A DNA stretch of 64,000 bases from Methanomicrobium antiquum (GTDB taxonomy: Archaea > Halobacteriota > Methanomicrobia > Methanomicrobiales > Methanomicrobiaceae): assembly GCF_029633915.1 (NCBI RefSeq), contig NZ_CP091092.1, forward strand, positions 1,798,001 through 1,862,000, given 5' to 3'. Below the pieces are notes generated by a model. The model saw only the letters and a program-made list of their open reading frames with translations, ran no database searches and had not been told where the DNA came from. This document shows positions 1 to 64,000 of the stretch, one piece after another. Numbering within the stretch: the first letter of the stretch is position 1; the number at the start of each line of letters is the position of its first letter. The position numbers were made by a program, and so were the translations under genes.

Positions 1-162
1 GCTGATGATATATTCATTAAAAGTTAATTCTGACTGAACCAATTTTTATATTTTTCTATATAGAATCTGTTTTTTATATAGCAACAATATCGCCTGACAT
101 ATATTAACCAAATTTCATTACTATTACTATAGAACTGCCATTTGCCACAAAACCCTGGTTTC

Positions 163-1269
163 TTATAATTCCCGCATTCGCTTTTTTATATTTTCTATAT
201 CCCGTGAGGTGGCATTTATTGACTTCCACTTCTTCTTCTCCATCCGGCTAAGTCCTATCTCTGATTTTTCCTGCTCGAATCTTAGCTCACTTTTAAGCTG
301 AAGATAAGTTTCAAGCCTCTCTTTTGATATATTCCCATCAGAAACAGCCTTTATTACAGCACATCCGGGTTCATTTTTATGCCTGCAGTCTGAAAACCGG
401 CAGTATTGTGAAAACTCTTTTATATCTGAGAAAGTTTCGCTTAATCCTTCTCCTGAAGTTCCAATACCTACTTCACGAAGACCTGGATTGTCAATCACAA
501 CACCTCCGCCGCTTAAGAGAAACATCTGCCGGACGGTTGTTTTATGATGCCCCTTCTCATCATATTCACGAACATCACAGGTTTCCTGGACATAGTCTTT
601 TAAGAGAGTGTTTATAAGGGTTGATTTGCCAACACCGGATGAACCTATAAGAGCGATGGTAATTCCGGGCTTTAGATATGAATCAAGCTGTTTTATTCCG
701 GTTTTGTTGAGTGCACTTATTGTCAATATAGAAACATCTGTACAAACAGAAGAAATTTTTTCCAAAAGCTCATCGGGTGATTTGGAAAGGTCTGATTTGT
801 TTATAATTATCACAGGTTTTGCACCGGATGAATAGACAAGTGATAAATATCGCTCAAGCCTTCTGGGATTTAAGTCCTTTCCGGCAGAAGTTACGATAAA
901 TACAATATCTACGTTTGCTGCTATAATCTGATTCTGCCCCTCATTTTTAGAAACACCTCTGGAAAACTCGGTTTTTCTTGGAAGAATATTTACAATTGTG
1001 TAATTTTCTGTTTCAGACTGGTATAAAATAACAGCAAAATCACCAACAGCAGGACTTTTGCCTGCCTTTTTCAGGGCTCCTGAAATTCCGGCTCTGACAT
1101 ATCCGCCTTTGATATATACTTCATAATGTGTCCTCTGACGGCATGCTACCCTTCCGGCTATGTAATTATTTTTATATGGCGCAAAAGATGATTCAAAATA
1201 CTCATCCCATCCTAAATCAGAAAGAATGATTTTTTTAATTTTTCCCCTGTTAAATTCTGCTTTTTTCAT
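163..1269 (-). CDS. rsgA: Ribosome small subunit-dependent GTPase A (circularly permuted GTPase)
   Basis: RsgA/YjeQ GTPases help late 30S subunit maturation in bacteria. The G motifs are in the permuted order that defines the family: NKSD (about residues 157-160), then GSSGVGKST (209-217), then DNPG (260-263). The C-terminal zinc-binding site is visible as Cys290, Cys295, His297 and Cys303. An OB-like region precedes the GTPase domain. I chose the ATG at 1269 (368 aa) because the 38 residues upstream in frame look non-coding; no clear ribosome-binding site decides it. The gene stands alone. RsgA is mainly bacterial, so its presence here suggests old transfer into methanogens (inference). Confidence 0.9.
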   Translation of the reverse strand: MKKAEFNRGKIKKIILSDLGWDEYFESSFAPYKNNYIAGRVACRQRTHYEVYIKGGYVRAGISGALKKAGKSPAVGDFAVILYQSETENYTIVNILPRKTEFSRGVSKNEGQNQIIAANVDIVFIVTSAGKDLNPRRLERYLSLVYSSGAKPVIIINKSDLSKSPDELLEKISSVCTDVSILTISALNKTGIKQLDSYLKPGITIALIGSSGVGKSTLINTLLKDYVQETCDVREYDEKGHHKTTVRQMFLLSGGGVVIDNPGLREVGIGTSGEGLSETFSDIKEFSQYCRFSDCRHKNEPGCAVIKAVSDGNISKERLETYLQLKSELRFEQEKSEIGLSRMEKKKWKSINATSRDIENIKKRMREL

Positions 1270-1449
1270 TATATGAAAAAAATAGGTCCGGATTGTCAAA
1301 TATTCTTGTGGTCGGAAATATGATTTGGCTTTTTTTTGATACAATTCTAAACTTCCGGGCACTATTATCAAAATATGTTGCAAAAAAAATGATTTTAAAA
1401 TTAAGTTTCAATCAGCACATTCAGGTAAGGCCGCACAAAAATTATGATT

Positions 1450-3201
1450 TTATTTTGATGAAAATGCCGGGCGTGAGAAATCCCTGTTTTGAACAACATC
1501 TCCTTTAATTCCATAAAATTTCCTATAGAATTTCTTTTGCTCATCTTCAAGATCAAATGAGAATATTTCCGGATGAATCTTATTCGCAATGTACATAAAA
1601 CCCAGTATCCAGCGGGGACTTCCAAAATCCCATCCGGCAGGAACATTATAGATCTCCTCAGAGTCCGTAGCATCAACAGAAATTTCATGATTATCACAGT
1701 AATTCATGAAATCAGATGCCGGAGAACTTAAAAATCCGGAGATGAAAATCTTTTCAGGATTCATTTTACATAGTTCATCTGCGGTTATATTTACTCCGGG
1801 TTTCCCTTTTCGCTGTATTTTTTTATTCACGCACATGCCCCCTGCCGCCTCAACAAGATTTGTTTCAAATCTCTCTGCGTTTAAGGCAAAAAGCGGATAT
1901 CCCATGGCATAATAAACAGACGGACGGCATTTTGCATCCTTTGCTTTTGAAGCGATAATATCAACACGCTCTTTAATGTATGAAATGAGTTCCTCTCCTT
2001 TCTCCTCCTTTCCTGAACGTCTGGAGAGATCTGCGATTAAATCCAGCCATAAATCAATCTTTTGGATACGATCATGCATACCCCTGATAAAATCCTCTTT
2101 TATGATACTGCCAAGCACATCCCCAAGTTCAGTATCATCATCTACACCAAGTGTTACCAAAATCGCATGAGCCATTTCAATCGCTCTTGTTGTCCGATAA
2201 CCGCCAAGCATGCCGTACTCTGTGTATTGCTCCGTACTGATTTCTCCGGATACTGGTGCTTCCCAGCCGCAGGAGCATTTAAAATCAGGTACTTCTGAAA
2301 CAGTCCTGCATCCCATCGGCCCATAAAATTCCCGGCAAATCACATTTTCCCCACATGAAGGACAGACTGTGTTTAAGTACTCTGTTCCGGGAGAGTTGAA
2401 GAGATATACGTAATTGAGAATTTTTCGGATTTGGTCTGTTATATTCTCAGACATGGCAATGGTTGGTTCAAGTTCAGGTGCCGCTTCTCCGAACGGAACA
2501 AATCTCATCACCTGCATTGGAATATCCTTAGAAATTTCTGCGACTCTTTCTGCCGCACTGATTATCTCGGTATCAGCGCCGTTTATATACATAGCAGAAA
2601 CCTCAACATGAACTCCTGAATCATAGAGAATTTTTATGTTTCTAAATACTGGATCTGCTGATTTAACTCCGCATTCTTTGTATCTTTCATCTGATGAACC
2701 CTTAAGCCCGACATTGACAAAATCAAGGTATGGAAGAAGCTGATTCAGAGAATCTTCAGTAAAATAGCAGTTTGTCGAACATCCAACATAAAGTCCCTTA
2801 TCTTTTGCAGTTTTTGCAAGAGTCTTAAAAGAATAAAACGATACAATAGGATCATTCAAACAAAAGACTATCCCTTTGCATTCCTGCTTTATAGCCATCT
2901 GAACAATCTTTTCAGGTGAGGCTTTTTGAAGCGCACCTATAACAGAATCTGCATGTGATGTAAGAGTCTCGGATATGCAACCCGGACATGTGAAGTTACA
3001 GCCGACTGTGCTAACCTGGAGGAATTTACTTTTCGGAGCAAAATGAATCATTGGCATGGTCTCAATTGTGATTGGAAGAATTGTCAGGTATGATTCCGGA
3101 AACCTTTCAATAATATTTCCATTTTCATTTGAATACATCCTGCATCTGCCATAATGTCCATCTGAAATTTCGCATCCTGTCTCACAGACTGTACATTTCA
3201 T
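1450..3201 (-). CDS. Radical SAM protein fused to a cytoplasmic periplasmic-binding-protein-like domain
   Basis: 583 aa. The N-terminus has a four-cysteine cluster (C3, C6, C10, C20) like that of PflA-type activating enzymes. The radical-SAM CxxxCxxC signature follows at C68, C72 and C75. A middle section has further CxxC pairs. From about residue 420 to 575 the sequence resembles iron-siderophore/cobalamin binding proteins (COG0614/TroA fold), ending in the typical GSPRW-like segment and a YRKFYG motif. There is no signal peptide, so the binding domain should lie in the cytoplasm and cannot serve as an ordinary transport receptor. Its start overlaps the stop of the upstream methyltransferase gene by 4 nt, so the two are probably co-translated. 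Substrate unknown; handling of a metal complex or corrinoid is only a guess. Confidence 0.8.
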   Translation of the reverse strand: MKCTVCETGCEISDGHYGRCRMYSNENGNIIERFPESYLTILPITIETMPMIHFAPKSKFLQVSTVGCNFTCPGCISETLTSHADSVIGALQKASPEKIVQMAIKQECKGIVFCLNDPIVSFYSFKTLAKTAKDKGLYVGCSTNCYFTEDSLNQLLPYLDFVNVGLKGSSDERYKECGVKSADPVFRNIKILYDSGVHVEVSAMYINGADTEIISAAERVAEISKDIPMQVMRFVPFGEAAPELEPTIAMSENITDQIRKILNYVYLFNSPGTEYLNTVCPSCGENVICREFYGPMGCRTVSEVPDFKCSCGWEAPVSGEISTEQYTEYGMLGGYRTTRAIEMAHAILVTLGVDDDTELGDVLGSIIKEDFIRGMHDRIQKIDLWLDLIADLSRRSGKEEKGEELISYIKERVDIIASKAKDAKCRPSVYYAMGYPLFALNAERFETNLVEAAGGMCVNKKIQRKGKPGVNITADELCKMNPEKIFISGFLSSPASDFMNYCDNHEISVDATDSEEIYNVPAGWDFGSPRWILGFMYIANKIHPEIFSFDLEDEQKKFYRKFYGIKGDVVQNRDFSRPAFSSK

Positions 3202-3974
3202 GGCAGTGCTCCCGGCAGATTTTTTGATATAACAATCCAGAACCCCTCATCTCCACGGACAATATTGTAGTCAGGAATTTTAATTTCTTCAAGCATATCC
3301 TTAAAAATCTGTACATTCTCATCTGACATGTTTTTTCGTGAAAACTCTTCCCAGTCAGGATTTTTGCGAATCATTTCGGCAGAAACACATTTTGTCAACT
3401 CCCTGTTTCCAAACCCTCCGCCGATGTATGTTCTGCCGCCCGGTTTTAATACGCGGTAAATTTCCCTAAATGCAGTATGAATATCATCCCAGAAGAACAT
3501 TGAACCACGACTGATTATCAGATCTGCATAATTATCAGAAAATGGCATGTCGTGAACATCGCCACAGGCAGTTTTTATACGATCTTCAAGTCCGGCATCT
3601 TTTATATTTTTTAATGCTTTTTTTTGCATGTCGGAGGAATAGTCAAAAGAGATAACATCAAGGCTTGTTTTTTTTGCAATCGCAATAGATAAAGATGCAG
3701 GACCGCTTCCAATATCAATGCACATTCCTTTTGCAATTCCAAATCTTTTGATTATATTGTCTGCAATTACAGGATATATCGGCGCAAAAATTGTTTTTGC
3801 AATTTCATCCATATTTCCGGTTCCCTTTTTACCAGTATTTTTCTTATTTCCAGCCATATTTACACAATTTCCATCCACATTTACATTAATTTCCGAATTA
3901 TCATCCACATTTACATTAATTTCATTCAGATTTTCAGTATTCTCATCTAAATCATTCACATCAAAATAATTCAT
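3198..3974 (-). CDS. Class I SAM-dependent methyltransferase
   Basis: 258 aa. Motif I reads CIDIGSGPAS, followed by an acidic post-I strand (ISFDYS), a GDVHDMPF segment and the LKPGG turn typical of UbiE/COQ5-like methyltransferases. The first 55 residues are low complexity and rich in Asn, Asp and Val, and come from a 30-bp tandem duplication in the DNA. An internal Met near residue 55 (just before DEIAKTIF) would remove all of that tail, so the start is uncertain. It overlaps the radical-SAM gene by 4 nt (ATGA). The pair probably acts on the same unknown small molecule. Confidence 0.8.
   Translation of the reverse strand: MNYFDVNDLDENTENLNEINVNVDDNSEINVNVDGNCVNMAGNKKNTGKKGTGNMDEIAKTIFAPIYPVIADNIIKRFGIAKGMCIDIGSGPASLSIAIAKKTSLDVISFDYSSDMQKKALKNIKDAGLEDRIKTACGDVHDMPFSDNYADLIISRGSMFFWDDIHTAFREIYRVLKPGGRTYIGGGFGNRELTKCVSAEMIRKNPDWEEFSRKNMSDENVQIFKDMLEEIKIPDYNIVRGDEGFWIVISKNLPGALP
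3873..3923. repeat. 30-bp tandem duplication in the 5' end of the methyltransferase gene
   Basis: A 21-bp identical stretch beginning atccacatttac occurs at 3873-3893 and again at 3903-3923. It encodes a repeated INVNVD peptide in the disordered N-terminus. Confidence 0.85.
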
Positions 3975-4428
3975 ATTCTAAACTTTTTTTAAAGGAATTT
4001 TTCAGATGGTTTTTCTAGGTTTATTTCAATCAACAGTATTAATTAACAATCTCCATTAAGAAAAATGATTTCATTTACATTTTTTCAAAAGAAGTTGAGT
4101 TTGTTTCAGGTCAATTGTAAACGCTCATTAAAAATTGATCCACTTTTCACAAATAAAAGTTGCAAAAGTGTAAGGAATACACATAATCTGCAGATATATG
4201 TGCAAAGACTCTCCCATAAAGCATGCCTGACCACCGGCAGGTGATGCAAAGGCAAAGACAATAGACAAGACGATGGGACAAAAGTCACTGCGGGCGTAAT
4301 ACAAACCCGCTTGACCGGAGAAAACAAGGCCGACGTTGTGAAAAAGTTGTAATCCTGCAATCCATATTAAGAAAAGTGATCACATCAAAAACAAAATCTA
4401 AATAACCACTTCTTCTAATTATAGTTCA
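3975..4428. other. Intergenic region with one structured repeat
   Basis: AT-rich spacer between two divergent genes. Its only recognisable content is the degenerate GC-richer repeat at about 4221-4357, described separately. No open frame here looks like a real gene. Confidence 0.6.
4221..4357. repeat. Dispersed structured repeat, copy 1
   Basis: Homologous to 19123-19287. The two share an identical 19-bp core, TGCGGGCGTAATACAAACC, at 4289-4307 and 19207-19225. The left end folds as a hairpin bounded by GCAT/ATGC with an inner CCTG/CAGG stem; copy 2 has CCGGCC/GGCCGG at the same place, so the pairing is kept while the bases differ. This copy is more degenerate and AT-drifted. Possible non-coding RNA or remnant of a small mobile element. 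Confidence 0.65.
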
Positions 4429-5733
4429 ATGGACCCCGTTCCGGTTTTGATCATCACACTGGCATACATAACAATCCTCGCCTTTTCCAGGAAAGTTCCT
4501 ACATTCCTGTTCCTGTTCACAGGGGCCGTCCTTATGGGTCTTCTTGCGGGATTTGGATTTGAGCAGGTTTTTATGTGGGCGATAGAGGGAATGGGGAGTA
4601 TCTTTTCTTCATTTGCCGTTATCATACTGTCCGGCATTGTCATCGTGAGGTTACTGTCCGACCAGGGTTTGCTGGATATAATTGTCTCCGGATTGCATTT
4701 CGGCATAAAAGATCGCGGTGTGAACGCCGGGATTATCGGCTACATCCTGTCGATTCCGACAACGTGCTGCATCACCACTTACCTGATGATAGCCCCGGCG
4801 ATGAAAAAGCCGGGTGACAAAACTCCCGGATCAAACAGGCCCCTGTATCTCGTAGCGGTCGGCAGCATCATATCCTATGTCCTGATATTTCCTACACCTG
4901 CTACGATTCCTCTCCTGACTGGTCTTGCGCCCGATTATCCGGTTTTGAATTTTGACGCAATAACAATCCCTCTCTCGTTTGCGATTCTCGTGATCATTCT
5001 GCTTCTCTCTGGTTTCCTGTACCAAAAGACAAAAAGAGAAACGGTTGAATCCGTGCCACCGAAAGTACTCCCGGAAGAGAAGATTCCTGCCAACATCAAG
5101 ATTCGTGCATGGGCCCCTTTTATCGTAATGTTTGCAGCGATACCTGTTGGACTGTTTCTTTTGCAGTTGTCCCATCTTATCCTCACGCAATTCATAATGC
5201 TTGCAGGAATGATAATCGCCCTTGCACTTGCTCCTCCTGATATCAGAATGAAAGGCTTTTCAAAAGGTGCCAAATTTGCAGGGTTGATCCTGTTTGATTT
5301 CTGTTCTGCGGGAGCGGTTGGTAAGGTGATAGTGGGTTCGGGTATAGCAAACGGCATAATGAATTCGATGATCCCTGTACTTCCCGATATTCTGGTTCCG
5401 TTCATAATCGCGGCAGTTTTTGCAACCGTACAGGGGTCCAGGGTAGTGACCGCGGTGATTTCGTCTGAAATAATTGCCACCGCCGGGCTTGCAGAAACAC
5501 TTCACCCGGTTCCGCTGATCCTCATGGTCTCTGCCGGAACCTGCTTTATCTCCTACCTGACCGATCCGTACTTCTGGCTTGTGCAGAGAACAACAGGCGA
5601 TGACATCACGACGGTGATGAAGCATTATACCCTGCCACTTGCAGTTTCAGCAGTTATCATATTTGTTGTTGCTCTTCTGCTTACGGTATTTTTCTTCCCT
5701 TATGTCGAGAACGCGGCTCTTTTGATTGGATGA
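4429..5733 (+). CDS. GntP-family gluconate/organic acid:H+ symporter-like permease
   Basis: 434 aa, very hydrophobic, with about 12 membrane segments. Family-typical features are the early GAVLMGLLAGFG segment, a central cytoplasmic loop rich in charged residues (about 190-220), and a late TVQGSRVVTAVIS region followed by TDPYFWLV, which matches the GntP pattern of a polar motif and then a conserved DxxFWLV. It probably imports a sugar acid or another carboxylate with protons. It is more GC-rich than its neighbours and stands alone at the left edge of the accessory region, consistent with transfer (inference). The exact substrate cannot be read from sequence. Confidence 0.75.
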   Translation: MDPVPVLIITLAYITILAFSRKVPTFLFLFTGAVLMGLLAGFGFEQVFMWAIEGMGSIFSSFAVIILSGIVIVRLLSDQGLLDIIVSGLHFGIKDRGVNAGIIGYILSIPTTCCITTYLMIAPAMKKPGDKTPGSNRPLYLVAVGSIISYVLIFPTPATIPLLTGLAPDYPVLNFDAITIPLSFAILVIILLLSGFLYQKTKRETVESVPPKVLPEEKIPANIKIRAWAPFIVMFAAIPVGLFLLQLSHLILTQFIMLAGMIIALALAPPDIRMKGFSKGAKFAGLILFDFCSAGAVGKVIVGSGIANGIMNSMIPVLPDILVPFIIAAVFATVQGSRVVTAVISSEIIATAGLAETLHPVPLILMVSAGTCFISYLTDPYFWLVQRTTGDDITTVMKHYTLPLAVSAVIIFVVALLLTVFFFPYVENAALLIG

Positions 5734-5897
5734 GAGAAAAGGATAATTTTTCTTTTAGGATCACTTCCGGATGTTCAGTAAATACTACCACATTGAGAAT
5801 TCCCTTAAAACCAGGAGAACGATCCTTTCGAAAACGCGTTTATGTATCTCTTTTAGGCGGACTACCCCCAGAGTAGCATCCCCGGCGGTCCGGATAA

Positions 5898-6281
5898 CAT
5901 CGACGGCCGCACAGGATAGCAGCGATAATCGAGGCCCCCGGTACCGGGGAAGCAATCGAAGCAGAGACTCTTTTACGGCTTGCAAACCTCCTCCCAAAAG
6001 AGGAGACCAAACCGGTCCCGAAGACAGGGGATAAGAAGATCGATCTCTCCCGGTGGCTATCAGAGCATGGAATAACAGTTCGGAGTGAAAGACCCTGGCA
6101 GGGCGGAACCCTCTTCGTCCTCGACGAATGCCCCTTCTCCTCCGCCCACAAAGACGGGGCCTTTGCCATCCAGTTCGCGGGCGGCGCAATCTACGCCGGA
6201 TACCACCACAATTCCTGCGGCGGAGGAAAACAGAGATGGGCCGAAATACCGACCATACAGCAGAATCGACCTTTGTCATAA
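5898..6281 (+). pseudogene. Fragment of a plasmid/virus replication (primase-like) gene
   Basis: An open frame without a start codon runs from the stop at 5895 to TAA at 6279-6281. Its translation contains IDLSRWLSEHGITVRSERPW, then CPFSSAHKDGAFAIQF, then AGYHHNSCGGG. This Cys/His pattern and wording resemble zinc-binding primase/helicase proteins of phages and plasmids (recognised from memory). Both ends of the gene are missing. The family resemblance stops near 6240, where it meets the broken Cdc6 gene on the other strand. GC content is far above that of the AT-rich flanks. Confidence 0.6.
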
Positions 6282-6831
6282 AATCGATATCAAGTTTGCT
6301 TATAGTCGCAATTACTCCCAGTTTTGCGCCAGGATACTACTCGTAAATCCGGAGCAGCACATAGAGTATGTCATTTAAGCGGTCCTCATACATCAGATAA
6401 TTTACATCATCGAGACATACGACTGCAACCGTCTTCGACTCGACAAGGTAATTTCCAATCTCATTGTAGATCTTTCGAAATGCAATCCCTGTTGTCGGAG
6501 GGTAGTGTCCGAATATCTGGTTAAATATTGTGGCAAAGACCGAGACCCGTGTCCGGTCATTCTTGCAGTTGACATAAACCGGCACAATCCTTTTAGTCGT
6601 CTGCTCTATCTCGGAGAAGAGCAGTCGCACGGAGGTAGTCTTCCCCGTTCCCGGAAGCCCCCGGATTACAGAGTTAAACGGCCGGCTGCCTTTCATTGCA
6701 GGCCCGAGTGTATAGGCAAGTTCATCAAGCTGTGTATCTCTGAAATTGAACTGTTCAGGCATGTAATCTATATCAAAAATATCAGGGTCCCTGAAGAGAG
6801 TCTGGTCCCCCCTTAGCAAATGCCTCTTCAT
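6240..6831 (-). pseudogene. Broken Orc1/Cdc6 replication initiator
   Basis: The N-terminal 164 residues are a good Cdc6/Orc1 AAA+ domain: an RDxQLDEL segment, Walker A GLPGTGKTT, and Walker B-like CLDD. An in-frame TAG at 6337-6339 follows VLLRIYE, after which the same frame continues as YPGAKLGVIATISKLDIDFM, the normal Cdc6 continuation. The usual residue there is Glu, so one GAG-to-TAG change explains the stop. Similarity ends near 6240 at the junction with the primase fragment, so the rest of the AAA+ domain and the winged-helix domain are gone. Normal length is about 370-420 aa. Confidence 0.8.
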
Positions 6832-6937
6832 TATTTTGAATTAGAGTCGGAGGTTATAAGGGTGGATTATGTGGGTGGTGAAAGTGAAAACAAGTTGACA
6901 AAAACTTTTAGTTTGAAAAAATCAATAATCCACTATA

Positions 6938-7129
6938 ATGATAAATAAAGAGAGAATAAAGAAATTGTTACAAGAATTTCGTTCCTTTATTCCCTTTATA
7001 TTGATAATAATCATAGCCTTTTTTCCAATATTCCTCTATTTTGGATACTTTTGGGGATTTGTTGCTGCATTAGGGATAACGATCCCCTTTTTTCTCTTTT
7101 ATATTTTCATAAAAAATAAAGTAATTTAA
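6938..7129 (+). CDS. Small membrane protein, or N-terminus of the split transglutaminase protein
   Basis: 63 aa. A basic N-terminus is followed by two hydrophobic segments (about residues 17-36 and 37-58). No Shine-Dalgarno sequence is visible, so it could be leaderless. The TAA stop at 7127-7129 is in the same frame as the next gene, which continues without another stop and opens with a further membrane segment. This could be a short independent protein or the front part of a single 368-residue protein broken by one stop codon. Confidence 0.5.
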   Translation: MINKERIKKLLQEFRSFIPFILIIIIAFFPIFLYFGYFWGFVAALGITIPFFLFYIFIKNKVI

Positions 7130-8044
7130 ATTCAAAACAAAAAGATAGCCGTAATATGTATAATTATCCCTTTAATATTCATTTGGATAGTTCCACAGCT
7201 ATTTACAATAAATTCTATAGAAATTGATGCTCAACAACAAATTGAGAATTATTCTCTCTTAGCAGAAAACACTTTGAAAGGAGACCCTTTATTAGTGAGT
7301 TGGAATTTAACAAATGCTTATGGTAAGGATTATTTAAGTACATATCATGCTAAAGATAACCCAAATCCTGCAAGAAAACTTGCGAATTTCTGTATAAATC
7401 CCATGTATTACCTTATTTATGATTATTATTTCTATAATTCTGGTTATAGCAAAGTATCTTTGTTAAAACAAACAGGAAGTTGTGGAGAATTTTCACAAGC
7501 GATTATATATTTAATAAACTCCACAATGGATCTGCCTACGAGATCTGTCCACTTTTTTGGTTTAGATCATGAATTTCCAGAAATATATGTAAATGACGAC
7601 TGGTATATTTTTGACTATACATACACAACACAAGGCTATCCGGTGAAGGCAGAAGATTATGCTCAATACATCAATGAAAAAAAATGTAAAGAATCACGAT
7701 GTATTGCAGATATCAAGCCGAGAATAGGAGGAGATTCTTTACTAGCTGCTCATGGATTCAATACAACAATAATTAATGTTCAATTAAAAAAATGGGATTA
7801 TCCATCTTTAGATACAGCTAATGTAAAATTATACACTAATGATAACAATTGTTCTTTTCCTTTAGTCAAACAGAAAAATCCTGATAAAAATGGATTCTGT
7901 AATTTTTCAGTAAGGACAGGAATTAGTTATCTAATTGTTGCTGAATATAATGAATTCTTTTTCTCTAATTTTATCGGCTTTAAAGAGATTAAAACAATTA
8001 ATTCAACAGAATTTGTTGAAATTACATTACATCACACAAAATAA
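7130..8044 (+). CDS. Membrane-anchored transglutaminase-like protein (5' end uncertain)
   Basis: The open frame begins directly after the TAA at 7127-7129. It encodes a membrane segment (KIAVICIIIPLIFIWIV) and then an extracytoplasmic domain. The transglutaminase/papain-like triad is visible: Cys in GSCGEFS, His in DHEFPEIYV, and Asp in WYIFDYT. There is no ATG near the front; the first usual start is TTG at 7274, which would drop the membrane segment, so I list the whole open frame. Either an ATT start is used, or this is the back half of a gene interrupted at 7127. The region is very AT-rich compared with the genes on both sides. Confidence 0.55.
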   Translation: MQNKKIAVICIIIPLIFIWIVPQLFTINSIEIDAQQQIENYSLLAENTLKGDPLLVSWNLTNAYGKDYLSTYHAKDNPNPARKLANFCINPMYYLIYDYYFYNSGYSKVSLLKQTGSCGEFSQAIIYLINSTMDLPTRSVHFFGLDHEFPEIYVNDDWYIFDYTYTTQGYPVKAEDYAQYINEKKCKESRCIADIKPRIGGDSLLAAHGFNTTIINVQLKKWDYPSLDTANVKLYTNDNNCSFPLVKQKNPDKNGFCNFSVRTGISYLIVAEYNEFFFSNFIGFKEIKTINSTEFVEITLHHTK

Positions 8045-8342
8045 ATTCACTTTCACCCCCCATATCACACCCGGTTAAATACACCACAACATAATCTTTG
8101 ATCGTCCCCGGTCGGGAAAAAGATGTAGGACATTTCTCACAACTACGAACTTCTTGTGCCGTCCAAAGGGCCATAAAGCTCAACCGGATTTACTCGTTCC
8201 GATAAAATCGACCAGATATTCCGGCTGGGACACCCCCCAATCTAAAGAATCGTTGTTGAATAGTTCATTAGATCTTACCTGTGCTTAAACAGGCACTGCA
8301 TGAATACCCCCCATTATTCATGTAATTTTTTTAGAGAAAACA
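8045..8342. other. Spacer without a recognised gene
   Basis: Moderately GC-rich. Short open stretches can be read but none has a start, a ribosome-binding site or a familiar motif. Probably decayed sequence. Confidence 0.4.
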
Positions 8343-8642
8343 ATGACAATCATCGAAATACTCGCAACCATCGACCCCGTTCAAGCTGTCGCCGTACTCT
8401 TAGGAATCGCGGGGGCCGTTCTTGTTGCAGGAAAAAGGGCCCGCTCAAGGCTCGCCGGCTTCTCATGCTGGATTATCGCAAACCTGATATGGTTCTTCGA
8501 AGGTGTTTACTCATCAAACTATTACCTGGCGGCGATGTTCGGGTTCTACTGGTTAACGGCCATTGTCGGCTTTTGGAATTCTTTGAATATTATTGAAATA
8601 AGAAAAGATTATAATTTTAAAAGGCCCTTTTCCCGAAGATAA
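8343..8642 (+). CDS. Small PnuC-like or phage-type membrane protein
   Basis: 99 aa with three hydrophobic segments (about residues 14-31, 40-56 and 62-80). The pattern of a CWIIANLIWF helix followed by a GFYWLTAIVGFWNS helix resembles short PnuC-like membrane proteins often found in proviruses. Transport function is not implied. The 3' end overlaps the convergent gene by 34 nt. The 5' half is GC-richer than the genome average. Confidence 0.55.
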   Translation: MTIIEILATIDPVQAVAVLLGIAGAVLVAGKRARSRLAGFSCWIIANLIWFFEGVYSSNYYLAAMFGFYWLTAIVGFWNSLNIIEIRKDYNFKRPFSRR

Positions 8643-9025
8643 TTTCCAGGTCCAGTTACCGAATACATTGTTGTTAAAATCTGTTCGAGCGGAATGAGTA
8701 TTGAATCATCTGATTCAAAAGCATCAGCTAGCATCTTTAAACCATCCTGAATACGTTCAAAATGAACCGGCTGAAGTTCTACGGTTGCATCCCCCGAACG
8801 AATACGCTTGAACCGATCCATTAATCCATTATAACAGGTGTTTAAGACACAATCCGCCAAAAGATAGTCATCTTTAAAATTATACCTTAGAGTGCGGCTG
8901 GTAACCCCATAAGCTGCGGAAAAATAATAGATTTTCTTCTCGATGCTTGCCTCTTTTCTCATAGATACTTCCACGCGCCTTAATTCTGCGATCAGTTCCT
9001 TTTTAAAGAGATCCTCTCTTGCCAT
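8609..9025 (-). CDS. Hypothetical protein, second gene of a winged-helix operon
   Basis: 138 aa, soluble and mostly helical by composition. The N-terminus is charged (MAREDLFKKELIAELRRVEV), and a segment with YGVTSRTLRYNF could be a helix-turn-helix. I do not recognise the family. It starts 15 nt after the stop of the winged-helix gene and is therefore probably co-transcribed from the operator-bearing promoter at 9590-9700. The last 34 nt overlap the convergent membrane-protein gene. Confidence 0.6.
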   Translation of the reverse strand: MAREDLFKKELIAELRRVEVSMRKEASIEKKIYYFSAAYGVTSRTLRYNFKDDYLLADCVLNTCYNGLMDRFKRIRSGDATVELQPVHFERIQDGLKMLADAFESDDSILIPLEQILTTMYSVTGPGNYLREKGLLKL

Positions 9026-9040
9026 AAATACTCCTTTAAC

Positions 9041-9565
9041 TTATTGTATATACTCTGGATCAGGATATCCTGCTCCATATTCATCTGCTGTTGCGTGTGG
9101 AAAGTCCTGAGAATATGGATTGGAGATCCCCATACTGCACATATCTCCTGCTCCCCATGCTGTAGCCGGTTCAGCCACTTCCGGAAGATATGGCCAAACC
9201 GATTCGTTTGAAATTTCTGTTTCTTGTAAACAGGCTCCCATTCCATGTTTTTTCAGATGACCACGGATTTCCTGAATCTGTCCATCACCGAGCATCTGAT
9301 TTATTAATTCATTGTTGATTATCTCAATTGCCCTGACTATTGGGGATGATGTATTAATGGAATATTGAGTTATCTTATCATTGCTAGCATTAAATATGCC
9401 ACGCTCGACAAACTTCTTTACCACCCTTCCGGCAGTAACCCTGTTTACACCTGCCTCTTCAGATAGTTCAGTGACATTGAATTCGATGTCATTAAGCGGC
9501 AACAGAAATTCCAGAAGTCTTAATTCACAGGTATTTCCAAGCACACCTTCAAAGGGACGAGTCAT
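9041..9565 (-). CDS. Winged helix-turn-helix transcriptional regulator
   Basis: 174 aa from ATG at 9565; a TTG at 9589 is an alternative. Residues about 15-65 form a winged helix: FNVTELSEEAGVNRVTAGRV is the recognition region, followed by an ERGIF wing. The C-terminal part is rich in Pro, Ser, Ala and Gly and looks flexible. Similar two-gene units occur in archaeal chromosomes (recalled, not checked). Two palindromes with GTGATA arms lie 50-120 bp upstream and are the natural candidates for autoregulation. Confidence 0.65.
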   Translation of the reverse strand: MTRPFEGVLGNTCELRLLEFLLPLNDIEFNVTELSEEAGVNRVTAGRVVKKFVERGIFNASNDKITQYSINTSSPIVRAIEIINNELINQMLGDGQIQEIRGHLKKHGMGACLQETEISNESVWPYLPEVAEPATAWGAGDMCSMGISNPYSQDFPHATADEYGAGYPDPEYIQ

Positions 9566-9615
9566 AATAATCACATTTTGGGAAATCAATCATTACATTC
9601 AACCACTCTTCAATT

Positions 9616-9637
9616 GTGATAATGTAATTAATATCAC
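9616..9637. promoter_or_regulatory. Palindromic operator 1 (GTGATA-N10-TATCAC)
   Basis: Perfect 6-bp inverted arms GTGATA and TATCAC around a 10-bp AT-rich centre, upstream of the winged-helix gene that ends at 9041. Confidence 0.6.
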
Positions 9638-9664
9638 CACCACCATCACCTCTGTAACGGTGTA

Positions 9665-9684
9665 GTGATAATTTATTTTATCAC
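9665..9684. promoter_or_regulatory. Palindromic operator 2 (GTGATAA-N6-TTATCAC)
   Basis: Perfect 7-bp inverted arms with the same half-site as operator 1. The left ends of the two palindromes are 49 bp apart. Sharing a half-site argues for binding by one dimeric regulator, probably the adjacent winged-helix protein (inference). Confidence 0.6.
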
Positions 9685-9718
9685 ATATGGTAAAAATAGT
9701 TTGCATTGTTCTTAAATG

Positions 9719-10009
9719 TTAGTCAAATGTATCATATGGAATGTAGCCATGATAGCTTAATGCCAATACAACATCTTTAATATTTGAAATATAGAACTTA
9801 TCATCCTTTTTTTTAATAACTGTAATATAACCAGAATTCTTAAGGATTTTAATAGAATCTTTAAATGAGAGGTGATCACGACCTGAAAATTTTTTATTGA
9901 ACAACCCTTTTAATTTTTCAGAATTATATCCCCGGTTAGACCTAACGCTTCTGCTTTTATAGAGTATATTTAAAATGAAAAGGGATTCTTCTGTGAGATC
10001 GCAAACCAT
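9719..10009 (-). CDS. Small DNA-binding-like hypothetical protein
   Basis: 96 aa, basic. The layout (helical N-terminus, a KFSGRDHLSFKDSIKILKNS region, then a GYITVIKKKDDKFYIS hairpin) looks like a winged helix, but I do not recognise a family. It points the same way as the regulator operon and lies just upstream of that operon's promoter. Confidence 0.5.
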   Translation of the reverse strand: MVCDLTEESLFILNILYKSRSVRSNRGYNSEKLKGLFNKKFSGRDHLSFKDSIKILKNSGYITVIKKKDDKFYISNIKDVVLALSYHGYIPYDTFD

Positions 10010-10092
10010 AGGAGTAAATGAAAATATGATTTTATGATATATAAAATTGACATAAAATTAAATAATCTTAAGAACAGAACCCAATTCATCCA

Positions 10093-10338
10093 TCATTGCA
10101 AAAACTTCATTAACACCGCAACAAGACCACCCGCACCGGCCCCGACCCCGGCGGATATCTGCCTCTCCTTGCCCGCCGACTCCGACTTGAAACCCTCAAG
10201 GGCCCGGATTCGATTCTCATGATCTCCGATAGACTCCTTCATCTCCTCAAGGGTTCTGCAGATCCACTTCACGTCCCGGTTCGTCTCGACGATCATGTCC
10301 CGCGTTGTCTTCTCTTCCTTCATTTTGCGTGCTAACAC
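10093..10338 (-). CDS. Small coiled-coil protein with C-terminal membrane segment (XhlA/provirus-like)
   Basis: 81 aa from GTG at 10338, or 76 aa from ATG at 10323; AGGAG lies directly before the GTG. Charged heptads (ETNRDVKWICRTLEEMKESI, then HENRIRALEG) predict a coiled coil, and a Gly/Ala/Val-rich tail could be a single membrane helix. This architecture is common in virus-encoded holin-associated or hemolysin XhlA-like proteins. GC content is well above the surroundings. Confidence 0.5.
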   Translation of the reverse strand: MLARKMKEEKTTRDMIVETNRDVKWICRTLEEMKESIGDHENRIRALEGFKSESAGKERQISAGVGAGAGGLVAVLMKFLQ

Positions 10339-10471
10339 TCCTGCGGATAATTACGAAAGATTCACGGATAAATCAAACTGTATCCGATACAGTCACGCTA
10401 ATTTGCCAAAAGGACGAGTAACTAATTGCCTGTTCCAGTACCCGGGGAAAGGCAGGCAGGAGAAAAAACGA

Positions 10472-10975
10472 ATGGTAGATTTCATCGAAACTTCCAACAC
10501 CAAGTCAGCCACTCGTGAGCTTGCAAACCCCATCGCGGATGTTTCAACCTTTCAGGCGATCATCCAGTCGATAATCGACGACAACCCCTTCGGTTGTACC
10601 GCTTACGTCCAGAATGGTGCATCTCACGCCGGGGTTGAAAAGAACCGCGAGAACTATACTGCAAAGGTCATCTATGAGGACCTTGCAGGCGACAGAGTGG
10701 GCCAGATCTCGGCAAAGGCCCCGACTGCTTCGGCATTCAACACCGTTGCAGCGAGCATCGTTGCCGACACCGACCTTGCAACCGCAATGGGCGGAGATCC
10801 GGTACGCGACACCGAGCATGACTCGTATTCCTGCCAGCTCAAGTGCCATGACGCAAGCAGCGAGATCTACTATGTCACCTTCAGCCGTGACAAGGTAAGA
10901 ATCAGCTCATACCAGGACGACTCAATCATGAACACTGTTGAGACCTGGGCCGATTCAGTTCCCGCTCTTGCCTGA
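10472..10975 (+). CDS. Hypothetical protein in GC-rich patch
   Basis: 167 aa. The start ATG is set by an AGGAG at 10458-10462, about 9 nt upstream. It is soluble, acidic, and without signal peptide or membrane segment. The composition is rich in Ala, Asp, Ser and Thr with one central Cys (NPFGCTAYVQNG) and another pair near QLKCHDAS. I do not recognise the family. GC-rich codon use contrasts with the AT-rich neighbours, and a strong hairpin follows the stop. With the coiled-coil gene at 10093 it looks like cargo from a provirus or plasmid. Confidence 0.55.
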   Translation: MVDFIETSNTKSATRELANPIADVSTFQAIIQSIIDDNPFGCTAYVQNGASHAGVEKNRENYTAKVIYEDLAGDRVGQISAKAPTASAFNTVAASIVADTDLATAMGGDPVRDTEHDSYSCQLKCHDASSEIYYVTFSRDKVRISSYQDDSIMNTVETWADSVPALA

Positions 10976-10990
10976 ACAGACTTTCGAATA

Positions 10991-11030
10991 CCGGGGAGAA
11001 GGAGTCTTTTTTCGACTCCCTTTCCGGGGG
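10991..11030 (+). terminator. Hairpin downstream of the GC-rich hypothetical gene
   Basis: GGAGTC (11001-11006) and GACTCC (11014-11019) form a stem around a T-rich loop, extended by outer CCGG blocks. It begins 15 nt after the stop codon at 10975. Confidence 0.55.
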
Positions 11031-11034
11031 AAAT

Positions 11035-11153
11035 AAGCTTATTTTGCCCTTCTTTTCTACGATTTAGATATACCTAAATTACCCCTATTCACGTACCGGG
11101 GGAAAACTCTGCAATATTGGGTCTTTTTTAAAATAAAACGGCAAAATAAGCTT
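11035..11153. repeat. 14-bp perfect inverted repeat pair
   Basis: AAGCTTATTTTGCC at 11035-11048 and its exact reverse complement GGCAAAATAAGCTT at 11140-11153, 91 bp apart. Possibly the ends of a tiny element or a recombination site; no gene lies between them. Confidence 0.6.
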
Positions 11154-11369
11154 TTCATAGAGCCAAATAAAAAACCGCTATTCCCTTAGACGATGTTTAC
11201 CCCTACCCGGCCTGAGATCGTCGATTCTGAGGCTTCTGTGGGGATGCGAAATTCGGCAATTTGGGCTTTTTTGGGGTTTATAAGTCTTTTCAAGAAATAT
11301 CAGGACAATTGTTCACTTTCGGACTGCATAATAAAAATTGTTATCATAATTCAAAATTAAGAATCAATT

Positions 11370-11594
11370 ATGCTCACACATCAGGAAATCAGAGAAGTAT
11401 TCTATCCGCTGGAATGGATTCTCCGGTTCCTGATAATTACACTCCTCTGTTTCGTTTTATTGCACTTAACAGAGATTCCAGAAAATTACTACTTGCTTAT
11501 GTTTGCATATAGGGCCCTGGTAATTGGCATCCTGATTATGTTTGTCATTCAGGGGTATTGCATTTGGATTTTTTGGAGAAATGAGAGAAGTTGA
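11370..11594 (+). CDS. Small membrane protein
   Basis: 74 aa with two hydrophobic segments (about residues 19-35 and 48-68) and a positively charged end (FWRNERS). No strong ribosome-binding site. Family unknown. Confidence 0.45.
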   Translation: MLTHQEIREVFYPLEWILRFLIITLLCFVLLHLTEIPENYYLLMFAYRALVIGILIMFVIQGYCIWIFWRNERS

Positions 11595-11663
11595 TATTTC
11601 AATTAAAGGAAATATTTTAGATTCAGTTAGACATTTTATTGTTGAGGGAATTATTCATTATTC

Positions 11664-12341
11664 TCATCTGTCGCTAATATATGCTTTATGAACAAAAAGA
11701 ACATCTTCATCTTCATTTATTTCTTCCAACAATCTGATCATTTCTTCATTTGAATTATCAGTAGTATATTTTTTTGTACTTGCAGATCTTGTCTTTTTAA
11801 CCGGTATTCCGGCGTCTTTCATCTCTTCAAAACAATTTTTCTGACTGATAGGACAATTATCAAGGCCCAAGATTATATTATCGCCTCTTTCTTTTTCAAA
11901 AGCGATTATTCCTTCGTCATAGCAATCATAATGATAGTTTAGATACAATCCCCAATTTTCTTTGATTAGTGAGGTGTAATAGTTGTACTTATCCTTGGAA
12001 GAATCTAGATAATAGAGAAATTCTGAGGAACTGTTAAAAATTCTCCACTCGTCATCATAATTACCGAAATATTTGGTCATAATATCATTAATATCTTCAT
12101 TAGAAGTCTCCGAATCAAAAATCAGTGTCGGTTTCCATGAAGCATTTTTTAAGAATGATTGACATTCATCAGTGTATAGCGGTGGATCATAATCTTCTGG
12201 ACAATCACACTCAACCTTTTCATAATATGAACTTTCATTTAAAGGTCTTGTAACATTATTTTCTTCCAGACATCCAGCTGATAATATGAATATCGAAATT
12301 ATCAATCCTAATACGATGATTTTTTTCATAGCTTTTATCAT
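11664..12341 (-). CDS. Secreted lipoprotein, function unknown
   Basis: 225 aa. The N-terminus is a lipoprotein signal with lipobox LSAGC, so the mature protein should be anchored on the outer face of the cytoplasmic membrane. The mature part is acidic with scattered Cys (CDCPEDYDPP, then a later CPISQKNC), which may form disulfides or bind metal. Met5 (12329) is an alternative start. It begins 10 nt after the stop of the polytopic membrane protein gene, so the two are probably an operon. Confidence 0.65.
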   Translation of the reverse strand: MIKAMKKIIVLGLIISIFILSAGCLEENNVTRPLNESSYYEKVECDCPEDYDPPLYTDECQSFLKNASWKPTLIFDSETSNEDINDIMTKYFGNYDDEWRIFNSSSEFLYYLDSSKDKYNYYTSLIKENWGLYLNYHYDCYDEGIIAFEKERGDNIILGLDNCPISQKNCFEEMKDAGIPVKKTRSASTKKYTTDNSNEEMIRLLEEINEDEDVLFVHKAYISDR

Positions 12342-12351
12342 TCTCTGTAAA

Positions 12352-13482
12352 TTACGAATTACAAATTTTTAATTTTCCTTTATGCAGTTTCAATACCGAA
12401 ATCTGATACAGTATTGCTGCAACTGACATACCCAACATAGCATTTGTTACTATCGACAAGGAAGACTGCGGAAGAAGGTCGGGCTGCATGTATATTCCTG
12501 TTGATATATATACCTCAACGATTGCGATTAACACCCCTGCTCCCAAAACAACTCCAAAAACTGTAAGATTAAGCAGAATATCATCCATCTTCGGCATGAA
12601 ATAAGGTAAAGGAGCAAGCATTAAAAGTACCATAAAGACAAGCGGGAAGACCCATATCGGGAAATACTGACCGACATCAGGTCCGATTGCCGCAAGATAC
12701 GAACCGATAAACTCACAAAAGATCCCCATTACTGCCAGAATCGCAACCAAGACAATCCTATTGATCGCGGCCGAAAATTTTACCAACAGGGGTAAGAATA
12801 TAACAGCATAAACTGCAACTGCAGTTTGATATGTAAGAAAAATCACCGTGATGACCATAATAACAGCAAGGATCACATGAAATAACCTTGATTCAATCTG
12901 AGTAAGAATTTCTGATAAAACATAGAAATATCCTAAAATTGCAAATGTGATCGCTATTGATGCAATGAAGGGAGAGGTTGCAGGAAACAGCCAGATTATG
13001 CTGATATTACTGCCCGGTGTCATCATAACCGAGACGAGATACGAATAATATAAAATTGTGGTTGCCATTAGTGTAAATAAAAGAAGCAGACATCTCCATA
13101 GTTTAGTAATTTTTATATCAGGAAGAAGGAGACAAGCAGGAATCAGACTCCCGATAAGAATAGAGATGTATTCCAAGACTCCTGAAAGGTCATTTCTGAA
13201 CACGTACCATGTCCCGTAGGGTCCTCCGGGAATGAAAAGATCAGGGAACCATACTTCCATAAAATTTTGAACAAGCCAGGCACAAACCGAAAATAACAAA
13301 CCGGAGGTTACTAGGATAAAAAACAGGTATTTCCGAGATTTCATTCGTGAAACGAGGATAAATAATCCCACTGCAATCACCGCACCTGCCAAAAAGACAT
13401 CTGCATCAACTACTAAGGACGGGACAGGGACATTTGTAACTTTTAGTTTTCCATCAAATATCCAGTTTACTAGTGAATACAT
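12352..13482 (-). CDS. Polytopic membrane protein, function unknown
   Basis: 376 aa, about ten hydrophobic segments separated by short loops, ending in a basic KLHKGKLKICNS tail. No transporter signature is recognisable. It lies directly upstream of the lipoprotein gene and 72 nt downstream of the C39-like peptidase gene, in the same direction. Confidence 0.6.
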   Translation of the reverse strand: MYSLVNWIFDGKLKVTNVPVPSLVVDADVFLAGAVIAVGLFILVSRMKSRKYLFFILVTSGLLFSVCAWLVQNFMEVWFPDLFIPGGPYGTWYVFRNDLSGVLEYISILIGSLIPACLLLPDIKITKLWRCLLLLFTLMATTILYYSYLVSVMMTPGSNISIIWLFPATSPFIASIAITFAILGYFYVLSEILTQIESRLFHVILAVIMVITVIFLTYQTAVAVYAVIFLPLLVKFSAAINRIVLVAILAVMGIFCEFIGSYLAAIGPDVGQYFPIWVFPLVFMVLLMLAPLPYFMPKMDDILLNLTVFGVVLGAGVLIAIVEVYISTGIYMQPDLLPQSSLSIVTNAMLGMSVAAILYQISVLKLHKGKLKICNS

Positions 13483-13554
13483 ATAATATTGTCTCCATGA
13501 AATTCAATCCATAATAAACATAAACTCTTAAAAAAATAAGGTGATCTCCTGGCC

Positions 13555-14772
13555 TTAAGGCCTAATATACACGGGGTATATAGAATTCCAGTTTCCAAAG
13601 GCGATATACCTTGTATCTGATGTTGACCAGCCGTCATTGATCTCTATGGCATCAAATGAACCATCGGCCCACCCGACAGCCGCAACGGAATGATTGCCAT
13701 ATTCTGTTGAACCACCTATTGCAGTCCCGGCTCCATGCATAGCAAGATGCATTGGACGATCTGCTGTGACCTCAGATTTAACTTCTGAGAAATAGAAACC
13801 CCAGCCATCAGGCTCGGCATCTATGTCATATCCATAATCATCACATACACTTTCGATACCAGGTTCGATATTAGAATCATATGTTCCATCAACAGGGTCT
13901 GTATCCATTGCAGAGTATAAATCAAGAATTAACGTATCTCCATTTGACGGGAAATTAGAATAACCGTTACTTCGCCAATAGGATAAAATCATACCTGAGG
14001 CAGTAGGGGCACATGAATTTGGATAACCTGAAGGTTGATCATAGAGAGGAACCCAGTATATTGTATCAGCTCCGCGAACGGAAGTTGAAACTGTTGCTCC
14101 ACTGCTTACAAGTCCGATGTTTTCATTTACAATCGTCCATTCATCTTCAACCGAAATTGCATCCGATCCTGATTTTACATTAGTCAACGCTGTAGAAGAA
14201 TCATCATTTTTTAGATCTACAACAGCTTCATTAAAGAGATCAACAATAACATCCTGTTTTACATTTTGAAGTGAATTCTCAAATGTATATTGACCATAAT
14301 AAAATGTCGCTCCAAGATAGAGATACTTTACAGAATCCAGTTTACAACCAGCGTCTCCAATGAACTTCTCTGCCGTGAATTGTGCATTTTCTTTTGTTTT
14401 TTCTGGGACAATATCTCCTTTCCCAAATTCCAGGATAGGATAATTATCTTTATTTCCAGAAATCAGGATGAATCCCAAGTAGTTTCCATCTTTTACAACA
14501 GAGAATGAATAAGCGGCAATGTTCCCATTTAGATCATAAAAAGTCAGATCAGATTCAACATTAGCCCCAGTCCATTCAGAAAATCCACTCATACCTTCTG
14601 ATACATCATTGAGATGTAATTGCGCTATCTTTTTAGCATAATCCAATGTTATAGTACTGTTTAGTTGTTCATTCACAGAAGTGCTGGCACTAACAACCGG
14701 AACAAACATCGCCCCGGCGAGTGCAACTATCAATAGCAGGCTCAACGCCCGCATTCCTTCCTTTGCGTTCAT
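13555..14772 (-). CDS. Secreted C39-like (papain-fold) peptidase domain protein
   Basis: 405 aa. The signal peptide ends near VPVVSA. The C-terminal half is a Peptidase_C39_2-type domain: catalytic Cys in SCAPTASGMILSYW, His in GNHSVAAVGW, and a later Asn/Asp in EINDGWS. A mature N-terminal region of about 200 residues is acidic and may act as a propeptide or binding domain. The start is fixed by GGAG 8 nt upstream of the ATG. The first 29 residues and the whole upstream leader are almost identical to those of the gene ending at 16779, although the mature proteins are unrelated. Confidence 0.75.
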   Translation of the reverse strand: MNAKEGMRALSLLLIVALAGAMFVPVVSASTSVNEQLNSTITLDYAKKIAQLHLNDVSEGMSGFSEWTGANVESDLTFYDLNGNIAAYSFSVVKDGNYLGFILISGNKDNYPILEFGKGDIVPEKTKENAQFTAEKFIGDAGCKLDSVKYLYLGATFYYGQYTFENSLQNVKQDVIVDLFNEAVVDLKNDDSSTALTNVKSGSDAISVEDEWTIVNENIGLVSSGATVSTSVRGADTIYWVPLYDQPSGYPNSCAPTASGMILSYWRSNGYSNFPSNGDTLILDLYSAMDTDPVDGTYDSNIEPGIESVCDDYGYDIDAEPDGWGFYFSEVKSEVTADRPMHLAMHGAGTAIGGSTEYGNHSVAAVGWADGSFDAIEINDGWSTSDTRYIAFGNWNSIYPVYIRP

Positions 14773-14990
14773 GTTTTCGTCTCCATTTCTTTTCCCATGG
14801 TCCCGGAGACAGAAAATCCAGAGGTTTCATATATTTTCGAAGCCCTATTACAATTTGCCCCCAGGCATGCAGGAGTCTGACCGTTCCTGATAGTCAGGTT
14901 CAGACCCCCTGCAACATCTCTTCGATGCTACATGGATGACTTTTCGTTCAGTACAATATAAATTCCATAACTCGATCATCGAACTGTTCC
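14773..14990 (-). promoter_or_regulatory. Duplicated promoter/leader cassette, copy A
   Basis: Nearly base-for-base similar to 17298-17507. From upstream to downstream on the minus strand: the motif GATCATCGAACT (on the plus strand at 14974-14985), a TATA-like TTTATATT near 14958, a predicted transcript start near 14934, then a leader of about 160 nt. In the leader, GGGGTCTGA can pair with TCAGACTCC and enclose an inner CCTGA/TCAGG stem. The GGAG ribosome-binding site precedes the ATG at 14772. The length and conservation suggest a functional structured 5' UTR. Confidence 0.6.
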
Positions 14991-15215
14991 AGAATTTTGA
15001 TCTAAACTCTATAAAATAGGCTATTTTAGCAAATTAAAATTTGAAACGTTTATCCAAAAAATACTGTTAATTTACGAAACTGTCACCGTAAGCCAACCAA
15101 ATCCAATTATACTCTCAAAGAGTAAAAAATCAAAGCGGAATACTTACTCACTCTGCAACAGGTCAGGAGTTTATATTAAAATTTGATGTATTGATCTCAT
15201 TCGGATAGGCCATAA

Positions 15216-15330
15216 AGTCCAATGGTTCTATGCCGGGATCGAGCCATTGGGACAAAAGAGTTCCTTCACTGAATAAACTTCCTCGATAAAGGAGAAGATG
15301 GTTATTTCATCATCTTTCTCCTCAATTGTA
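15216..15330. other. Two hairpins in a 400-bp gene-free stretch
   Basis: GTCCAATGG pairs with CCATTGG-GAC around 15217-15251, and GGAGAAGATG pairs with CATCTTTCTCC around 15292-15326, each with one bulged base. They could be terminators or remnants of a leader RNA. I see nothing else between 14991 and 15402. Confidence 0.4.
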
Positions 15331-15402
15331 TGTATTTAGACTGACTTCAGTAGGATTGCTGATAATATTAACCTGGCAGTACTGCATAATTTTTGCCTCA
15401 TA

Positions 15403-15567
15403 TTAACGATTATTGAGTATGAAAAATGCTATAGAGAAGCCGATTGTAGTTCCAAAGGCAACAATCCAGTTCACTTTTCCCTCAATTAAATAACTTAGTC
15501 CAATGATGAGGAGAAAGACAACTATTGCTAATATAATTGAAATCCTGACATCCATCATATTATTCAT
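15403..15567 (-). CDS. 54-residue two-helix membrane protein
   Basis: Small open frame MNNMMDVRISIILAIVVFLL and onward, ending FFILNNR. Two hydrophobic segments (about residues 9-27 and 33-51) are separated by a short charged loop LIEGKVN. The regular hydrophobic pattern and basic/polar ends look like a real protein rather than chance. No family recognised. It lies in the same direction as the neighbouring secreted-protein genes. Confidence 0.5.
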   Translation of the reverse strand: MNNMMDVRISIILAIVVFLLIIGLSYLIEGKVNWIVAFGTTIGFSIAFFILNNR

Positions 15568-15698
15568 AGATCAATCATCTCAGTAATAAGCTTTAACAGT
15601 AGCCCAGTTGTTCACAGGCATGATAATTATTGCTAACTTTTCTTTAGATTTCATTTTTTTTGCGATCCTTGATTGAGTGAAATATTAATTAAAATAAA

Positions 15699-16748
15699 TT
15701 AAACTCCACTTACATTGAGGCCAATCCTGACACTCGGTTCGCTCCACGGCCACTGCCCGATATCCCGGGAAATTCCTTCAGATACCTCCATCTGTTGATA
15801 GGGTGCAGGAACCCACAGTACAAATAACTCATGAACTCCTTCTTCTTCAGGAACTATGATACTGGCAGGGAGTGAGATCTTCTCTCCTGCTTTCAGAGAA
15901 CAGAATATCGTACTGACAGAATCATCGACACGTAATGGTACCTGAACAAAGTCTACGAAGGGAATCAGGGCGAAAGTAACCGGATAATCCTCATCAGCGG
16001 CGGCATTGATCCAATAATCCAGACGTTCGCCAGGGGTTACATCTTCGGTGAACCAGCCTGTCGTCGAACAGGGAGTACGTGTGATCAGCAAACCGTCGTT
16101 TATCGGATAATCGGGGTTGCATGGAACGGAAGAGATTACGGATGAATTTGCGTAAGTTACTGTAGGATAATCCTCAGAATCCACGAATATGCTGAGACGT
16201 TTACTTCCAAGATATGAAAAGTCGGTAGAACGCCTGAAGGATTTTTCTAACGAATGTTCGTATGGCCTCATCACAAGCACAATCTCAACATCATGTTCTC
16301 CACGGGTTAGAGGGTCGATCTCAAAGCGGAAAAAGTCTTCTTCGAAGGGCTCAAGATGAATTGAGTGCAGAATTTCCTTTTTCCTTTCATCTCCAAAAAT
16401 AAAGGGAACCTGTTCGTAATCTGAAAGCAAAAAAACTAAAAAATCATTTTCTGATGTCATCTGGTTGCTAACCCACAAATATGCAGTTAGAGATTGATTC
16501 TCATTAATTGTAGCGCTGTGATGAAGTGAATGATTTGATATGTGTACAGGAGCATCATACAAACCTATACCAAAACTTTCGTCGACTTTGTCCTCGTCAT
16601 AAGTTGTTTCTATAGAATAACTTGAGTCGTTTCCAGTTATCTTCATTGTCCAGTCGTCAATATTATTATCAGATAACAGGACAACAGCCAATAATCCTAT
16701 CGATAGTCCAACAATAGAAATTATTATCAGTTGCGATTTTTTTTTCAT
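15699..16748 (-). CDS. Membrane-anchored extracytoplasmic protein, function unknown
   Basis: 349 aa. A KKK start followed by one hydrophobic segment (about residues 6-25) anchors a large beta-rich extracytoplasmic domain. Two sections of the mature part each contain a sugar-binding-like or immunoglobulin-like strand pattern. No known family. It begins 30 nt after the stop of the short secreted gene at 16779-17297, so co-transcription from leader B is likely. Confidence 0.6.
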   Translation of the reverse strand: MKKKSQLIIISIVGLSIGLLAVVLLSDNNIDDWTMKITGNDSSYSIETTYDEDKVDESFGIGLYDAPVHISNHSLHHSATINENQSLTAYLWVSNQMTSENDFLVFLLSDYEQVPFIFGDERKKEILHSIHLEPFEEDFFRFEIDPLTRGEHDVEIVLVMRPYEHSLEKSFRRSTDFSYLGSKRLSIFVDSEDYPTVTYANSSVISSVPCNPDYPINDGLLITRTPCSTTGWFTEDVTPGERLDYWINAAADEDYPVTFALIPFVDFVQVPLRVDDSVSTIFCSLKAGEKISLPASIIVPEEEGVHELFVLWVPAPYQQMEVSEGISRDIGQWPWSEPSVRIGLNVSGV

Positions 16749-16778
16749 ACTCTCACTAAAAAAGAAAATTAATTTTTT

Positions 16779-17297
16779 TTATTCATTAAACTCATCTTCT
16801 GTCTTGGGGTACCATTGATCGTTATTTGCATAATACTCAAATGTGTGATCTGACTTAGCAAGCCAGTGAGCATACGCTGATCCAGTCGTTTCGTAATTTA
16901 CTTCAGCATCAGCCGACTGATAATTGGTATCTGTTTGATCAGTCTGAAGATCGTCATCCTCCCAGACACGAGCCCTTACTCCAATTGTATCAATATCAAA
17001 AGGATCTCCGGTACCCTGTTCTCTGGATTTGGAATATTGTTCTGAATAGATCTCATCATATATATGCCAGATGTTTGTATAGGCTCTCCATTCATAAGTG
17101 ACAGATTTGGTGCCTAAAAGCGAATTTGATGGCACATTGGAGTACTTAACAAGTTCCATTCCATCAGGGTCTTCTATGATGGCAGATTTTGCCTGATTTG
17201 CTGTATCTACAGCACTAACAACCGGAACAAACATCGCCCCGGCGAGTGCAACTACCAAAAGCAGGCTCAACGCCCGCATTCCTTCCTTTGCGTTCAT
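16779..17297 (-). CDS. Secreted protein sharing its signal peptide with the C39-like peptidase
   Basis: 172 aa from ATG at 17297, the start matching that of the C39-like gene. GGAG lies 8 nt upstream in both. An in-frame ATG 8 codons earlier exists only because this copy has one extra A in the leader. The signal peptide MNAKEGMRALSLLL...VPVVSA is the same as in the other gene apart from one residue. The mature 143 residues are polar, with many Tyr, Asp and Gln, and no recognised domain. Confidence 0.65.
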   Translation of the reverse strand: MNAKEGMRALSLLLVVALAGAMFVPVVSAVDTANQAKSAIIEDPDGMELVKYSNVPSNSLLGTKSVTYEWRAYTNIWHIYDEIYSEQYSKSREQGTGDPFDIDTIGVRARVWEDDDLQTDQTDTNYQSADAEVNYETTGSAYAHWLAKSDHTFEYYANNDQWYPKTEDEFNE

Positions 17298-17507
17298 GTT
17301 TTTCGTCTCCATTTTTTTCATGCCCCCGGAGACTGTAAATTCAGAGTTTTCATATATTTTGGAAGCCCTATTACAATTTGCCCCCGGGCATGCAGGGTTT
17401 AACCGTTCCTAAACGTCGGGCTTGACCCCCATAACATCCCTTTTGGATGCTACATAGATGACTTTTCGTTCATTACAATATAAATTCAATAACCCGATCG
17501 TCGAACT
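17298..17507 (-). promoter_or_regulatory. Duplicated promoter/leader cassette, copy B
   Basis: Counterpart of copy A: the same GATC(G/A)TCGAACT motif at 17496-17507, TATA-like sequence near 17481, about 155 nt of leader, and the GGAG site before ATG 17297. Conserved leader blocks include one reading GCCCTATTACAATTTGCCCC on the plus strand. A CATCC/GGATG hairpin near 17445 matches a CATC/GATG hairpin in copy A with different loop sequence. Confidence 0.6.
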
Positions 17508-17530
17508 GTAAACGCGATAGTTTGACGATC
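17496..17530. promoter_or_regulatory. Inverted repeat operator between divergent promoters
   Basis: GATCGTCGAACT (17496-17507) and AGTTTGACGATC (17519-17530) are inverted 12-bp arms with one mismatch and an 11-bp spacer. The left arm is the motif also found upstream of leader A. The repeat sits between the leader B promoter (leftward) and a TATA-like TATATTTAAG near 17538 for the rightward secreted gene. Confidence 0.6.
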
Positions 17531-17596
17531 AGGCTAATATATTTAAGTAGTCCTTTTTTCCAACAGATCATTCATTGAGAACAGGAGAATGAAATT

Positions 17597-18052
17597 ATGT
17601 TGAAAAAGATTGCAATTACACTACTAGTCCTTTTTTGCTGCGTTTCTTTTGTATCCGGCGCGGCCGGTGAAGAAGAAGCAGGTACAGACCTTACAAAGAA
17701 ATTCGATGGTTACACCATACTGCCGGCAAAAGACTCCGGCGGGGAGCCCGGCATGAAGTACGTATTCGATACCATCACCCAAGGGGAGACAAACTGGCAT
17801 TCAAAATATGTCAGCTCGGATATCACGGTCTTAAACGTCGACCTCAACTGGGGCGATTACACAGATTCGCTGAGGCTGAAGATCTATACGCCCGACTGGC
17901 AGTGTCTGGGCAGTTATTATGACAGTGCCGACGGATCAATCGACGGCAGGATCAATCTCGACATCAGTAATCCCGGTGGAATCGCAAAAGGCACCTGGTA
18001 TTATGAAGTGTATGGTAACGATGTCTCCGGGACCGAAGATTATTATATATAA
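17597..18052 (+). CDS. Small secreted protein with beta-sandwich-like domain
   Basis: 151 aa. Signal peptide cleaved near VSG-AAG. The mature domain, with alternating hydrophobic strands, resembles prepeptidase C-terminal (PPC)-type beta domains: DITVLNVDLNW, SLRLKIYTPD, and a KGTWYYEVYGND ending. The ATG at 17597 is preceded by AGGAG at 9 nt. It is followed after 20 nt by the membrane winged-helix gene; this pairing suggests the regulator senses something linked to this protein. Confidence 0.6.
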   Translation: MLKKIAITLLVLFCCVSFVSGAAGEEEAGTDLTKKFDGYTILPAKDSGGEPGMKYVFDTITQGETNWHSKYVSSDITVLNVDLNWGDYTDSLRLKIYTPDWQCLGSYYDSADGSIDGRINLDISNPGGIAKGTWYYEVYGNDVSGTEDYYI

Positions 18053-18072
18053 TATCTCATAATTGATCATCA

Positions 18073-18810
18073 ATGGGGGGTATAATAAGAATCTTCATCC
18101 TTTTTTCCGTTTTTCTGGCATTTACAGTCCCCGGGATTGCATCAGCGGAATATATCGTAAAATCACATGAAGACAACACGGAACTTATTGAAAAAGGATT
18201 CATTGACTCAGCCGGTGCCGATACAAATATCACATTTTGGGATCTCCCGTTATGGATCAAGATTTCGTTTATTGCCGGAATACTTGCCGCAGGCATGGGA
18301 ATTATAAAATTAATCCCTGCCATCATAGGCAGGATCACAGATCCACTGGAAAACGGAATACGGCAGGAGATATTTGAATATATATCGGAAAATCCAGGAT
18401 GCACAATTACAGATCTTTCAGACAATCTGGATCTTAACAGGAGTTCGACAAAGTACCACATCTTGAAGCTTAAATTCCATAAAATAGTTAATATACATAA
18501 AACAGAGAAACACCTCAGATTATTCAAAAATTCAGCGACTTTCAACGAACACCAGAGAATGACTATATCTCTCCTGAAAAATAAGACCGGGAGAATGCTT
18601 CTGATAAGCATTCTGGAAAACCCCGGGATAACAAATGGTGAACTTGCAAGGAAGCACAACATGAATAAGAGCACCATTCACTGGCACATCAATAAATTTC
18701 TAGAAACTGGTGCCATCAATTATATTCCTGAAGGAAAACTCAGGAGATATTACCTCACCTCTTCTTTTGAAAATAGCATAAGGGTTTTCTTGGAAGATGG
18801 TCGGGTCTAA
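18073..18810 (+). CDS. Membrane-anchored double winged-helix regulator
   Basis: 245 aa. An N-terminal signal-like helix, a short extracytoplasmic segment of about 35 residues, and a second membrane helix (about residues 58-85) lead to two cytoplasmic winged helices: one around CTITDLSDNLDLNRSSTKYH and one around ITNGELARKHNMNKSTIHWH. Archaeal one-component regulators of this form read an external or membrane signal and bind DNA directly. The inverted repeat at 17496-17530 is a candidate target (inference). Confidence 0.75.
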   Translation: MGGIIRIFILFSVFLAFTVPGIASAEYIVKSHEDNTELIEKGFIDSAGADTNITFWDLPLWIKISFIAGILAAGMGIIKLIPAIIGRITDPLENGIRQEIFEYISENPGCTITDLSDNLDLNRSSTKYHILKLKFHKIVNIHKTEKHLRLFKNSATFNEHQRMTISLLKNKTGRMLLISILENPGITNGELARKHNMNKSTIHWHINKFLETGAINYIPEGKLRRYYLTSSFENSIRVFLEDGRV

Positions 18811-19122
18811 TCCAGTAGACGAGGACATGTACACAATCACCTCTCAAACCAGTTGAGGGTTTCAAGGTGACATCCTCTGTTCCGAATATCATCAGGAAGC
18901 TGGGTTATATCATTCGTGGCAAAATAAAAAATATCAATAAGTCTTCCAGTTCTTTAGGCTTGACAGACATAATACGGAAACAAGGTTCCTTTTTTTCTTT
19001 TTATTATTAAGCGGAATTTTTAAAGGAGTCTTTTCCAATTTCCGACTGTTTTCTATCGTTACACCCCTCTCTTTACAGAACCACTCCATTATTTGGAGGG
19101 AATTCCTTCTACCCCCCGCGGA

Positions 19123-19287
19123 GCATGCCCGGCCGTCGGCCGGTGATGCGGAGCGGGGACCCACCACACACAGCCGGCAGGGGCCGAGACGATATGTCAA
19201 GGCCCCTGCGGGCGTAATACAAACCAGCTCAACCGGGGAGAACAAGGCCGGCGTTGCGAGCAGAGTGAAACGAGCGAGCAATCCCGG
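19123..19287. repeat. Dispersed structured repeat, copy 2
   Basis: The better-preserved copy of the element at 4221-4357. Hairpin 1 pairs CCGGCC with GGCCGG inside GCAT/ATGC. Hairpin 2 pairs GCAGGGGCC with GGCCCCTGC. The 19-bp core TGCGGGCGTAATACAAACC follows at 19207-19225. Confidence 0.65.
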
Positions 19288-19310
19288 CAGGTACATAAAA
19301 AAAAGAGGAT

Positions 19311-19436
19311 TCATTCCTCCCCGCCCCCGGTGAGGAAGTCAGCCGCCCGCTGCGCATCCCCGGCGGCCCGGATGACATCAGCAGCCGAGCCGTTCCTGAT
19401 GTGCCGGAGACACGTTGCAATATAGGCCGCCGGAAA
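19311..19436 (-). pseudogene. C-terminal fragment of an unidentified gene
   Basis: An open minus-strand frame without a start reads YIATCLRHIRNGSAADVIRA and then AGDAQRAADFLTGGGEE before TGA. A related stretch (AAVDVIRTAGDA) occurs in the remnant zone at 5876-5909, with 34 bp clearly similar in both places. The parent gene is unknown; high GC suggests the same foreign source. Confidence 0.4.
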
Positions 19437-19470
19437 TAACAACAAGTGTACATAAAAAACTCTTTTGACT

Positions 19471-19640
19471 CTTCCAGATCAATAATCTTAAAGCTTACAA
19501 ATGAAAACATAGATTTGAATGCAGATATGCATTTCCTCCATTTGTAATGTTTATTGGACATATCATCACAATTGGAGGTTATTTTCTAATTTGTTTCCCT
19601 TTTTGGATAATCCTGACTTTCAGAATAATGGAGAAGAACC
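19471..19640. repeat. 383-bp repeat family, partial copy (3' 170 bp)
   Basis: Matches the right part of the repeats at 46719-47101 and 47895-48278, in the same orientation, including TTTGTAATGTTTATTGGACA. It is more diverged and lacks the GC-rich hairpins. It ends 17 bp from the 3' end of tRNA-Leu. Confidence 0.85.
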
Positions 19641-19657
19641 TTTTAAATATACAAAAA

Positions 19658-19740
19658 TGCGAGGGGAGGGAGTCGAACCCGCGAACACCTGCGTGAGTGG
19701 ATCTTGAGTCCACCGCCGTTGACCACTTGGCTACCCTCGC
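19658..19740 (-). tRNA. tRNA-Leu (CAA)
   Basis: The acceptor GCGAGGG pairs with CCCTCGC, with discriminator A. The anticodon stem GTGGA/TCCAC encloses loop CTCAAGA, giving anticodon CAA. The long variable arm fits a class II tRNA. CCA is not encoded. Confidence 0.95.
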
Positions 19741-19846
19741 CTGAAAACAAACATGCAATTAATAATAAAAATTGCAAGAACTATATTGTATCTTCTGAAA
19801 TTTAAAGGATTCACAAACATTGTAAAATCCCGTAAAAATTAAAGAC

Positions 19847-20506
19847 CTATAAACCAACTTTTTGCTTCCAGCCGGCAACAACCGCATAGTACCAAAACCT
19901 GTACGGCGAAATTACCGGAGAAAAACCAAAATCTTCAAGCTTTGAGACAAAAGAGCGAACAGTATTCTCCCGGAAATAGTCGTCAAGCGGTGAAAGCATC
20001 TCACGTGCATTCTCAGGCGAAAGTCCGTTTTTTATCATATAATCAGTCCATAACTTTTTGTAAAGAGTCCTCTCAAAAAAAGTCTCAGGTGCAAACATAT
20101 CCCCTATAATAAACCGTCCGCCCTCATTTAGCACACCATGAATCTTTTCAAAAAAAGACTCAATCTCTGAGTCACTAAGAGAAAAAACGGCCTGAGTGAT
20201 TACAACAACATCAAAGCCGCTTTTTTTAAATTCTCTCATATCACCGGCAATAAAACCAACACCTGAAAGTTTTGGCTTTTTCTTTGCCAGAAAAATCATC
20301 TCCGTGTCATTATCAACACAAGTAATCTGTAAATCAGGAAACTTTTTCACAATCATCTCAGTTAAAAATCCTGTACCTGATGCAAGCTCCAGAATATTTT
20401 TATCAGACGGATATATGTAATCAAGAACAGAGCCAAAAAAAGCTTCATAAAAAGGAACTGTTCTGAATTCGAGATAATCATAATCCAAATCAGAAAGGCC
20501 GGCCAC
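19847..20506 (-). CDS. Class I SAM-dependent methyltransferase
   Basis: 219 aa. Motif I is ILELASGTGFLTE, followed by CVDNDTEMI (acidic ribose contact), a FIAGDMREF segment and an LNEGGRFIIGD turn. Substrate unknown. It lies 137 nt before a divergent antiporter gene and is independent of the accessory region. Confidence 0.8.
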   Translation of the reverse strand: MAGLSDLDYDYLEFRTVPFYEAFFGSVLDYIYPSDKNILELASGTGFLTEMIVKKFPDLQITCVDNDTEMIFLAKKKPKLSGVGFIAGDMREFKKSGFDVVVITQAVFSLSDSEIESFFEKIHGVLNEGGRFIIGDMFAPETFFERTLYKKLWTDYMIKNGLSPENAREMLSPLDDYFRENTVRSFVSKLEDFGFSPVISPYRFWYYAVVAGWKQKVGL

Positions 20507-20639
20507 AATAAAAAATAGTCAGTTCACTATTTATATTTATATTCTTTTATTCAGATCCATTCCCTCATATCATCCATCAGAACAATTATTCCGTCAGATT
20601 CATCTATAAAAACCTCCAATAAACAAAAAAGACAGATTC

Positions 20640-21806
20640 ATGATAGAAATTCCATTCGAAAGTATTGAGTTTCAGATTGCACTTCTTTTGTTAATAGCTG
20701 TTGCAGGTTACCTGATTGCCGCATACATCCATCAGTCCGCAGTTGTAGGTGAAATCCTGATTGGATTAATTGTCGGGCCAAGCTTTCTTGGTCTTATAAC
20801 ATACACCGAGTTTGTAAGCGCCCTTGCACAGATGGGTGCGATAATAATGCTGTTTGTAATAGGATTTGACTTTCACTTCAAAACACTTCTCAAATACGAC
20901 TATCTTTTAATTGGAACAAGCGGTGTAATCCTCCCGTGGGTAATGGGATTTATGTTTGCACAATATTTTGGCTTTCAGTTTGAAGGCTCATTGTTCATCG
21001 GCGCCGCTCTTACTGCCACAAGCATCGCAATAACTGCAAATGTCTTAAAAGAGATGGGAAAACTTCACACAAAAGTAGCAAATGCAATTATAGGAACAGC
21101 AGTAATAGATGATATTTTAGCACTTGTTGTCCTTTCAGTTACGATTGACATCGTATCAGGAGCGGCAGGACTAACAGACATTTTAATCGCCATTTTAAGG
21201 CCTGTTCTTTTCATTGTAATCGCGGCTATTGCCGGCCTGTTTGTTATTGACAAAATAATTGTCAAAATTGATAATTCAAAACTGGCGGAAACATTTCCTG
21301 AACTTGTCTTTCTGTTCGGGCTGTGCATCGCATTTATTTATGCACTTACAGCAGAAATTTTCGGAATATCACCTGTTATAGGTGCGTTTATCGCTGGAGT
21401 TTCAATAAACAAAGTCTCACTCAACCACAGCATGAGCATAAAAAAAGGATCTGAATATCTCTACATCCCTTTTGCATCCATTTTTTTCATATCTCTTGGA
21501 ATCCTCACAGACCTGCACCAGATTACATCAGAAATCATTCCGTTCATAATTATCCTGACATTAATCGCGATAATCTCAAAGTTTGCCGGCTGCAGTATTC
21601 CTGCAAAAATTTTAGGAATGGACACTCATGACTCACTAACAATAGGCGCAGGAATGATACCGAGAGGAGAAATGGCGATGATTATCGCACTTATCGGCCT
21701 TTCAATGGGATTGATATCGCAGGACATTTTTGTTGCAATAGTAATGACCGGACTTATCTGCACAATAATAACCCCACTGCTCCTAAAAGACTGGCTTTTT
21801 CAGTGA
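20640..21806 (+). CDS. Cation:proton antiporter (CPA2/KefB-NapA type)
   Basis: 388 aa with about 11-12 membrane segments. Characteristic pieces are an early GLIVGPSFLG helix, ALTATSIAITANVL with the adjacent GTAVIDDILALVVL (the paired acidic residues of the CPA2 ion site), and a GIGAGMIPRGEMA-like segment near the end (here GAGMIPRGEMAMII). It ends directly after the membrane domain, so there is no TrkA-N regulatory domain. Expected role: Na+ or K+ exchange against H+. Confidence 0.88.
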   Translation: MIEIPFESIEFQIALLLLIAVAGYLIAAYIHQSAVVGEILIGLIVGPSFLGLITYTEFVSALAQMGAIIMLFVIGFDFHFKTLLKYDYLLIGTSGVILPWVMGFMFAQYFGFQFEGSLFIGAALTATSIAITANVLKEMGKLHTKVANAIIGTAVIDDILALVVLSVTIDIVSGAAGLTDILIAILRPVLFIVIAAIAGLFVIDKIIVKIDNSKLAETFPELVFLFGLCIAFIYALTAEIFGISPVIGAFIAGVSINKVSLNHSMSIKKGSEYLYIPFASIFFISLGILTDLHQITSEIIPFIIILTLIAIISKFAGCSIPAKILGMDTHDSLTIGAGMIPRGEMAMIIALIGLSMGLISQDIFVAIVMTGLICTIITPLLLKDWLFQ

Positions 21807-21977
21807 ATCTCACGAATACTAAAACCAAACCTGAAAATAAGTAAACAAATAAGTAAACTAAAGTAAGTGATAAAAAAAACAATCAAAAACCAATCAAAAA
21901 TTTATCAATGACCTGATTTAAATACAAATTGAAAACCCGAATTAAAAAAACAAATTAAAATTCATTTCATGAAATTT

Positions 21978-24900
21978 TCACATGAAATCAGCCAGTCCAA
22001 GCTGTTTTTCAGGAGGCTCACCAAATGTTGACAAAACAGCCATCCTTAATACCTCAACACGCTGTTTTGTGTACTCGGAGACATCATAATTTTCACACAT
22101 CTGAATCGACATATCAAGATATTTTTTGACAGATCCTTCATGAACAGTTGCAATAAGCTTGTTTCCGCATTTTGTGCACTTGCCTGCAATAGGCATCCTC
22201 CTGTATTTTGAGCCGCATCTTGTGCATCTCATTGTCTGCTTTGAAAACGAATTCAGATTTCCCATAATATCACGGATGAAATGTGTCTTTAAAACCCTTT
22301 CTGCAACATCGCTTTCATCAACTGCACGGATAAGCCTTCCAAGCTCAAGTTCGGCATCCAGTTTGTCAAACATCGTTGTCAGAGTATTGTATGACGAGAT
22401 AAGCGGACCTGCGGAGATATCGGATGTATCATGAGTAAACATAATTCCCTCATACTGAGCAGGCGTTCCAAGCCTCAAATCAACGTGATCAATCTCCTTT
22501 TCAATATCCTTGGGATGTACGTATTCAAGCGCTGATAAATACATCTTAAGGGGATATTTTTCACAACAGTCAACGTTGTGACATTCACCATCAACCTCGG
22601 CAGGATCAATTCTTTTTGTCAAAACAAGCGGCGCATCCATTGACCCTCCCCTTGTCTCAGGCAAAAACGCCTTTGAAAAGTTGATTAACCCGTCTAAAAG
22701 GAGCATCACGCAGTCCTCATCGCCATCGCACTGGCCTGTAAATATTCCGTTTGCACAAAGAGTATGATCAGTATCAACCGTTAAGCAATAGACATAATCT
22801 TCGGCAGATTCAAGAATTGTCCTTTTTGTGACAATATCGGTTATCATCATACCGTTTTCAAATGTAGGAACATAATCGCCCTCATTTAACTCAATCGCCT
22901 TTATTTTTCTCTGATACGCCATATCACTTACAAGCATCGCATGATCAGGTGTTACAGTTACAGACCTGCCGCGGTTTGTCTCAAACATAATCAGGGTTTT
23001 TGGTGCACGGTGAACAGAGACTGATGTGATCCGGCGAAGACGCACCATTCCGGCTGAATCAATCGAATGCACCCAGAATGTCTTTTGCGGATCAGAATAG
23101 TATGTTCCAACACAATCCAGTTCGGGTCTTGAAAGATCGAAATTTTCAACAACAAAGTCCTTAATCGGAAGATCTCTCCATAGAGCGCCATCGGTTACGG
23201 AGATTACAGTCTCTCCGGCAAAACAGTTTCGCCTCTTTGCCGCATGAAAATAAGGATGACCATATCCCACATGTGCACGGGAATAGCCAAGAAGCCTTAC
23301 AAGGACACCGGCGCTTGTGTGAGGTGCAAGGCCCATCAAAAGCTGGCCGACAAGATCCTCTTTCTTCTCTGCCTTGTAAAATGGCTCCATATTGTAGAGC
23401 TTTACAAGCATCTCGTCAATAAATCCGGCAACCTTCAAAAGCCACTCGCCACAGCCGGTTGAGACAAGAATATCCTGGCATTTGAGTTCAAGAATCTGAT
23501 CGTTGTTTTCAAGCGGCTTTCCATAAACATCATGAGTGTATCCAAGCTCAACAAGCCTCTCCCATGAAACACTTATTTCTTTTGGACGGAAATGAGTCAG
23601 AGGAAGGTCTATCATGTCATAACGGACAGTTCCGTCTTTGAAGACATAAAGCTCTTTTCCGGCGCGAAGAATTCCCTTTTCAAGAGGCTCAACACATCTT
23701 TCCTTAGACATTAACCCTTTGACGCCTTTACATAGCTTTATCTCGGAATCACGAATCCCAAGATTCAAAAGAGCTTTTTCATACTCAGTTTTTACATTAA
23801 GTTTAAGTTCCTGAAGACAGACACCTTCTGTTTTGCATGACGGACAAACACCCTCAGGTGTTGCACGCCCGCATCTTGGGCAGAGATATACCGCTGTCGT
23901 ATGCCCGCCGCATTCGCATTTATTTCTAAAAGTCTCCTTTCCACAGACTTCACATCTCCGAAGACCAATCTCTGCGGAAATCACTCCCCCATTCCTGTTA
24001 TCTTTGCTTTTGGACGCCTCCTGAAATGAACGTCTTGTTCCACCCTCATCGCCGACAGGGAATAGTCCGTGCGGAGGCGGGTTCATCTTTCTCTCTTTGG
24101 ATTTTCCGGGCCGCCCCATACGACCTCCTATCCTTGTTCCTGCCCGGGATCTCATTTTAAATCCGGACATGTGCATTACCATCTCCATTGGATCATTTTT
24201 CGGAGCAGTATCACGGGATGGAAGCTTTTCAAGGGTCTCAGAAATTCCAAGACATGCAAGAAATGCAAGAGGCTTATCAATCAGGATTTTTCCTTCACGA
24301 ACTTTATGAAGGACTAAAAGTTCTTCAAGGACGGACTTTTGCACCTCATCATTTGGAAGAGAAAGAATTCCGTCTGAAATTTTTCCATTCAAAAGCACAA
24401 AATCAGACAAAGAGGAAATTTGATCAGTCTTAATATCGTCCCACATGTAAGTATAGTCGGGATGCAGAAAATACCCCTCTTTTGCAAGCGAAACTGCCTC
24501 TTTTTCATCAGAAGGCTGGTCTTTTCCTTCGTTTTCCAAAGTCCACCACTCATGACAGTATGATGACGGGATGAGAAGATGGTTATTCTCTAAAAATTCC
24601 CCAAAGCTCACAAGCATCTCACCTACATCAACAATTTTTGAGATACTGTGCATCAGAGGAAGAGCTTCTTCAACTGTATCGGCCCTTACAAGATCGCCGT
24701 TTAAAAGCCGGATTGTAGGGCCCTGTATTGTGTCAACAGGAACCACTCCTGCCGCTTTTCCGGGCCTCTCAACTTTCATCTGTGTACCGACAGCCAAAAA
24801 ATCTCCCAAAAGATGAAGTGTTGCAGGATTAAATCCGGCAGAGGCAAAACCTGTGTTTCTCGATCTTCCATAGCGAAGGCGAAATCCCCCTTTTCTCATT

Positions 24901-25844
24901 GGATAGGAAAATACAGGCCTTCCTCCGATTAAATCCCGTATATATTTATCCTTTGGCTTAATCTTTGGCCCGCCCTCTTCAAGCTCCTCATCATCAGAGG
25001 GTTTTGCCGCACCGGAGACCAAAACGTCAAGCCATTCCCAGCCTTCCATTTTGACCTTTCTTACAACTTTTTGAATCTTCGGAGCTTTAAGACCGAGACC
25101 TTCAGCGACAACAAGCGCCATTCCGCCGCGGACTGTGTTCGTCTCAACTCTCTCTAAATTACGATATCCTGATACTTCTACTCTTTCTGTAGGTTCACCT
25201 TCAACACAAACAGGGCAGTTTCTGATTATATGGCGGATATCATCATCAGATGGAAGATACTGCAGACTAAGTATTGAGTTGTATTTTTTTATCTCCTCGA
25301 CATAACGCTCGACTTCATCGTCCCTTGGGATGTAACGGTTCATCCCAAGCTTTTTTCTGACGTAATCGCCGACCAGAACAGAAAGTGCCTGTGCTGTTCC
25401 ACCCGCACTTCTGATTGGGCCTGCATAATAAATTTTTAGATATTCTGTTCCGTCATCGTTTTTTCCGATTCCAATCTTTCCTATACCTTCTGTAGGTGCG
25501 GCGACAACACCTTCTGTTAAAAGTGCCATGGATGTACGAATCGCATGATCCAAAATATCCTCTTTTGTCTCCTCACCGAATTTTTTAGAGACGAAATCAT
25601 CACCAATCTTTAATGATACCTCTTCACGCGACATTGTCTCTGAAAGCTCACGAAGCCGCTTCGCAACACCCTTGTATCCCATTAGTGCTTCAACTCTGTC
25701 TGCAAGATCGCTTGCTATCGGAATTTCTACATAATCCCGTGGATCAAATCCTAAAAGGCGTGCCTGTTTTGCAATTTCAATTGCATCATAAAGGCCGTCT
25801 TCAATTGATTTGAAGTACGCATCCATCTCCGGTGAGGTCTGCAT
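21978..25844 (-). CDS. polC: DNA polymerase D large subunit DP2 with mini-intein
   Basis: 1288 aa before splicing, 1123 after. This is the catalytic large subunit of the archaeal replicative polymerase PolD. Typical features are the N-terminal [10 protein letters not shown]-like region (here [10 protein letters not shown]), an [13 protein letters not shown] segment, the zinc-finger series CEVCG, CECG, CPRCG and CPSC in the middle, and a C-terminal [10 protein letters not shown] and CTKCG pair. The intein interrupts residues 874-1038, just before the conserved CDGDED motif whose acidic residues are part of the active site. The small subunit DP1 is not in this window. Confidence 0.97.
22731..23225 (-). 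other. Mini-intein in DP2 (165 residues, no homing endonuclease)
   Basis: It begins with Cys at the junction [13 protein letters not shown] (block A) and contains block [11 protein letters not shown], block F-like [20 protein letters not shown], and a C-terminus FTGQ followed by extein Cys (CDGDED). The terminal Gln instead of Asn is known from DP2 inteins of other archaea. At 165 residues there is no room for a LAGLIDADG endonuclease, so it can splice but not home. Confidence 0.93.
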
Positions 25845-26110
25845 GTTTCAATTATTAGTCCCTAATCTCTGATATAATCTTCACACATTGTAAAAAAGAT
25901 AAGAAAAAAAGAATGGATATAGGATAAAATTTAATTATGATATAAAAATCAAATACAAAATAAAAACAGATAAAGAACATATAAAAATCATCAAACAGAT
26001 AATGAAAACCAGCAGAAAAAACTACTATCAACTGCCCGGCACTTCATTTATAGTCTGGTCTTTGATTGAAGTCTTAAATTTTAATTCATACAAAAAAGGG
26101 GATAATTAAG

Positions 26111-26839
26111 ATGTTTAATGTTCGCGCATTTTCGATTGGAAAGGCACACGAGGAAGTAATAAAAACAATTCTCAAACATGGCACATATATTGTGACAGAG
26201 GATAACGAAAAGACAATTGAACTCTTAGAACCTCTCAATATTCACGTAAACGAGCCTTTTGCAGACTATATGGTAAGTCCGTACAATATGTTTCGTGAAG
26301 GCGCCATGCAAAAATATGTCCAGGACCTTCTTAATGGTTCAGAAAACGATTTTGTATACACCTATCACGACAGGCTCTTTGATTATCCTGTAACAAGAGG
26401 AGAAGGTGAAATTTCAGGAGACGGCGATAAGCGCGGGATAAACCAGATTGACTATATTGTTAATAAATTAACAGAAGAGCCCAGCTCCAGACGTGCAGAA
26501 GCAATAACATGGTTTCCATTCAAAGATACCTCATCTCAAAATCCCCCATGTCTTCAGAGAATACAGTGTTTTGTAAGAGACGCCGCATTAAACATGCATG
26601 TTGAGTTCAGATCAAACGACATGCTCTCGGCACTTGGTGCAAATATGTATGCCCTTGTCCACCTTCAAAAGCTGATTGCCGACAGGCTCGGAGTAGATGT
26701 CGGGTGGTACTCACACACCTCTGTTTCTGCCCATATGTATCACGAACGCGATCACGAAGAGCTTATAAAATACATAAAAGGTCTTGGTCTTGAGGAGTCG
26801 CTAAAACATTTTGCAACAGCCGAACACATAAAAATTTAA
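26111..26839 (+). CDS. thyA: Archaeal-type thymidylate synthase
   Basis: 242 aa. It converts dUMP to dTMP. The motif RRAEAITWFP precedes the catalytic Cys147 in NPPCLQR, and the segment VEFRSNDMLSALGANM corresponds to the nucleotide-binding QRSxD...PxN region of ThyA. A late SVSAHMYHERD matches the usual SAHIY motif. Start ATG preceded by AAAAGGGGAT. The gene stands alone between DP2 and a HEAT-repeat gene; archaeal TS uses tetrahydromethanopterin-type one-carbon donors in methanogens (established for relatives, inferred here). Confidence 0.85.
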   Translation: MFNVRAFSIGKAHEEVIKTILKHGTYIVTEDNEKTIELLEPLNIHVNEPFADYMVSPYNMFREGAMQKYVQDLLNGSENDFVYTYHDRLFDYPVTRGEGEISGDGDKRGINQIDYIVNKLTEEPSSRRAEAITWFPFKDTSSQNPPCLQRIQCFVRDAALNMHVEFRSNDMLSALGANMYALVHLQKLIADRLGVDVGWYSHTSVSAHMYHERDHEELIKYIKGLGLEESLKHFATAEHIKI

Positions 26840-26862
26840 ATTTAATTTTATTATTTGAAACT

Positions 26863-27369
26863 TTAAAGCACTTTTTCAACTTCTTCAGGAATATCCAGAC
26901 TCATTTTCTGAAGTGTGAGGACTGCACAGCGGCAGGCAAGCTCTTCAGATTCTTTACCGTCTATGTATTTGCTTAAAGACTCTATTGCAGGCTCACCTAT
27001 TCTTACAAGCGCTTTTGATGCAAGTCCTCTTGCATAACTGTCATCACCTTCAAAAACAGCAATAAGTTCTGCCACTGCCGGCCTTCCCATACCTGCAAGT
27101 GCCGCCGCCGCGTAGCGCCGCACTTCATCATCAGGGAATGTCCGGAGTATGATAATTAAATCTTCTAATGCAGGTTCACCGATCTTTGCAAGAGCATTGG
27201 ACGCATACCAGCGAATGTCATTATCGTCTGATTCAGAAAGCAGAAGTGTAAGAGGCTCTACTGCATCGGCGCCAACCGCTGATAAAAAATCCACTGCCTC
27301 TCTTCTCTCTGAAAGACTGCCATTCACTATTTTTTCAATCTCTTTTTTTATATTATCCTTATCTGTCAT
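26863..27369 (-). CDS. HEAT/PBS lyase-type repeat protein
   Basis: 168 aa from ATG at 27369. At least four repeats of about 31 residues with the pattern DxxxRWYASNALAKIGEPA, then EVRRYAAAALAGMGRPA, then ARGLASKALVRIGEPA. It should form a helical solenoid for protein interaction. Cytosolic, no enzyme motif. Convergent with thymidylate synthase, 23 nt apart. Confidence 0.85.
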   Translation of the reverse strand: MTDKDNIKKEIEKIVNGSLSERREAVDFLSAVGADAVEPLTLLLSESDDNDIRWYASNALAKIGEPALEDLIIILRTFPDDEVRRYAAAALAGMGRPAVAELIAVFEGDDSYARGLASKALVRIGEPAIESLSKYIDGKESEELACRCAVLTLQKMSLDIPEEVEKVL

Positions 27370-27603
27370 TGTAAACACCACTATAAATTATTAAGATCTG
27401 TTTAATCTAAATCTGTTTAATTAAATCTGTTTAATATTGTTTTACAGGACTTTACCTGATAATTTTGCATTAAACGGATCTTTAAACAAATCCGGTACAA
27501 ATTTTTAAATATGTTATTTTTTAGTTTTCCAAATATTAATTGAGTGGTTTTAAGATTAAATATATATAGAAAAAACAATATTTTCTCAACTGAGGTGAAA
27601 TAT

Positions 27604-27789
27604 TTGACCGTTTATGCAGAGTTAAAAGAGAGTGAGTTGAAAGGATTACAGGAATGTGAAGATGAGATGGGAGTTTTACTGGTTGCATACAAAAGGCCTT
27701 CACCACCGGCAGAAGTTAGCCCGGACACACTTGAAAAGATAAAATTGCTCGAAGAAGAGACCGGTTTAAAACTTGTTGCATACGAGTGA
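27604..27789 (+). CDS. Small protein with two copies of an LVAY motif
   Basis: 61 aa from TTG at 27604, which is set by GAGGTGA at 27592-27598; the in-frame sequence further upstream looks untranslated. The protein is an internal duplication: LKGLQECEDEMGVLLVAYK and LEKIKLLEEETGLKLVAYE are joined by a PSPPAEVSPD linker. Acidic and probably helical. No family recognised. Confidence 0.65.
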   Translation: MTVYAELKESELKGLQECEDEMGVLLVAYKRPSPPAEVSPDTLEKIKLLEEETGLKLVAYE

Positions 27790-27932
27790 CTCCGGGGAAA
27801 TGAAATAGCTAAAATTAAAAGATAATCACTTTTTTTAAAAAATCTGCAGTAATGTTTTTTTAAATGTCTGAATCTTCGGGTTGATTAATATCATATATTT
27901 AATATGATTTGCAGATAGACACCCATAGGTAA

Positions 27933-28262
27933 ATGTTCTCTGAAGATACGGAGCATCAAAAAACTGAAGAAAAACTGCAATCAGAGCCTGTAATGACAAT
28001 CGAGGCTTATGTTTCAGGCCATGTTCAGGGAGTAGGCTTTCGGGCATGTGTGAGAAAAATTGCTTTGGGGCTTTGCATATCCGGCGAAGTTATGAATCTT
28101 TCAGACGGCAATGTATATATTATTGCTACCGGAGAGTCTGCAGTTCTTGAAAAAATGATCTCATCTCTTTATGAATGCCCCGGTGCTTATGTAAGAGAGA
28201 TTGAGATTTTCGAACTTGAGCCAAGAAATTTTACTGATTTTTCTATTATAAGACTTATGTAG
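27933..28262 (+). CDS. acyP: Acylphosphatase
   Basis: 109 aa from ATG 27933, or 89 aa from ATG 27993 (MTIEAYVSGH), which matches the usual family length. The signature GHVQGVGFRACV holds the phosphate-binding loop and catalytic Arg; the expected catalytic Asn is in VMNLSDGNV. It hydrolyses acyl phosphates. The family's usual late GP segment is only loosely present. Confidence 0.9.
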   Translation: MFSEDTEHQKTEEKLQSEPVMTIEAYVSGHVQGVGFRACVRKIALGLCISGEVMNLSDGNVYIIATGESAVLEKMISSLYECPGAYVREIEIFELEPRNFTDFSIIRLM

Positions 28263-28325
28263 ATGCAAATTAATTTTCCGACCTTTTTTTTCGATCTTTT
28301 ATTAAGTCTTATCCGGCAGAATTTC

Positions 28326-29261
28326 TCAGTAATTAATTTTAAAAGCCTTTCCTGATTTTATTGAATTGCGATAAGATAAAACGTTCTCCTGAATTTTTTT
28401 ATTGGATATGGATTTATGAAGTTCTTCTGTTAAAATATCCAGAATATCCTCTTCAAGGTGACAACGCCTGTTTCCGCACTCATACTTTTCGGGCATTAAA
28501 TATTCGCGTGCAATTGAGAAGACAACAGAGTCAACCATTCCGGCTTTTAGAGGATCTATTAAGTCTAAAACAAGAGCTCTTTTCCCTTCTCTTAAAATAC
28601 CAATATCAATATCAAGGTTTGCACCGATTGCAGGCACACAACAGTTTCCAAAAAGCATCGAGTATCCAAGCGAAAGCATTGCATTTACAGGATCGTTATG
28701 CGGTCTTTCTGTCCGGCATCTGTATTTATGAACAGGACTTATGCTCCTTGACATTATCTCATAATACATATCGCCGGCCATTTTATGAATACGCCTCAGT
28801 TCATCCATCTTTATAAGATAATCAATATCCTCAAGCATATTGTAAATCAGCTCAGCCTCACCTTCATAAAAAAGCGACTTTCCCATCTCGTTTGCAGACT
28901 TGTCAATCATCAAAAGCCTTGACTTAATAGACGACCTTACAATCTCTGATGCCTTTGCATATCCTGGCGCTTTTATCTGAAGCGCACGCATCTCTTCATC
29001 CAGGCGGCATCCATAAGGCCTTAAAACTGCAAGGGGTGTTCCATCTGCATCAAAAAATGATATTAATATCTGATTTTTCAAAAGGACGGATATTGTGGAT
29101 GTATGAATATTATGCCCTCCTGCAACAAGAAGATGAGAAATCTCTGACAGCGGATACTCTTTTGTTACACCCTTTTTCTGGATGACGAGAGTCGTTTTGG
29201 TTGCCTTTATGTGGCCGCCGAAGCCGGCGACAATCTTCCACGGGGTATCTAAGTCATCCAT
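28326..29261 (-). CDS. cas1: Solo Cas1-like protein with substituted catalytic residues
   Basis: 311 aa. The overall Cas1 layout is clear: N-terminal beta domain with VAGGHNIHTSTISVLL, then a helical domain with ERPHNDPVNAMLSLGYSML, then GANLDIDIGILREGKRALVL and DLIDPLKAGMVD. By eye alignment, the first catalytic Glu (normally in EGxxAxxYW) is His159 in HKMAGDMYY, and the catalytic His (normally GFLH) is Arg224 in GILR. The two acidic positions D233 and D236 remain. No other cas gene and no CRISPR array lies in the window. It is convergent with acylphosphatase. Probably not a working spacer integrase. Confidence 0.85.
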   Translation of the reverse strand: MDDLDTPWKIVAGFGGHIKATKTTLVIQKKGVTKEYPLSEISHLLVAGGHNIHTSTISVLLKNQILISFFDADGTPLAVLRPYGCRLDEEMRALQIKAPGYAKASEIVRSSIKSRLLMIDKSANEMGKSLFYEGEAELIYNMLEDIDYLIKMDELRRIHKMAGDMYYEIMSRSISPVHKYRCRTERPHNDPVNAMLSLGYSMLFGNCCVPAIGANLDIDIGILREGKRALVLDLIDPLKAGMVDSVVFSIAREYLMPEKYECGNRRCHLEEDILDILTEELHKSISNKKIQENVLSYRNSIKSGKAFKINY

Positions 29262-29387
29262 ATCAAAAAACCTGCTGGAATCAAAAACTCTAATTTATTT
29301 TATTACTGCAATCTATACATTAACTTGACTGTTTAATTTTTAAAAAACGCACATTCAGTAAAAAAATATCAGGAAAATTCGTTTCAT

Positions 29388-29457
29388 TTTACCATGAAAA
29401 TCAAATTATGATTTTCATGAAACAGTGCATGAAAACTTTTTTTTCATGAACGTTTTT
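29388..29457. repeat. CATGAAA/TTTCATG palindromic repeat, copy 1
   Basis: AT-rich element with repeated TTTCATGAA palindromes: ACCATGAAAATC, then GATTTTCATGAAAC, then GCATGAAAAC, then TTTCATGAACGTTTTTT. Very similar order at 42479-42575 and 53156-53229. Confidence 0.65.
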
Positions 29458-29572
29458 TGAATTTTTAAAAAACATTCTTAACTTTTTACATATAATAACC
29501 AATTATATTTAAACAGGAAAATTCCAAAATTCAATACATAAAAGATAAATTAACCTATATCCTAAACACTCA

Positions 29573-30406
29573 ATGATGAACAATAAGTTTTCTGGTATTC
29601 TTATTATTCTTCTGGCTTTACTGGCAGTTTCATTTGCAGGCTGTACAGGCAGTGAGCCGGTTGAAAGCACACCTGAAGTATCTGTTCCAACAGAACAGAC
29701 ACCGGGAGATGTGCAGATTTACACAATTGGAATTGACGGCGAATACCCTCCCTATTCATTTATTGACACAGAGGGAAACGCACAGGGATTTGATGTTGAA
29801 TCCGCAAAATGGATCGCAAAAAATCAGGGATTTGAGGTAGAGTTCCAGCCGCTTGCATGGGATGGGATCATTCCCGCACTTCTTGCAGGAAAGATTGACA
29901 TGGTCTATTCAGGAATGACCATTACAGACGAGAGGTATGAAAAGGTAAACTTCTCAAGTCCTTATCTTCAGGTAGACCAGGGTCTTGCATTCAACAACGA
30001 CTCTGAATTCACAACAGAAGACTTCAGAGCAGGAAAAACAGTTGTAGGTGCTCAGAGAGGAACAACCGGAGCAATATGGACAGAAGAAAACCTTGTTGCA
30101 ACCGGACTTATGTCGGCAGACAATCTGAAATACTACGATAACTTCCCAAGTGTTGTCACAGATCTTCAGAACAAGAGAATTGATGTAGCAATCTATGATG
30201 TTCCTTCACTTAGGGATGCAATTGCAGGAAAACCCATGGAAATCCGCGATCAGATTGATACAGGAGAAGTTTACGGTGTTGCTATAAGAAAAGAGGATAC
30301 TGAGCTTCTTGAGAAGATGAACACCGGACTTGAAAACTTAATGGCTGATCCATACTGGCAGGAACTCCTCGAAGAGTACAAACTTGTCGGTGCATCACCA
30401 AAGTAA
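29573..30406 (+). CDS. Amino acid ABC transporter substrate-binding lipoprotein
   Basis: 277 aa, family 3 solute-binding protein. Lipobox SFAGC anchors it outside the membrane. Family features: IGIDGEYPPYSFID, GFDVESAKWIA, KIDMVYSGMTITDERYEKVN, and a late DPYWQELLEEY. It should bind a polar amino acid. A hairpin at 30427 separates it from the permease and ATPase genes that follow, which usually gives more binding protein than membrane components. Confidence 0.9.
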   Translation: MMNNKFSGILIILLALLAVSFAGCTGSEPVESTPEVSVPTEQTPGDVQIYTIGIDGEYPPYSFIDTEGNAQGFDVESAKWIAKNQGFEVEFQPLAWDGIIPALLAGKIDMVYSGMTITDERYEKVNFSSPYLQVDQGLAFNNDSEFTTEDFRAGKTVVGAQRGTTGAIWTEENLVATGLMSADNLKYYDNFPSVVTDLQNKRIDVAIYDVPSLRDAIAGKPMEIRDQIDTGEVYGVAIRKEDTELLEKMNTGLENLMADPYWQELLEEYKLVGASPK

Positions 30407-30426
30407 AACAAGACCTGTTTTTTTCA

Positions 30427-30460
30427 GTGCCAAAGGGTAACTATCAAAACCCTTTAGCAC
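30427..30460 (+). terminator. Intercistronic hairpin (attenuator-like)
   Basis: GTGC-AAAGGGT pairs with ACCCTTT-GCAC with one mismatch, 21 nt after the binding-protein stop. No long T-run follows, so partial termination or transcript protection is more likely than full termination. Confidence 0.5.
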
Positions 30461-30652
30461 AAATTATTCTAAAAAAAGTGTATACTGGGAAAACCAAAAA
30501 TCCAAAAAATTAAATTTCAAAATAAGATGCCGCATAAAAATATTCGATCTGTGGTATATCTTTGTTAAATAATTCGAATAAAAGGACACATAAACAGCGT
30601 ATTAAATAAAACAGGGAATAAAGAAGGGCTTTGACCCTGCAAGTGATTTGAG

Positions 30653-31339
30653 ATGGATATTTTTTCAATAGTAACAGAATGGCTCCCATACCTTCTTTCA
30701 GGAGTCGTTGTAACACTTGGGCTGGTTGCATCAGCACTCATAATAGGAGCTCTTTTAGGACTTCCTATGGCAATAGGGCAGGTTTACGGAAATAAACCCA
30801 TAAAGATGGCAATAGGCCTTTATGTCTGGTTTTTTAGAGGGCTTCCTGTCCTTTTGCTTTTGTTTATGTTCTATTTCACACTCTTCCCGCTATTAAACCT
30901 GGATGTTCCGGAGTTTTTCGTTGGTGCAACTGTTCTTGGATTAAGAGGCGCCGCATATCAGTCCCAAATCTTCCGCGGTGCAATCCAGTCGATAAGTGAA
31001 GGACAGATGACAGCCGCCCGCTCTTTGGGGATGAGCAGAATAACTGCTATAAGGACAGTTATAATCCCACAGGCGGTTCGTGTGGCACTTCCCGGCTGGT
31101 CAAACGAATATCCAAACATTCTAACCGACTCTGCAATATGTTACGCAATTGGAATTGCAGAGCTTTTGACAAGAACTTCACAAATTGTCGCACAGACATA
31201 CATTACAATGCCAATATACCTTGCATGTGCGCTTGTATTCATTCTTTTAAACTACGCCGGAATGAGAGTCATAAGCTACCTGGAAAAGAAGGTTGCAATA
31301 CCCGGATTCAGCGGAAGTGTAAACACAGGAGTACTGTAA
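30653..31339 (+). CDS. Amino acid ABC transporter permease
   Basis: 228 aa, HisM/GlnP type with about five membrane segments. The EAA loop is EGQMTAARSLGMSRITAIRTVIIPQA. It is followed directly by the ATPase gene (stop at 31337-31339, ATG at 31340). It forms the channel with the second permease at 32101. Confidence 0.92.
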   Translation: MDIFSIVTEWLPYLLSGVVVTLGLVASALIIGALLGLPMAIGQVYGNKPIKMAIGLYVWFFRGLPVLLLLFMFYFTLFPLLNLDVPEFFVGATVLGLRGAAYQSQIFRGAIQSISEGQMTAARSLGMSRITAIRTVIIPQAVRVALPGWSNEYPNILTDSAICYAIGIAELLTRTSQIVAQTYITMPIYLACALVFILLNYAGMRVISYLEKKVAIPGFSGSVNTGVL

Positions 31340-32095
31340 ATGTCAGATGATGAGTATATACTAAAAGTTGAGGATATCCACAAGACTTACGGAGATGCTG
31401 AAGTTTTAAAGGGCGTATCTTTCAACGTTAAAAAAGGAGACACAATAGTCTTTATCGGACCTTCAGGTACGGGAAAGAGTACACTTCTCCGATGCATAAA
31501 CCAGCTCACTCCTCCCGATAAGGGCAGGGTTTTTCTACGCGGTGAGGAAGTCACCAACTGTGGCAAGAGAATTAATTATTTCAGACAGAAGATAGGGATG
31601 GTCTTTCAGAATTTCTATCTTTTTGATCATTTAACAGCAGTTAAAAATGTCGAAATTGCGCTTATAAAAGTCAGGGGAATGAGCAAAGAAGAAGCACGCG
31701 AAAAGGCTCTTTATGAGCTAAGACAGGTAGGAATGGAAGACTGGGCTGATCATTACCCTGCCGAGCTTTCCGGAGGCCAGGCACAGCGCGTTTCTATTGC
31801 AAGGGCGCTTGCAATGGAGCCTGACGTAATTCTTTTTGACGAACCTACATCAGCGCTTGATCCTGAACTTACAAGAGAAGTTTTAGAGGTCATGAAAAAA
31901 CTTGCACTTGAAGGGATGACAATGCTTGTTGTAACTCATGAAATGGGATTTGCACGTTCGGTTGCAACCGAGATTATCTTCATGGAGAAAGGAGTTGTCG
32001 TTGAATCAGGAACACCTGCGGAGTTAATCAGCAACCCGCAGTGTGAGAGAACAGCAAGCTTCATCGGTCAGTTTGGAAGAGTTTCAGGAGAGTAA
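31340..32095 (+). CDS. Amino acid ABC transporter ATP-binding protein
   Basis: 251 aa, GlnQ/HisP type. Walker [11 protein letters not shown]-loop [10 protein letters not shown], signature [15 protein letters not shown], Walker [13 protein letters not shown], switch His in VVTHEMGFA. It lies between the two permease genes. Confidence 0.96.
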
Positions 32096-32100
32096 ATCAG

Positions 32101-32820
32101 ATGGATGCGGATTTTTTAATTAACATACTCCTGCCGGCATTGTGGGGAGGGCTTTTGGTCACACTTAAGCTTATTGTATTATCCGCACCTTTTGGACTGT
32201 TGTTTGGCGTTTTAGTAGCTGTGGGACGTGTTTACGGAGGAAAAGGAGTAAACCTTTTGTGCAGGTTCTTTGTCGGCTTTGTCAAAGGCTGTCCGCTTTT
32301 GCTTCTTTTGTTTATTCTCTACTTTGGTCTTCCGTCAATTGGAATATATCTGACAGCACTTTCAGCATCGATTATCGGATTTATCTGTTGTAACAGCGCT
32401 TACAACTCCGAGTACATCAGAGGAGCGATTTTGTCTGTAAAGGAAGGCCAGATGGTTGCCGCAAGTGCTCTTGGAATGACTAAAACGCAGGCTATTAGAT
32501 ATGTCGTTCTCCCTCAGGCGATGAGAAGGGCAATTCCGGGCCTTTCAAATGAATTCATATACCTTATAAAGTACTCATCACTTGCGTATATGATTACATT
32601 AATTGAGCTTACAGGAGCAGGAAAACTGGTATTTTCCAAATATTTCGAGCCCGATGTGTTTATGATGATAGGGGCAGTTTACCTGGCACTTGTTACAATA
32701 ACAACAATCTGCGCAAATGCTCTTGAGAGAAAACTTTCAATTCCGGGAACCCCGGGACATTCAGTTAAGATTAAAAATCCGGCGAAAATAAAAAAGAACA
32801 ATAAAAAGACAACAGGATAA
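32101..32820 (+). CDS. Amino acid ABC transporter permease, second subunit
   Basis: 239 aa, same family as the gene at 30653. The EAA loop is EGQMVAASALGMTKTQAIRYVVLPQA. It ends in a Lys-rich tail (KIKKNNKKTTG). Begins 5 nt after the ATPase stop. The two unlike permeases suggest a heterodimeric channel. Confidence 0.92.
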   Translation: MDADFLINILLPALWGGLLVTLKLIVLSAPFGLLFGVLVAVGRVYGGKGVNLLCRFFVGFVKGCPLLLLLFILYFGLPSIGIYLTALSASIIGFICCNSAYNSEYIRGAILSVKEGQMVAASALGMTKTQAIRYVVLPQAMRRAIPGLSNEFIYLIKYSSLAYMITLIELTGAGKLVFSKYFEPDVFMMIGAVYLALVTITTICANALERKLSIPGTPGHSVKIKNPAKIKKNNKKTTG

Positions 32821-33198
32821 AACAGATACAATTCAGGAATCAAATTAAATTCTTAATTTTTGTATCTTTTTTGTTTCTTTTAGTTTTTTTGTGTTTTTTA
32901 AAAAATTTAGCAAATAACTAATCATTTTAACTTTTTTTATATATTTTGTCTCTTTTTCTATCAGGAGTTGTTGTGTTTTAGTTGTTGTTTGTTGTTGATG
33001 TAGTTCTTCAATCTTACACTTACTCCATCGTTGTGGTAATTTTACATGTCAGTTGTTTCAATTTGTTAGTCATTTATCTGTTAATTATTTCAGTATCTTT
33101 TAATTATTTCAGATTGCAGTTTTTTATTTAAGTTAAGATGCCTGTGCAAAAAGGCATGAGATTTGTGTAATAGCAAAAAAAAAAGAAATTAATGAGAT
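32821..33198. other. T-rich convergent intergenic region
   Basis: Long T-runs and GTTGTT-type simple sequence between two convergent genes. No gene, RNA or clear palindrome seen; probably bidirectional termination. Confidence 0.5.
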
Positions 33199-34005
33199 TT
33201 AAGCAAGATCGTATTTATCAATTAATTCCTGCCAGTAAGGGTCTGCCATTAACTCGTCAATACCCTCGTTCATAGTCTCAAGAAGTAAAACGTCTGTTTT
33301 TCTGATTGCAACGCCATACTCTTCATTTGTCTCAATTGTTCCAAGTTTTTCGAGATCTTTTCCTTTGATTGATTCAATAATAACAGGTGTGTCATACATA
33401 ACCGCATCAACACGTCCGTTTTCGAGATCTGTTATTGCAAGTGCAATACTGCTGTAAGACTGCTTGAGATTTTCCTCAGGCATAATTCCGGTATCAACAA
33501 GATATTCAGAGATCCATTCTGCAGCAGTGCATCCTGCCTGTGTGCCAATTACTGCCTTTCCTGACTTTATGTCATCAAGTGTAATTTCACTTCCTTTCTT
33601 TACAGCAACACCCTGATTTGCTATCCAGTAGGGCTTAGAAAAGTTTACTTTCTCAAGACGGTCAGGTGTAATTGTCATTCCGGAATAGACCATATCAATC
33701 TTTCCTGCAATAAGTGACGGAATGATACTGTCCCATGCCATGGGCTTAATCTCAACTTCAAAGCCTTTTTTATCTGCAATCCACTTAACTGAATCAACAT
33801 CAAATCCCTGTGCATTGCCGTCACTGTCAATGAATGAATATGGCGGATACTCCCCGTCAATACCTACAACGACAGAAACAATTTTTTCTTCAACAATTAC
33901 ATCCACAGGTTGATCAGAACCATTTTCTGTGCCTGTACAGCCGGCGAATGCGACTGCAAAAAGAGCTGTAATAAAAACTAAGACAGCCAAAATCCTTTTG
34001 TCCAT
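33199..34005 (-). CDS. Second amino acid ABC transporter substrate-binding lipoprotein
   Basis: 268 aa, paralogue of the protein at 29573: lipobox AFAGC, then GIDGEYPPYSFIDSDGNAQG, KIDMVYSGMTITPDRLEKVN and a DPYWQELIDKY ending. It is on the opposite strand at the other end of the permease/ATPase operon, with no permease of its own nearby, so it may feed the same channel with a different ligand. Confidence 0.9.
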   Translation of the reverse strand: MDKRILAVLVFITALFAVAFAGCTGTENGSDQPVDVIVEEKIVSVVVGIDGEYPPYSFIDSDGNAQGFDVDSVKWIADKKGFEVEIKPMAWDSIIPSLIAGKIDMVYSGMTITPDRLEKVNFSKPYWIANQGVAVKKGSEITLDDIKSGKAVIGTQAGCTAAEWISEYLVDTGIMPEENLKQSYSSIALAITDLENGRVDAVMYDTPVIIESIKGKDLEKLGTIETNEEYGVAIRKTDVLLLETMNEGIDELMADPYWQELIDKYDLA

Positions 34006-34178
34006 ACTGAAATTTAGGGTTAAATAAATATAAAGAACTTATGAAAAGGTTTCAAATTAAAAGTTATATCATAAATCCCCTAATATCTTTTCAATTTCTA
34101 AAAAATTAAGAAAACCACTTCTATTTGCCAAACCACAACCTTCATGCCATGACATAGCATACCATACTATGAGCTTTT

Positions 34179-35471
34179 ATGTTCTGGAACAAAGAAACCG
34201 AGACCTTAAAAGGAGATAAATTAGAGAAACTCCAGATAAAGCGTCTTAAGTGGACAATAAAACAGGCAGAAAATATACCATTCTATAAAAAACTGCTAAA
34301 CGAATCCAAAATAAATGCCATAGACATACAAAATGTCAAAGACATACAAAAACTCCCGTTCACAAAAAAAACAGATCTTCAGGGCGGATATCCGTTCGGG
34401 TTTTTGGCAGTCCAAAAAAAAGAGATTGTAAGAATCCACACAACATCAGGAACAACAGGAAAACCAACAGTTGTCGGATATACAAAACAGGACATTGAGA
34501 ACTGGTCAGAGTTAATAGCAAGAAATATGACTATGGTCGGGCTTACAGCCGATGATACCTTTCAAAACGCTGTCAACTATGGTCTTTTCACAGGCGGACT
34601 TGGATTTCACTATGGCGCAGAAAAAATAGGAATGACTGTAATTCCAAGCGGCACAGGAAATACCAAACGCCAGATTGAGATGATAGATGATTTCGGAGTC
34701 ACAGCAATCCACTGCACACCAAGTTATGCAATGCACCTTGCAGAAGTTGCTGAAACAATGAATACAAAGCTAAAAACTCTCAAAACCGGAATGTTTGGTG
34801 CAGAGCCATGGTCTGACAACATGCGGAAAAACCTCGAGAGCAAGCTTGACTTAAAGGCATATGATTCCTATGGAATGAGCGAGATGTATGGCCCTGGTGC
34901 GGCATTTGAATGTCAGGAGAGAACCGGCCTTCACTTCTGGCATGATTCGTATCTGATTGAAATAATCGACCCCGACACAGGAGAGGTATTAGAGCCCGGA
35001 CAAAAAGGAGAGCTTGTTGTAACTCCGCTTGTAAAAGAGGCAATGCCCCTTTTAAGGTACAGAACGGGAGACATCACAATGATCCTTGAGGATGAATGTC
35101 CCTGCGGCAGAGGACCAAAAATCGCACGCCTGACCGGAAGAAGTGACGATATGCTTGTAATAAGAGGAATAAACGTGTTCCCATCGCAGATAGAGCATGT
35201 CCTTCGCGCAATACCTGAAGTCGGCGAACAGTTTATGGTCTATGTGGACAGGGAAAACCACCTTGACGAGATGACAATTGAGGTTGAAATCAAAAGAGAA
35301 TTTTTCAAAGGCGAACTTTCAGATCTTGAAAAAATCCAGAAGAAAATAATTCATTCATTAAAAGAAATACTAAATGTAAGAACCAAAGTTTCTCTTGTTG
35401 AACCCGAATCTCTTCCAAGATTTGAAGGAAAAGCAAAGAGAGTAATTGATAAAAGAGGAGACAAATTATGA
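34179..35471 (+). CDS. paaK: Phenylacetate-CoA ligase family enzyme (first of pair)
   Basis: 430 aa, AMP-forming acyl-CoA ligase. ATP-binding motif TTSGTTGKPTVVGYT, AMP-motif YDSYGMSEMYGPG, and C-terminal RYRTGDIT and GRSDDMLVIRGINVFP. The CPCGRGP zinc-like cysteines fit PaaK. Substrates are aryl acetates. The stop overlaps the next gene by 4 nt. In methanogens such enzymes supply aryl-acetyl-CoA to indolepyruvate oxidoreductase for amino-acid synthesis from imported acids (known role, inferred here). Confidence 0.9.
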   Translation: MFWNKETETLKGDKLEKLQIKRLKWTIKQAENIPFYKKLLNESKINAIDIQNVKDIQKLPFTKKTDLQGGYPFGFLAVQKKEIVRIHTTSGTTGKPTVVGYTKQDIENWSELIARNMTMVGLTADDTFQNAVNYGLFTGGLGFHYGAEKIGMTVIPSGTGNTKRQIEMIDDFGVTAIHCTPSYAMHLAEVAETMNTKLKTLKTGMFGAEPWSDNMRKNLESKLDLKAYDSYGMSEMYGPGAAFECQERTGLHFWHDSYLIEIIDPDTGEVLEPGQKGELVVTPLVKEAMPLLRYRTGDITMILEDECPCGRGPKIARLTGRSDDMLVIRGINVFPSQIEHVLRAIPEVGEQFMVYVDRENHLDEMTIEVEIKREFFKGELSDLEKIQKKIIHSLKEILNVRTKVSLVEPESLPRFEGKAKRVIDKRGDKL

Positions 35472-36772
35472 GAGCATGGGACCCAAGAATTGAAGAAATG
35501 CCAATAGATGAGCTAAAAAAAATACAGTACAGGTATTTCAAGTCACTTGTGTACCGCCTGTACAGCTTCTCTGATTTTTATCACAGGAGAATGAAAGAGG
35601 CTAATGTTCATCCGGATGATTTCAATTCGTTAGAAGACGTAAAAAAACTGCCTTTCATGTATAAAACTGATCTTCGCGACAGTTATCCAAACAAAATTTT
35701 TACTGCATCAACAGATGAGCTTGTAAGATACCATGTTTCATCAGGGACAACAGGAAAACCAACAGTTGTCGGCTACACACAAAAAGACCTTGATCTATGG
35801 ACACAGTCAGTTGCACGCTCCCTTACTGCCTGTGGTCTTGGAAGAGGAGATGTAATGCAGGTCTCTTATGGGTATGGTCTTTTCACAGGCGGACTTGGCC
35901 TGCATTACGGTGCGGAAAAAATAGGTGCAACAGTTGTTCCGACAAGTGTTGGAAATACCGAAAGACAGATTGAGCTGATGCAGGATTTAAATGTAACAGC
36001 GATTGCATGCACTCCTTCATATCTCAATCACATGGGGGAGGTTGCCGATAAGATGGGTGTTTCAATAAAAAACGACACACTCTTAAAAACCGCAATTTTA
36101 GGCGCTGAGCCATGGTCTGAGCAGATGAGAGATCATATCCAGAATAAAATGGGAATTTTAGCATACAATATCTTTGGAACATCTGAAATTTCAGGGCCTA
36201 TGTTTTGCGAATGTTCAGAGCAGAACGGAATACATATCTGGGGCGATATTGCATACACAGAGATTATTGACCCTGAAACTCAGGAGGTTCTTCCGCCGGG
36301 TGAAAAAGGAGAACTTGTTATGACTGTTCTTCAAAAAGAAGCACTTCCGATGATAAGATACCGCATAGGAGACATCACCTATCTTGATGAATCACAATGC
36401 CCCTGCGGAAGGACTCATCCAAGAATAGGCCGCCTCAGCGGAAGGGTTGACGACATGCTGATTATAAGAGGAATTAATGTATTCCCATCACAGGTTGAAC
36501 ATGCCCTCATGTCAATTCCGGAAGTTTTGGGCCAGCACTTCATGATAATAGTGGAAAGAGAAGGAACTTTGGACAACATGCTTGTTCAGGTTGAACTAAA
36601 GCAGGAATTCTTCTCAGACAAAATAAATGATTTAATGGATATAAAGAGAAAAGTATCTCATACACTTAAAAACTCTCTTAATGTCAGCGCCGCAATTGAG
36701 ATAATGGCGCCAAACTCACTACCAAGGTTTGAGGGTAAGGCAAAGAGGGTAATTGACAGGAGGAATATATAA
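35468..36772 (+). CDS. paaK: Phenylacetate-CoA ligase family enzyme (second of pair)
   Basis: 434 aa, clearly similar to the upstream gene over its whole length (shared GTTGKPTVVGYT, YGLFTGGLGLHYGAEKIGAT, RGINVFPSQVEHAL). Likely a tandem duplicate that now differs in substrate. It overlaps its neighbours at both ends: ATGA with the first ligase and TAATG with the ACT gene, so the three should be translated together. Confidence 0.9.
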   Translation: MRAWDPRIEEMPIDELKKIQYRYFKSLVYRLYSFSDFYHRRMKEANVHPDDFNSLEDVKKLPFMYKTDLRDSYPNKIFTASTDELVRYHVSSGTTGKPTVVGYTQKDLDLWTQSVARSLTACGLGRGDVMQVSYGYGLFTGGLGLHYGAEKIGATVVPTSVGNTERQIELMQDLNVTAIACTPSYLNHMGEVADKMGVSIKNDTLLKTAILGAEPWSEQMRDHIQNKMGILAYNIFGTSEISGPMFCECSEQNGIHIWGDIAYTEIIDPETQEVLPPGEKGELVMTVLQKEALPMIRYRIGDITYLDESQCPCGRTHPRIGRLSGRVDDMLIIRGINVFPSQVEHALMSIPEVLGQHFMIIVEREGTLDNMLVQVELKQEFFSDKINDLMDIKRKVSHTLKNSLNVSAAIEIMAPNSLPRFEGKAKRVIDRRNI

Positions 36773-37206
36773 TGGACACTAAGGATTTTGTAATTAAGCA
36801 GATTTCGGTCTTTTCCGAGAACAAACCCGGCCGTCTTGCGGCAATTGCAAAAGCGCTTGAAGAAGAAAAAATAAACATCTTCGCCTTTTCAATCGCAGAG
36901 TCAAAGGGTTTTGGTGTTGTCCGCCTTTTGGTTGACAAACCTGAACCTGCCTTAAACAAGCTTGCCGCTATGGGTTTTATGGTATCTTTTACAGATGTAA
37001 TAGCAGTTAACATGAAAGATGAACCTGGCGGATTATACAATACCGCAAAGATTCTTGCCGATGCTTCGATAAACATCGAATATGCCTATGCTTATTCGGG
37101 AAAGGATGCCGCGGTTTTAATTCTTCGTGTTGATAAAGTAGAAGAGGCAATCAAAGATATCAGAAATAATAAAGGTGAGCTTTTAAAATCAGAGATGTTT
37201 AAATAA
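36772..37206 (+). CDS. Tandem ACT-domain protein
   Basis: 144 aa with two ACT domains (about residues 1-70 and 71-142): ISVFSENKPGRLAAIAKALE and INVNMKDEPGG-like (here VAVNMKDEPGGLYNTAKILA without the first residues). ACT domains bind amino acids, so this is probably a feedback sensor for the two aryl-CoA ligases encoded just upstream, whose stop codon its ATG overlaps. Confidence 0.88.
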   Translation: MDTKDFVIKQISVFSENKPGRLAAIAKALEEEKINIFAFSIAESKGFGVVRLLVDKPEPALNKLAAMGFMVSFTDVIAVNMKDEPGGLYNTAKILADASINIEYAYAYSGKDAAVLILRVDKVEEAIKDIRNNKGELLKSEMFK

Positions 37207-37265
37207 TTAAGGATTGGTTCAGGCAAATAGATAAAGTAAATAAGCAGGTGAGAATTAAAAAATAT

Positions 37266-37290
37266 TTAAAGGTGAATTAATCACCTTTAA
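37266..37290 (+). terminator. Hairpin after the ligase/ACT operon
   Basis: TTAAAGGTGA and TCACCTTTAA form a perfect 10-bp stem with a 5-nt loop, followed by TTTG. Confidence 0.6.
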
Positions 37291-37399
37291 TTTGCATCGG
37301 AATGACTTATTTAGGATAACTGATCTAACTTAGAATGAGTGATTTAAAAACTTTCAAATACCAACTTTTTTGATATAGCCGGTGAAATCTATTAAGGCT

Positions 37400-37471
37400 G
37401 GATCCATAGGGTAGAGGATATCCTTTTGGGCTTCGAACCCAAAGACGCGGGTTCAATTCCCGCTGGATCCG
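37400..37471 (+). tRNA. tRNA-Arg (TCG)
   Basis: The acceptor GGATCCA/TGGATCC is followed by discriminator G. The anticodon stem TTGGG/CCCAA encloses loop CTTCGAA, giving anticodon TCG. CCA is not encoded. Confidence 0.93.
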
Positions 37472-37517
37472 CTCAGTTTTAAAAGTTTTTTATAAGTTTA
37501 TTTTTCCAGACTGTTTC

Positions 37518-40500
37518 TCATTCGATTTTGATATATGATACCTCACTGTCACCAATTTTAAGACAACTATCAATCTCAGATATTGCATCTGCAGTATCAG
37601 GCGATTTGGCATGAACTCTTATACTATAAGTGCCGGGCGGCATATCCTTTACAACAAATACTGCAGACTGCTCTTTTTCTTCAACAGGACCAAAAACAGG
37701 ACTCATTGTTTCAAACAATATCCAGACATCGTCACCCTGTCTTAGATAATAGACATTTTGTTCTGCAGAATACTCTCCTGTGTAGTTAATATTCCATTTT
37801 AAGTCAAGTGCATCTGTAACAGTGGCCGTGTTTGTCGAGCGAAGATCTGATATAGAAAGGTCTTTGAAATCAATTCCGGTTGAAGTCTGGTTGTGAACTG
37901 CCGTAATAAATGTTTTTGGAAGAGACAGTTCGTCTGTTCCGTTGTTGAATTTAATTGTGGAGCCCGGACCAAAGATGTTTATGTTCCCGTCTTTTAATGC
38001 CCTGAGACGGAATGTGGTCTCCCAGGTTTCACCAAGCCTGACTGTTCCAACATCAAAGTCTAATGAACGGTTGGCACTCCACTCATCTCTATCATCAACA
38101 GTATACCTTGGGATAACAATCTCTGTCCTGTTCCACTTTGAGATTACAGTTGATCTGTCATTTGCATATACATATTCTAAAACAGGTTCGAACTGTGTGT
38201 TTGGAACGGTGATGTTGTTTAATTCAACATTTGTAAAATCAAGGTTCATCTGAGTGTTTACACCGGCTTCGGTCTTTAAATCGCCTGCAATCTCCCTGTA
38301 AACATCGTTGATGTTTGATGAATCCACATCATCAAAAAATTCACCCTCACTTTCTTCTGCCAAAAGTCTTAGTGTCCGGCGTCCTTCATATGACAGATCA
38401 TTTCCAAACGCTATGGAATAAATTTTAATATTCTTTGATTTTGCATATTTTGCAAGATTCTGATTATCATATGATAAATCCGAAAACCTATAATAATTCT
38501 TGGTCAAATCTCCAAAATCACTGGGATATGAGGTAAAACCACTTCCTCTTGCAAGAGGATCGCCGTAATAGTTGTAGTCACCGTCAGATAAAACTACAAC
38601 TGCCCTTACTGCATCCTCTTTTCCATTTTCAATCAGCTCTTTTAGTGCAAGATAAATGCCGCCCCGCATAGGAGTGCCCTGCATTGGAACAATGCCTGAA
38701 ATCGTATCATAAACATTACTGTAATCTGGAGTCAGACCAATATCCAGTGTCGCATAATCTGAATAATCTGTGCCGTTGTTTGGATAATTCTGACTGATGT
38801 ATGTTATATCCTCCTTTGAGATGTACCGGGAATATCCGTCATATCCTGCCCAGTAAAACATCCCGTAATTCCAGATATCTGACCAGCCTTTGTTTCCAAA
38901 AGTTGTAAGTCCTATTCTGTCACGCTTCTCGCTCATTGAGGATGTAAACTCTTTCATTGCATCCATTACAACGACCATTCTGTCAGGATAATCCTTTAGC
39001 ATACTTCCTGATCTGTCTGCAGATAAAACAACGTCAATCGGGTCAGGCTGAAGCGCCCACCCGTCTCCTATTAAACGGACAGTCACATCAACAGTGTCAT
39101 TTACAGAAACAGTTTCAGGAGTTACTTCAGACTCAACTGAAAGATATGGAAAGTTCTTCCATTCGAGAATAATATCTCTTTCAGTCGATACTCCCTCCAT
39201 ATTTTCCCAAACAGCCCTTACTGTGCAGTTTGCAGATGCCTGTAGTTCATATAAGGGATCATTTGTGTCATAGATAAAAGAACCCGGAATAAAGTCGATT
39301 ACTGCATATCCGTCCTCATTGGTTAGAGCAGATGGTTCTGAAAGAGAAGGAGAGGATGTTGAATAGGAAGGATATGACCCGTCTACTATTGAAAAGCTGA
39401 CAGTTTCGTTTGCAACAGGATTTCCTCTTTCATCAATTACTTTTGCACGGACTGCAGAGGTTCTGTCTGATGAAACATCATAGCTTGGCATAACTTCAGG
39501 GTTTGCAGTCAGTATCATGTCAACAGGCTCGGTGCTGTCAAACATGATTCTCTGCTCGACATACACAGATTCGTTGTCAACAGAATATGCAACAAGTGTT
39601 ATCACACTCTTCTGTGAGGTAGGGCCATATGAAATGCTTACCACACCATTGTCCATATTTGATGTTCTGTAGAAATCCGCATCATTTACATTTGAGCTTT
39701 CTATGTGAATGGTTCTGTTTCCGGCCGGATTTCCATATTGGTCAAAAAGATAATAATTTATGTAAAATTTGCTCTCTTCATCAGCAGGAAGATATGGTGT
39801 TTGTCCATTGTTCGGACTTACAGAAGCGATTATAGAAAAAGGCCATGCATTTCCAAGACCCATAATCGTTCTGTACTGAGGCTCTATTCCATTAGGCGGA
39901 TATAGTGAAATTTCATTGTTGCCGGGAACTTTTGATACACGAAGAAGAGCTGATGCGGCGCCTGATGAATTCACATACACTTTTGTGTAGTTTAAAGTGT
40001 AGTCTGCACCGTCAAAGAACAAAGCGTCTTGAGGACTGCTGTACATTTCGATGAATTCAGGCGATATTGAATCTTCTTCTTCATATCTGCTGTCAATTAA
40101 GTTGCCATATCTGTCAGCCATAATGACAGTCACAGGGGTATTCTCATTAACTGTGACTTCGTTTAAATAATTGACACTTAAAATTTCATGCGGCACTGTA
40201 TGATCGATTTTTTGGTTTATGTTTTTGGTGATTGTTCCTGTATTTCCTTCACTATCATTATAGCTGACAATAGCCTCTATATTTGCAGTACCACTTACAG
40301 TTGAACTAAAATATGTAATAAATGGTGATGAAGATACGGTTTTTTGAGATACATCACCAAATTTTTCTGACTCAGTGCACCTGAATTCAACATTTGTTAT
40401 TGTACATGATGAATTAAGAAGAGAGACAGAAATAGTTGCAGATCCACCTCCGGCAGAAATCCAGTCACTGTCAGATTCTATCACAATTTCTGTTTCTTCA

Positions 40501-40574
40501 AGTGCACAGGCAAAACCTGTAAGAAGAAATGCTGATATTATCAGAAACGAAAACAAAATTATTTTTTTATCCAT
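37518..40574 (-). CDS. Large secreted vWA-domain surface protein
   Basis: 1018 aa. Signal peptide ends near GFACALEE. Residues about 30-500 contain several immunoglobulin-like (Big_1/invasin-type) domains, recognisable by VTVIMADRYGNLID, FYLFDQYGNPAGN-like and AKVIDERGNPVANETV strands. A von Willebrand A domain follows with MIDAS residues D520-x-S-x-S (DRSGS) and later VVVLSDGDYN. A C-terminal beta domain ends without a membrane anchor. It probably binds ligands or other surface proteins through Mg2+. First of three surface-protein genes in a row. Confidence 0.85.
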   Translation of the reverse strand: MDKKIILFSFLIISAFLLTGFACALEETEIVIESDSDWISAGGGSATISVSLLNSSCTITNVEFRCTESEKFGDVSQKTVSSSPFITYFSSTVSGTANIEAIVSYNDSEGNTGTITKNINQKIDHTVPHEILSVNYLNEVTVNENTPVTVIMADRYGNLIDSRYEEEDSISPEFIEMYSSPQDALFFDGADYTLNYTKVYVNSSGAASALLRVSKVPGNNEISLYPPNGIEPQYRTIMGLGNAWPFSIIASVSPNNGQTPYLPADEESKFYINYYLFDQYGNPAGNRTIHIESSNVNDADFYRTSNMDNGVVSISYGPTSQKSVITLVAYSVDNESVYVEQRIMFDSTEPVDMILTANPEVMPSYDVSSDRTSAVRAKVIDERGNPVANETVSFSIVDGSYPSYSTSSPSLSEPSALTNEDGYAVIDFIPGSFIYDTNDPLYELQASANCTVRAVWENMEGVSTERDIILEWKNFPYLSVESEVTPETVSVNDTVDVTVRLIGDGWALQPDPIDVVLSADRSGSMLKDYPDRMVVVMDAMKEFTSSMSEKRDRIGLTTFGNKGWSDIWNYGMFYWAGYDGYSRYISKEDITYISQNYPNNGTDYSDYATLDIGLTPDYSNVYDTISGIVPMQGTPMRGGIYLALKELIENGKEDAVRAVVVLSDGDYNYYGDPLARGSGFTSYPSDFGDLTKNYYRFSDLSYDNQNLAKYAKSKNIKIYSIAFGNDLSYEGRRTLRLLAEESEGEFFDDVDSSNINDVYREIAGDLKTEAGVNTQMNLDFTNVELNNITVPNTQFEPVLEYVYANDRSTVISKWNRTEIVIPRYTVDDRDEWSANRSLDFDVGTVRLGETWETTFRLRALKDGNINIFGPGSTIKFNNGTDELSLPKTFITAVHNQTSTGIDFKDLSISDLRSTNTATVTDALDLKWNINYTGEYSAEQNVYYLRQGDDVWILFETMSPVFGPVEEKEQSAVFVVKDMPPGTYSIRVHAKSPDTADAISEIDSCLKIGDSEVSYIKIE

Positions 40575-40954
40575 TTTAAATCACCAAAAACAATGAAGAT
40601 TATTACGTAAATTTAAGCACAAATTTAAACACGTTATTTACCAGGTAATTTTGCATATAATCGTAACATAAATTTAAACCTTAAATTAATACGACATTGG
40701 GGCAGATCAGAATTTTTACACTAAATTCTACTATGCCGGATTATAATATACTAAATTCTGCCTGTACATTCTATATATAGATTGATAATCAAAAAAATAC
40801 AGGAAATAATATTTCAATTTTTTAAATTTTTTTCATGAAACAATTGTTTTGCACATTATTATCTTAAAAATTGCAAACTCAATATAACTCAGTAAAAATA
40901 AAGTTTAAGCTGAAAATATGATGTATAAATTAAAAATTAAGTTTTTAACCGGAG
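40575..40954. other. AT-rich upstream region of the vWA gene
   Basis: No gene found. A TTTCATGAAACAATTG element near 40840 belongs to the palindromic repeat family. Confidence 0.45.
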
Positions 40955-42373
40955 TTATAGTCCGCCGCCATCATAACGTCTCGGAGGACGCTTCTGATTT
41001 CTGCCTCTTGTTCCACCATTTCTGAACTTTAAATTGTATACAACAAATCCTAAGATCAAAATCGCAACAGCAATTATTCCTATAAGCAGGAAGTCAAATT
41101 TCTTTTCAAGGACAAAGGTTAGTGTCATCTCAGTGCTTCCAAGAGGAACCTGTCTTGTGTCACTGAACTCGTTGTATCCTTCAGCTGTAACATAGAAATT
41201 GTAATCGGCGTTTCCGATAAGTTCGGTTGTTATCATTCCTGTATTGTCAGTAATTCCAAGGCTGTTTCCATTCGCTGAAACTATAGCGCCTGACACTAAT
41301 TTGTTATCCTTGTCCTGGACAATAATTTTCACTGCTGATTTTGAATAATCAAGTGTTACTATTATGTCATCAAGACTTCCGTCAATGTTTTCAGTTATTA
41401 AATAATCATTATATCCGGTCTTTTTAACAAGAAATTCATGGTTTCCTGAAGATATTTTAGTAACTCCGCTTCTTCCGTATGCATCAGAGACTCCATAGAG
41501 ATTTTGATCTATGTAGATTTCAGCGTCAGATATGGGGCGTTTTTCATCGTCATATACAGAAACCGTGACTGGATAGAGATTTTTGGAAAGTGTTACAGTG
41601 TATAGAATTTCATCGTTTGAGAAGAAGTGCTCCTCTTCGAATGATGCGTATTGACTTCTTTTTACTTCAACATTGTAGGTTTTTTCATGCTCGATATTTA
41701 AAGTGACTTTGCCTGACGAGCCTGTCTCTCCGGCAAGCTTTCCGTCAATATATATCTCTGCATCGGCAAGAGGTGTGTTCGCAGTATCTGATTCGCCGTC
41801 AAAAATCTGGAATATTACAAGATCGTTTCTCTGAAGAAGATAATCAACAGTTTTGGATTCATCATTTATCTCAACGTTTTTCGTGAGTGTTTCATAACTG
41901 TTGAGCTTAACAGTAATTATATATGAAGAATCAAGGGATACTTTGAAATCAACAGTCCCGTAGTTATCTGTTGATCGTGTCTCATCAATATTGTCACCTG
42001 TTATTGTTACAAGTGCGTCATCCAAAGGTTCAAGTGATTCAGAATCCAGGATATTTATTGTGAGTGTTCCCACTTCAGGCGTCATTTCAGCATCAAGAGA
42101 GGTTTTTCCACTTGAAACCTGTGTGCTCCAGTACTCATAACCAGTCTTTTTTATACCAATTCTGTAGCTTGAGGAAAAACTATGTGTGTATTCAAAATAA
42201 CCGTTGGTGTTTGTAGTTCCAACGTAACTTCCGGCGATGTAAATTGATGCACCGGAAACAGGCAGATTATCAGTTTCGTCAGTTACAGTTATAGAAATGG
42301 TTGTGGTTGCCTGAACAGTACAGCATATCGCTCCCATAAACAACAGGAGTGTCAGAAAGCAACGAATATTCAT
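40955..42373 (-). CDS. Secreted carboxypeptidase-regulatory/PEGA repeat protein with C-terminal anchor
   Basis: 472 aa. Signal peptide, then five or more repeats of about 75 residues with the pattern (V/I)xDxxxxxPxxxAxIYIxGxxxGxTxxxG, for example PVSGASIYIAGSYVGTTNTN and PISDAEIYIDQNLYGVSD. Such beta domains build stalks. One membrane helix near residue 435 (FLLIGIIAVAILILGFVVYN) is followed by a basic cytoplasmic tail KRPPRRYDGGGL, so the protein is a type I membrane stalk rather than a soluble enzyme. Confidence 0.85.
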   Translation of the reverse strand: MNIRCFLTLLLFMGAICCTVQATTTISITVTDETDNLPVSGASIYIAGSYVGTTNTNGYFEYTHSFSSSYRIGIKKTGYEYWSTQVSSGKTSLDAEMTPEVGTLTINILDSESLEPLDDALVTITGDNIDETRSTDNYGTVDFKVSLDSSYIITVKLNSYETLTKNVEINDESKTVDYLLQRNDLVIFQIFDGESDTANTPLADAEIYIDGKLAGETGSSGKVTLNIEHEKTYNVEVKRSQYASFEEEHFFSNDEILYTVTLSKNLYPVTVSVYDDEKRPISDAEIYIDQNLYGVSDAYGRSGVTKISSGNHEFLVKKTGYNDYLITENIDGSLDDIIVTLDYSKSAVKIIVQDKDNKLVSGAIVSANGNSLGITDNTGMITTELIGNADYNFYVTAEGYNEFSDTRQVPLGSTEMTLTFVLEKKFDFLLIGIIAVAILILGFVVYNLKFRNGGTRGRNQKRPPRRYDGGGL

Positions 42374-42849
42374 GAATTTACTTTAATTTTCATTGTTTTT
42401 ATATTATGCGGATAGTATTGGATAAAAGCACAGATGGACAGCTTTGTAATTCAATCGGATTTTAGGTTTTTGTAATAGTTTACCATGAAAACGTCCATGA
42501 AATTATATTTCATGTAAAACCAAATCTGATTTTCATGAAACACTGCATGAAAAATTTGTTTAATGAATTTTTTTTAATCATTTTTAACTGAATGCTAAAA
42601 AATTGCTATAAATTTATGAAATATCTGTTCTGAAAATCACGTTGTGATTAATATTGTAGTCAATATTTTAAAAAACCTTAATTGTTAAAAAACTTAATCA
42701 TTCATTTTTGCGATGAAAAACGCCCATAATGTGGGTCTTACACCATAACATAAATAATCAATTTGTGATTTACATTAAACTTTTGCATGAAACATTTGTT
42801 TCATAAGTGTTTTTTAAAATTTCAAAAAAAAAGTTTTGATTTTAAGATT
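42374..42849. other. Intergenic region rich in palindromic AT repeats
   Basis: Holds repeat copy 2 (42479-42575) and a shorter related element near 42787-42825 (TGCATGAAACATTTGTTTCA). No coding sequence seen. Confidence 0.5.
42479..42575. repeat. CATGAAA/TTTCATG palindromic repeat, copy 2
   Basis: Shares the ACCATGAAA, GATTTTCATGAAAC and TGCATGAAAA blocks of the copies at 29388 and 53156, with a 30-bp insertion that itself repeats CATGAAATTATATTTCATG. Confidence 0.6.
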
Positions 42850-45366
42850 TTAGTCCTTTCTCATTACAAGTGCTGCGACTGCGCCGAGGCCTGCAAGTGC
42901 AACAAGTACTCCAAATCCTGGTGATGCTGTTGGCTCAGGTGTTGGTGTTGTTGGTACTGTTGTAGGTCCTGTTGTTGGTGCAGTTGTAGGCTTGTCTGTA
43001 GGTGCAGTTGTTGGTGCACTCTTGAGGACATTGAATGTTGTTGTTGCAGTTACATCTGCTTCAATTGCTTCGACGTTTACAATGTACTCGTCTGCCTTGA
43101 AGGTTGATGCATCTACGTCAAGTGCCCATTCGTTGTATGAGTCGCCTTCTGTTACCTTAACAGTGCTTGAGACACCGGAGAATTCTCCACTCTGTGTCTT
43201 CTCTGTTGGCTGGAAGGATGAAGATGTTACTTCTACAATCAGGTCATCGTCGATTGCGAGGTTTGTTGTACCTGTAATCTTGAACTGGTCACCGATGTAG
43301 TGGTCACCAATTGAGTTGATCCTGATCCATGGCTCTTCAATTAAGAATGTGAGCTTGGTGTATGTATCATCAATGTCCGGGGAGTTAATTGCATTAATAA
43401 GTGCTGTTGCAGCATCTGATCCCTGCAGTTTACCGCTTCCCCAGATTACGAACTGGTTGTTTATCTTATCTGAGTTCTTTGCCTTACCCTCTACATAGGT
43501 GTATGATGCACTTGTAGCGTTTACGTAGACATCAAAGTCACCATTGTACATCGGGTGCTGGACAACAACGAAGTACTGTCCGGATGCCATATCAGCTGTA
43601 GCTCCTGATGCAATCTCTTCTTCGAAGGATCCGTCATCATTAACTGTTGTTGTTACAGCAGCACACTTTGTAAGATCTGTGTTTTCACCATTCCAGTAGT
43701 TCTTTCCAAGAATCCAGATTGCCACACCCTTTGTTGGGTTGCCTTCTGCTGTTCCGCGGATGTAGAACTTGTCACCTTTTGCAACTGTTGATGCTGAAAC
43801 TGTTGCTGTTACGAACGGTTTCTTGACAACAATTGAAACTGTGTCATACTTTCTGCCTGAAAGGTTGCTCTTTATAACATTCTCTGCAACAGCGTAGATT
43901 GTGTATGTACCTGCATCTACACCAATTGCTGATGTATCCCACTTGTACTCCCATGTATCATCAGTCTTTACTGATTCTGAGAGATAATCTGTACCTGCTG
44001 TTCCAAATGGATTTACTGTATGTGCAGGCTCAGTTATCATTCCACCGCTTGTCGGAAGGTTTGGACCTGTGATAAAGAGATATACATCATCGGAGTCGGT
44101 GTTTGTACCTGAGAGGACAACTTCCTCACCAAGATAGTATGAACCGTCACCGGATGCTGTAACTGTAACAGCTCCCTTCTCTACTTTTACCTTAACGGTA
44201 TCATAAAGCTGTAAGTTGCTAAGATCGTGCTTCTGTGCACGGATAGTGTATGTAGAATCACTTGTGTCAGAGTCAGTTGTGAAACCTACTGTGATTGTAC
44301 CAGATGCACTTGTTTTTACCATTGCATATCTGTCAGCACCGTAAGTATCTGCTATTACTGTGGTACCACTCTTGTATGCAAAAGCTGCAGCAGATGCATC
44401 ATTAATAGTTACATCATCCTGACCAACAGTGATTGTTGGGGGTACGTTTGAAGAACCATTTGTTCCGGAGATCCACAGAGCATAGTCTGTCTTTGGAGCA
44501 GCATCAACAGTTATTGCAAATCCATTTCCACGAACAACAGTTTCCTTATCTGCTGTAATTGAAACAGTTTCCTTGTCAACTGTAATGGTTGCAGTGTTTG
44601 ATACTGTCTTTCCAGTAACTGATCCAAGGTTGTCCTTCATAGCGTTAAGGTTGGACTCAGCCCAGATCTTGTATTCTCCAGCTGAATATCTGGTAGAATC
44701 TAAATACCATGTGGATATTGTTGAGCTGGCGCCGGATACATTGTTGACATACCAGGTCTGAACATTTGGCTGCAGAGCAGAAATTGAGTTCAGGACTGTA
44801 CCGTTCCATAACTTGTTAAGAGTTGCTCCATCAGGGTTTTCTACGTAGAGATTAAGACCAGTTGAATTGTCATACTTATCATCACGTGCAAACATCTTGT
44901 AGAAGTTAGAATCAATTCTGAGTACTACATTGCCTTTTGAAATAACTTTCTTACCGTCAAGTGATGTTCCGGTTGTTGACCAGGCAGTTACACCAAGGCT
45001 TGGCTGTTCAACTACAAATGCTAATACAGCTGTACCAGTAATAGGACCAGTTCCGGTATTTTGATACCAGGATCCTGTTGCACCGCTGAAATCAGACGGG
45101 TCAACAAAGAAATTGCGCATAAGACCTGCAGTCATATTAATGCTCTTTGTTGGTGCATCAGTGAATGCTGTACCTGGTGCCCAGTATGATATATATGGCT
45201 GGGAATTAACCGCAGTCTCAATATTCAGACCGGATTCTCCTATAAAGACTGTTTCTCCTGCGCTAATATTCTTTGAATATGCATCGGCAGCCATTGCCGG
45301 TGCTACTGCAAAGAGTGCAAGCACTAAGAGAGATAACAGTGCTATTCCGAATTTTTTACTTGTCAT
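42850..45366 (-). CDS. S-layer protein with PGF-type C-terminal anchor
   Basis: 838 aa. Signal peptide cut near PAMA-ADAYSK. It has the modular beta-rich pattern of Methanomicrobiales S-layer proteins, with repeated AVTVTASGDGSYYLGEEVVL-like and VTATVSASTVAKGDKFYIRG sections about 130 residues apart. The end has a Thr/Pro-rich stalk (APTDKPTTAPTTGPTT), then SPGFGVLVALAGLGAVAAL and MRKD, which is the PGF-CTERM signal for an archaeosortase. A strong AAGGAGG site lies about 7 nt before the ATG. Probably the major cell-wall protein. Confidence 0.9.
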   Translation of the reverse strand: MTSKKFGIALLSLLVLALFAVAPAMAADAYSKNISAGETVFIGESGLNIETAVNSQPYISYWAPGTAFTDAPTKSINMTAGLMRNFFVDPSDFSGATGSWYQNTGTGPITGTAVLAFVVEQPSLGVTAWSTTGTSLDGKKVISKGNVVLRIDSNFYKMFARDDKYDNSTGLNLYVENPDGATLNKLWNGTVLNSISALQPNVQTWYVNNVSGASSTISTWYLDSTRYSAGEYKIWAESNLNAMKDNLGSVTGKTVSNTATITVDKETVSITADKETVVRGNGFAITVDAAPKTDYALWISGTNGSSNVPPTITVGQDDVTINDASAAAFAYKSGTTVIADTYGADRYAMVKTSASGTITVGFTTDSDTSDSTYTIRAQKHDLSNLQLYDTVKVKVEKGAVTVTASGDGSYYLGEEVVLSGTNTDSDDVYLFITGPNLPTSGGMITEPAHTVNPFGTAGTDYLSESVKTDDTWEYKWDTSAIGVDAGTYTIYAVAENVIKSNLSGRKYDTVSIVVKKPFVTATVSASTVAKGDKFYIRGTAEGNPTKGVAIWILGKNYWNGENTDLTKCAAVTTTVNDDGSFEEEIASGATADMASGQYFVVVQHPMYNGDFDVYVNATSASYTYVEGKAKNSDKINNQFVIWGSGKLQGSDAATALINAINSPDIDDTYTKLTFLIEEPWIRINSIGDHYIGDQFKITGTTNLAIDDDLIVEVTSSSFQPTEKTQSGEFSGVSSTVKVTEGDSYNEWALDVDASTFKADEYIVNVEAIEADVTATTTFNVLKSAPTTAPTDKPTTAPTTGPTTVPTTPTPEPTASPGFGVLVALAGLGAVAALVMRKD

Positions 45367-46511
45367 TTAAACCTCCTTAACATACGATTTAAGGATCAGG
45401 CAATCAATCTTGATCGACATTTGTCGAAAAAGGATTCACCTTGCCCCATACTCCGAACGACGGAATATAGAGGAATATTTGTAGAACACCTAATATATCC
45501 TTTGTGGTTGAAAGAACGCAAAGGGAATTATAAAGAGACAACAATCCAGAGCTATTTTGTCCGGCATTAGGTCATGTGTGATTGCATAACTATAAAGACA
45601 CGACGAATATAATACAAATTGTCTGTTTTTGTTTTGAAATTAAGATCGACAATTACCTAAATTAACATTTAATTTCTGATTTTAAAAGATCTGTTCTTTT
45701 TAAAAATATGCGCTTTTTTTTGTTTTTCAAAACCACCAATTCAAAAACAAAACATAATAGGTTTTAATCATTAAATCAAGGCAGTTTTACCTGCAGAAAC
45801 TCAATTTTTGAGGATTATGATTTGCTACCAAAGTCAATTAGAAATCACCTGGCAATTGCTATGAAAACGTTCATTAAATTATCATACCATGTAAACCTGC
45901 AGGATGGATGCATTTTTTATCACACAAAAATCCTGATAAGTTTATCCGGAACCTTAACTTTCATTGCAAACGCACATGAAATTATATTTTATGCTAACTG
46001 TTTCATGTAAGTTACGAAGTAACTTTCATGTCAATTACAAACTTTTCTATTGTTACTGACTCTATTGATACTGATTTTGACTCTATTTTTTGACTCTATT
46101 GATACTGATTTTGACTCTATTTTTTGACTCTATTGATACTGACTTTGAATCTATTTTTTGACTCCATTGATACTGATTTTGACTCTATTGATACTGACTT
46201 TCCTGTTAAATTGCCAAAATCGGCTACAAAAATTTCAATTAACACTTTTTCTGTCAAAATTAACTCTTTTAACCCAAGATGTAACTACCACATCCAACTA
46301 TCACTTCCTTTTTTGTCCCTGAAGGCATCAGAAAAGGAGTCAGGAGAAAGATCCATTTCGTCACTTTAATTAATCTGTACGCACAATTATGTATAGCATC
46401 TTACAATTAGAAGAATAAAATTTACTAACTGGAAAAGATGTGCTAATAAAAAATGGCTAAGTAAAAGCTCAAAAACATTTAAATCAACAAAAAAGAAGAG
46501 AACAAACCTTA
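45367..46511. other. Long intergenic region upstream of the S-layer gene
   Basis: 1.1 kb without a convincing gene. Contains the S-layer promoter and leader (to about 45550), a block of CATGAAA-type palindromes near 45850-46030, and a 34-bp tandem repeat at 46057-46192. Confidence 0.5.
46057..46192. repeat. 34-bp tandem repeat, four units
   Basis: Unit begins TGACTCTATTGATACTGATT at 46057, 46091, 46125 and 46159, with a few substitutions. One frame reads FDSIDTDF repeatedly, but it has no start signal; treated as simple repeat. Confidence 0.8.
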
Positions 46512-46584
46512 AGTCCGGTAGTGTAGCGGTCAATCATGTGAGACTCTGGATCTTGCGACAGCAGTTCGAATCTGCTCCGGACTA
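46512..46584 (+). tRNA. tRNA-Gln (CTG)
   Basis: The acceptor AGTCCGG pairs with CCGGACT, with discriminator A. The anticodon loop CTCTGGA gives anticodon CTG. The first base A is typical for archaeal tRNA-Gln. Confidence 0.92.
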
Positions 46585-46718
46585 TTCTTTTTATTCTATT
46601 AAAACACTTTAATGAAATCTAATTATGAAATCTAATTTCATGAACGTTTTTAATCAAGTTTTATGCAATAATTAATCAAATCTGATTCGTTGATTTTCAT
46701 CAATTTTAATACAAAAAT

Positions 46719-47101
46719 GACTCTTCGCCATATTTCTGATCACCCTAATTTGGAATTGATTTGTCGCGATGTACACAATATCCCCGGGAACCGGAGGGGC
46801 TTAGCCCCCCTCCGGTGACCTATCGTAAGCGGGGTGGGTTTAAGGGAGGGGCCTGTCCCCTCCCTTGCTAATAATCGATTAGCTTTGATTGTCTTCCAGT
46901 CAAGGCCAGTAACCTAAGAAACTGATGAAATATTCCATATCAATAATCTTAAAGCCCACAAATGAGAACATAGATGTAATTGCAGAAATGCATTCCCTCC
47001 ATTTGTAATGTTTATTGGACATATCATCATATTTGGAGGTTATTCTCTAAGTTGTTTCTTTTTTTGGATAGTCCTAACTTTCAGAAAAATGGAGAAGAAC
47101 C
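46719..47101. repeat. 383-bp hairpin repeat, copy 1
   Basis: Almost identical to 47895-48278 in the same orientation. It contains two strong hairpins: CCGGAGGGG/CCCCTCCGG at 46791-46815 and AAGGGAGGGG/CCCCTCCCTT at 46842-46866, separated by a 26-nt linker. The right 170 bp is shared with 19471-19640. No protein fits all copies. Confidence 0.9.
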
Positions 47102-47139
47102 ACAAAAATTACATGAAATTATCATTTCATGCACCAGTT

Positions 47140-47844
47140 TCATGCAAGAAAAGCCGCTATAATTCCGGCAAGAAACACACCGTCAAATGTACCTGCACCT
47201 CCAATAGATGCAACAGAAGTGTTAAGCTCCCCCATTTTCTTAAGGTTTAAAATATCTGCACCAATAAGTGTTCCAATTGTTCCACTAATATATGCAATAA
47301 CAGGTGCCGCAAGAGAAATTCCCCCTGACAGCAAAAGCCCGCATAAAAGTGCACAAAGCGGCGGAATAAAAATAGGCGTTGCAATACCAACGCCGGCAAC
47401 AGGCTTTGCAGTCAGTTTTGTGACCGCTGATACAATTATTATCCCTATAAAAACCGAAATTATAATATTTTCCCATTCAGAGATTGAAAAAGCCTGAAAC
47501 AAAAGGTATCCGGATACAATCACAGGGATTATACACCCTCCGACATTTAAGGCAATTGTTGTATCAGTCGAAAACTCAGGTGCACGATAAAGCCTGTCAG
47601 TCAAATATCCGTGAGGAACGCGGACAAACTGGGGATTACTTTTTATTCTGGTTACAGGCAGATTTATGAAACTTCCAATAATCATTGCAAATACCAGAAA
47701 AATTATCTGCCAAAGACCAAATCCAAGTTTGTAAAGCGCACCTCCGATAATTCCGAGAAACATAAAAGGAATCAGAAGAATTAAAAACAATATCAAAAAT
47801 ATCAGAAGAAAAACTGAAAGAGGATTGAAAAAATATCGTGCCAT
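47140..47844 (-). CDS. DUF1614 family membrane protein
   Basis: 234 aa with about seven membrane segments. Recognised from GSFINLPVTRI, LNVGGCIIPVIVSGYLL, and the C-terminal LNTSVASIGGAGTFDGVFLAGIIAAFLA, which are typical of DUF1614. Function unknown. The gene lies between two direct copies of the 383-bp repeat, so recombination between them would delete it. Confidence 0.85.
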   Translation of the reverse strand: MARYFFNPLSVFLLIFLILFLILLIPFMFLGIIGGALYKLGFGLWQIIFLVFAMIIGSFINLPVTRIKSNPQFVRVPHGYLTDRLYRAPEFSTDTTIALNVGGCIIPVIVSGYLLFQAFSISEWENIIISVFIGIIIVSAVTKLTAKPVAGVGIATPIFIPPLCALLCGLLLSGGISLAAPVIAYISGTIGTLIGADILNLKKMGELNTSVASIGGAGTFDGVFLAGIIAAFLA

Positions 47845-47894
47845 TAAATTAATTTCTGATTTTATCTGACATTAATGATTACGCTAAAAATTAA

Positions 47895-48278
47895 GACTCT
47901 TCGCCATATTTCTGATCACCCTAATTTGGAATTGATTTGTCGCGATGTACACAATATCCCCGGGAACCGGAGGGGCTTAGCCCCCCTCCGGTGACCTATC
48001 GTAAGCGGGGTGGGTTTAAGGGAGGGGCCTGTCCCCTCCCTTGCTAATAATCGATTAGCTTTGATTGTCTTCCAGTCAAGGCCAGTAACCTAAGAAACTT
48101 ATGAAATCTTCCATATCAATAATCTTAAAAGCCCACAAATGAGAACATAGATGTGAATGCAGAAATGCATTCCCTCCATTTGTAATGTTTATTGGACATA
48201 TCATCAGATTTGGAGGTTATTCTCTAAGTTGTTTCTCTTTTTGGATAGTCCTGACTTTCAGAAAAATGGAGAAGAACC
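47895..48278. repeat. 383-bp hairpin repeat, copy 2
   Basis: Near-identical to copy 1 at an offset of 1176 bp, with one extra A late in the element and a few substitutions. The hairpins lie at 47967-47991 and 48018-48042. It ends 13 bp before the truncated HEPN gene. Confidence 0.9.
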
Positions 48279-48290
48279 AAAATTAAAAAT

Positions 48291-48425
48291 TCATTTAGTT
48301 ATTTTCACAGCGGCCTTTAAAGCAGGCAAATCATTTTCTATTATATTCATAATATGGGATTCAATATTCTCTATAGATTCCATAATATGAATAAGATAAA
48401 GATTATCATCTTTAACGACTCTCAA
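48291..48425 (-). pseudogene. HEPN toxin (DUF86) with internal deletion
   Basis: 44 codons from a TTG whose bases overlap the MNT stop (TTGA). The beginning LRVVKDDNLYLIHIMESIEN is the normal N-terminus of DUF86/HEPN toxins, and the end NDLPALKAAVKITK is the normal C-terminus. The middle of about 65 residues, including the RxxxxxH RNase motif, is missing, so the toxin should be inactive. Repeat copy 2 ends just beyond its stop. Confidence 0.75.
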
Positions 48426-48712
48426 AGAGATACTGCCTCCTTCTGAACATTTTCTTTAATATACCGGTGGAGACTCCCTTCTGTAACAACATCTACTTCA
48501 TGCCCAAGAAGATCTTCAAGATCCTGTTTTAATGCAATATGATCAATTAGTGATCTGTTCTGTTCGAATTCAACAAGAAAATCTATATCACTGTCTGATT
48601 TATCTTCTCCGCGAACAACAGAACCAAATAATTTAATCTTATATGCACCATGCTCCGCAGCAATCTCTAAAATCCGATCTCTGTTTTTTTGAACCTGATT
48701 ATAGACACTCAT
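48422..48712 (-). CDS. MNT-domain nucleotidyltransferase antitoxin (MntA-like)
   Basis: 96 aa. Active-site pattern GSVVRGEDKSDSDIDFLVEF (GSxxRG then DxD). In HEPN-MNT systems this enzyme adenylylates the HEPN toxin. Here its partner is deleted internally, leaving the antitoxin as an orphan. Stop and partner start overlap, as in intact systems. Confidence 0.88.
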   Translation of the reverse strand: MSVYNQVQKNRDRILEIAAEHGAYKIKLFGSVVRGEDKSDSDIDFLVEFEQNRSLIDHIALKQDLEDLLGHEVDVVTEGSLHRYIKENVQKEAVSL

Positions 48713-48794
48713 CAGAACAACTCAAATTTTATTTACCATTTGTGACATAATAAGATTTCCGGCTGTAATTAAATGCAAAATTGAAAAACAAGAC

Positions 48795-49409
48795 TTACAT
48801 AATTTTCCTACAGATTATGCACGCATGATCATGGTGATATGGTTCAAGCCAGCAGGCATCCAAAACACTAAGACCGGATTCTTCAAGTTCCTTTAGCGTA
48901 TCCAAAAACACATTTTTTGGGTCAGTTGTAACATCGACACTTCTTGTTTTAAGCATTAAAATTACAATACCATTGGATTTTAAGAATGGCAGGTTTTTAA
49001 CCGCGATTTCGGCCTGATTGGGCTGTGCAACATCCTGATAAATCATATCAACAGATTCAACAAAGGGTGCGTATTCTACCGGATTTCCTGCATCGGCCAT
49101 GATTGGAATAATGTTTTTTCGTCTTCTGCTGACCTCTATTAAGTCCTGCATGGGTCGTGGTGCAAATTCAACAGCATAAATACATTCTGTATAATCGGCA
49201 AAGTGAGAGACTGTTGTTCCGTTGGCCGCTCCAAGATAAAGAACCTTTAAGTCCTCTGTTAACTCTGTTTCAGGTTTATCTGACCTAATCATCGCAAGTG
49301 CGGCAAATTTGCTTCTGTAAGGATCCCATACTCGAAATCCTTTCATCATCTTTTCGCCGTAAACCCCGCCCTGACCTTTAGAGACCAAAACACCATCAAC
49401 TCTGATCAT
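48795..49409 (-). CDS. flpA: Fibrillarin-like rRNA/tRNA 2'-O-methyltransferase
   Basis: 204 aa. The catalytic subunit of the box C/D RNP. Motifs: YGEKMMKGFRVWDPYRSKFA, SAM-binding VLYLGAANGTTVSHFADY, then AVEFAPRPMQDL and DMIYQDVAQPNQAEI. Its start overlaps the Nop5 stop by 4 nt, so the two proteins are made together. Confidence 0.96.
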   Translation of the reverse strand: MIRVDGVLVSKGQGGVYGEKMMKGFRVWDPYRSKFAALAMIRSDKPETELTEDLKVLYLGAANGTTVSHFADYTECIYAVEFAPRPMQDLIEVSRRRKNIIPIMADAGNPVEYAPFVESVDMIYQDVAQPNQAEIAVKNLPFLKSNGIVILMLKTRSVDVTTDPKNVFLDTLKELEESGLSVLDACWLEPYHHDHACIICRKIM

Positions 49410-50320
49410 TTCTTAACCTCCTCTCCAAGTGAGAAAACATAGTCAATACGCTTCTGGGCGCCTTCAATGAACTCAGGAACAATCTCACCTCTGAAATAGT
49501 CCAGCTTAGCCGCAATTGCAAGCTTCCCGCCAAGAACACGAGATACTTTGCCTCTTACCTTTGACTTTGAATTATGAATCCTCCTGTGCTGAAATATAAT
49601 GCCATGCTTTGGCGGGGGTGTATTTCCGCGAAGGTGAGTAAAAAGAGCACTCTCAGCACCAAGAACCTGAATTGCTGATGCAGGCATCCTTGACATCTGA
49701 TGCAGGCTTCCAGCCCGCGATATCAGTCTTGCCGCAACAAGGCCGCCGACAAGTGCACTGCAGTTTGGAGCGATTATATCAGCTCTTCCTGAAATCTCTT
49801 TCATAAGGCGTGTTCTTTCAGATGAAAGCCTGTCGATTTCATAACCAAGCCTTCCAAGAGAATTTTTTTCACGTCTGATTATGGCAATCATACGTTTTGC
49901 ACTGATAGATTTGTATTTTCTTGAAAATTTGGGGTTTTGAACAAGATACCACTCAGTCGCCCTCTCAATTAAGAGGTTGATTACATGATCCATCTCATCA
50001 AGCATCCTTACCATCTGAACAAGCTCAATGTCGCCTTTTGTATAATGTGCCCTAATCTTCTCCTCTGCCAGAGATATACAGAGCAGGCGAAGTTTTTCCA
50101 GATATTCATCCCTGTTTTTGAAAGCACCGCATTTAACCGCAGTCTCAAACGAAAGCGGCACAAAATCGTCCATATTTATATCAATATCATGATATCGTGC
50201 AACAAGAAAACTTATTTCTCCGGTTGCCAAAACACAGGCGTCATCAGAATTAATATCCCCAAACCAGTACTGCATAATTGCTAATTCATTCTGTTTCCAA
50301 TCCGGCATTAAATGTCTCAC
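49406..50320 (-). CDS. nop5: Nop5/Nop56/58 box C/D RNP scaffold
   Basis: 304 aa. Bridges fibrillarin and L7Ae on the guide RNA. Features: central coiled coil (about residues 100-200), GxSCS-like region APNCSALVGGLVAARLISRA, then LGAESALFTHLRGNTPPPKH, both Nop-domain hallmarks. It lacks the Lys-rich tail of eukaryotic homologues. Confidence 0.95.
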   Translation of the reverse strand: MRHLMPDWKQNELAIMQYWFGDINSDDACVLATGEISFLVARYHDIDINMDDFVPLSFETAVKCGAFKNRDEYLEKLRLLCISLAEEKIRAHYTKGDIELVQMVRMLDEMDHVINLLIERATEWYLVQNPKFSRKYKSISAKRMIAIIRREKNSLGRLGYEIDRLSSERTRLMKEISGRADIIAPNCSALVGGLVAARLISRAGSLHQMSRMPASAIQVLGAESALFTHLRGNTPPPKHGIIFQHRRIHNSKSKVRGKVSRVLGGKLAIAAKLDYFRGEIVPEFIEGAQKRIDYVFSLGEEVKK

Positions 50321-50449
50321 AAAGTCTCTTCTGTCCCGCCAACATCTCTGCGAATATCTGATTTATATATCGGGCAAAAAGCAGTATGTTCAGGCAATCA
50401 ATAATCCATGCTATCAATTATCTAACCTCTCAAAATCCAGGCAATCACT

Positions 50450-50521
50450 ATGGAAGACTACTACCACTACTACTACTACTACTACTACTATGGAGGAATA
50501 CTGCTTTTTCAGATAAAATGA
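50450..50521 (+). CDS. Possible 23-residue tyrosine-run peptide (TAC microsatellite)
   Basis: An ATG opens MEDYYHYYYYYYYYGGILLF followed by QIK and TGA. The run is built from seven TAC codons and one TAT. AGG lies 8 nt before the ATG. It may be a chance frame over a microsatellite; no family known. Confidence 0.2.
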   Translation: MEDYYHYYYYYYYYGGILLFQIK

Positions 50522-50620
50522 AATATACCAAATTCAAAAAAGGTAACCAGTTAGTCAGACAGATACAAAACATTTAGAAAGAGAATTTATAGGAAGAGAA
50601 TTTGAAATCTGAGACATTAT

Positions 50621-51547
50621 ATGATTATTACATTTATTTTGTTTATCGCAGGTCTTTTACTGCTTGTGAAAGGTGCTGATTATTTCGTCGAGGGAGGAGG
50701 CGGACTTGCGGCAAGATATGGAGTTTCTCCAACAACAATCGGCCTTACAGTAATTGCTTTTGGAACATCTCTTCCCGAATTTGGAGTGAGCATAAATGCA
50801 CTGCTTTCAGGAGATCAGGGAATTGCAACAGGAAATATCATAGGAAGTAATATCGCAAATATCGCACTTGTATTAGCAATATGCGCTTTTATTAAACCTG
50901 CAATTGTTCATAGTTCAGTTGAAAGAAAAGGAAGGTTTTCTCTTGGCGATGAAGCTTATTTAATGATTGCCGCAACTGTTATCTTCGCCGCATTTGCAGT
51001 TACAGGAACAATAGGTTTTATTGGAGGAGTTGTATTTCTGACTGCATTCATACTAATTCTCATATATCTGTGGAAGAATGGTGCGGTTGAATCAGAGGAT
51101 GTCATATCACACGGTAAAAAAGATTATATATTTATCATCGGCGGACTTTTAGGAGTCGTAGCAGGCTCACAGCTTCTTTTAATGAGCTCAATATCAATCG
51201 CACAATTTTTCGGGATTCCATCTTTTATTATTGGAATGTCGATGGTTGCAGTCGGAACATCACTTCCTGAACTTATGACCTCACTTGTTGCAATCCTAAA
51301 AAATCAGGGCGGAATTTCGGTTGGAAACCTCTTTGGGAGCAATATATTCAATCTGTTTTTTGTCCTTGGAATAGGAGCTTTATTAACTCCGGTTACAATT
51401 CCCTCATATTCTGATGTCTTAATAATGTGTGGTTTTACAGCCGGAGGCCTGTTGTTATTTGCAGGAAATGAGAAATTCACAAGATTCTTTGCAGTTGTTC
51501 TGCTTGCAGGATACTTTTTGTATATGGCTCTTTTATTCATGTCCTGA
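50621..51547 (+). CDS. Ca2+/Na+ exchanger (CaCA family, YrbG type)
   Basis: 308 aa, about ten membrane helices in two inverted halves. The two alpha repeats are clear: GLTVIAFGTSLPEFGVSINA and GMSMVAVGTSLPELMTSLVA, each with the ion-binding Glu; GNIIGSNIAN and GNLFGSNIFN follow them. It exports Ca2+ using Na+ or H+. Confidence 0.95.
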   Translation: MIITFILFIAGLLLLVKGADYFVEGGGGLAARYGVSPTTIGLTVIAFGTSLPEFGVSINALLSGDQGIATGNIIGSNIANIALVLAICAFIKPAIVHSSVERKGRFSLGDEAYLMIAATVIFAAFAVTGTIGFIGGVVFLTAFILILIYLWKNGAVESEDVISHGKKDYIFIIGGLLGVVAGSQLLLMSSISIAQFFGIPSFIIGMSMVAVGTSLPELMTSLVAILKNQGGISVGNLFGSNIFNLFFVLGIGALLTPVTIPSYSDVLIMCGFTAGGLLLFAGNEKFTRFFAVVLLAGYFLYMALLFMS

Positions 51548-51562
51548 AATAGGATTATTAAT

Positions 51563-52771
51563 TCAGATTATTGAAAATGACCATAAAATCACAGGAAGCA
51601 TGACAGAACCCATGCATGGAACTCTCCTGATATTTACAATTCCGGGTACACATCCCGTAATTGTGGCAAGAATCAATATTAAAATTCCAAAAGGACCTGT
51701 GAAACCAAAAATTAATACAACCATGAAAATTATAACTGAAAAGCTAAGTCTTCTCACATTCCATCCGGAAAATAACTTTCCAAAACGCGAAAATAGATTT
51801 GTCAGAAGATAACCTGCAATCGCCGCACAAAAACCTGCTGACAGAATAAAAGATATTGGCGGAAGATTTTCAAGATGGGAAAATGCAGTCATAACACCGT
51901 TTCTCATCCGCGATACTGCATAAAACGCGGCAATAGAGATAAATGCATTCGCAGTGTTTGCCGCGCTTGTTGCAACAATAAACCCCTCTCCCTCTTTATC
52001 TATTTTAATAGCAGATGCCAAAACAGCGTTTGCAGAGGCATTTGAAAGCCCGGGAAGCCACCCAACAGCAGAGCCTGCCAGAGTGCCTGCAACACTGCAT
52101 TTTAAAATATCCATTCTTTTCGTATTTATGCCTTCAAACTTCTGCTCAGGCATCTTTCCATCCGAAGATGCTATCAATACTGATATTCCAAAAAGGCCTG
52201 TCAAAAGCGGCATTAAAACAGAGGCCTGTGCTGAAAAACCAGAACATATCCATGAGTATTCGAATGCAAACAATCCTAAAATTCCGGAAACCATGAAAAC
52301 TGCAAATGACCACTCCGGAGATTCTGAATACACAATCAAAATACCGGCTACAATTATCAGAATTATTCCAACCCACCAGTCGATATACTGCTGGATAGAG
52401 GGAAGATATAGCATAAAAACAATGAGGAAAAAAAGGCCGAATACACTTCCATATGCACTTCCAAGCGCTGATAACCGGACTGCTTTTTCTCCGTGACCTT
52501 TCAGGCAGAGCCTGTGTGCCGGAAGAACACTAAGAGCAGTGTCTGCATCAGGTATTCCAAAGAATGTTCCCGGAACTATATCTAAAAATGTGTGAACAAC
52601 AAGTGCGGCAATTAACGAGACTGCCATTGCGGTCTCTCCAAAAATGGCCAGAAATCCGGTTTCAACAGAGAGAAGCAGTCCTGCCATCGTATTTGAGTGA
52701 ATTCCCGGAATCAGACCGCTTATCATTCCAAGAATTATTCCAATGCAAAGGCAGAAGATTATCTCTATCAT
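51563..52771 (-). CDS. TctA-like archaeal permease (COG1784)
   Basis: 402 aa from ATG at 52771; a GTG 11 codons earlier falls in the tandem repeat and is less likely. About 11 membrane segments. Features of tripartite tricarboxylate TctA relatives: GIILGMISGLIPGIHSNTMA, FFGIPDADTALSVLPAHRL, and GWLPGLSNASANAVLA. The archaeal branch usually has no TctB/TctC partners, and none lies here. Substrate unknown. Confidence 0.85.
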   Translation of the reverse strand: MIEIIFCLCIGIILGMISGLIPGIHSNTMAGLLLSVETGFLAIFGETAMAVSLIAALVVHTFLDIVPGTFFGIPDADTALSVLPAHRLCLKGHGEKAVRLSALGSAYGSVFGLFFLIVFMLYLPSIQQYIDWWVGIILIIVAGILIVYSESPEWSFAVFMVSGILGLFAFEYSWICSGFSAQASVLMPLLTGLFGISVLIASSDGKMPEQKFEGINTKRMDILKCSVAGTLAGSAVGWLPGLSNASANAVLASAIKIDKEGEGFIVATSAANTANAFISIAAFYAVSRMRNGVMTAFSHLENLPPISFILSAGFCAAIAGYLLTNLFSRFGKLFSGWNVRRLSFSVIIFMVVLIFGFTGPFGILILILATITGCVPGIVNIRRVPCMGSVMLPVILWSFSII

Positions 52772-52784
52772 ACAGGCATTATCC

Positions 52785-53024
52785 GTTATGCTTTGATTAT
52801 ACACACCATATTTGAGTATTATTCATTATGCTTTGATTTTACACACCATATTTGAGTATTATTCATTATGCTTTGATTATACACGTCATATCTGAGTATT
52901 ATGGATAATCCTTTGATTATACACGTCATATCTGAGTATTATGGATAATCCTTTGATTATACACGTCATATTTGAGTATTATGGATAATCCTTTGATTAT
53001 ACACGTCATATTTGAGTATTATTC
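52785..53024. repeat. 40-bp tandem repeat, six units
   Basis: Six head-to-tail units such as CTTTGATTATACACGTCATA with slight variation. No unique spacers, so not a CRISPR. It starts 14 bp upstream of the TctA-like start codon and may replace or carry its promoter. Confidence 0.9.
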
Positions 53025-53155
53025 ATTATGCCGGTCTATACAATCAATATTTAGCAATATTCGTTATATCGCATATGCAATATAGAGATTTTTAAACGAT
53101 TTTTAGAAATATTGAGAATTTTATGAATTTTCAAAGATTAAATAAAGTGTTTCAC

Positions 53156-53229
53156 ATTTACCATGATGATCAAATCATGATTTTCATTAAACTGTACATG
53201 AAAAATTTGTTTCATGAACGTTTTTTAAA
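53156..53229. repeat. CATGAAA/TTTCATG palindromic repeat, copy 3
   Basis: ACCATGATGATC, GATTTTCATTAAAC, TACATGAAAAATTTG and TTTCATGAACGTTTTTT match copy 1 in order and spacing. Next to it (53307-53360) is a shorter repeat with units AGCATATTGTCTT. Confidence 0.6.
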
Positions 53230-53424
53230 ACGATTGGATTAATCAATGGATAAAACAGGTAATGAATGAAACATTTGCTTCATCAGAATTTTATTTTTTA
53301 GTTAGCATATTTTTTTGGCATATTGTCTTAGCATATTGTCTTAGCATATTGTCTTAGCATATTTTCGTTTTTGAAATCCTTTATTGGAATCTTTTATCTA
53401 AATTCCCAACATATTCATCTGCCA

Positions 53425-54108
53425 ATGATAATTGCAGTTACACGTCTCAAAGAAAAGGCCGGAAAAGATGAAAGTCTTTGCAAAAAATATGGTCATGACT
53501 GCCGGACAGTATCTCCAATGGAGGCCAGAATTTATACAGAAAAGGTGCTTGAATTTGCAGAAAAAGCCAACAAAAACGAATTTGACTGTATATTTTTCAC
53601 AAGCGCTCTTCCGGCAGAAGCAATAGGGCCGCTTCTTAAAAGATGGCCGAGAGTTGTTGCAATAGGCCCGCAGACTGCAAAAACACTTCAGGGTTTTGGA
53701 ATCAGTTGTGAAATTCTGCCCAACTTTTATTCACGCGATTTTGTTCCTTTTCTTGGAGACTGGATTTACGGCAAAAAAATCGGTCTTCCCCGGGCAGACG
53801 TTTTAAATCCCGCACTTATCAGTGCTATAGAAGATAATGGAGGGATTGCAATGGAAACTCCCATTTATGCACTTGAGCCTTCGAATAAAGAACTTTTACT
53901 GACAGAGTGTGATGCTATATTGTTTACAAGCGCCAATTCTTTTACATATTCCATCTGGGACAAAAAAAGTGATATAATACCGGTTGCAATCGGAGATATT
54001 ACTGCTCAGAGAATGATTGAGGCAGGCGTAAAACCAAAAGTTGTCGGTGACGGCTCACTTGAAGGAACACTTAAGGCTCTTAATGATTACATCGCCGGCA
54101 GGCAATAA
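53425..54108 (+). CDS. hemD: Uroporphyrinogen-III synthase
   Basis: 227 aa from ATG at 53425. It closes hydroxymethylbilane to uroporphyrinogen III for cobalamin, F430 and haem-type tetrapyrroles. HemD pattern: IAVTRLKEKA start, DCIFFTSALPAEAI, VVAIGPQTAKTL, then CDAILFTSANSF and a second AIGDITAQRMIEAGVKPKVV in the other half-domain. No other tetrapyrrole gene is adjacent. Confidence 0.88.
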   Translation: MIIAVTRLKEKAGKDESLCKKYGHDCRTVSPMEARIYTEKVLEFAEKANKNEFDCIFFTSALPAEAIGPLLKRWPRVVAIGPQTAKTLQGFGISCEILPNFYSRDFVPFLGDWIYGKKIGLPRADVLNPALISAIEDNGGIAMETPIYALEPSNKELLLTECDAILFTSANSFTYSIWDKKSDIIPVAIGDITAQRMIEAGVKPKVVGDGSLEGTLKALNDYIAGRQ

Positions 54109-54224
54109 TGCGAATATGCGAATTATTGAGCCGGTTTGTATTTTAATTAGTATTTATACGAAAATAAGAGCAAAACAGGGTATAACTGCAGGAAAATAAA
54201 TTATCAAAAGTAAGCAATAAAAAA

Positions 54225-55478
54225 ATGAATCATTCAATAACAGACCCGGAATTAAAAAAACTCCTTGACTGCGGAATAATCGCAATAGATAAACCGCAGG
54301 GGCCGTCAAGCCACCAGGTAACTGCATGGGTAAAGGAGATTTTAGGCGGCGATATCAAAATCGGACATGGAGGAACACTTGATCCGATGGTTTCAGGCGT
54401 TCTTATAATAATGCTTGGAAGAGCAGTCCGCCTTGCACCAGTTATACTAAAACACAGAAAAGAGTACATCGCTGTTTTAAGACTTCACGATGATGTTTCA
54501 AAAGAAGATGTTTTAAGAGCGGCAGATGAATTTACAGGCAGAATCTATCAAAGACCACCCAGAAAAAGTGCTGTTCGCCGTCAGCTCAGAATCAGAAGAA
54601 TTTATGAGATTGAGATTCTTGATTTTAAAGAACGTCTTGTTTTAATGCGGGTGGCCTGCGAAGCCGGAACATATGTTCGTTCTCTTTGTACCCATATGGC
54701 TTTATCAATGGGTGTCGGCGGGCAGATGGAGGAGCTTCGCCGTTCAAGGTCAGGTTCAGTCGTCCTTTCTGACACCTGCACGCTCCATGACTTAAAAGAC
54801 GCCGCTGTTTTCGCATCCGAAGGAGATACTGAAGAGTTAAAAAAGATGATTCTTCCTGTTGAAAGATTAATTTCAGAGATTCCGATTGTAAAAATACTTG
54901 ATTCTGCTGTAGAGGCAGTCTGTTCCGGTGCTTTGCTTGCCGGTGTTGGTGTTTCTGCACGTGAGAGCTATAAACGGGATGCAAGAGTTGCGGTTATAAC
55001 AGAAAAAGGAGAACTTGTCTGCATAGGAAAAGCCCTTGTTTCCTCAGAGGAGTACAAGCTCGGCGATACAGGCCTTGTTGTCGCACCTCAGGCAGTCGTC
55101 ATGAAAAGAGGAACATATGAGAAGGGCTGGGTTTCCAAAAATTCAAAAAAATCCAAAAATTCCAAAAAATCATACGATGAAAGATCAAATAGCCCATTAA
55201 TAGATTCAAAACTGACACATAATGAGACCAGCGAACCAATAGATACTTCAAAAAAGATTAAAGACCGGAATATCTCTTCAGGAAGGGAATCTAATCGCAG
55301 GAATAAACAGGATAACAGACCTTTTAAAAGAATTACGAGAGCAGAAAAACAACGGGCTGATACAAAGTCTGCCGAAAAAAAGAGAACCGGAAAAATTTCG
55401 AAAACCAAAACTATCCCTGATAATGCTGTACCAAAAGTCCGCTCAGGGTTTCAGCCATATAAAAAGAATAAAAAATAA
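54225..55478 (+). CDS. cbf5: tRNA/rRNA pseudouridine synthase Cbf5 with Lys-rich C-terminal tail
   Basis: 417 aa; archaeal Cbf5 is usually about 330. It is the catalytic subunit of H/ACA RNPs and also makes pseudouridine 55 in tRNA. Motifs: IDKPQGPSSHQVTAW, IKIGHGGTLDPMVSGVL with the catalytic Asp, RRQLRIRRIYEIEI, AGTYVRSLC, and the PUA domain at about 230-300. The extra 100 residues from about 305 are low complexity and strongly basic (SKNSKKSKNSKKS and onward), much like the tail of eukaryotic dyskerin. A tRNA-Ser gene follows. Confidence 0.93.
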   Translation: MNHSITDPELKKLLDCGIIAIDKPQGPSSHQVTAWVKEILGGDIKIGHGGTLDPMVSGVLIIMLGRAVRLAPVILKHRKEYIAVLRLHDDVSKEDVLRAADEFTGRIYQRPPRKSAVRRQLRIRRIYEIEILDFKERLVLMRVACEAGTYVRSLCTHMALSMGVGGQMEELRRSRSGSVVLSDTCTLHDLKDAAVFASEGDTEELKKMILPVERLISEIPIVKILDSAVEAVCSGALLAGVGVSARESYKRDARVAVITEKGELVCIGKALVSSEEYKLGDTGLVVAPQAVVMKRGTYEKGWVSKNSKKSKNSKKSYDERSNSPLIDSKLTHNETSEPIDTSKKIKDRNISSGRESNRRNKQDNRPFKRITRAEKQRADTKSAEKKRTGKISKTKTIPDNAVPKVRSGFQPYKKNKK

Positions 55479-55716
55479 TTCTGTCTGAAACTTACAAATC
55501 TTTTAATTTTCTTTGAATTTATTTTAAATTTAATTTTATTCCTTTTACCTGTACTTTAATTCCTTTCATGGAATTTTCATTCCTTTAAATTTTGCTTGAA
55601 TTTTACATTTCATGTTCATTTCCGACTGACCTTCACTGTAGAATTTTTTGGCAGTTGTAAAAGGATAAAGTTAATAGATTGACAGTCATATTTGATAAGG
55701 CACTGACTATTCTTAT

Positions 55717-55802
55717 GCTGAGGTAGTCTAGTCCGGTAGGGCGCAGGCCTGGAAAGCCTGTGGGGCTTACGCCCCTCGGGAGTTCAAATCTCCCCCTCAG
55801 CG
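55717..55802 (+). tRNA. tRNA-Ser (GGA)
   Basis: The acceptor GCTGAGG pairs with CCTCAGC, with discriminator G. The anticodon stem CAGGC/GCCTG encloses loop CTGGAAA, giving anticodon GGA. Long variable arm (TGGGGCTTACGCCCCT) as expected. CCA not encoded. Confidence 0.95.
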
Positions 55803-56204
55803 CTTAGACAACTTGTTCAAAGACTTATCATCTGTTTTGTTAAAATTTACCTTTATGAGAAGACCAGTATCTTGTCTGGCGGAGAAGATACCTTTCCTCG
55901 TTATAATCGTTATACAGCTCTTTCTACCTTAGAAAACCAGGATCAATACTTCTATCTTTATCCTCATATTCACATCCTGGCATACGGAAAAGGCCGTAGA
56001 AATAACAAAATTTGAAAAGGAAATAATGCCCGGACTGCGAAGTTGTTGTCTGTCCGGCAGTATTCGCAGAACCAGAAACGTAGAGGAGATCCTGGATCTC
56101 GACATCGACCACCCGATACTAAAGAAAATTATTTTAAAATCTTTTGTTATTGTAGGCAAAGCCCCGCCGATTTAAAGAGAAGGAAGAGCGTTAACTATGG
56201 ATTT
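55803..56204. other. Decayed sequence after tRNA-Ser
   Basis: GC-richer than the flanks. A start-less plus-strand frame at about 55993-56175 reads RRTRNVEEILDLDIDHPILK and ends IVGKAPPI, which looks like a relic of a coding sequence, but I cannot name it. Confidence 0.35.
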
Positions 56205-56792
56205 TCACTTTTTCTTAATACGATCCTTTATGGCATTGTATTTTTTTATTATTTTTAAGTCTAAAGTAAGATTATAATTAAGTGACATTGTGTCACTCTC
56301 TTTGATAAAGTATTCAATCTCCTCTAAAATAGAATTTAATAGCTTATTTCTTATAATTTCAAACGAATCAAAATCAGTAGGATTCCTATTAAAAATAAAA
56401 GTCAAATAATAATTTAAATTGTTGTCAATATTTTTAATTCTTAAATTAATTCCTGTAACATACATTAATTCTTCTTTATTTAACCAATATAAAAATCCCT
56501 GCTGACAGAATAGATCATAAGAATTTAATTTAAATGAAGTATTTTTTAATAAACCAAAACTCCTAGCGTCCTCATTTTCTAGAATTTGGGTTATTTCTTT
56601 CTTTAATTCTTTTAATAAAACAATTGAATGCATTACTTCTAGATCAAAATAATCTACTAACTTGTTATATTCAAATTTTCGATTATATCTATGGCTCAAA
56701 ATCATTAGTAAATATGCTGTAAAAACACTTGAGACAAAAGTTATCAGATAAGGAATGAAAGGAGGTATTTCTGTTATAGTAAATTCTATCAA
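56205..56792 (-). CDS. Hypothetical protein with N-terminal membrane helix
   Basis: 195 aa, AT-rich, rich in Asn, Lys and Ile. One or two hydrophobic helices (about residues 13-33) precede a helical, charged cytosolic part. No domain recognised. It lies just beyond the decayed segment behind tRNA-Ser and its composition suggests acquired DNA. Confidence 0.5.
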   Translation of the reverse strand: MIEFTITEIPPFIPYLITFVSSVFTAYLLMILSHRYNRKFEYNKLVDYFDLEVMHSIVLLKELKKEITQILENEDARSFGLLKNTSFKLNSYDLFCQQGFLYWLNKEELMYVTGINLRIKNIDNNLNYYLTFIFNRNPTDFDSFEIIRNKLLNSILEEIEYFIKESDTMSLNYNLTLDLKIIKKYNAIKDRIKKK

Positions 56793-57311
56793 GGGCTTAA
56801 CCTCACAATAATAACATTAAGTTGAACAGGGAGCATAATTTAGTTATTGTTCATTCATCACATGAATTTTTTTAAAAGTCGATTTTGTCATAACACCCGT
56901 GAGCCTGCAACCACACTACTAAATTTATACTACAGTCATCAGAGAGATGAAAACCTAAAAAAAATCAATTTTAAAATTTGGGTCAATGTTTTCCTGGTAG
57001 AATCACTAACAATCAGGACTCTCATAAAATGCGGCGGGTCCTTTGATCATTGATAAACTTTATCCAAAAAAGCTCAAAACAGCCTTCTTTTCCAACCATA
57101 CTTTTTTTGTTAAAAATCAGATTTTTAAATCTTAATCCAGGAAAAAAATTATTATTTTCTTTTTTTTATTGATTGTCAGTCCCCCTTATTGTATGCAATA
57201 ATTATTATAATAAATCTTTAGTGATTATCACTAGGGATAGCTATTAATAATTACCTCACCATAATATCGATTAACTAAATCAACAACTCTGACTTTCAGG
57301 AAGTGACAACA
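56793..57311. other. AT-rich spacer
   Basis: Only a weak 68-codon plus-strand frame at 56847 without ribosome-binding site or familiar composition. The end holds the ribosome-binding site CAGGAAG for the next gene. Confidence 0.45.
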
Positions 57312-58313
57312 ATGACAACAAAAACAGCAAACAATCAAAGGCATTTTGCTTTAATTGTTGTTTTTAGTATTCTTTCAGCATTCATGGTAATCCAGGCATC
57401 AGCAACAGCACCTGAAACTGTAGCTGACACAGCGAATTTTCAGACAGATTTAATTGACATCCAATCAGAGGAGGCAGGCATAAAATACCCGAAAGTAAGC
57501 CTGCCTGACAGAAAAGGCGAAACCATAACGGCAGCACACGAATTCAGGTTCAACTCAGAATTAAGAAAAATAGAGGTTGAATTAGACAAAAACGAATACC
57601 TCGCCGCAGAGAAAACCAATAAAAACATTCGGGCAAAATCTTCAGGCATAAAGGCAGAAGACTGGACAGCAGGATACTACCAGACACTTATTACAGACAG
57701 CATTAATTTAAAAAGCTACAGTCAAATCACAAAAGAGCTTCGAAAAATCAAAAATGAAGAACAGCTCAACGACGACGAATATGCAGACCTCATAGTCACA
57801 TTCGTCCAGTCACTGCCATATGAAACCACAGGTACTGCTCCAAAGTACCCGATAGAAACTCTGTATGAGATGAAAGGTGATTGCGATGACAAAAGTCTTC
57901 TGCTCTCAGCAATTCTCACACTCGAAGGCTATGATAATCAGATGATGTATTTCAAAGATGAAAGTCACGTTGCAGTCGAAATCCGCACCTCAAATCCCCC
58001 CCATGATTCTGAGTATGCATTCATTGAAACCACTGCAACAGGCCTTATAGGCATCATTCCGGAAGAGGTAAACAACCATCCCTTCAGCCCTAAAACCCCC
58101 ATAACAATCCCCATATCACGGGAAGGAAAGGAGTATACATCATATGAACAAAACCTTCTCATACAGAACTATTTTGATGAAATTAAATCAGATATCGCTG
58201 AACTGAAATATGACAGCTCAGATGAATTAAAAGACCTCCATACGAAATACAACACAGTAACGAAAAACATCACAAACCGCGATTTTCTTTATGAATGGGT
58301 AATACAGCAGTAA
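57312..58313 (+). CDS. Secreted transglutaminase-like protein
   Basis: 333 aa from ATG 57312; a GTG 3 codons earlier overlaps the CAGGAAG ribosome-binding site. Signal peptide ends near QASA. The domain around residues 170-250 has the triad pattern: Cys in MKGDCDDKSLLL, His in DESHVAVEIR, and a later acidic position in YAFIETTA. It probably acts on cell-surface peptides. Single gene with a long AT-rich downstream region. Confidence 0.75.
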   Translation: MTTKTANNQRHFALIVVFSILSAFMVIQASATAPETVADTANFQTDLIDIQSEEAGIKYPKVSLPDRKGETITAAHEFRFNSELRKIEVELDKNEYLAAEKTNKNIRAKSSGIKAEDWTAGYYQTLITDSINLKSYSQITKELRKIKNEEQLNDDEYADLIVTFVQSLPYETTGTAPKYPIETLYEMKGDCDDKSLLLSAILTLEGYDNQMMYFKDESHVAVEIRTSNPPHDSEYAFIETTATGLIGIIPEEVNNHPFSPKTPITIPISREGKEYTSYEQNLLIQNYFDEIKSDIAELKYDSSDELKDLHTKYNTVTKNITNRDFLYEWVIQQ

Positions 58314-59037
58314 TTAATCTCCATAAGAAATGTCACAAAAAACGCTCTAAAAAAATTATAATGATACGTTTTAAAAAACATCTTCTAAAAATATTTACAA
58401 AAGCATAAAGCACATTTGCATAAAGCACATTTTGTTTATTTGACCCTAATCCTCGCATTTGATTTTAAAAACCACATCTGCTTTAAACTCTAATATTCAT
58501 CTTACAAACTTCATCTTACGATATCTGCTCTAAACCAAACATCTGCCAACAAAAAACATATCCGGCCTTGAAAATGGTTCTTCAATACAATTACAGGCAA
58601 TCCCATATAGATAAAATTTGACAGGTCAAATCTTCAATTCAGACAAATCATAAGAAATATCAGGCCATACAAATAACCCGTAAATCAAACAATCCATAAA
58701 TTCATACAAATAAACAGAGTATACACCCCGGCCTAAAAACAACAGAATATACTAAATTTTATAATACAAACAATTTCGTTTGCCGGATTAAACAAAATTT
58801 TTAAAATCAGAGATATGGGCATTAAAATGTGAAAAAAATGCAAAATGCAGATAGAATAAATAAGAAAATTTCAAACAATGTTCCGGAGAATAAATCTCAT
58901 AAACCATATGTTGATTTATGAAAGAAAAATGATAGATTTTAACATCAAAATTCCAGAGCTATGTCACAAGTGATATACCGGGCATAAATCTGATTTTCAA
59001 TCTGACTTTCAATAGTCAGACAAAAAATATTCAAAAT
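58314..59037. other. 724-bp AT-rich region, nothing recognised
   Basis: No open frame with start signal, no strong hairpin and no tRNA. A short duplication of TAAAGCACATTT occurs near 58407-58433. Confidence 0.5.
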
Positions 59038-59820
59038 TTATTCTTTTTTGAATTCAGAGGAATATACAAGCGCTCCTTTAACAGGACACACATCCACACA
59101 TCGCCCGCACATATAACACTCAGACTTATTATCGCCCGCTTTTGCCTCATCAACAGGACATACCGTCTCACATTTCCGGCAATCAATGCACAAATCAGTC
59201 CTTCTGAATTTATAACGGCTTTTTATTGCAAGCAATGAAAGAAAAAGTCCATAAGGACATATGAATCTGCAAAACGGCCTGTAAATAAAAAATGAGAGTA
59301 TCACAAAAATCAAAAACACATAAAACGAAATTGAAAGCATATTTAGAGTGAAAAAATCTTTGATACCCAAAATTCCAATAAGACTTATTGAAAACAAAAC
59401 AGCCAAAACCAAAAATGCAATAAATACAAAAAATCTTATGAAAACATAATATTTCTTCAAATACTTACCTCTTTTCTTAACCGGAACTGCTGAAATAATT
59501 TCCTGTAAAGCGCCAACAGGACAGATGTTTCCACAAAAAATACGGCCAATTACAAAACTTACAATAGCAATGAACAAAAGTCCGAAAACCACAAAAACAG
59601 CAGGAGAACCATGAGATGATAAATTCCTCAGGAAAACAGTCTGAAACTGATAGGGTGCAACAGGAGAAAAAAATAAAAATCCGGATAAAACAGAGGCAAA
59701 TAAAAAAACACTCCGGATTTTTCTGCTCATCAATCCCTTCTTCCAAAGGACAATAATAACAAAAAGGGCAAGAATACAATATATAAAACCGGTTGTCTGA
59801 GAAAAGAACTTTATGACCAC
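59038..59820 (-). CDS. NapH/MauN-type membrane polyferredoxin
   Basis: 260 aa. About five membrane helices with CxxxCP-type motifs at two helix ends (CGNICPVGA and CRFICPYGL), followed by two [4Fe-4S] ferredoxin motifs (CIDCRKCETVCP and CYMCGRCVDVCP) on the cytoplasmic side. It carries electrons to or from the membrane; no partner reductase is next to it. Confidence 0.88.
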   Translation of the reverse strand: MVIKFFSQTTGFIYCILALFVIIVLWKKGLMSRKIRSVFLFASVLSGFLFFSPVAPYQFQTVFLRNLSSHGSPAVFVVFGLLFIAIVSFVIGRIFCGNICPVGALQEIISAVPVKKRGKYLKKYYVFIRFFVFIAFLVLAVLFSISLIGILGIKDFFTLNMLSISFYVFLIFVILSFFIYRPFCRFICPYGLFLSLLAIKSRYKFRRTDLCIDCRKCETVCPVDEAKAGDNKSECYMCGRCVDVCPVKGALVYSSEFKKE

Positions 59821-59973
59821 ATAAACACCTTCATGAATTCAATACTTCTAATAAAAGACATCAGACAAATAAAATTACCTGAGAAAAAATGAGAAAATTT
59901 GTTAAAAATAAGAGTTACGTACACTTTACCCATTCTGAACTTTCATCAGTCATTTAATGCAAATGTTTCAGCT

Positions 59974-60222
59974 TCACCTTTCATATTTTTTAATCGCAGA
60001 AGCATCCGAATAGACTCTTGCTTTCCCGTTAGCTACTTTTTTTCCCTTAACAACCCTTAATTTTTCAAGAGCAATTAAATCCGGCTCAACACCATAACAC
60101 AGAGAAATATCTTTTTTAATGCTTTCTTTTGAAGGAATTGCTCCCTCAAAAAAAAGACAAAAAGATATCTCCTTTCTGGAAAATTCAGGATTTTCCTCAT
60201 AACTTTCAAATTTGATATCCAT
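59974..60222 (-). CDS. Ribosomal protein S24e family protein
   Basis: 82 aa from ATG at 60222 (usual S24e about 95-100). The S24e pattern is visible: MDIKFESYEENPEFSRKEI, EGAIPSKESIKKDI, then KLRVVKGKKVANGKARVYSD. It is shorter at the C-terminus. It follows the UPF0316 gene by 36 nt and is not in the usual archaeal S24e-S27e/Spt4 operon context, so it may be the real S24e moved or a paralogue. Confidence 0.7.
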   Translation of the reverse strand: MDIKFESYEENPEFSRKEISFCLFFEGAIPSKESIKKDISLCYGVEPDLIALEKLRVVKGKKVANGKARVYSDASAIKKYER

Positions 60223-60258
60223 AATAAACCCAAAAACAAACAACAAAAAAATTAATTT

Positions 60259-60837
60259 TTATTTTCCTTTCCTTGAAAACCTTCCAAATCCTCTTTTGGT
60301 CTTCACTGTCCGGGACGTAAACATATCCCCGCCGGCACTTTTCACATCCTCTATCGTATAGAAAGCATGAGGATTGTATTTGTGGACATGCCCTAAAGCA
60401 ACAGGGATACTTTTTCGCTTAACAACCGTAAATATAACACTTACATCCCCATGCTGGCCTTTTGCACCTATAACGGTTGTCCTGAATCCTCCTTTTTTTA
60501 ACCTGTCTATCAGCAGTGTCGCATCATACTGGGTAATTATTCTGATAACAGAAATACCCATTGCCATCTTCTCCTCAATTAAAATCCCGACATAATTTCC
60601 GCATGCAAAACCAAGTGCATAGGCAATAAAAGAGACTCCGGGACTTCCATCCTTTAAAACCTGGCTGATTGCAATGAGCCATATACTTATTTCAAAAAAA
60701 CCCACAACAGGCGCGAGATATTTAAGCCCCCTTGATATGAAGATAATTCTCAATGTTCCAAAGGACACATCTGCAACCCTGGCCGCAAATATAAGCAGTG
60801 GAAGCAGTACAAGATTGAATAATTCAGGATCTGTCAT
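60259..60837 (-). CDS. UPF0316/DUF2179-DUF5698 membrane protein
   Basis: 192 aa. Three membrane helices with RVADVSFGTLRIIFISRG (typical DUF5698), then a cytosolic DUF2179 domain with VIRIITQYDATLLIDRLKKG and DVSVIFTVVKRKSIP. The tail is basic. Likely operon with the S24e-like gene. Confidence 0.88.
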   Translation of the reverse strand: MTDPELFNLVLLPLLIFAARVADVSFGTLRIIFISRGLKYLAPVVGFFEISIWLIAISQVLKDGSPGVSFIAYALGFACGNYVGILIEEKMAMGISVIRIITQYDATLLIDRLKKGGFRTTVIGAKGQHGDVSVIFTVVKRKSIPVALGHVHKYNPHAFYTIEDVKSAGGDMFTSRTVKTKRGFGRFSRKGK

Positions 60838-61032
60838 GAAAAATTATACACCTGTATTGATGGTTTTTAACACTCAGTCATCATTCCAGAAATAATTTTG
60901 GTAAGAAACATCAAAATAACCACTCTTTTCACCCGATTTTTTCACCATAATATTTTGTTTTATCAATATTCTGATATCCGGAATATGTGCCATAATTTAA
61001 GAAATAAAAAAAAGATAGAGAATACGTGTTTT

Positions 61033-62250
61033 ATGCAGTACAGAACAGTTCCAAAAACAAATGATAAAATCTCCGCAATAGGGTTTGGCTGTATGCGTCT
61101 TCCAGTCAAAAACGGACGTATTGATGAAAAAGAAGCTACAAAACAGATTCATTATGCAATAGAAAAAGGAATCAACTACTTCGACACCGCAATCCCTTAC
61201 CACATGGGAAAAAGCGAATCTTTTCTAGGAAGAGCACTTTTGGGAGGATTTCGCGAAAAGGTAAAAATTGCAACAAAACTCCCTCACTGGTCAGTTAAAT
61301 CCAGAGAGGATATGGATGAAATACTAAATTCACAGCTTAAAAAACTACAGACAGACCACATAGATTATTATTTAATCCACAGCCTCGCCGGCGATTCATG
61401 GGAAAAAATGAAAAATCTTGGAGTTATAGATTTTTTAGAATCTGCCAAAAAATCCGGCAAAATAATCAATGCAGGGTTTTCATTTCACGGCGACATCAGC
61501 TCATTTAAGAGAATTGTTGATGAAAACGACTGGGAATTCTGCCAGATTCAGTATAACATCTTAGATGAAAAAAATCAGGCAGGAACAGAAGGTCTTTTGT
61601 ATGCCGCTCAAAAAAATCTTGCAGTAATTATTATGGAGCCATTAAGGGGCGGAAATCTTGTGAATAATATTCCAAAAGAGGTTTCTAAAATATGGGATGA
61701 GGCTGATGTAAAAAAAACACCTGCCGAATGGTCATTTCAATGGATCTTAAACAAACCCGAAGTAACCACAGTCCTCTCAGGTATGAATGAAATATCACAA
61801 ATTGATGAAAATACAGATACTGCATCGAATGCATTCCCGGATTCACTTACAAAAGAAGAGCTTTTGATTGTCGATAAAGCAAAAGAGGCCTACATGAAAC
61901 TTATGAAAGTGGGCTGTACAGGATGCCGGTACTGCATGCCCTGCCCGTATGGAGTAGATATTCCGGAGTGTTTTTCACTTTACAATAATTATTTCATTTT
62001 CGGCGGGAAATTAAAGACCAAATTTCACTATATTATCAGACTTGGAGGAATCCTAAGCGACAGAGGAAATGCAGGACTTTGCAGAAATTGTGGGAAATGT
62101 AAAAAGTCATGCCCGCAGAATCTTGATATTCCAAATCTTTTGAAAGATGTTTCAAAGACATTTGAGGGAAGAACATTTGGAATAAAAACTGCAATACTAA
62201 AAAAAGGAGCCGAACTTCAGGCCAGAATTTCCTTTAAAAAACGCAATTGA
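61033..62250 (+). CDS. Aldo/keto reductase with C-terminal iron-sulfur region
   Basis: 405 aa from the ATG before QYRTVPKTND; a longer in-frame extension from 60898 looks untranslated. The AKR barrel has GFGCMRLP, FDTAIPYHMGKSE (catalytic Asp and Tyr), and YLIHSL. The C-terminus adds CTGCRYCMPCPYGVDIP and CRNCGKCKKSCPQNLDIP, two four-Cys cluster sites, as in many archaeal and clostridial AKRs (COG1453). Confidence 0.92.
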   Translation: MQYRTVPKTNDKISAIGFGCMRLPVKNGRIDEKEATKQIHYAIEKGINYFDTAIPYHMGKSESFLGRALLGGFREKVKIATKLPHWSVKSREDMDEILNSQLKKLQTDHIDYYLIHSLAGDSWEKMKNLGVIDFLESAKKSGKIINAGFSFHGDISSFKRIVDENDWEFCQIQYNILDEKNQAGTEGLLYAAQKNLAVIIMEPLRGGNLVNNIPKEVSKIWDEADVKKTPAEWSFQWILNKPEVTTVLSGMNEISQIDENTDTASNAFPDSLTKEELLIVDKAKEAYMKLMKVGCTGCRYCMPCPYGVDIPECFSLYNNYFIFGGKLKTKFHYIIRLGGILSDRGNAGLCRNCGKCKKSCPQNLDIPNLLKDVSKTFEGRTFGIKTAILKKGAELQARISFKKRN

Positions 62251-62260
62251 GAACTAATAA

Positions 62261-62340
62261 GATAAAAATAGATAAAAATAGATAAAAATAGATAAAAATA
62301 GATAAAAATAGATAAAAATAGATAAAAATAGATAAAAATA
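62261..62340. repeat. 10-bp tandem repeat GATAAAAATA, eight units
   Basis: Eight perfect units directly downstream of the reductase stop, with a partial ninth. A T-rich imperfect repeat (TTCTGTGTTTTTTTC-like units) follows at about 62440-62515. Confidence 0.95.
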
Positions 62341-62528
62341 GATAAAATTAAGAAGAAAGTAAAAAAACATTTGTGGAATTTATCCAGGTTCCTTTACATT
62401 TTTTCTTATCTCTCATTGGATAATTCTCATCTGATGATTATTCATTATGTGTCTTTTTTATTCTGTGTTTTTTTCACCATGTGTTTTTTTCATTCTGTGT
62501 CTTTTTCCTGGTTTTTTGTCTGAATTAT

Positions 62529-63242
62529 CTACTCATCGGACGATTTTCCAGCAGATTTTTTATACTGCACCTCCTCATCTCTGTCTTCTCCATGAACGGC
62601 GGACAAAATATTTACAAGATGATTTACTGCCGGATTTACTGCCTGTGTACTTCTGAATAATTCAGATACAAATTCCGGTGGAATAAGACTGTATGACAAA
62701 ACACCTGCCTCAGAGGCCTCTGTAAAAATAAGCCCTCTTAGTTTATCAAAAAGGCATGTATTGAATTTTCGTTCGTTTTTAAGAATTGAATTGTCGCATA
62801 TCAGTGTCTTTTTCTCCAATATGTAATTCCAGTCAATTTCAGGACTGCCAAACGCTGATCTTAATGTTTCAACTCTCATCCAGTCACTACCAAAACATCC
62901 CTTTAAACTCTCTTTTTGAGAGACTATGCAGTCCAGGAGCTTCTTGAAATCATATATAAACAGATTATAGCTTTCTTTAAATTCATTAAAGAGAAGATCG
63001 GCTTTTTTCTCAGCATCAGGAGGATCTGCAATCATTCCAAGAACAGATGTTCCAATAAGAAGTGACAGATTTTTTATCAGATTATCAAATGAGGCTTCGG
63101 CCTTAACAAGACGGGACAGTACAGAATCATTTTGGCATTTACTGCCCCCACCTTCAGATACATCGCCATACAGCCTCTCATGAACCATAAGAAAAAAAGA
63201 GGGCATCGATGCAATTATTGAAAGAAACGGAATTACTCTCAT
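62529..63242 (-). CDS. Hypothetical protein
   Basis: 237 aa, mostly helical by composition, with a weakly hydrophobic N-terminus (IPFLSIIASMPSFFLMV) that may be a signal or membrane helix. The rest is charged with several Cys. No domain recognised. The C-terminus is a polar tail (GEDRDEEVQYKKSAGKSSDE). Confidence 0.6.
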   Translation of the reverse strand: MRVIPFLSIIASMPSFFLMVHERLYGDVSEGGGSKCQNDSVLSRLVKAEASFDNLIKNLSLLIGTSVLGMIADPPDAEKKADLLFNEFKESYNLFIYDFKKLLDCIVSQKESLKGCFGSDWMRVETLRSAFGSPEIDWNYILEKKTLICDNSILKNERKFNTCLFDKLRGLIFTEASEAGVLSYSLIPPEFVSELFRSTQAVNPAVNHLVNILSAVHGEDRDEEVQYKKSAGKSSDE

Positions 63243-63713
63243 CTGATATCTAATTAAACTCTTTTAAGGCTTATATTTATCCAAAATCTAAAATATGTCA
63301 GTACTCCTCTTTCATTTTAATACATGAAATATTACATGAAGCATCTGCATCAGAAACATATCCGGTCAAAATGGTTTAAAGCATTCATAAACTCATATAT
63401 GGTTTATACACAAATCAGGCCATCAAAACTAATATTTTAAAACTACCGGCAAAGATAGCTGAAAATGTAAAAATAAGAATAATACGATAAATTAACATAT
63501 AATTCTACGAAGCCTTACAGGCAAAATACCATTGAGTTCTTACCTTAAATCCTTGTAATTTTCTATATCCGACTCTACGCCTACATTTTCACAATTATTT
63601 ATCCAATACTTTTTTACCTATATGAATCAATCATCAATTCTCAGGATTAATTAATTTCAGAATTCATTATTTCAGAATTCATAAATTCAAAAAAAAGGGG
63701 GGATTACAAAGAG
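63243..63713. other. AT-rich intergenic region
   Basis: No gene seen. A TACATGAAATATTACATGAA element near 63322 is reminiscent of the palindromic repeats. A GGGGGGAT stretch at 63697-63704 precedes the next start codon. Confidence 0.45.
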
Positions 63714-63962
63714 ATGGACAGAGTCATTCTTGCAACAACATATGGCAAAAGATGCCTTTTGGAATTGAATAAAGACACAAAAGCCGACATATTCAGCTCA
63801 TTAAAAAAATTTAAGGAAATGCAAAATGAAAATCCTAAAAATTTACTGAATGTTCCAAAAACGCCAATATTATCTCTTGAAATAAATGAATACACTGCAA
63901 CCCTTACAGTTCATAAAGACATTATTATCCTTCATGCAATTGAAAAAACAAAATCAGCATAA
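63714..63962 (+). CDS. Small hypothetical protein
   Basis: 82 aa. The ATG follows GGGGGGAT at about 9-10 nt. Sequence is mixed alpha/beta: MDRVILATTYGKRCLLELNK and a final TATLTVHKDIIILHAIEK. No membrane segment. Family unknown; the gene may continue an operon beyond the window. Confidence 0.55.
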   Translation: MDRVILATTYGKRCLLELNKDTKADIFSSLKKFKEMQNENPKNLLNVPKTPILSLEINEYTATLTVHKDIIILHAIEKTKSA

Positions 63963-64000
63963 ACTGAAGACATAACAAAAAAAAAGGATTGGTGATTTAT

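Follow-up and report, generated by a model that had tools for sequence, protein, structure and literature searches.

A shared promoter, leader RNA and signal peptide ahead of unrelated secreted proteins in Methanomicrobium antiquum and other archaea

Organization of the locus

In the window (the whole 64,000-nucleotide stretch of Methanomicrobium antiquum DNA that was analysed, in which all positions are counted), two minus-strand genes, here called A and B, were found by local alignment to share about 300 bp of their upstream regions (14687-14987 for A and 17212-17509 for B). From 5' to 3', this block holds an operator-like site, a TATA region, a leader of about 165 nt, a ribosome-binding site (RBS; GGAG) and 29 signal-peptide codons. 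The operator-like sites lie at 14967..14985 for A (AGTTCGATGATCGAGTTAT) and 17489..17507 for B (AGTTCGACGATCGGGTTAT), and the TATA regions, assigned by sequence, at 14954..14965 (GAATTTATATTG) and 17476..17487. The leaders follow (14773..14935 and 17298..17457; 85% identity by blastn), and then the signal peptides (14686..14772 and 17211..17297), which carry the motif KxGMRALSLLL...FVPAVSA and are identical at 28 of 29 residues. Similarity stops where the signal peptide ends (...VSA), and from residue 30 onward the mature proteins are unrelated. The earlier note on this DNA had described such a block, running from an upstream motif to a nearly identical 29-residue signal peptide and followed by complete divergence, and local alignment and blastn both confirmed it.

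Gene A (13555..14772, minus strand) encodes a predicted secreted cysteine peptidase of 405 aa, assigned to the C39-like peptidases by its match to Pfam Peptidase_C39_2 (E 1.1e-9; 39.4 bits, cutoff 24) and by the presence of the Cys, His and Asn/Asp catalytic motifs NSCAPTASG (252), NHSVAAVGW (360) and INDGW (378). It represents cargo family C15. A PDB sequence search with gene A gave nothing meaningful. A long region, which could be a propeptide, precedes the catalytic domain. Directly downstream on the same strand lies the gene of a polytopic membrane protein of 376 aa (12352..13482), a candidate cognate partner, and the second gene after A (11664..12341, minus strand) encodes a lipoprotein-like protein of 225 aa from family F6, which elsewhere directly follows a C39-type cargo family, C1 (5/5).

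Gene B (16779..17297, minus strand) encodes a secreted protein of 172 aa from cargo family C9, predicted to be all-beta. In the list of open reading frames its start is an upstream ATG (17321), but both the RBS and an alignment of the family point to 17297. Pfam, NCBIfam and PDB sequence searches with B gave no match, and its predicted fold, for which one of five models scored well, had no confident PDB match. It is followed by the gene of its partner, a protein of 349 aa with an N-terminal anchor (family F29; 15699..16748, minus strand). C9 and F29 were found together in the loci of the main C9 matches, including those in Methanoculleus, Methanoregulaceae and Methanolobus.

Distribution of the front end and its cargo

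When the source genome was searched with its own sequences as queries, 12 copies of the signal peptide were detected in four clusters (E 2.6e-13 to 5.6e-3), so A and B are not the only copies. The same leader DNA precedes six of the 12 (E 7e-123 to 1e-11, with no further match below E=1). Among relatives, Methanoplanus limicola (G016) has 22 signal-peptide copies and a further genome (G007) has 13. Once the signal peptide was removed, the proteins bearing it fell into 24 cargo families, so that the search of the genome and its relatives suggested in the earlier note yielded at least 24 unrelated cargo types. Peptidases of the C39 and M12-like kinds are among them, and known toxin domains are absent from most cargos. 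The modularity that had been proposed also held in the opposite direction, as one front end is attached to many cargo families and one cargo family can stand under differing front ends; C9 is also found under another signal peptide at three loci (L149-L151).

In M. limicola, five intact ORFs of 45-46 aa, each lying some 400-550 bp ahead of a cargo gene, encode an identical mature 17-mer (VDTDFISPNYAGKIIPF), and versions of 51-52 aa with a different peptide are present in Methanogenium. Such small secreted front-end peptides could be pheromones in a quorum-type signalling system, sensed by the products of the neighbouring regulator operon described below (F1, which has a segment outside the cell, and F2, which is secreted), with the larger cargos as the induced output. 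We regard this explanation as improbable: the 17-mer was seen only in the M. limicola genome, a search of the cluster in the window revealed no small peptide gene, and the outside segment of F1 is only about 40 residues long.

The leader as a conserved structured RNA

Both leaders belong to the same type (type I) and were recognised on the minus strand by a covariance model, R1, with 159 bits for A and 123 bits for B. In leader A, folding and covariation delimited the helices P1 (14912..14930) and P2 (14869..14912), followed by the hairpin P3 (UGCCUGGGGGCA, 14856..14867) and by a helix P4 predicted by folding (GUCUCC...GGAGAC, 14779..14810), which covers the RBS. The corresponding elements of leader B are P1 (17432..17452, by folding), the P2 region (17395..17430), for which RNAfold on B alone favours a different pairing, the hairpin P3 (UGCCCGGGGGCA, 17379..17390) and P4 (17305..17333, by folding), again over the RBS.

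When 393 genomes sampled from the phylum were searched with the covariance model, the leader was detected in 43, Methanosarcinaceae among them, and it was also recognised in Methanoperedens records with compensatory pair changes. Matches lay mostly directly ahead of genes for secreted proteins, with the start codon 0-4 nt past the leader in most. P1 to P3 were recovered by RNAalifold on a plain MAFFT alignment not fitted to the model (nine of 18 pairs compensatory), and in the model-fitted alignment 26 of 28 pairs had double changes, compared with at most 16 in slid controls. The mean folding z was -3.2 for 40 leaders. P4 was weak on its own (mean z -0.8) and emerged only when the covariance model was used. 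The evidence for the RNA comes from distant relatives, because covariation within the twelve close Methanomicrobiaceae leaders alone did not exceed that of shuffling. The suggestion that the conserved leader is a structured RNA was thus borne out across archaeal orders, and its secondary structure is that looked for in a regulatory leader RNA; it may regulate expression.

A known Rfam RNA was discarded as the identity of the leader, as Rfam searches gave no match at E<=1 in positions 12500-19000 and nothing except one tRNA in six related loci. The 3' arm of P3 can also pair with the anti-SD (5') arm of P4; all seven pairs of this alternative are possible in 22 of the 40 leaders, with modest covariation. 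For a second leader type (type II, AACCGGCA...TGCCGGTT), no structure is claimed, since RNAalifold gave only a 6-bp helix.

The regulator operon and its operator-like sites

On the plus strand, divergent from B, lies a two-gene operon headed by another operator-like site (AGTTTGACGATCAGGCTA, 17519..17536). Its first gene, F2 (17597..18052), encodes a secreted protein of 151 aa with the motif IxQGETNW...LNW...YYDSADG, identified as a beta jelly-roll by alignments, a structural model and a fold match; a PDB sequence search with F2 gave nothing meaningful. The second, F1 (18073..18810), encodes a membrane-anchored protein with two hydrophobic segments, a short outside segment and two winged-helix domains (Pfam HTH_24 and HTH_HVO_0163_N). 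With N-terminal membrane segments and a predicted cytoplasmic DNA-binding winged helix, F1 has the architecture of a membrane-tethered one-component regulator. A first scan of the genome contigs with F1 gave no match. Most clusters abut this divergent F2-F1 operon, which stands beside cargo genes in Methanomicrobiales, Methanosarcinaceae and Archaeoglobaceae. The regulator operon, the shared operator and a cognate partner behind each cargo are features beyond those of the earlier note.

The operator was common to the F2 and cargo promoters, with scores above those of shuffles in most cases. Mismatches per 18 positions averaged 2.9 within clusters, 6.4 between clusters and 7.1 against random segments, in a comparison where the motifs were picked by F2-cargo similarity and the cargo upstream regions of a cluster are partly recent copies of one another. 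The site of A is the weakest match to the F2 site in the window (5/18 mismatches). F1 may bind this shared operator, which is specific to each cluster. Only the operator follows the cluster: a dependence of leader type on regulator subtype was also checked and did not hold, so that the leader need not belong to the circuit of F1.

The block might, on the other hand, be merely a recently spread DNA repeat, in which duplication or gene conversion, and not function, kept the leader and signal peptide alike. Copies within a cluster are indeed the most similar, as in A and B, transposases adjoin two clusters, and the lack of covariation among close leaders would fit; local homogenisation of copies within clusters is real. 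However, it does not account for the sharing of the operator, which the F2 promoter has in common with the cargo promoters but without its flanks, nor for a leader that recurs in Methanosarcinaceae and Methanoperedens, mostly before secreted-protein genes. Recent local duplication was therefore dropped as a full explanation, since conservation of the leader extends across orders and includes compensatory changes; this covariation already largely refutes the repeat hypothesis, which we consider very improbable. The front end is an old, widespread system and not a local duplication.

Cargo genes and their partners

The cargo family predicted the family of the next gene: 36 of 67 same-cargo pairs were concordant, against 2.9 expected by permutation (maximum 13 in 5000), and with the largest family (C0) set aside 20 of 22 were concordant, against 1.0 expected. 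The gap between cargo and partner has a median of 24 bp, and 42 of 44 partners have an N-terminal hydrophobic segment. One pair, C11 with F13, recurs in a Methanosarcinaceae-like genome. The partners are of membrane or lipoprotein type, and the partner is most likely an immunity protein that would protect the producer from a putatively toxic cargo.

The same linkage would be expected of a chaperone or inhibitor and its enzyme. The cargos could be regulated secreted hydrolases or surface proteins for nutrition or envelope remodelling, with partners that, as inhibitors, chaperones or anchors, hold the enzyme in an inactive state before its release; the C39 and M12-like peptidases and the possible propeptide of A are in line with this. 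We consider it rather unlikely, since most cargos have no recognisable enzyme domain, cargo content differs strongly between related genomes (22 copies in M. limicola, none in its congener G011) and the partners form many separate families even though they are coupled to the cargo class.

Discussion

The explanation that we favour, with a probability of about 0.58, is that the shared block belongs to a modular system for the regulated expression and export of secreted effectors, which have cognate partners resembling immunity proteins. The portable module consists of an operator immediately 5' of the TATA box, a folded RNA leader in which the final helix lies over the RBS, and a conserved Sec-type signal peptide. 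It would drive the C39 and M12-like peptidases and many families without known function as effectors, each followed by its own partner. F1 and F2 probably sense something outside the cell and probably switch both the cluster's operators and that of their own operon, and the leader would add control at the level of translation, probably through concealing or exposing the RBS.

A more specific proposal is offered tentatively, as possible but not probable: the leader may be a new archaeal class of two-state translational switch, off when the RBS is paired with the anti-SD arm of P4 and on when that arm pairs instead with the SD-like 3' arm of P3. Under the membrane-tethered regulator, such a switch could arm whole arsenals of effectors and cognate immunity proteins jointly in methanogens, possibly in answer to a secreted peptide or to kin.

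In class II bacteriocin regulons, a common leader peptide and promoter box are placed on several unrelated effectors, each of which comes with an immunity gene, and a dedicated sensor-regulator controls the set. The archaeal system differs in its Sec-type signal peptide instead of a double-glycine leader, its one-component membrane regulator, its structured RNA leader and the large size of many cargos. The YSIRK-type signal peptides of Gram-positive bacteria are likewise unusually conserved on many unrelated secreted proteins, whereas here the motif is different and conservation reaches into the leader RNA and the promoter.

Archaeal polymorphic toxin systems and archaeocins, discussed in PMC8416519, also comprise hypervariable arrays of secreted proteins, in which every effector has a dedicated membrane or immunity gene next to it. 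The polymorphic toxin systems are marked by a long first-gene effector with a common N-terminal delivery region and exchangeable C-terminal toxin domains, followed by toxin-end cassettes. In contrast, only the 29-residue signal peptide is common here, and the clusters showed no long delivery protein on which C-terminal toxin domains are exchanged; what stays constant is the promoter, RNA leader and signal peptide, plus the membrane regulator and its secreted companion. Where those systems have a specific immunity gene directly adjoining each toxin, the present loci show a strict linkage of cargo and partner, whose toxin and immunity roles are putative. The VARTIG modules of Thermococcales (PMC8416519) resemble the present clusters in that each subfamily of variable secreted proteins is followed by a specific membrane protein family, but they belong to another lineage and have large Ig-domain proteins as their basis; no promoter module turned up when that text was searched by term. 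Translational riboswitches and the RBS-masking archaeal leaders, such as the L7Ae leader (PMC6298567) and the long 5' UTRs of Methanolobus (PMC5378194), likewise have a 5' leader that is structured and places a helix over the RBS, whereas the leader described here has no Rfam match and is tied to one class of secreted genes.

The structured leader, fixed signal peptide, operator and membrane regulator together delimit a single regulon that is accessible to sequence searches. To our knowledge, archaea have so far yielded only a small number of regulatory leader RNAs and of regulated antagonism systems. The regulon singles out dozens of secreted proteins that otherwise lack annotation, together with their partners, as candidates for archaeal effectors and immunity proteins, and the leader system is present in Methanosarcinaceae, where genetics is possible.

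Genes A and B and their front end

By local alignment on the minus strand, gene A (13555-14772, minus strand), encoding a secreted C39-like peptidase, and gene B (16779-17297, minus strand), encoding a secreted 172-aa protein, were found to match over 14687-14987 and 17212-17509, respectively, with 85% identity in the leader part. The likeness has an operator-like site at its 5' edge, runs through the TATA box, leader and ribosome-binding site (RBS), and ends after the 29 signal-peptide codons; the earlier note had described this common front end and later divergence accurately. The genes downstream of A encode first a polytopic membrane protein and next a lipoprotein-like protein of partner family F6. 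Elsewhere in the window, a 1288-aa ORF (21978-25844) resembles the large subunit of archaeal DNA polymerase D interrupted by an intein-like insertion.

When the host genome and relatives were searched and cargo types counted, the front end was not limited to two copies. The 2.44-Mb host chromosome holds 12 copies of the signal peptide in four clusters, six with type I leader DNA, the class of A and B, and six with a second leader type. The signal peptide was present in 19 of 60 relatives' genomes, with 22 copies in Methanoplanus limicola, 13 in G007 and 9 in G013. One host copy, c2248 (L034, 6693-6881), encodes only 62 aa, and a 234-aa protein (L139) similar after the signal peptide suggests that it is truncated. 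Transposase-like genes adjoin two clusters (L032, 13726-15153; L033, 10580-11515) and are a possible route of spread.

Cargo families and partner genes

Clustering of the signal-peptide-bearing proteins, stripped of that peptide, gave 24 cargo families, including C39-like and M12-like peptidases and one DUF6345 protein; a Pfam search returned no match for many of them. The next gene lies a median of 24 bp downstream and its identity tracks the cargo family: C1 is followed by F6 (5/5), C2 by F14 (3/3), C3 by F8 (3/3), C0 mostly by F3 or F5, and C9, the family of B, by F29. Concordant next genes were observed in 36 of 67 same-cargo pairs, against 2.9 expected by permutation. Nearly all partners have an N-terminal hydrophobic segment, anchor-like or lipoprotein-like.

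C9 homologues and F29 share loci in Methanoculleus, Methanoregulaceae and Methanolobus (F29 only in part in L149), and some of the homologues, those in L149-L151, have an unrelated signal peptide; therefore, cargo and partner form a unit that can exist apart from the front end. Families C0, C1, C4, C5 and C8 are each found with two or more leader types. The proposed modularity was thus upheld, with 24 cargo families under one signal peptide and cargo families also under other leaders or another signal peptide.

The secreted proteins are diverse, each is paired with its own anchored protein, and the make-up of the clusters differs among related genomes; this anatomy fits secreted effectors with cognate immunity. 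In the main rival reading, the secreted proteins are hydrolases and their partners serve as dedicated inhibitors or chaperones.

The leader RNA

With a covariance model built on 12 type I leaders, 12 of 28 genomes from the family gave a match. Further matches came from Methanogenium, Methanococcoides, Methanohalophilus, other Methanosarcinaceae and Methanoperedens records, and in a sample of the phylum 43 of 393 genomes (16 genera) were positive. At most of the named loci, a signal-peptide protein starts 0-4 nt downstream of the leader, and the Methanosarcinaceae versions of the signal peptide (GIGALLFSML...VFVPVVSA) resemble the family. An Rfam search of the window region and related loci found no matching family.

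When 22 diverse leaders were aligned with MAFFT, without fitting to the model, RNAalifold recovered helices P1, P2 and P3, and 9 of the 18 pairs showed compensatory changes. In the model-fitted alignment, double changes affected 26 of 28 pairs and covariation reached 137 cells, compared to 38 ± 6 in shuffled controls and no more than 39 in slid ones; the mean folding z was -3.2 for 40 leaders. Judged from these compensatory changes and from the matches across genera, the conserved leader, suspected earlier of being a regulatory RNA, is a structured RNA. Helix P4 pairs with the RBS (GUCUCC/GGAGAC in Methanomicrobiaceae, GCCUCU/AGAGGU in Methanosarcinaceae), although P4 alone is weak and rests on the model-fitted alignment. 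As the SD-like 3' arm of P3 (GG[A/G]GGCA) can pair with the anti-SD arm of P4, a bistable switch is plausible; all seven pairs are available in 22 of 40 leaders, and covariation of this alternative pairing is only modestly above shuffles.

The second leader type is recognised by TTTGCATGCCGG, upstream of the RBS, and occurs in L032 (host 1958000-1974000), L033 (2170000-2186000), L065, L068, L069, L073, L075 and L077; a AACCGGCAT...ATGCCGGTT pairing is predicted in most of 33 copies.

Small peptide genes

M. limicola has five intact ORFs of 45-46 aa that consist of the family signal peptide plus an identical 17-residue end, VDTDFISPNYAGKIIPF (L065, 2882-3022 and 16516-16656; L069, 2533-2673, 8019-8156 and 10720-10857), and a sixth that is broken (L065, ~9986). 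The distance from these ORFs to the cargo gene downstream is a few hundred bp. ORFs of 51-52 aa lie under the type I leader in Methanogenium and relatives (L116, L129, and L080 after leader 6144-6299), with a conserved mature peptide of ~28 residues, ASNPGIW..F.FN.EQ.NCILAS.NIVR.G. The 17-mer is a candidate secreted peptide signal or bacteriocin. Signalling via small peptides that share the front end is a possible third reading of the system, favoured by the 17-mer and the ~28-mer.

The F2-F1 operon and the operator-like site

An F2-F1 operon adjoins most clusters; it is transcribed divergently from the first cargo gene or lies a short way upstream of that gene. F2 is a secreted protein of about 150 aa, and F1 has two N-terminal hydrophobic segments and two winged-helix domains. 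A scan of named genomes found F2 in Methanogenium, Methanoculleus, Methanoregula, Methanolobus, Methanococcoides, Methanohalophilus, Methanoperedens and Archaeoglobales records, usually with F1 alongside and secreted genes on the opposite side. AlphaFold2 predicted a beta jelly roll for F2 (pLDDT 82), and the closest structures were those of the Tk-SP subtilase, a moderate match (Foldseek E 3.6e-4, TM 0.49), presumably to its jelly-roll domain.

The F2 promoter and the cargo promoters of one cluster have in common a site of ~18 bp, in most cases immediately 5' of the TATA box, whose sequence is cluster-specific (AGTTYGACGATCRGGYTA in the window, TAATTCGATGATTTGGTCAGAA in L066, TTGTTCAAGAGCATGGTGAAAG in L071). 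Mean mismatches were 2.9 within clusters, 6.4 between clusters and 7.1 for random segments; as the motifs were chosen by F2-cargo similarity, the shuffle controls outweigh these absolute figures. In the window, the site of B scored 23 against a shuffled maximum of 13, whereas that of A, assigned through alignment to B, scored 10 and taken alone failed this control. The sharing of one site by the F2 and cargo promoters of a cluster is the trace that would be expected of a cluster-specific, self-controlling regulator, which would bind there.

Effector-immunity islands are already known in archaea (PMC8416519) and are covered by the Makarova 2019 survey cited there, in which some of the present families may appear. 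In the literature searched, no description was found of a shared module of promoter, structured RNA and signal peptide that has a dedicated membrane regulator and is reused on about two dozen cargo families. Controlled by one regulator and one RNA leader, the secreted proteins and their partners would be turned on together.
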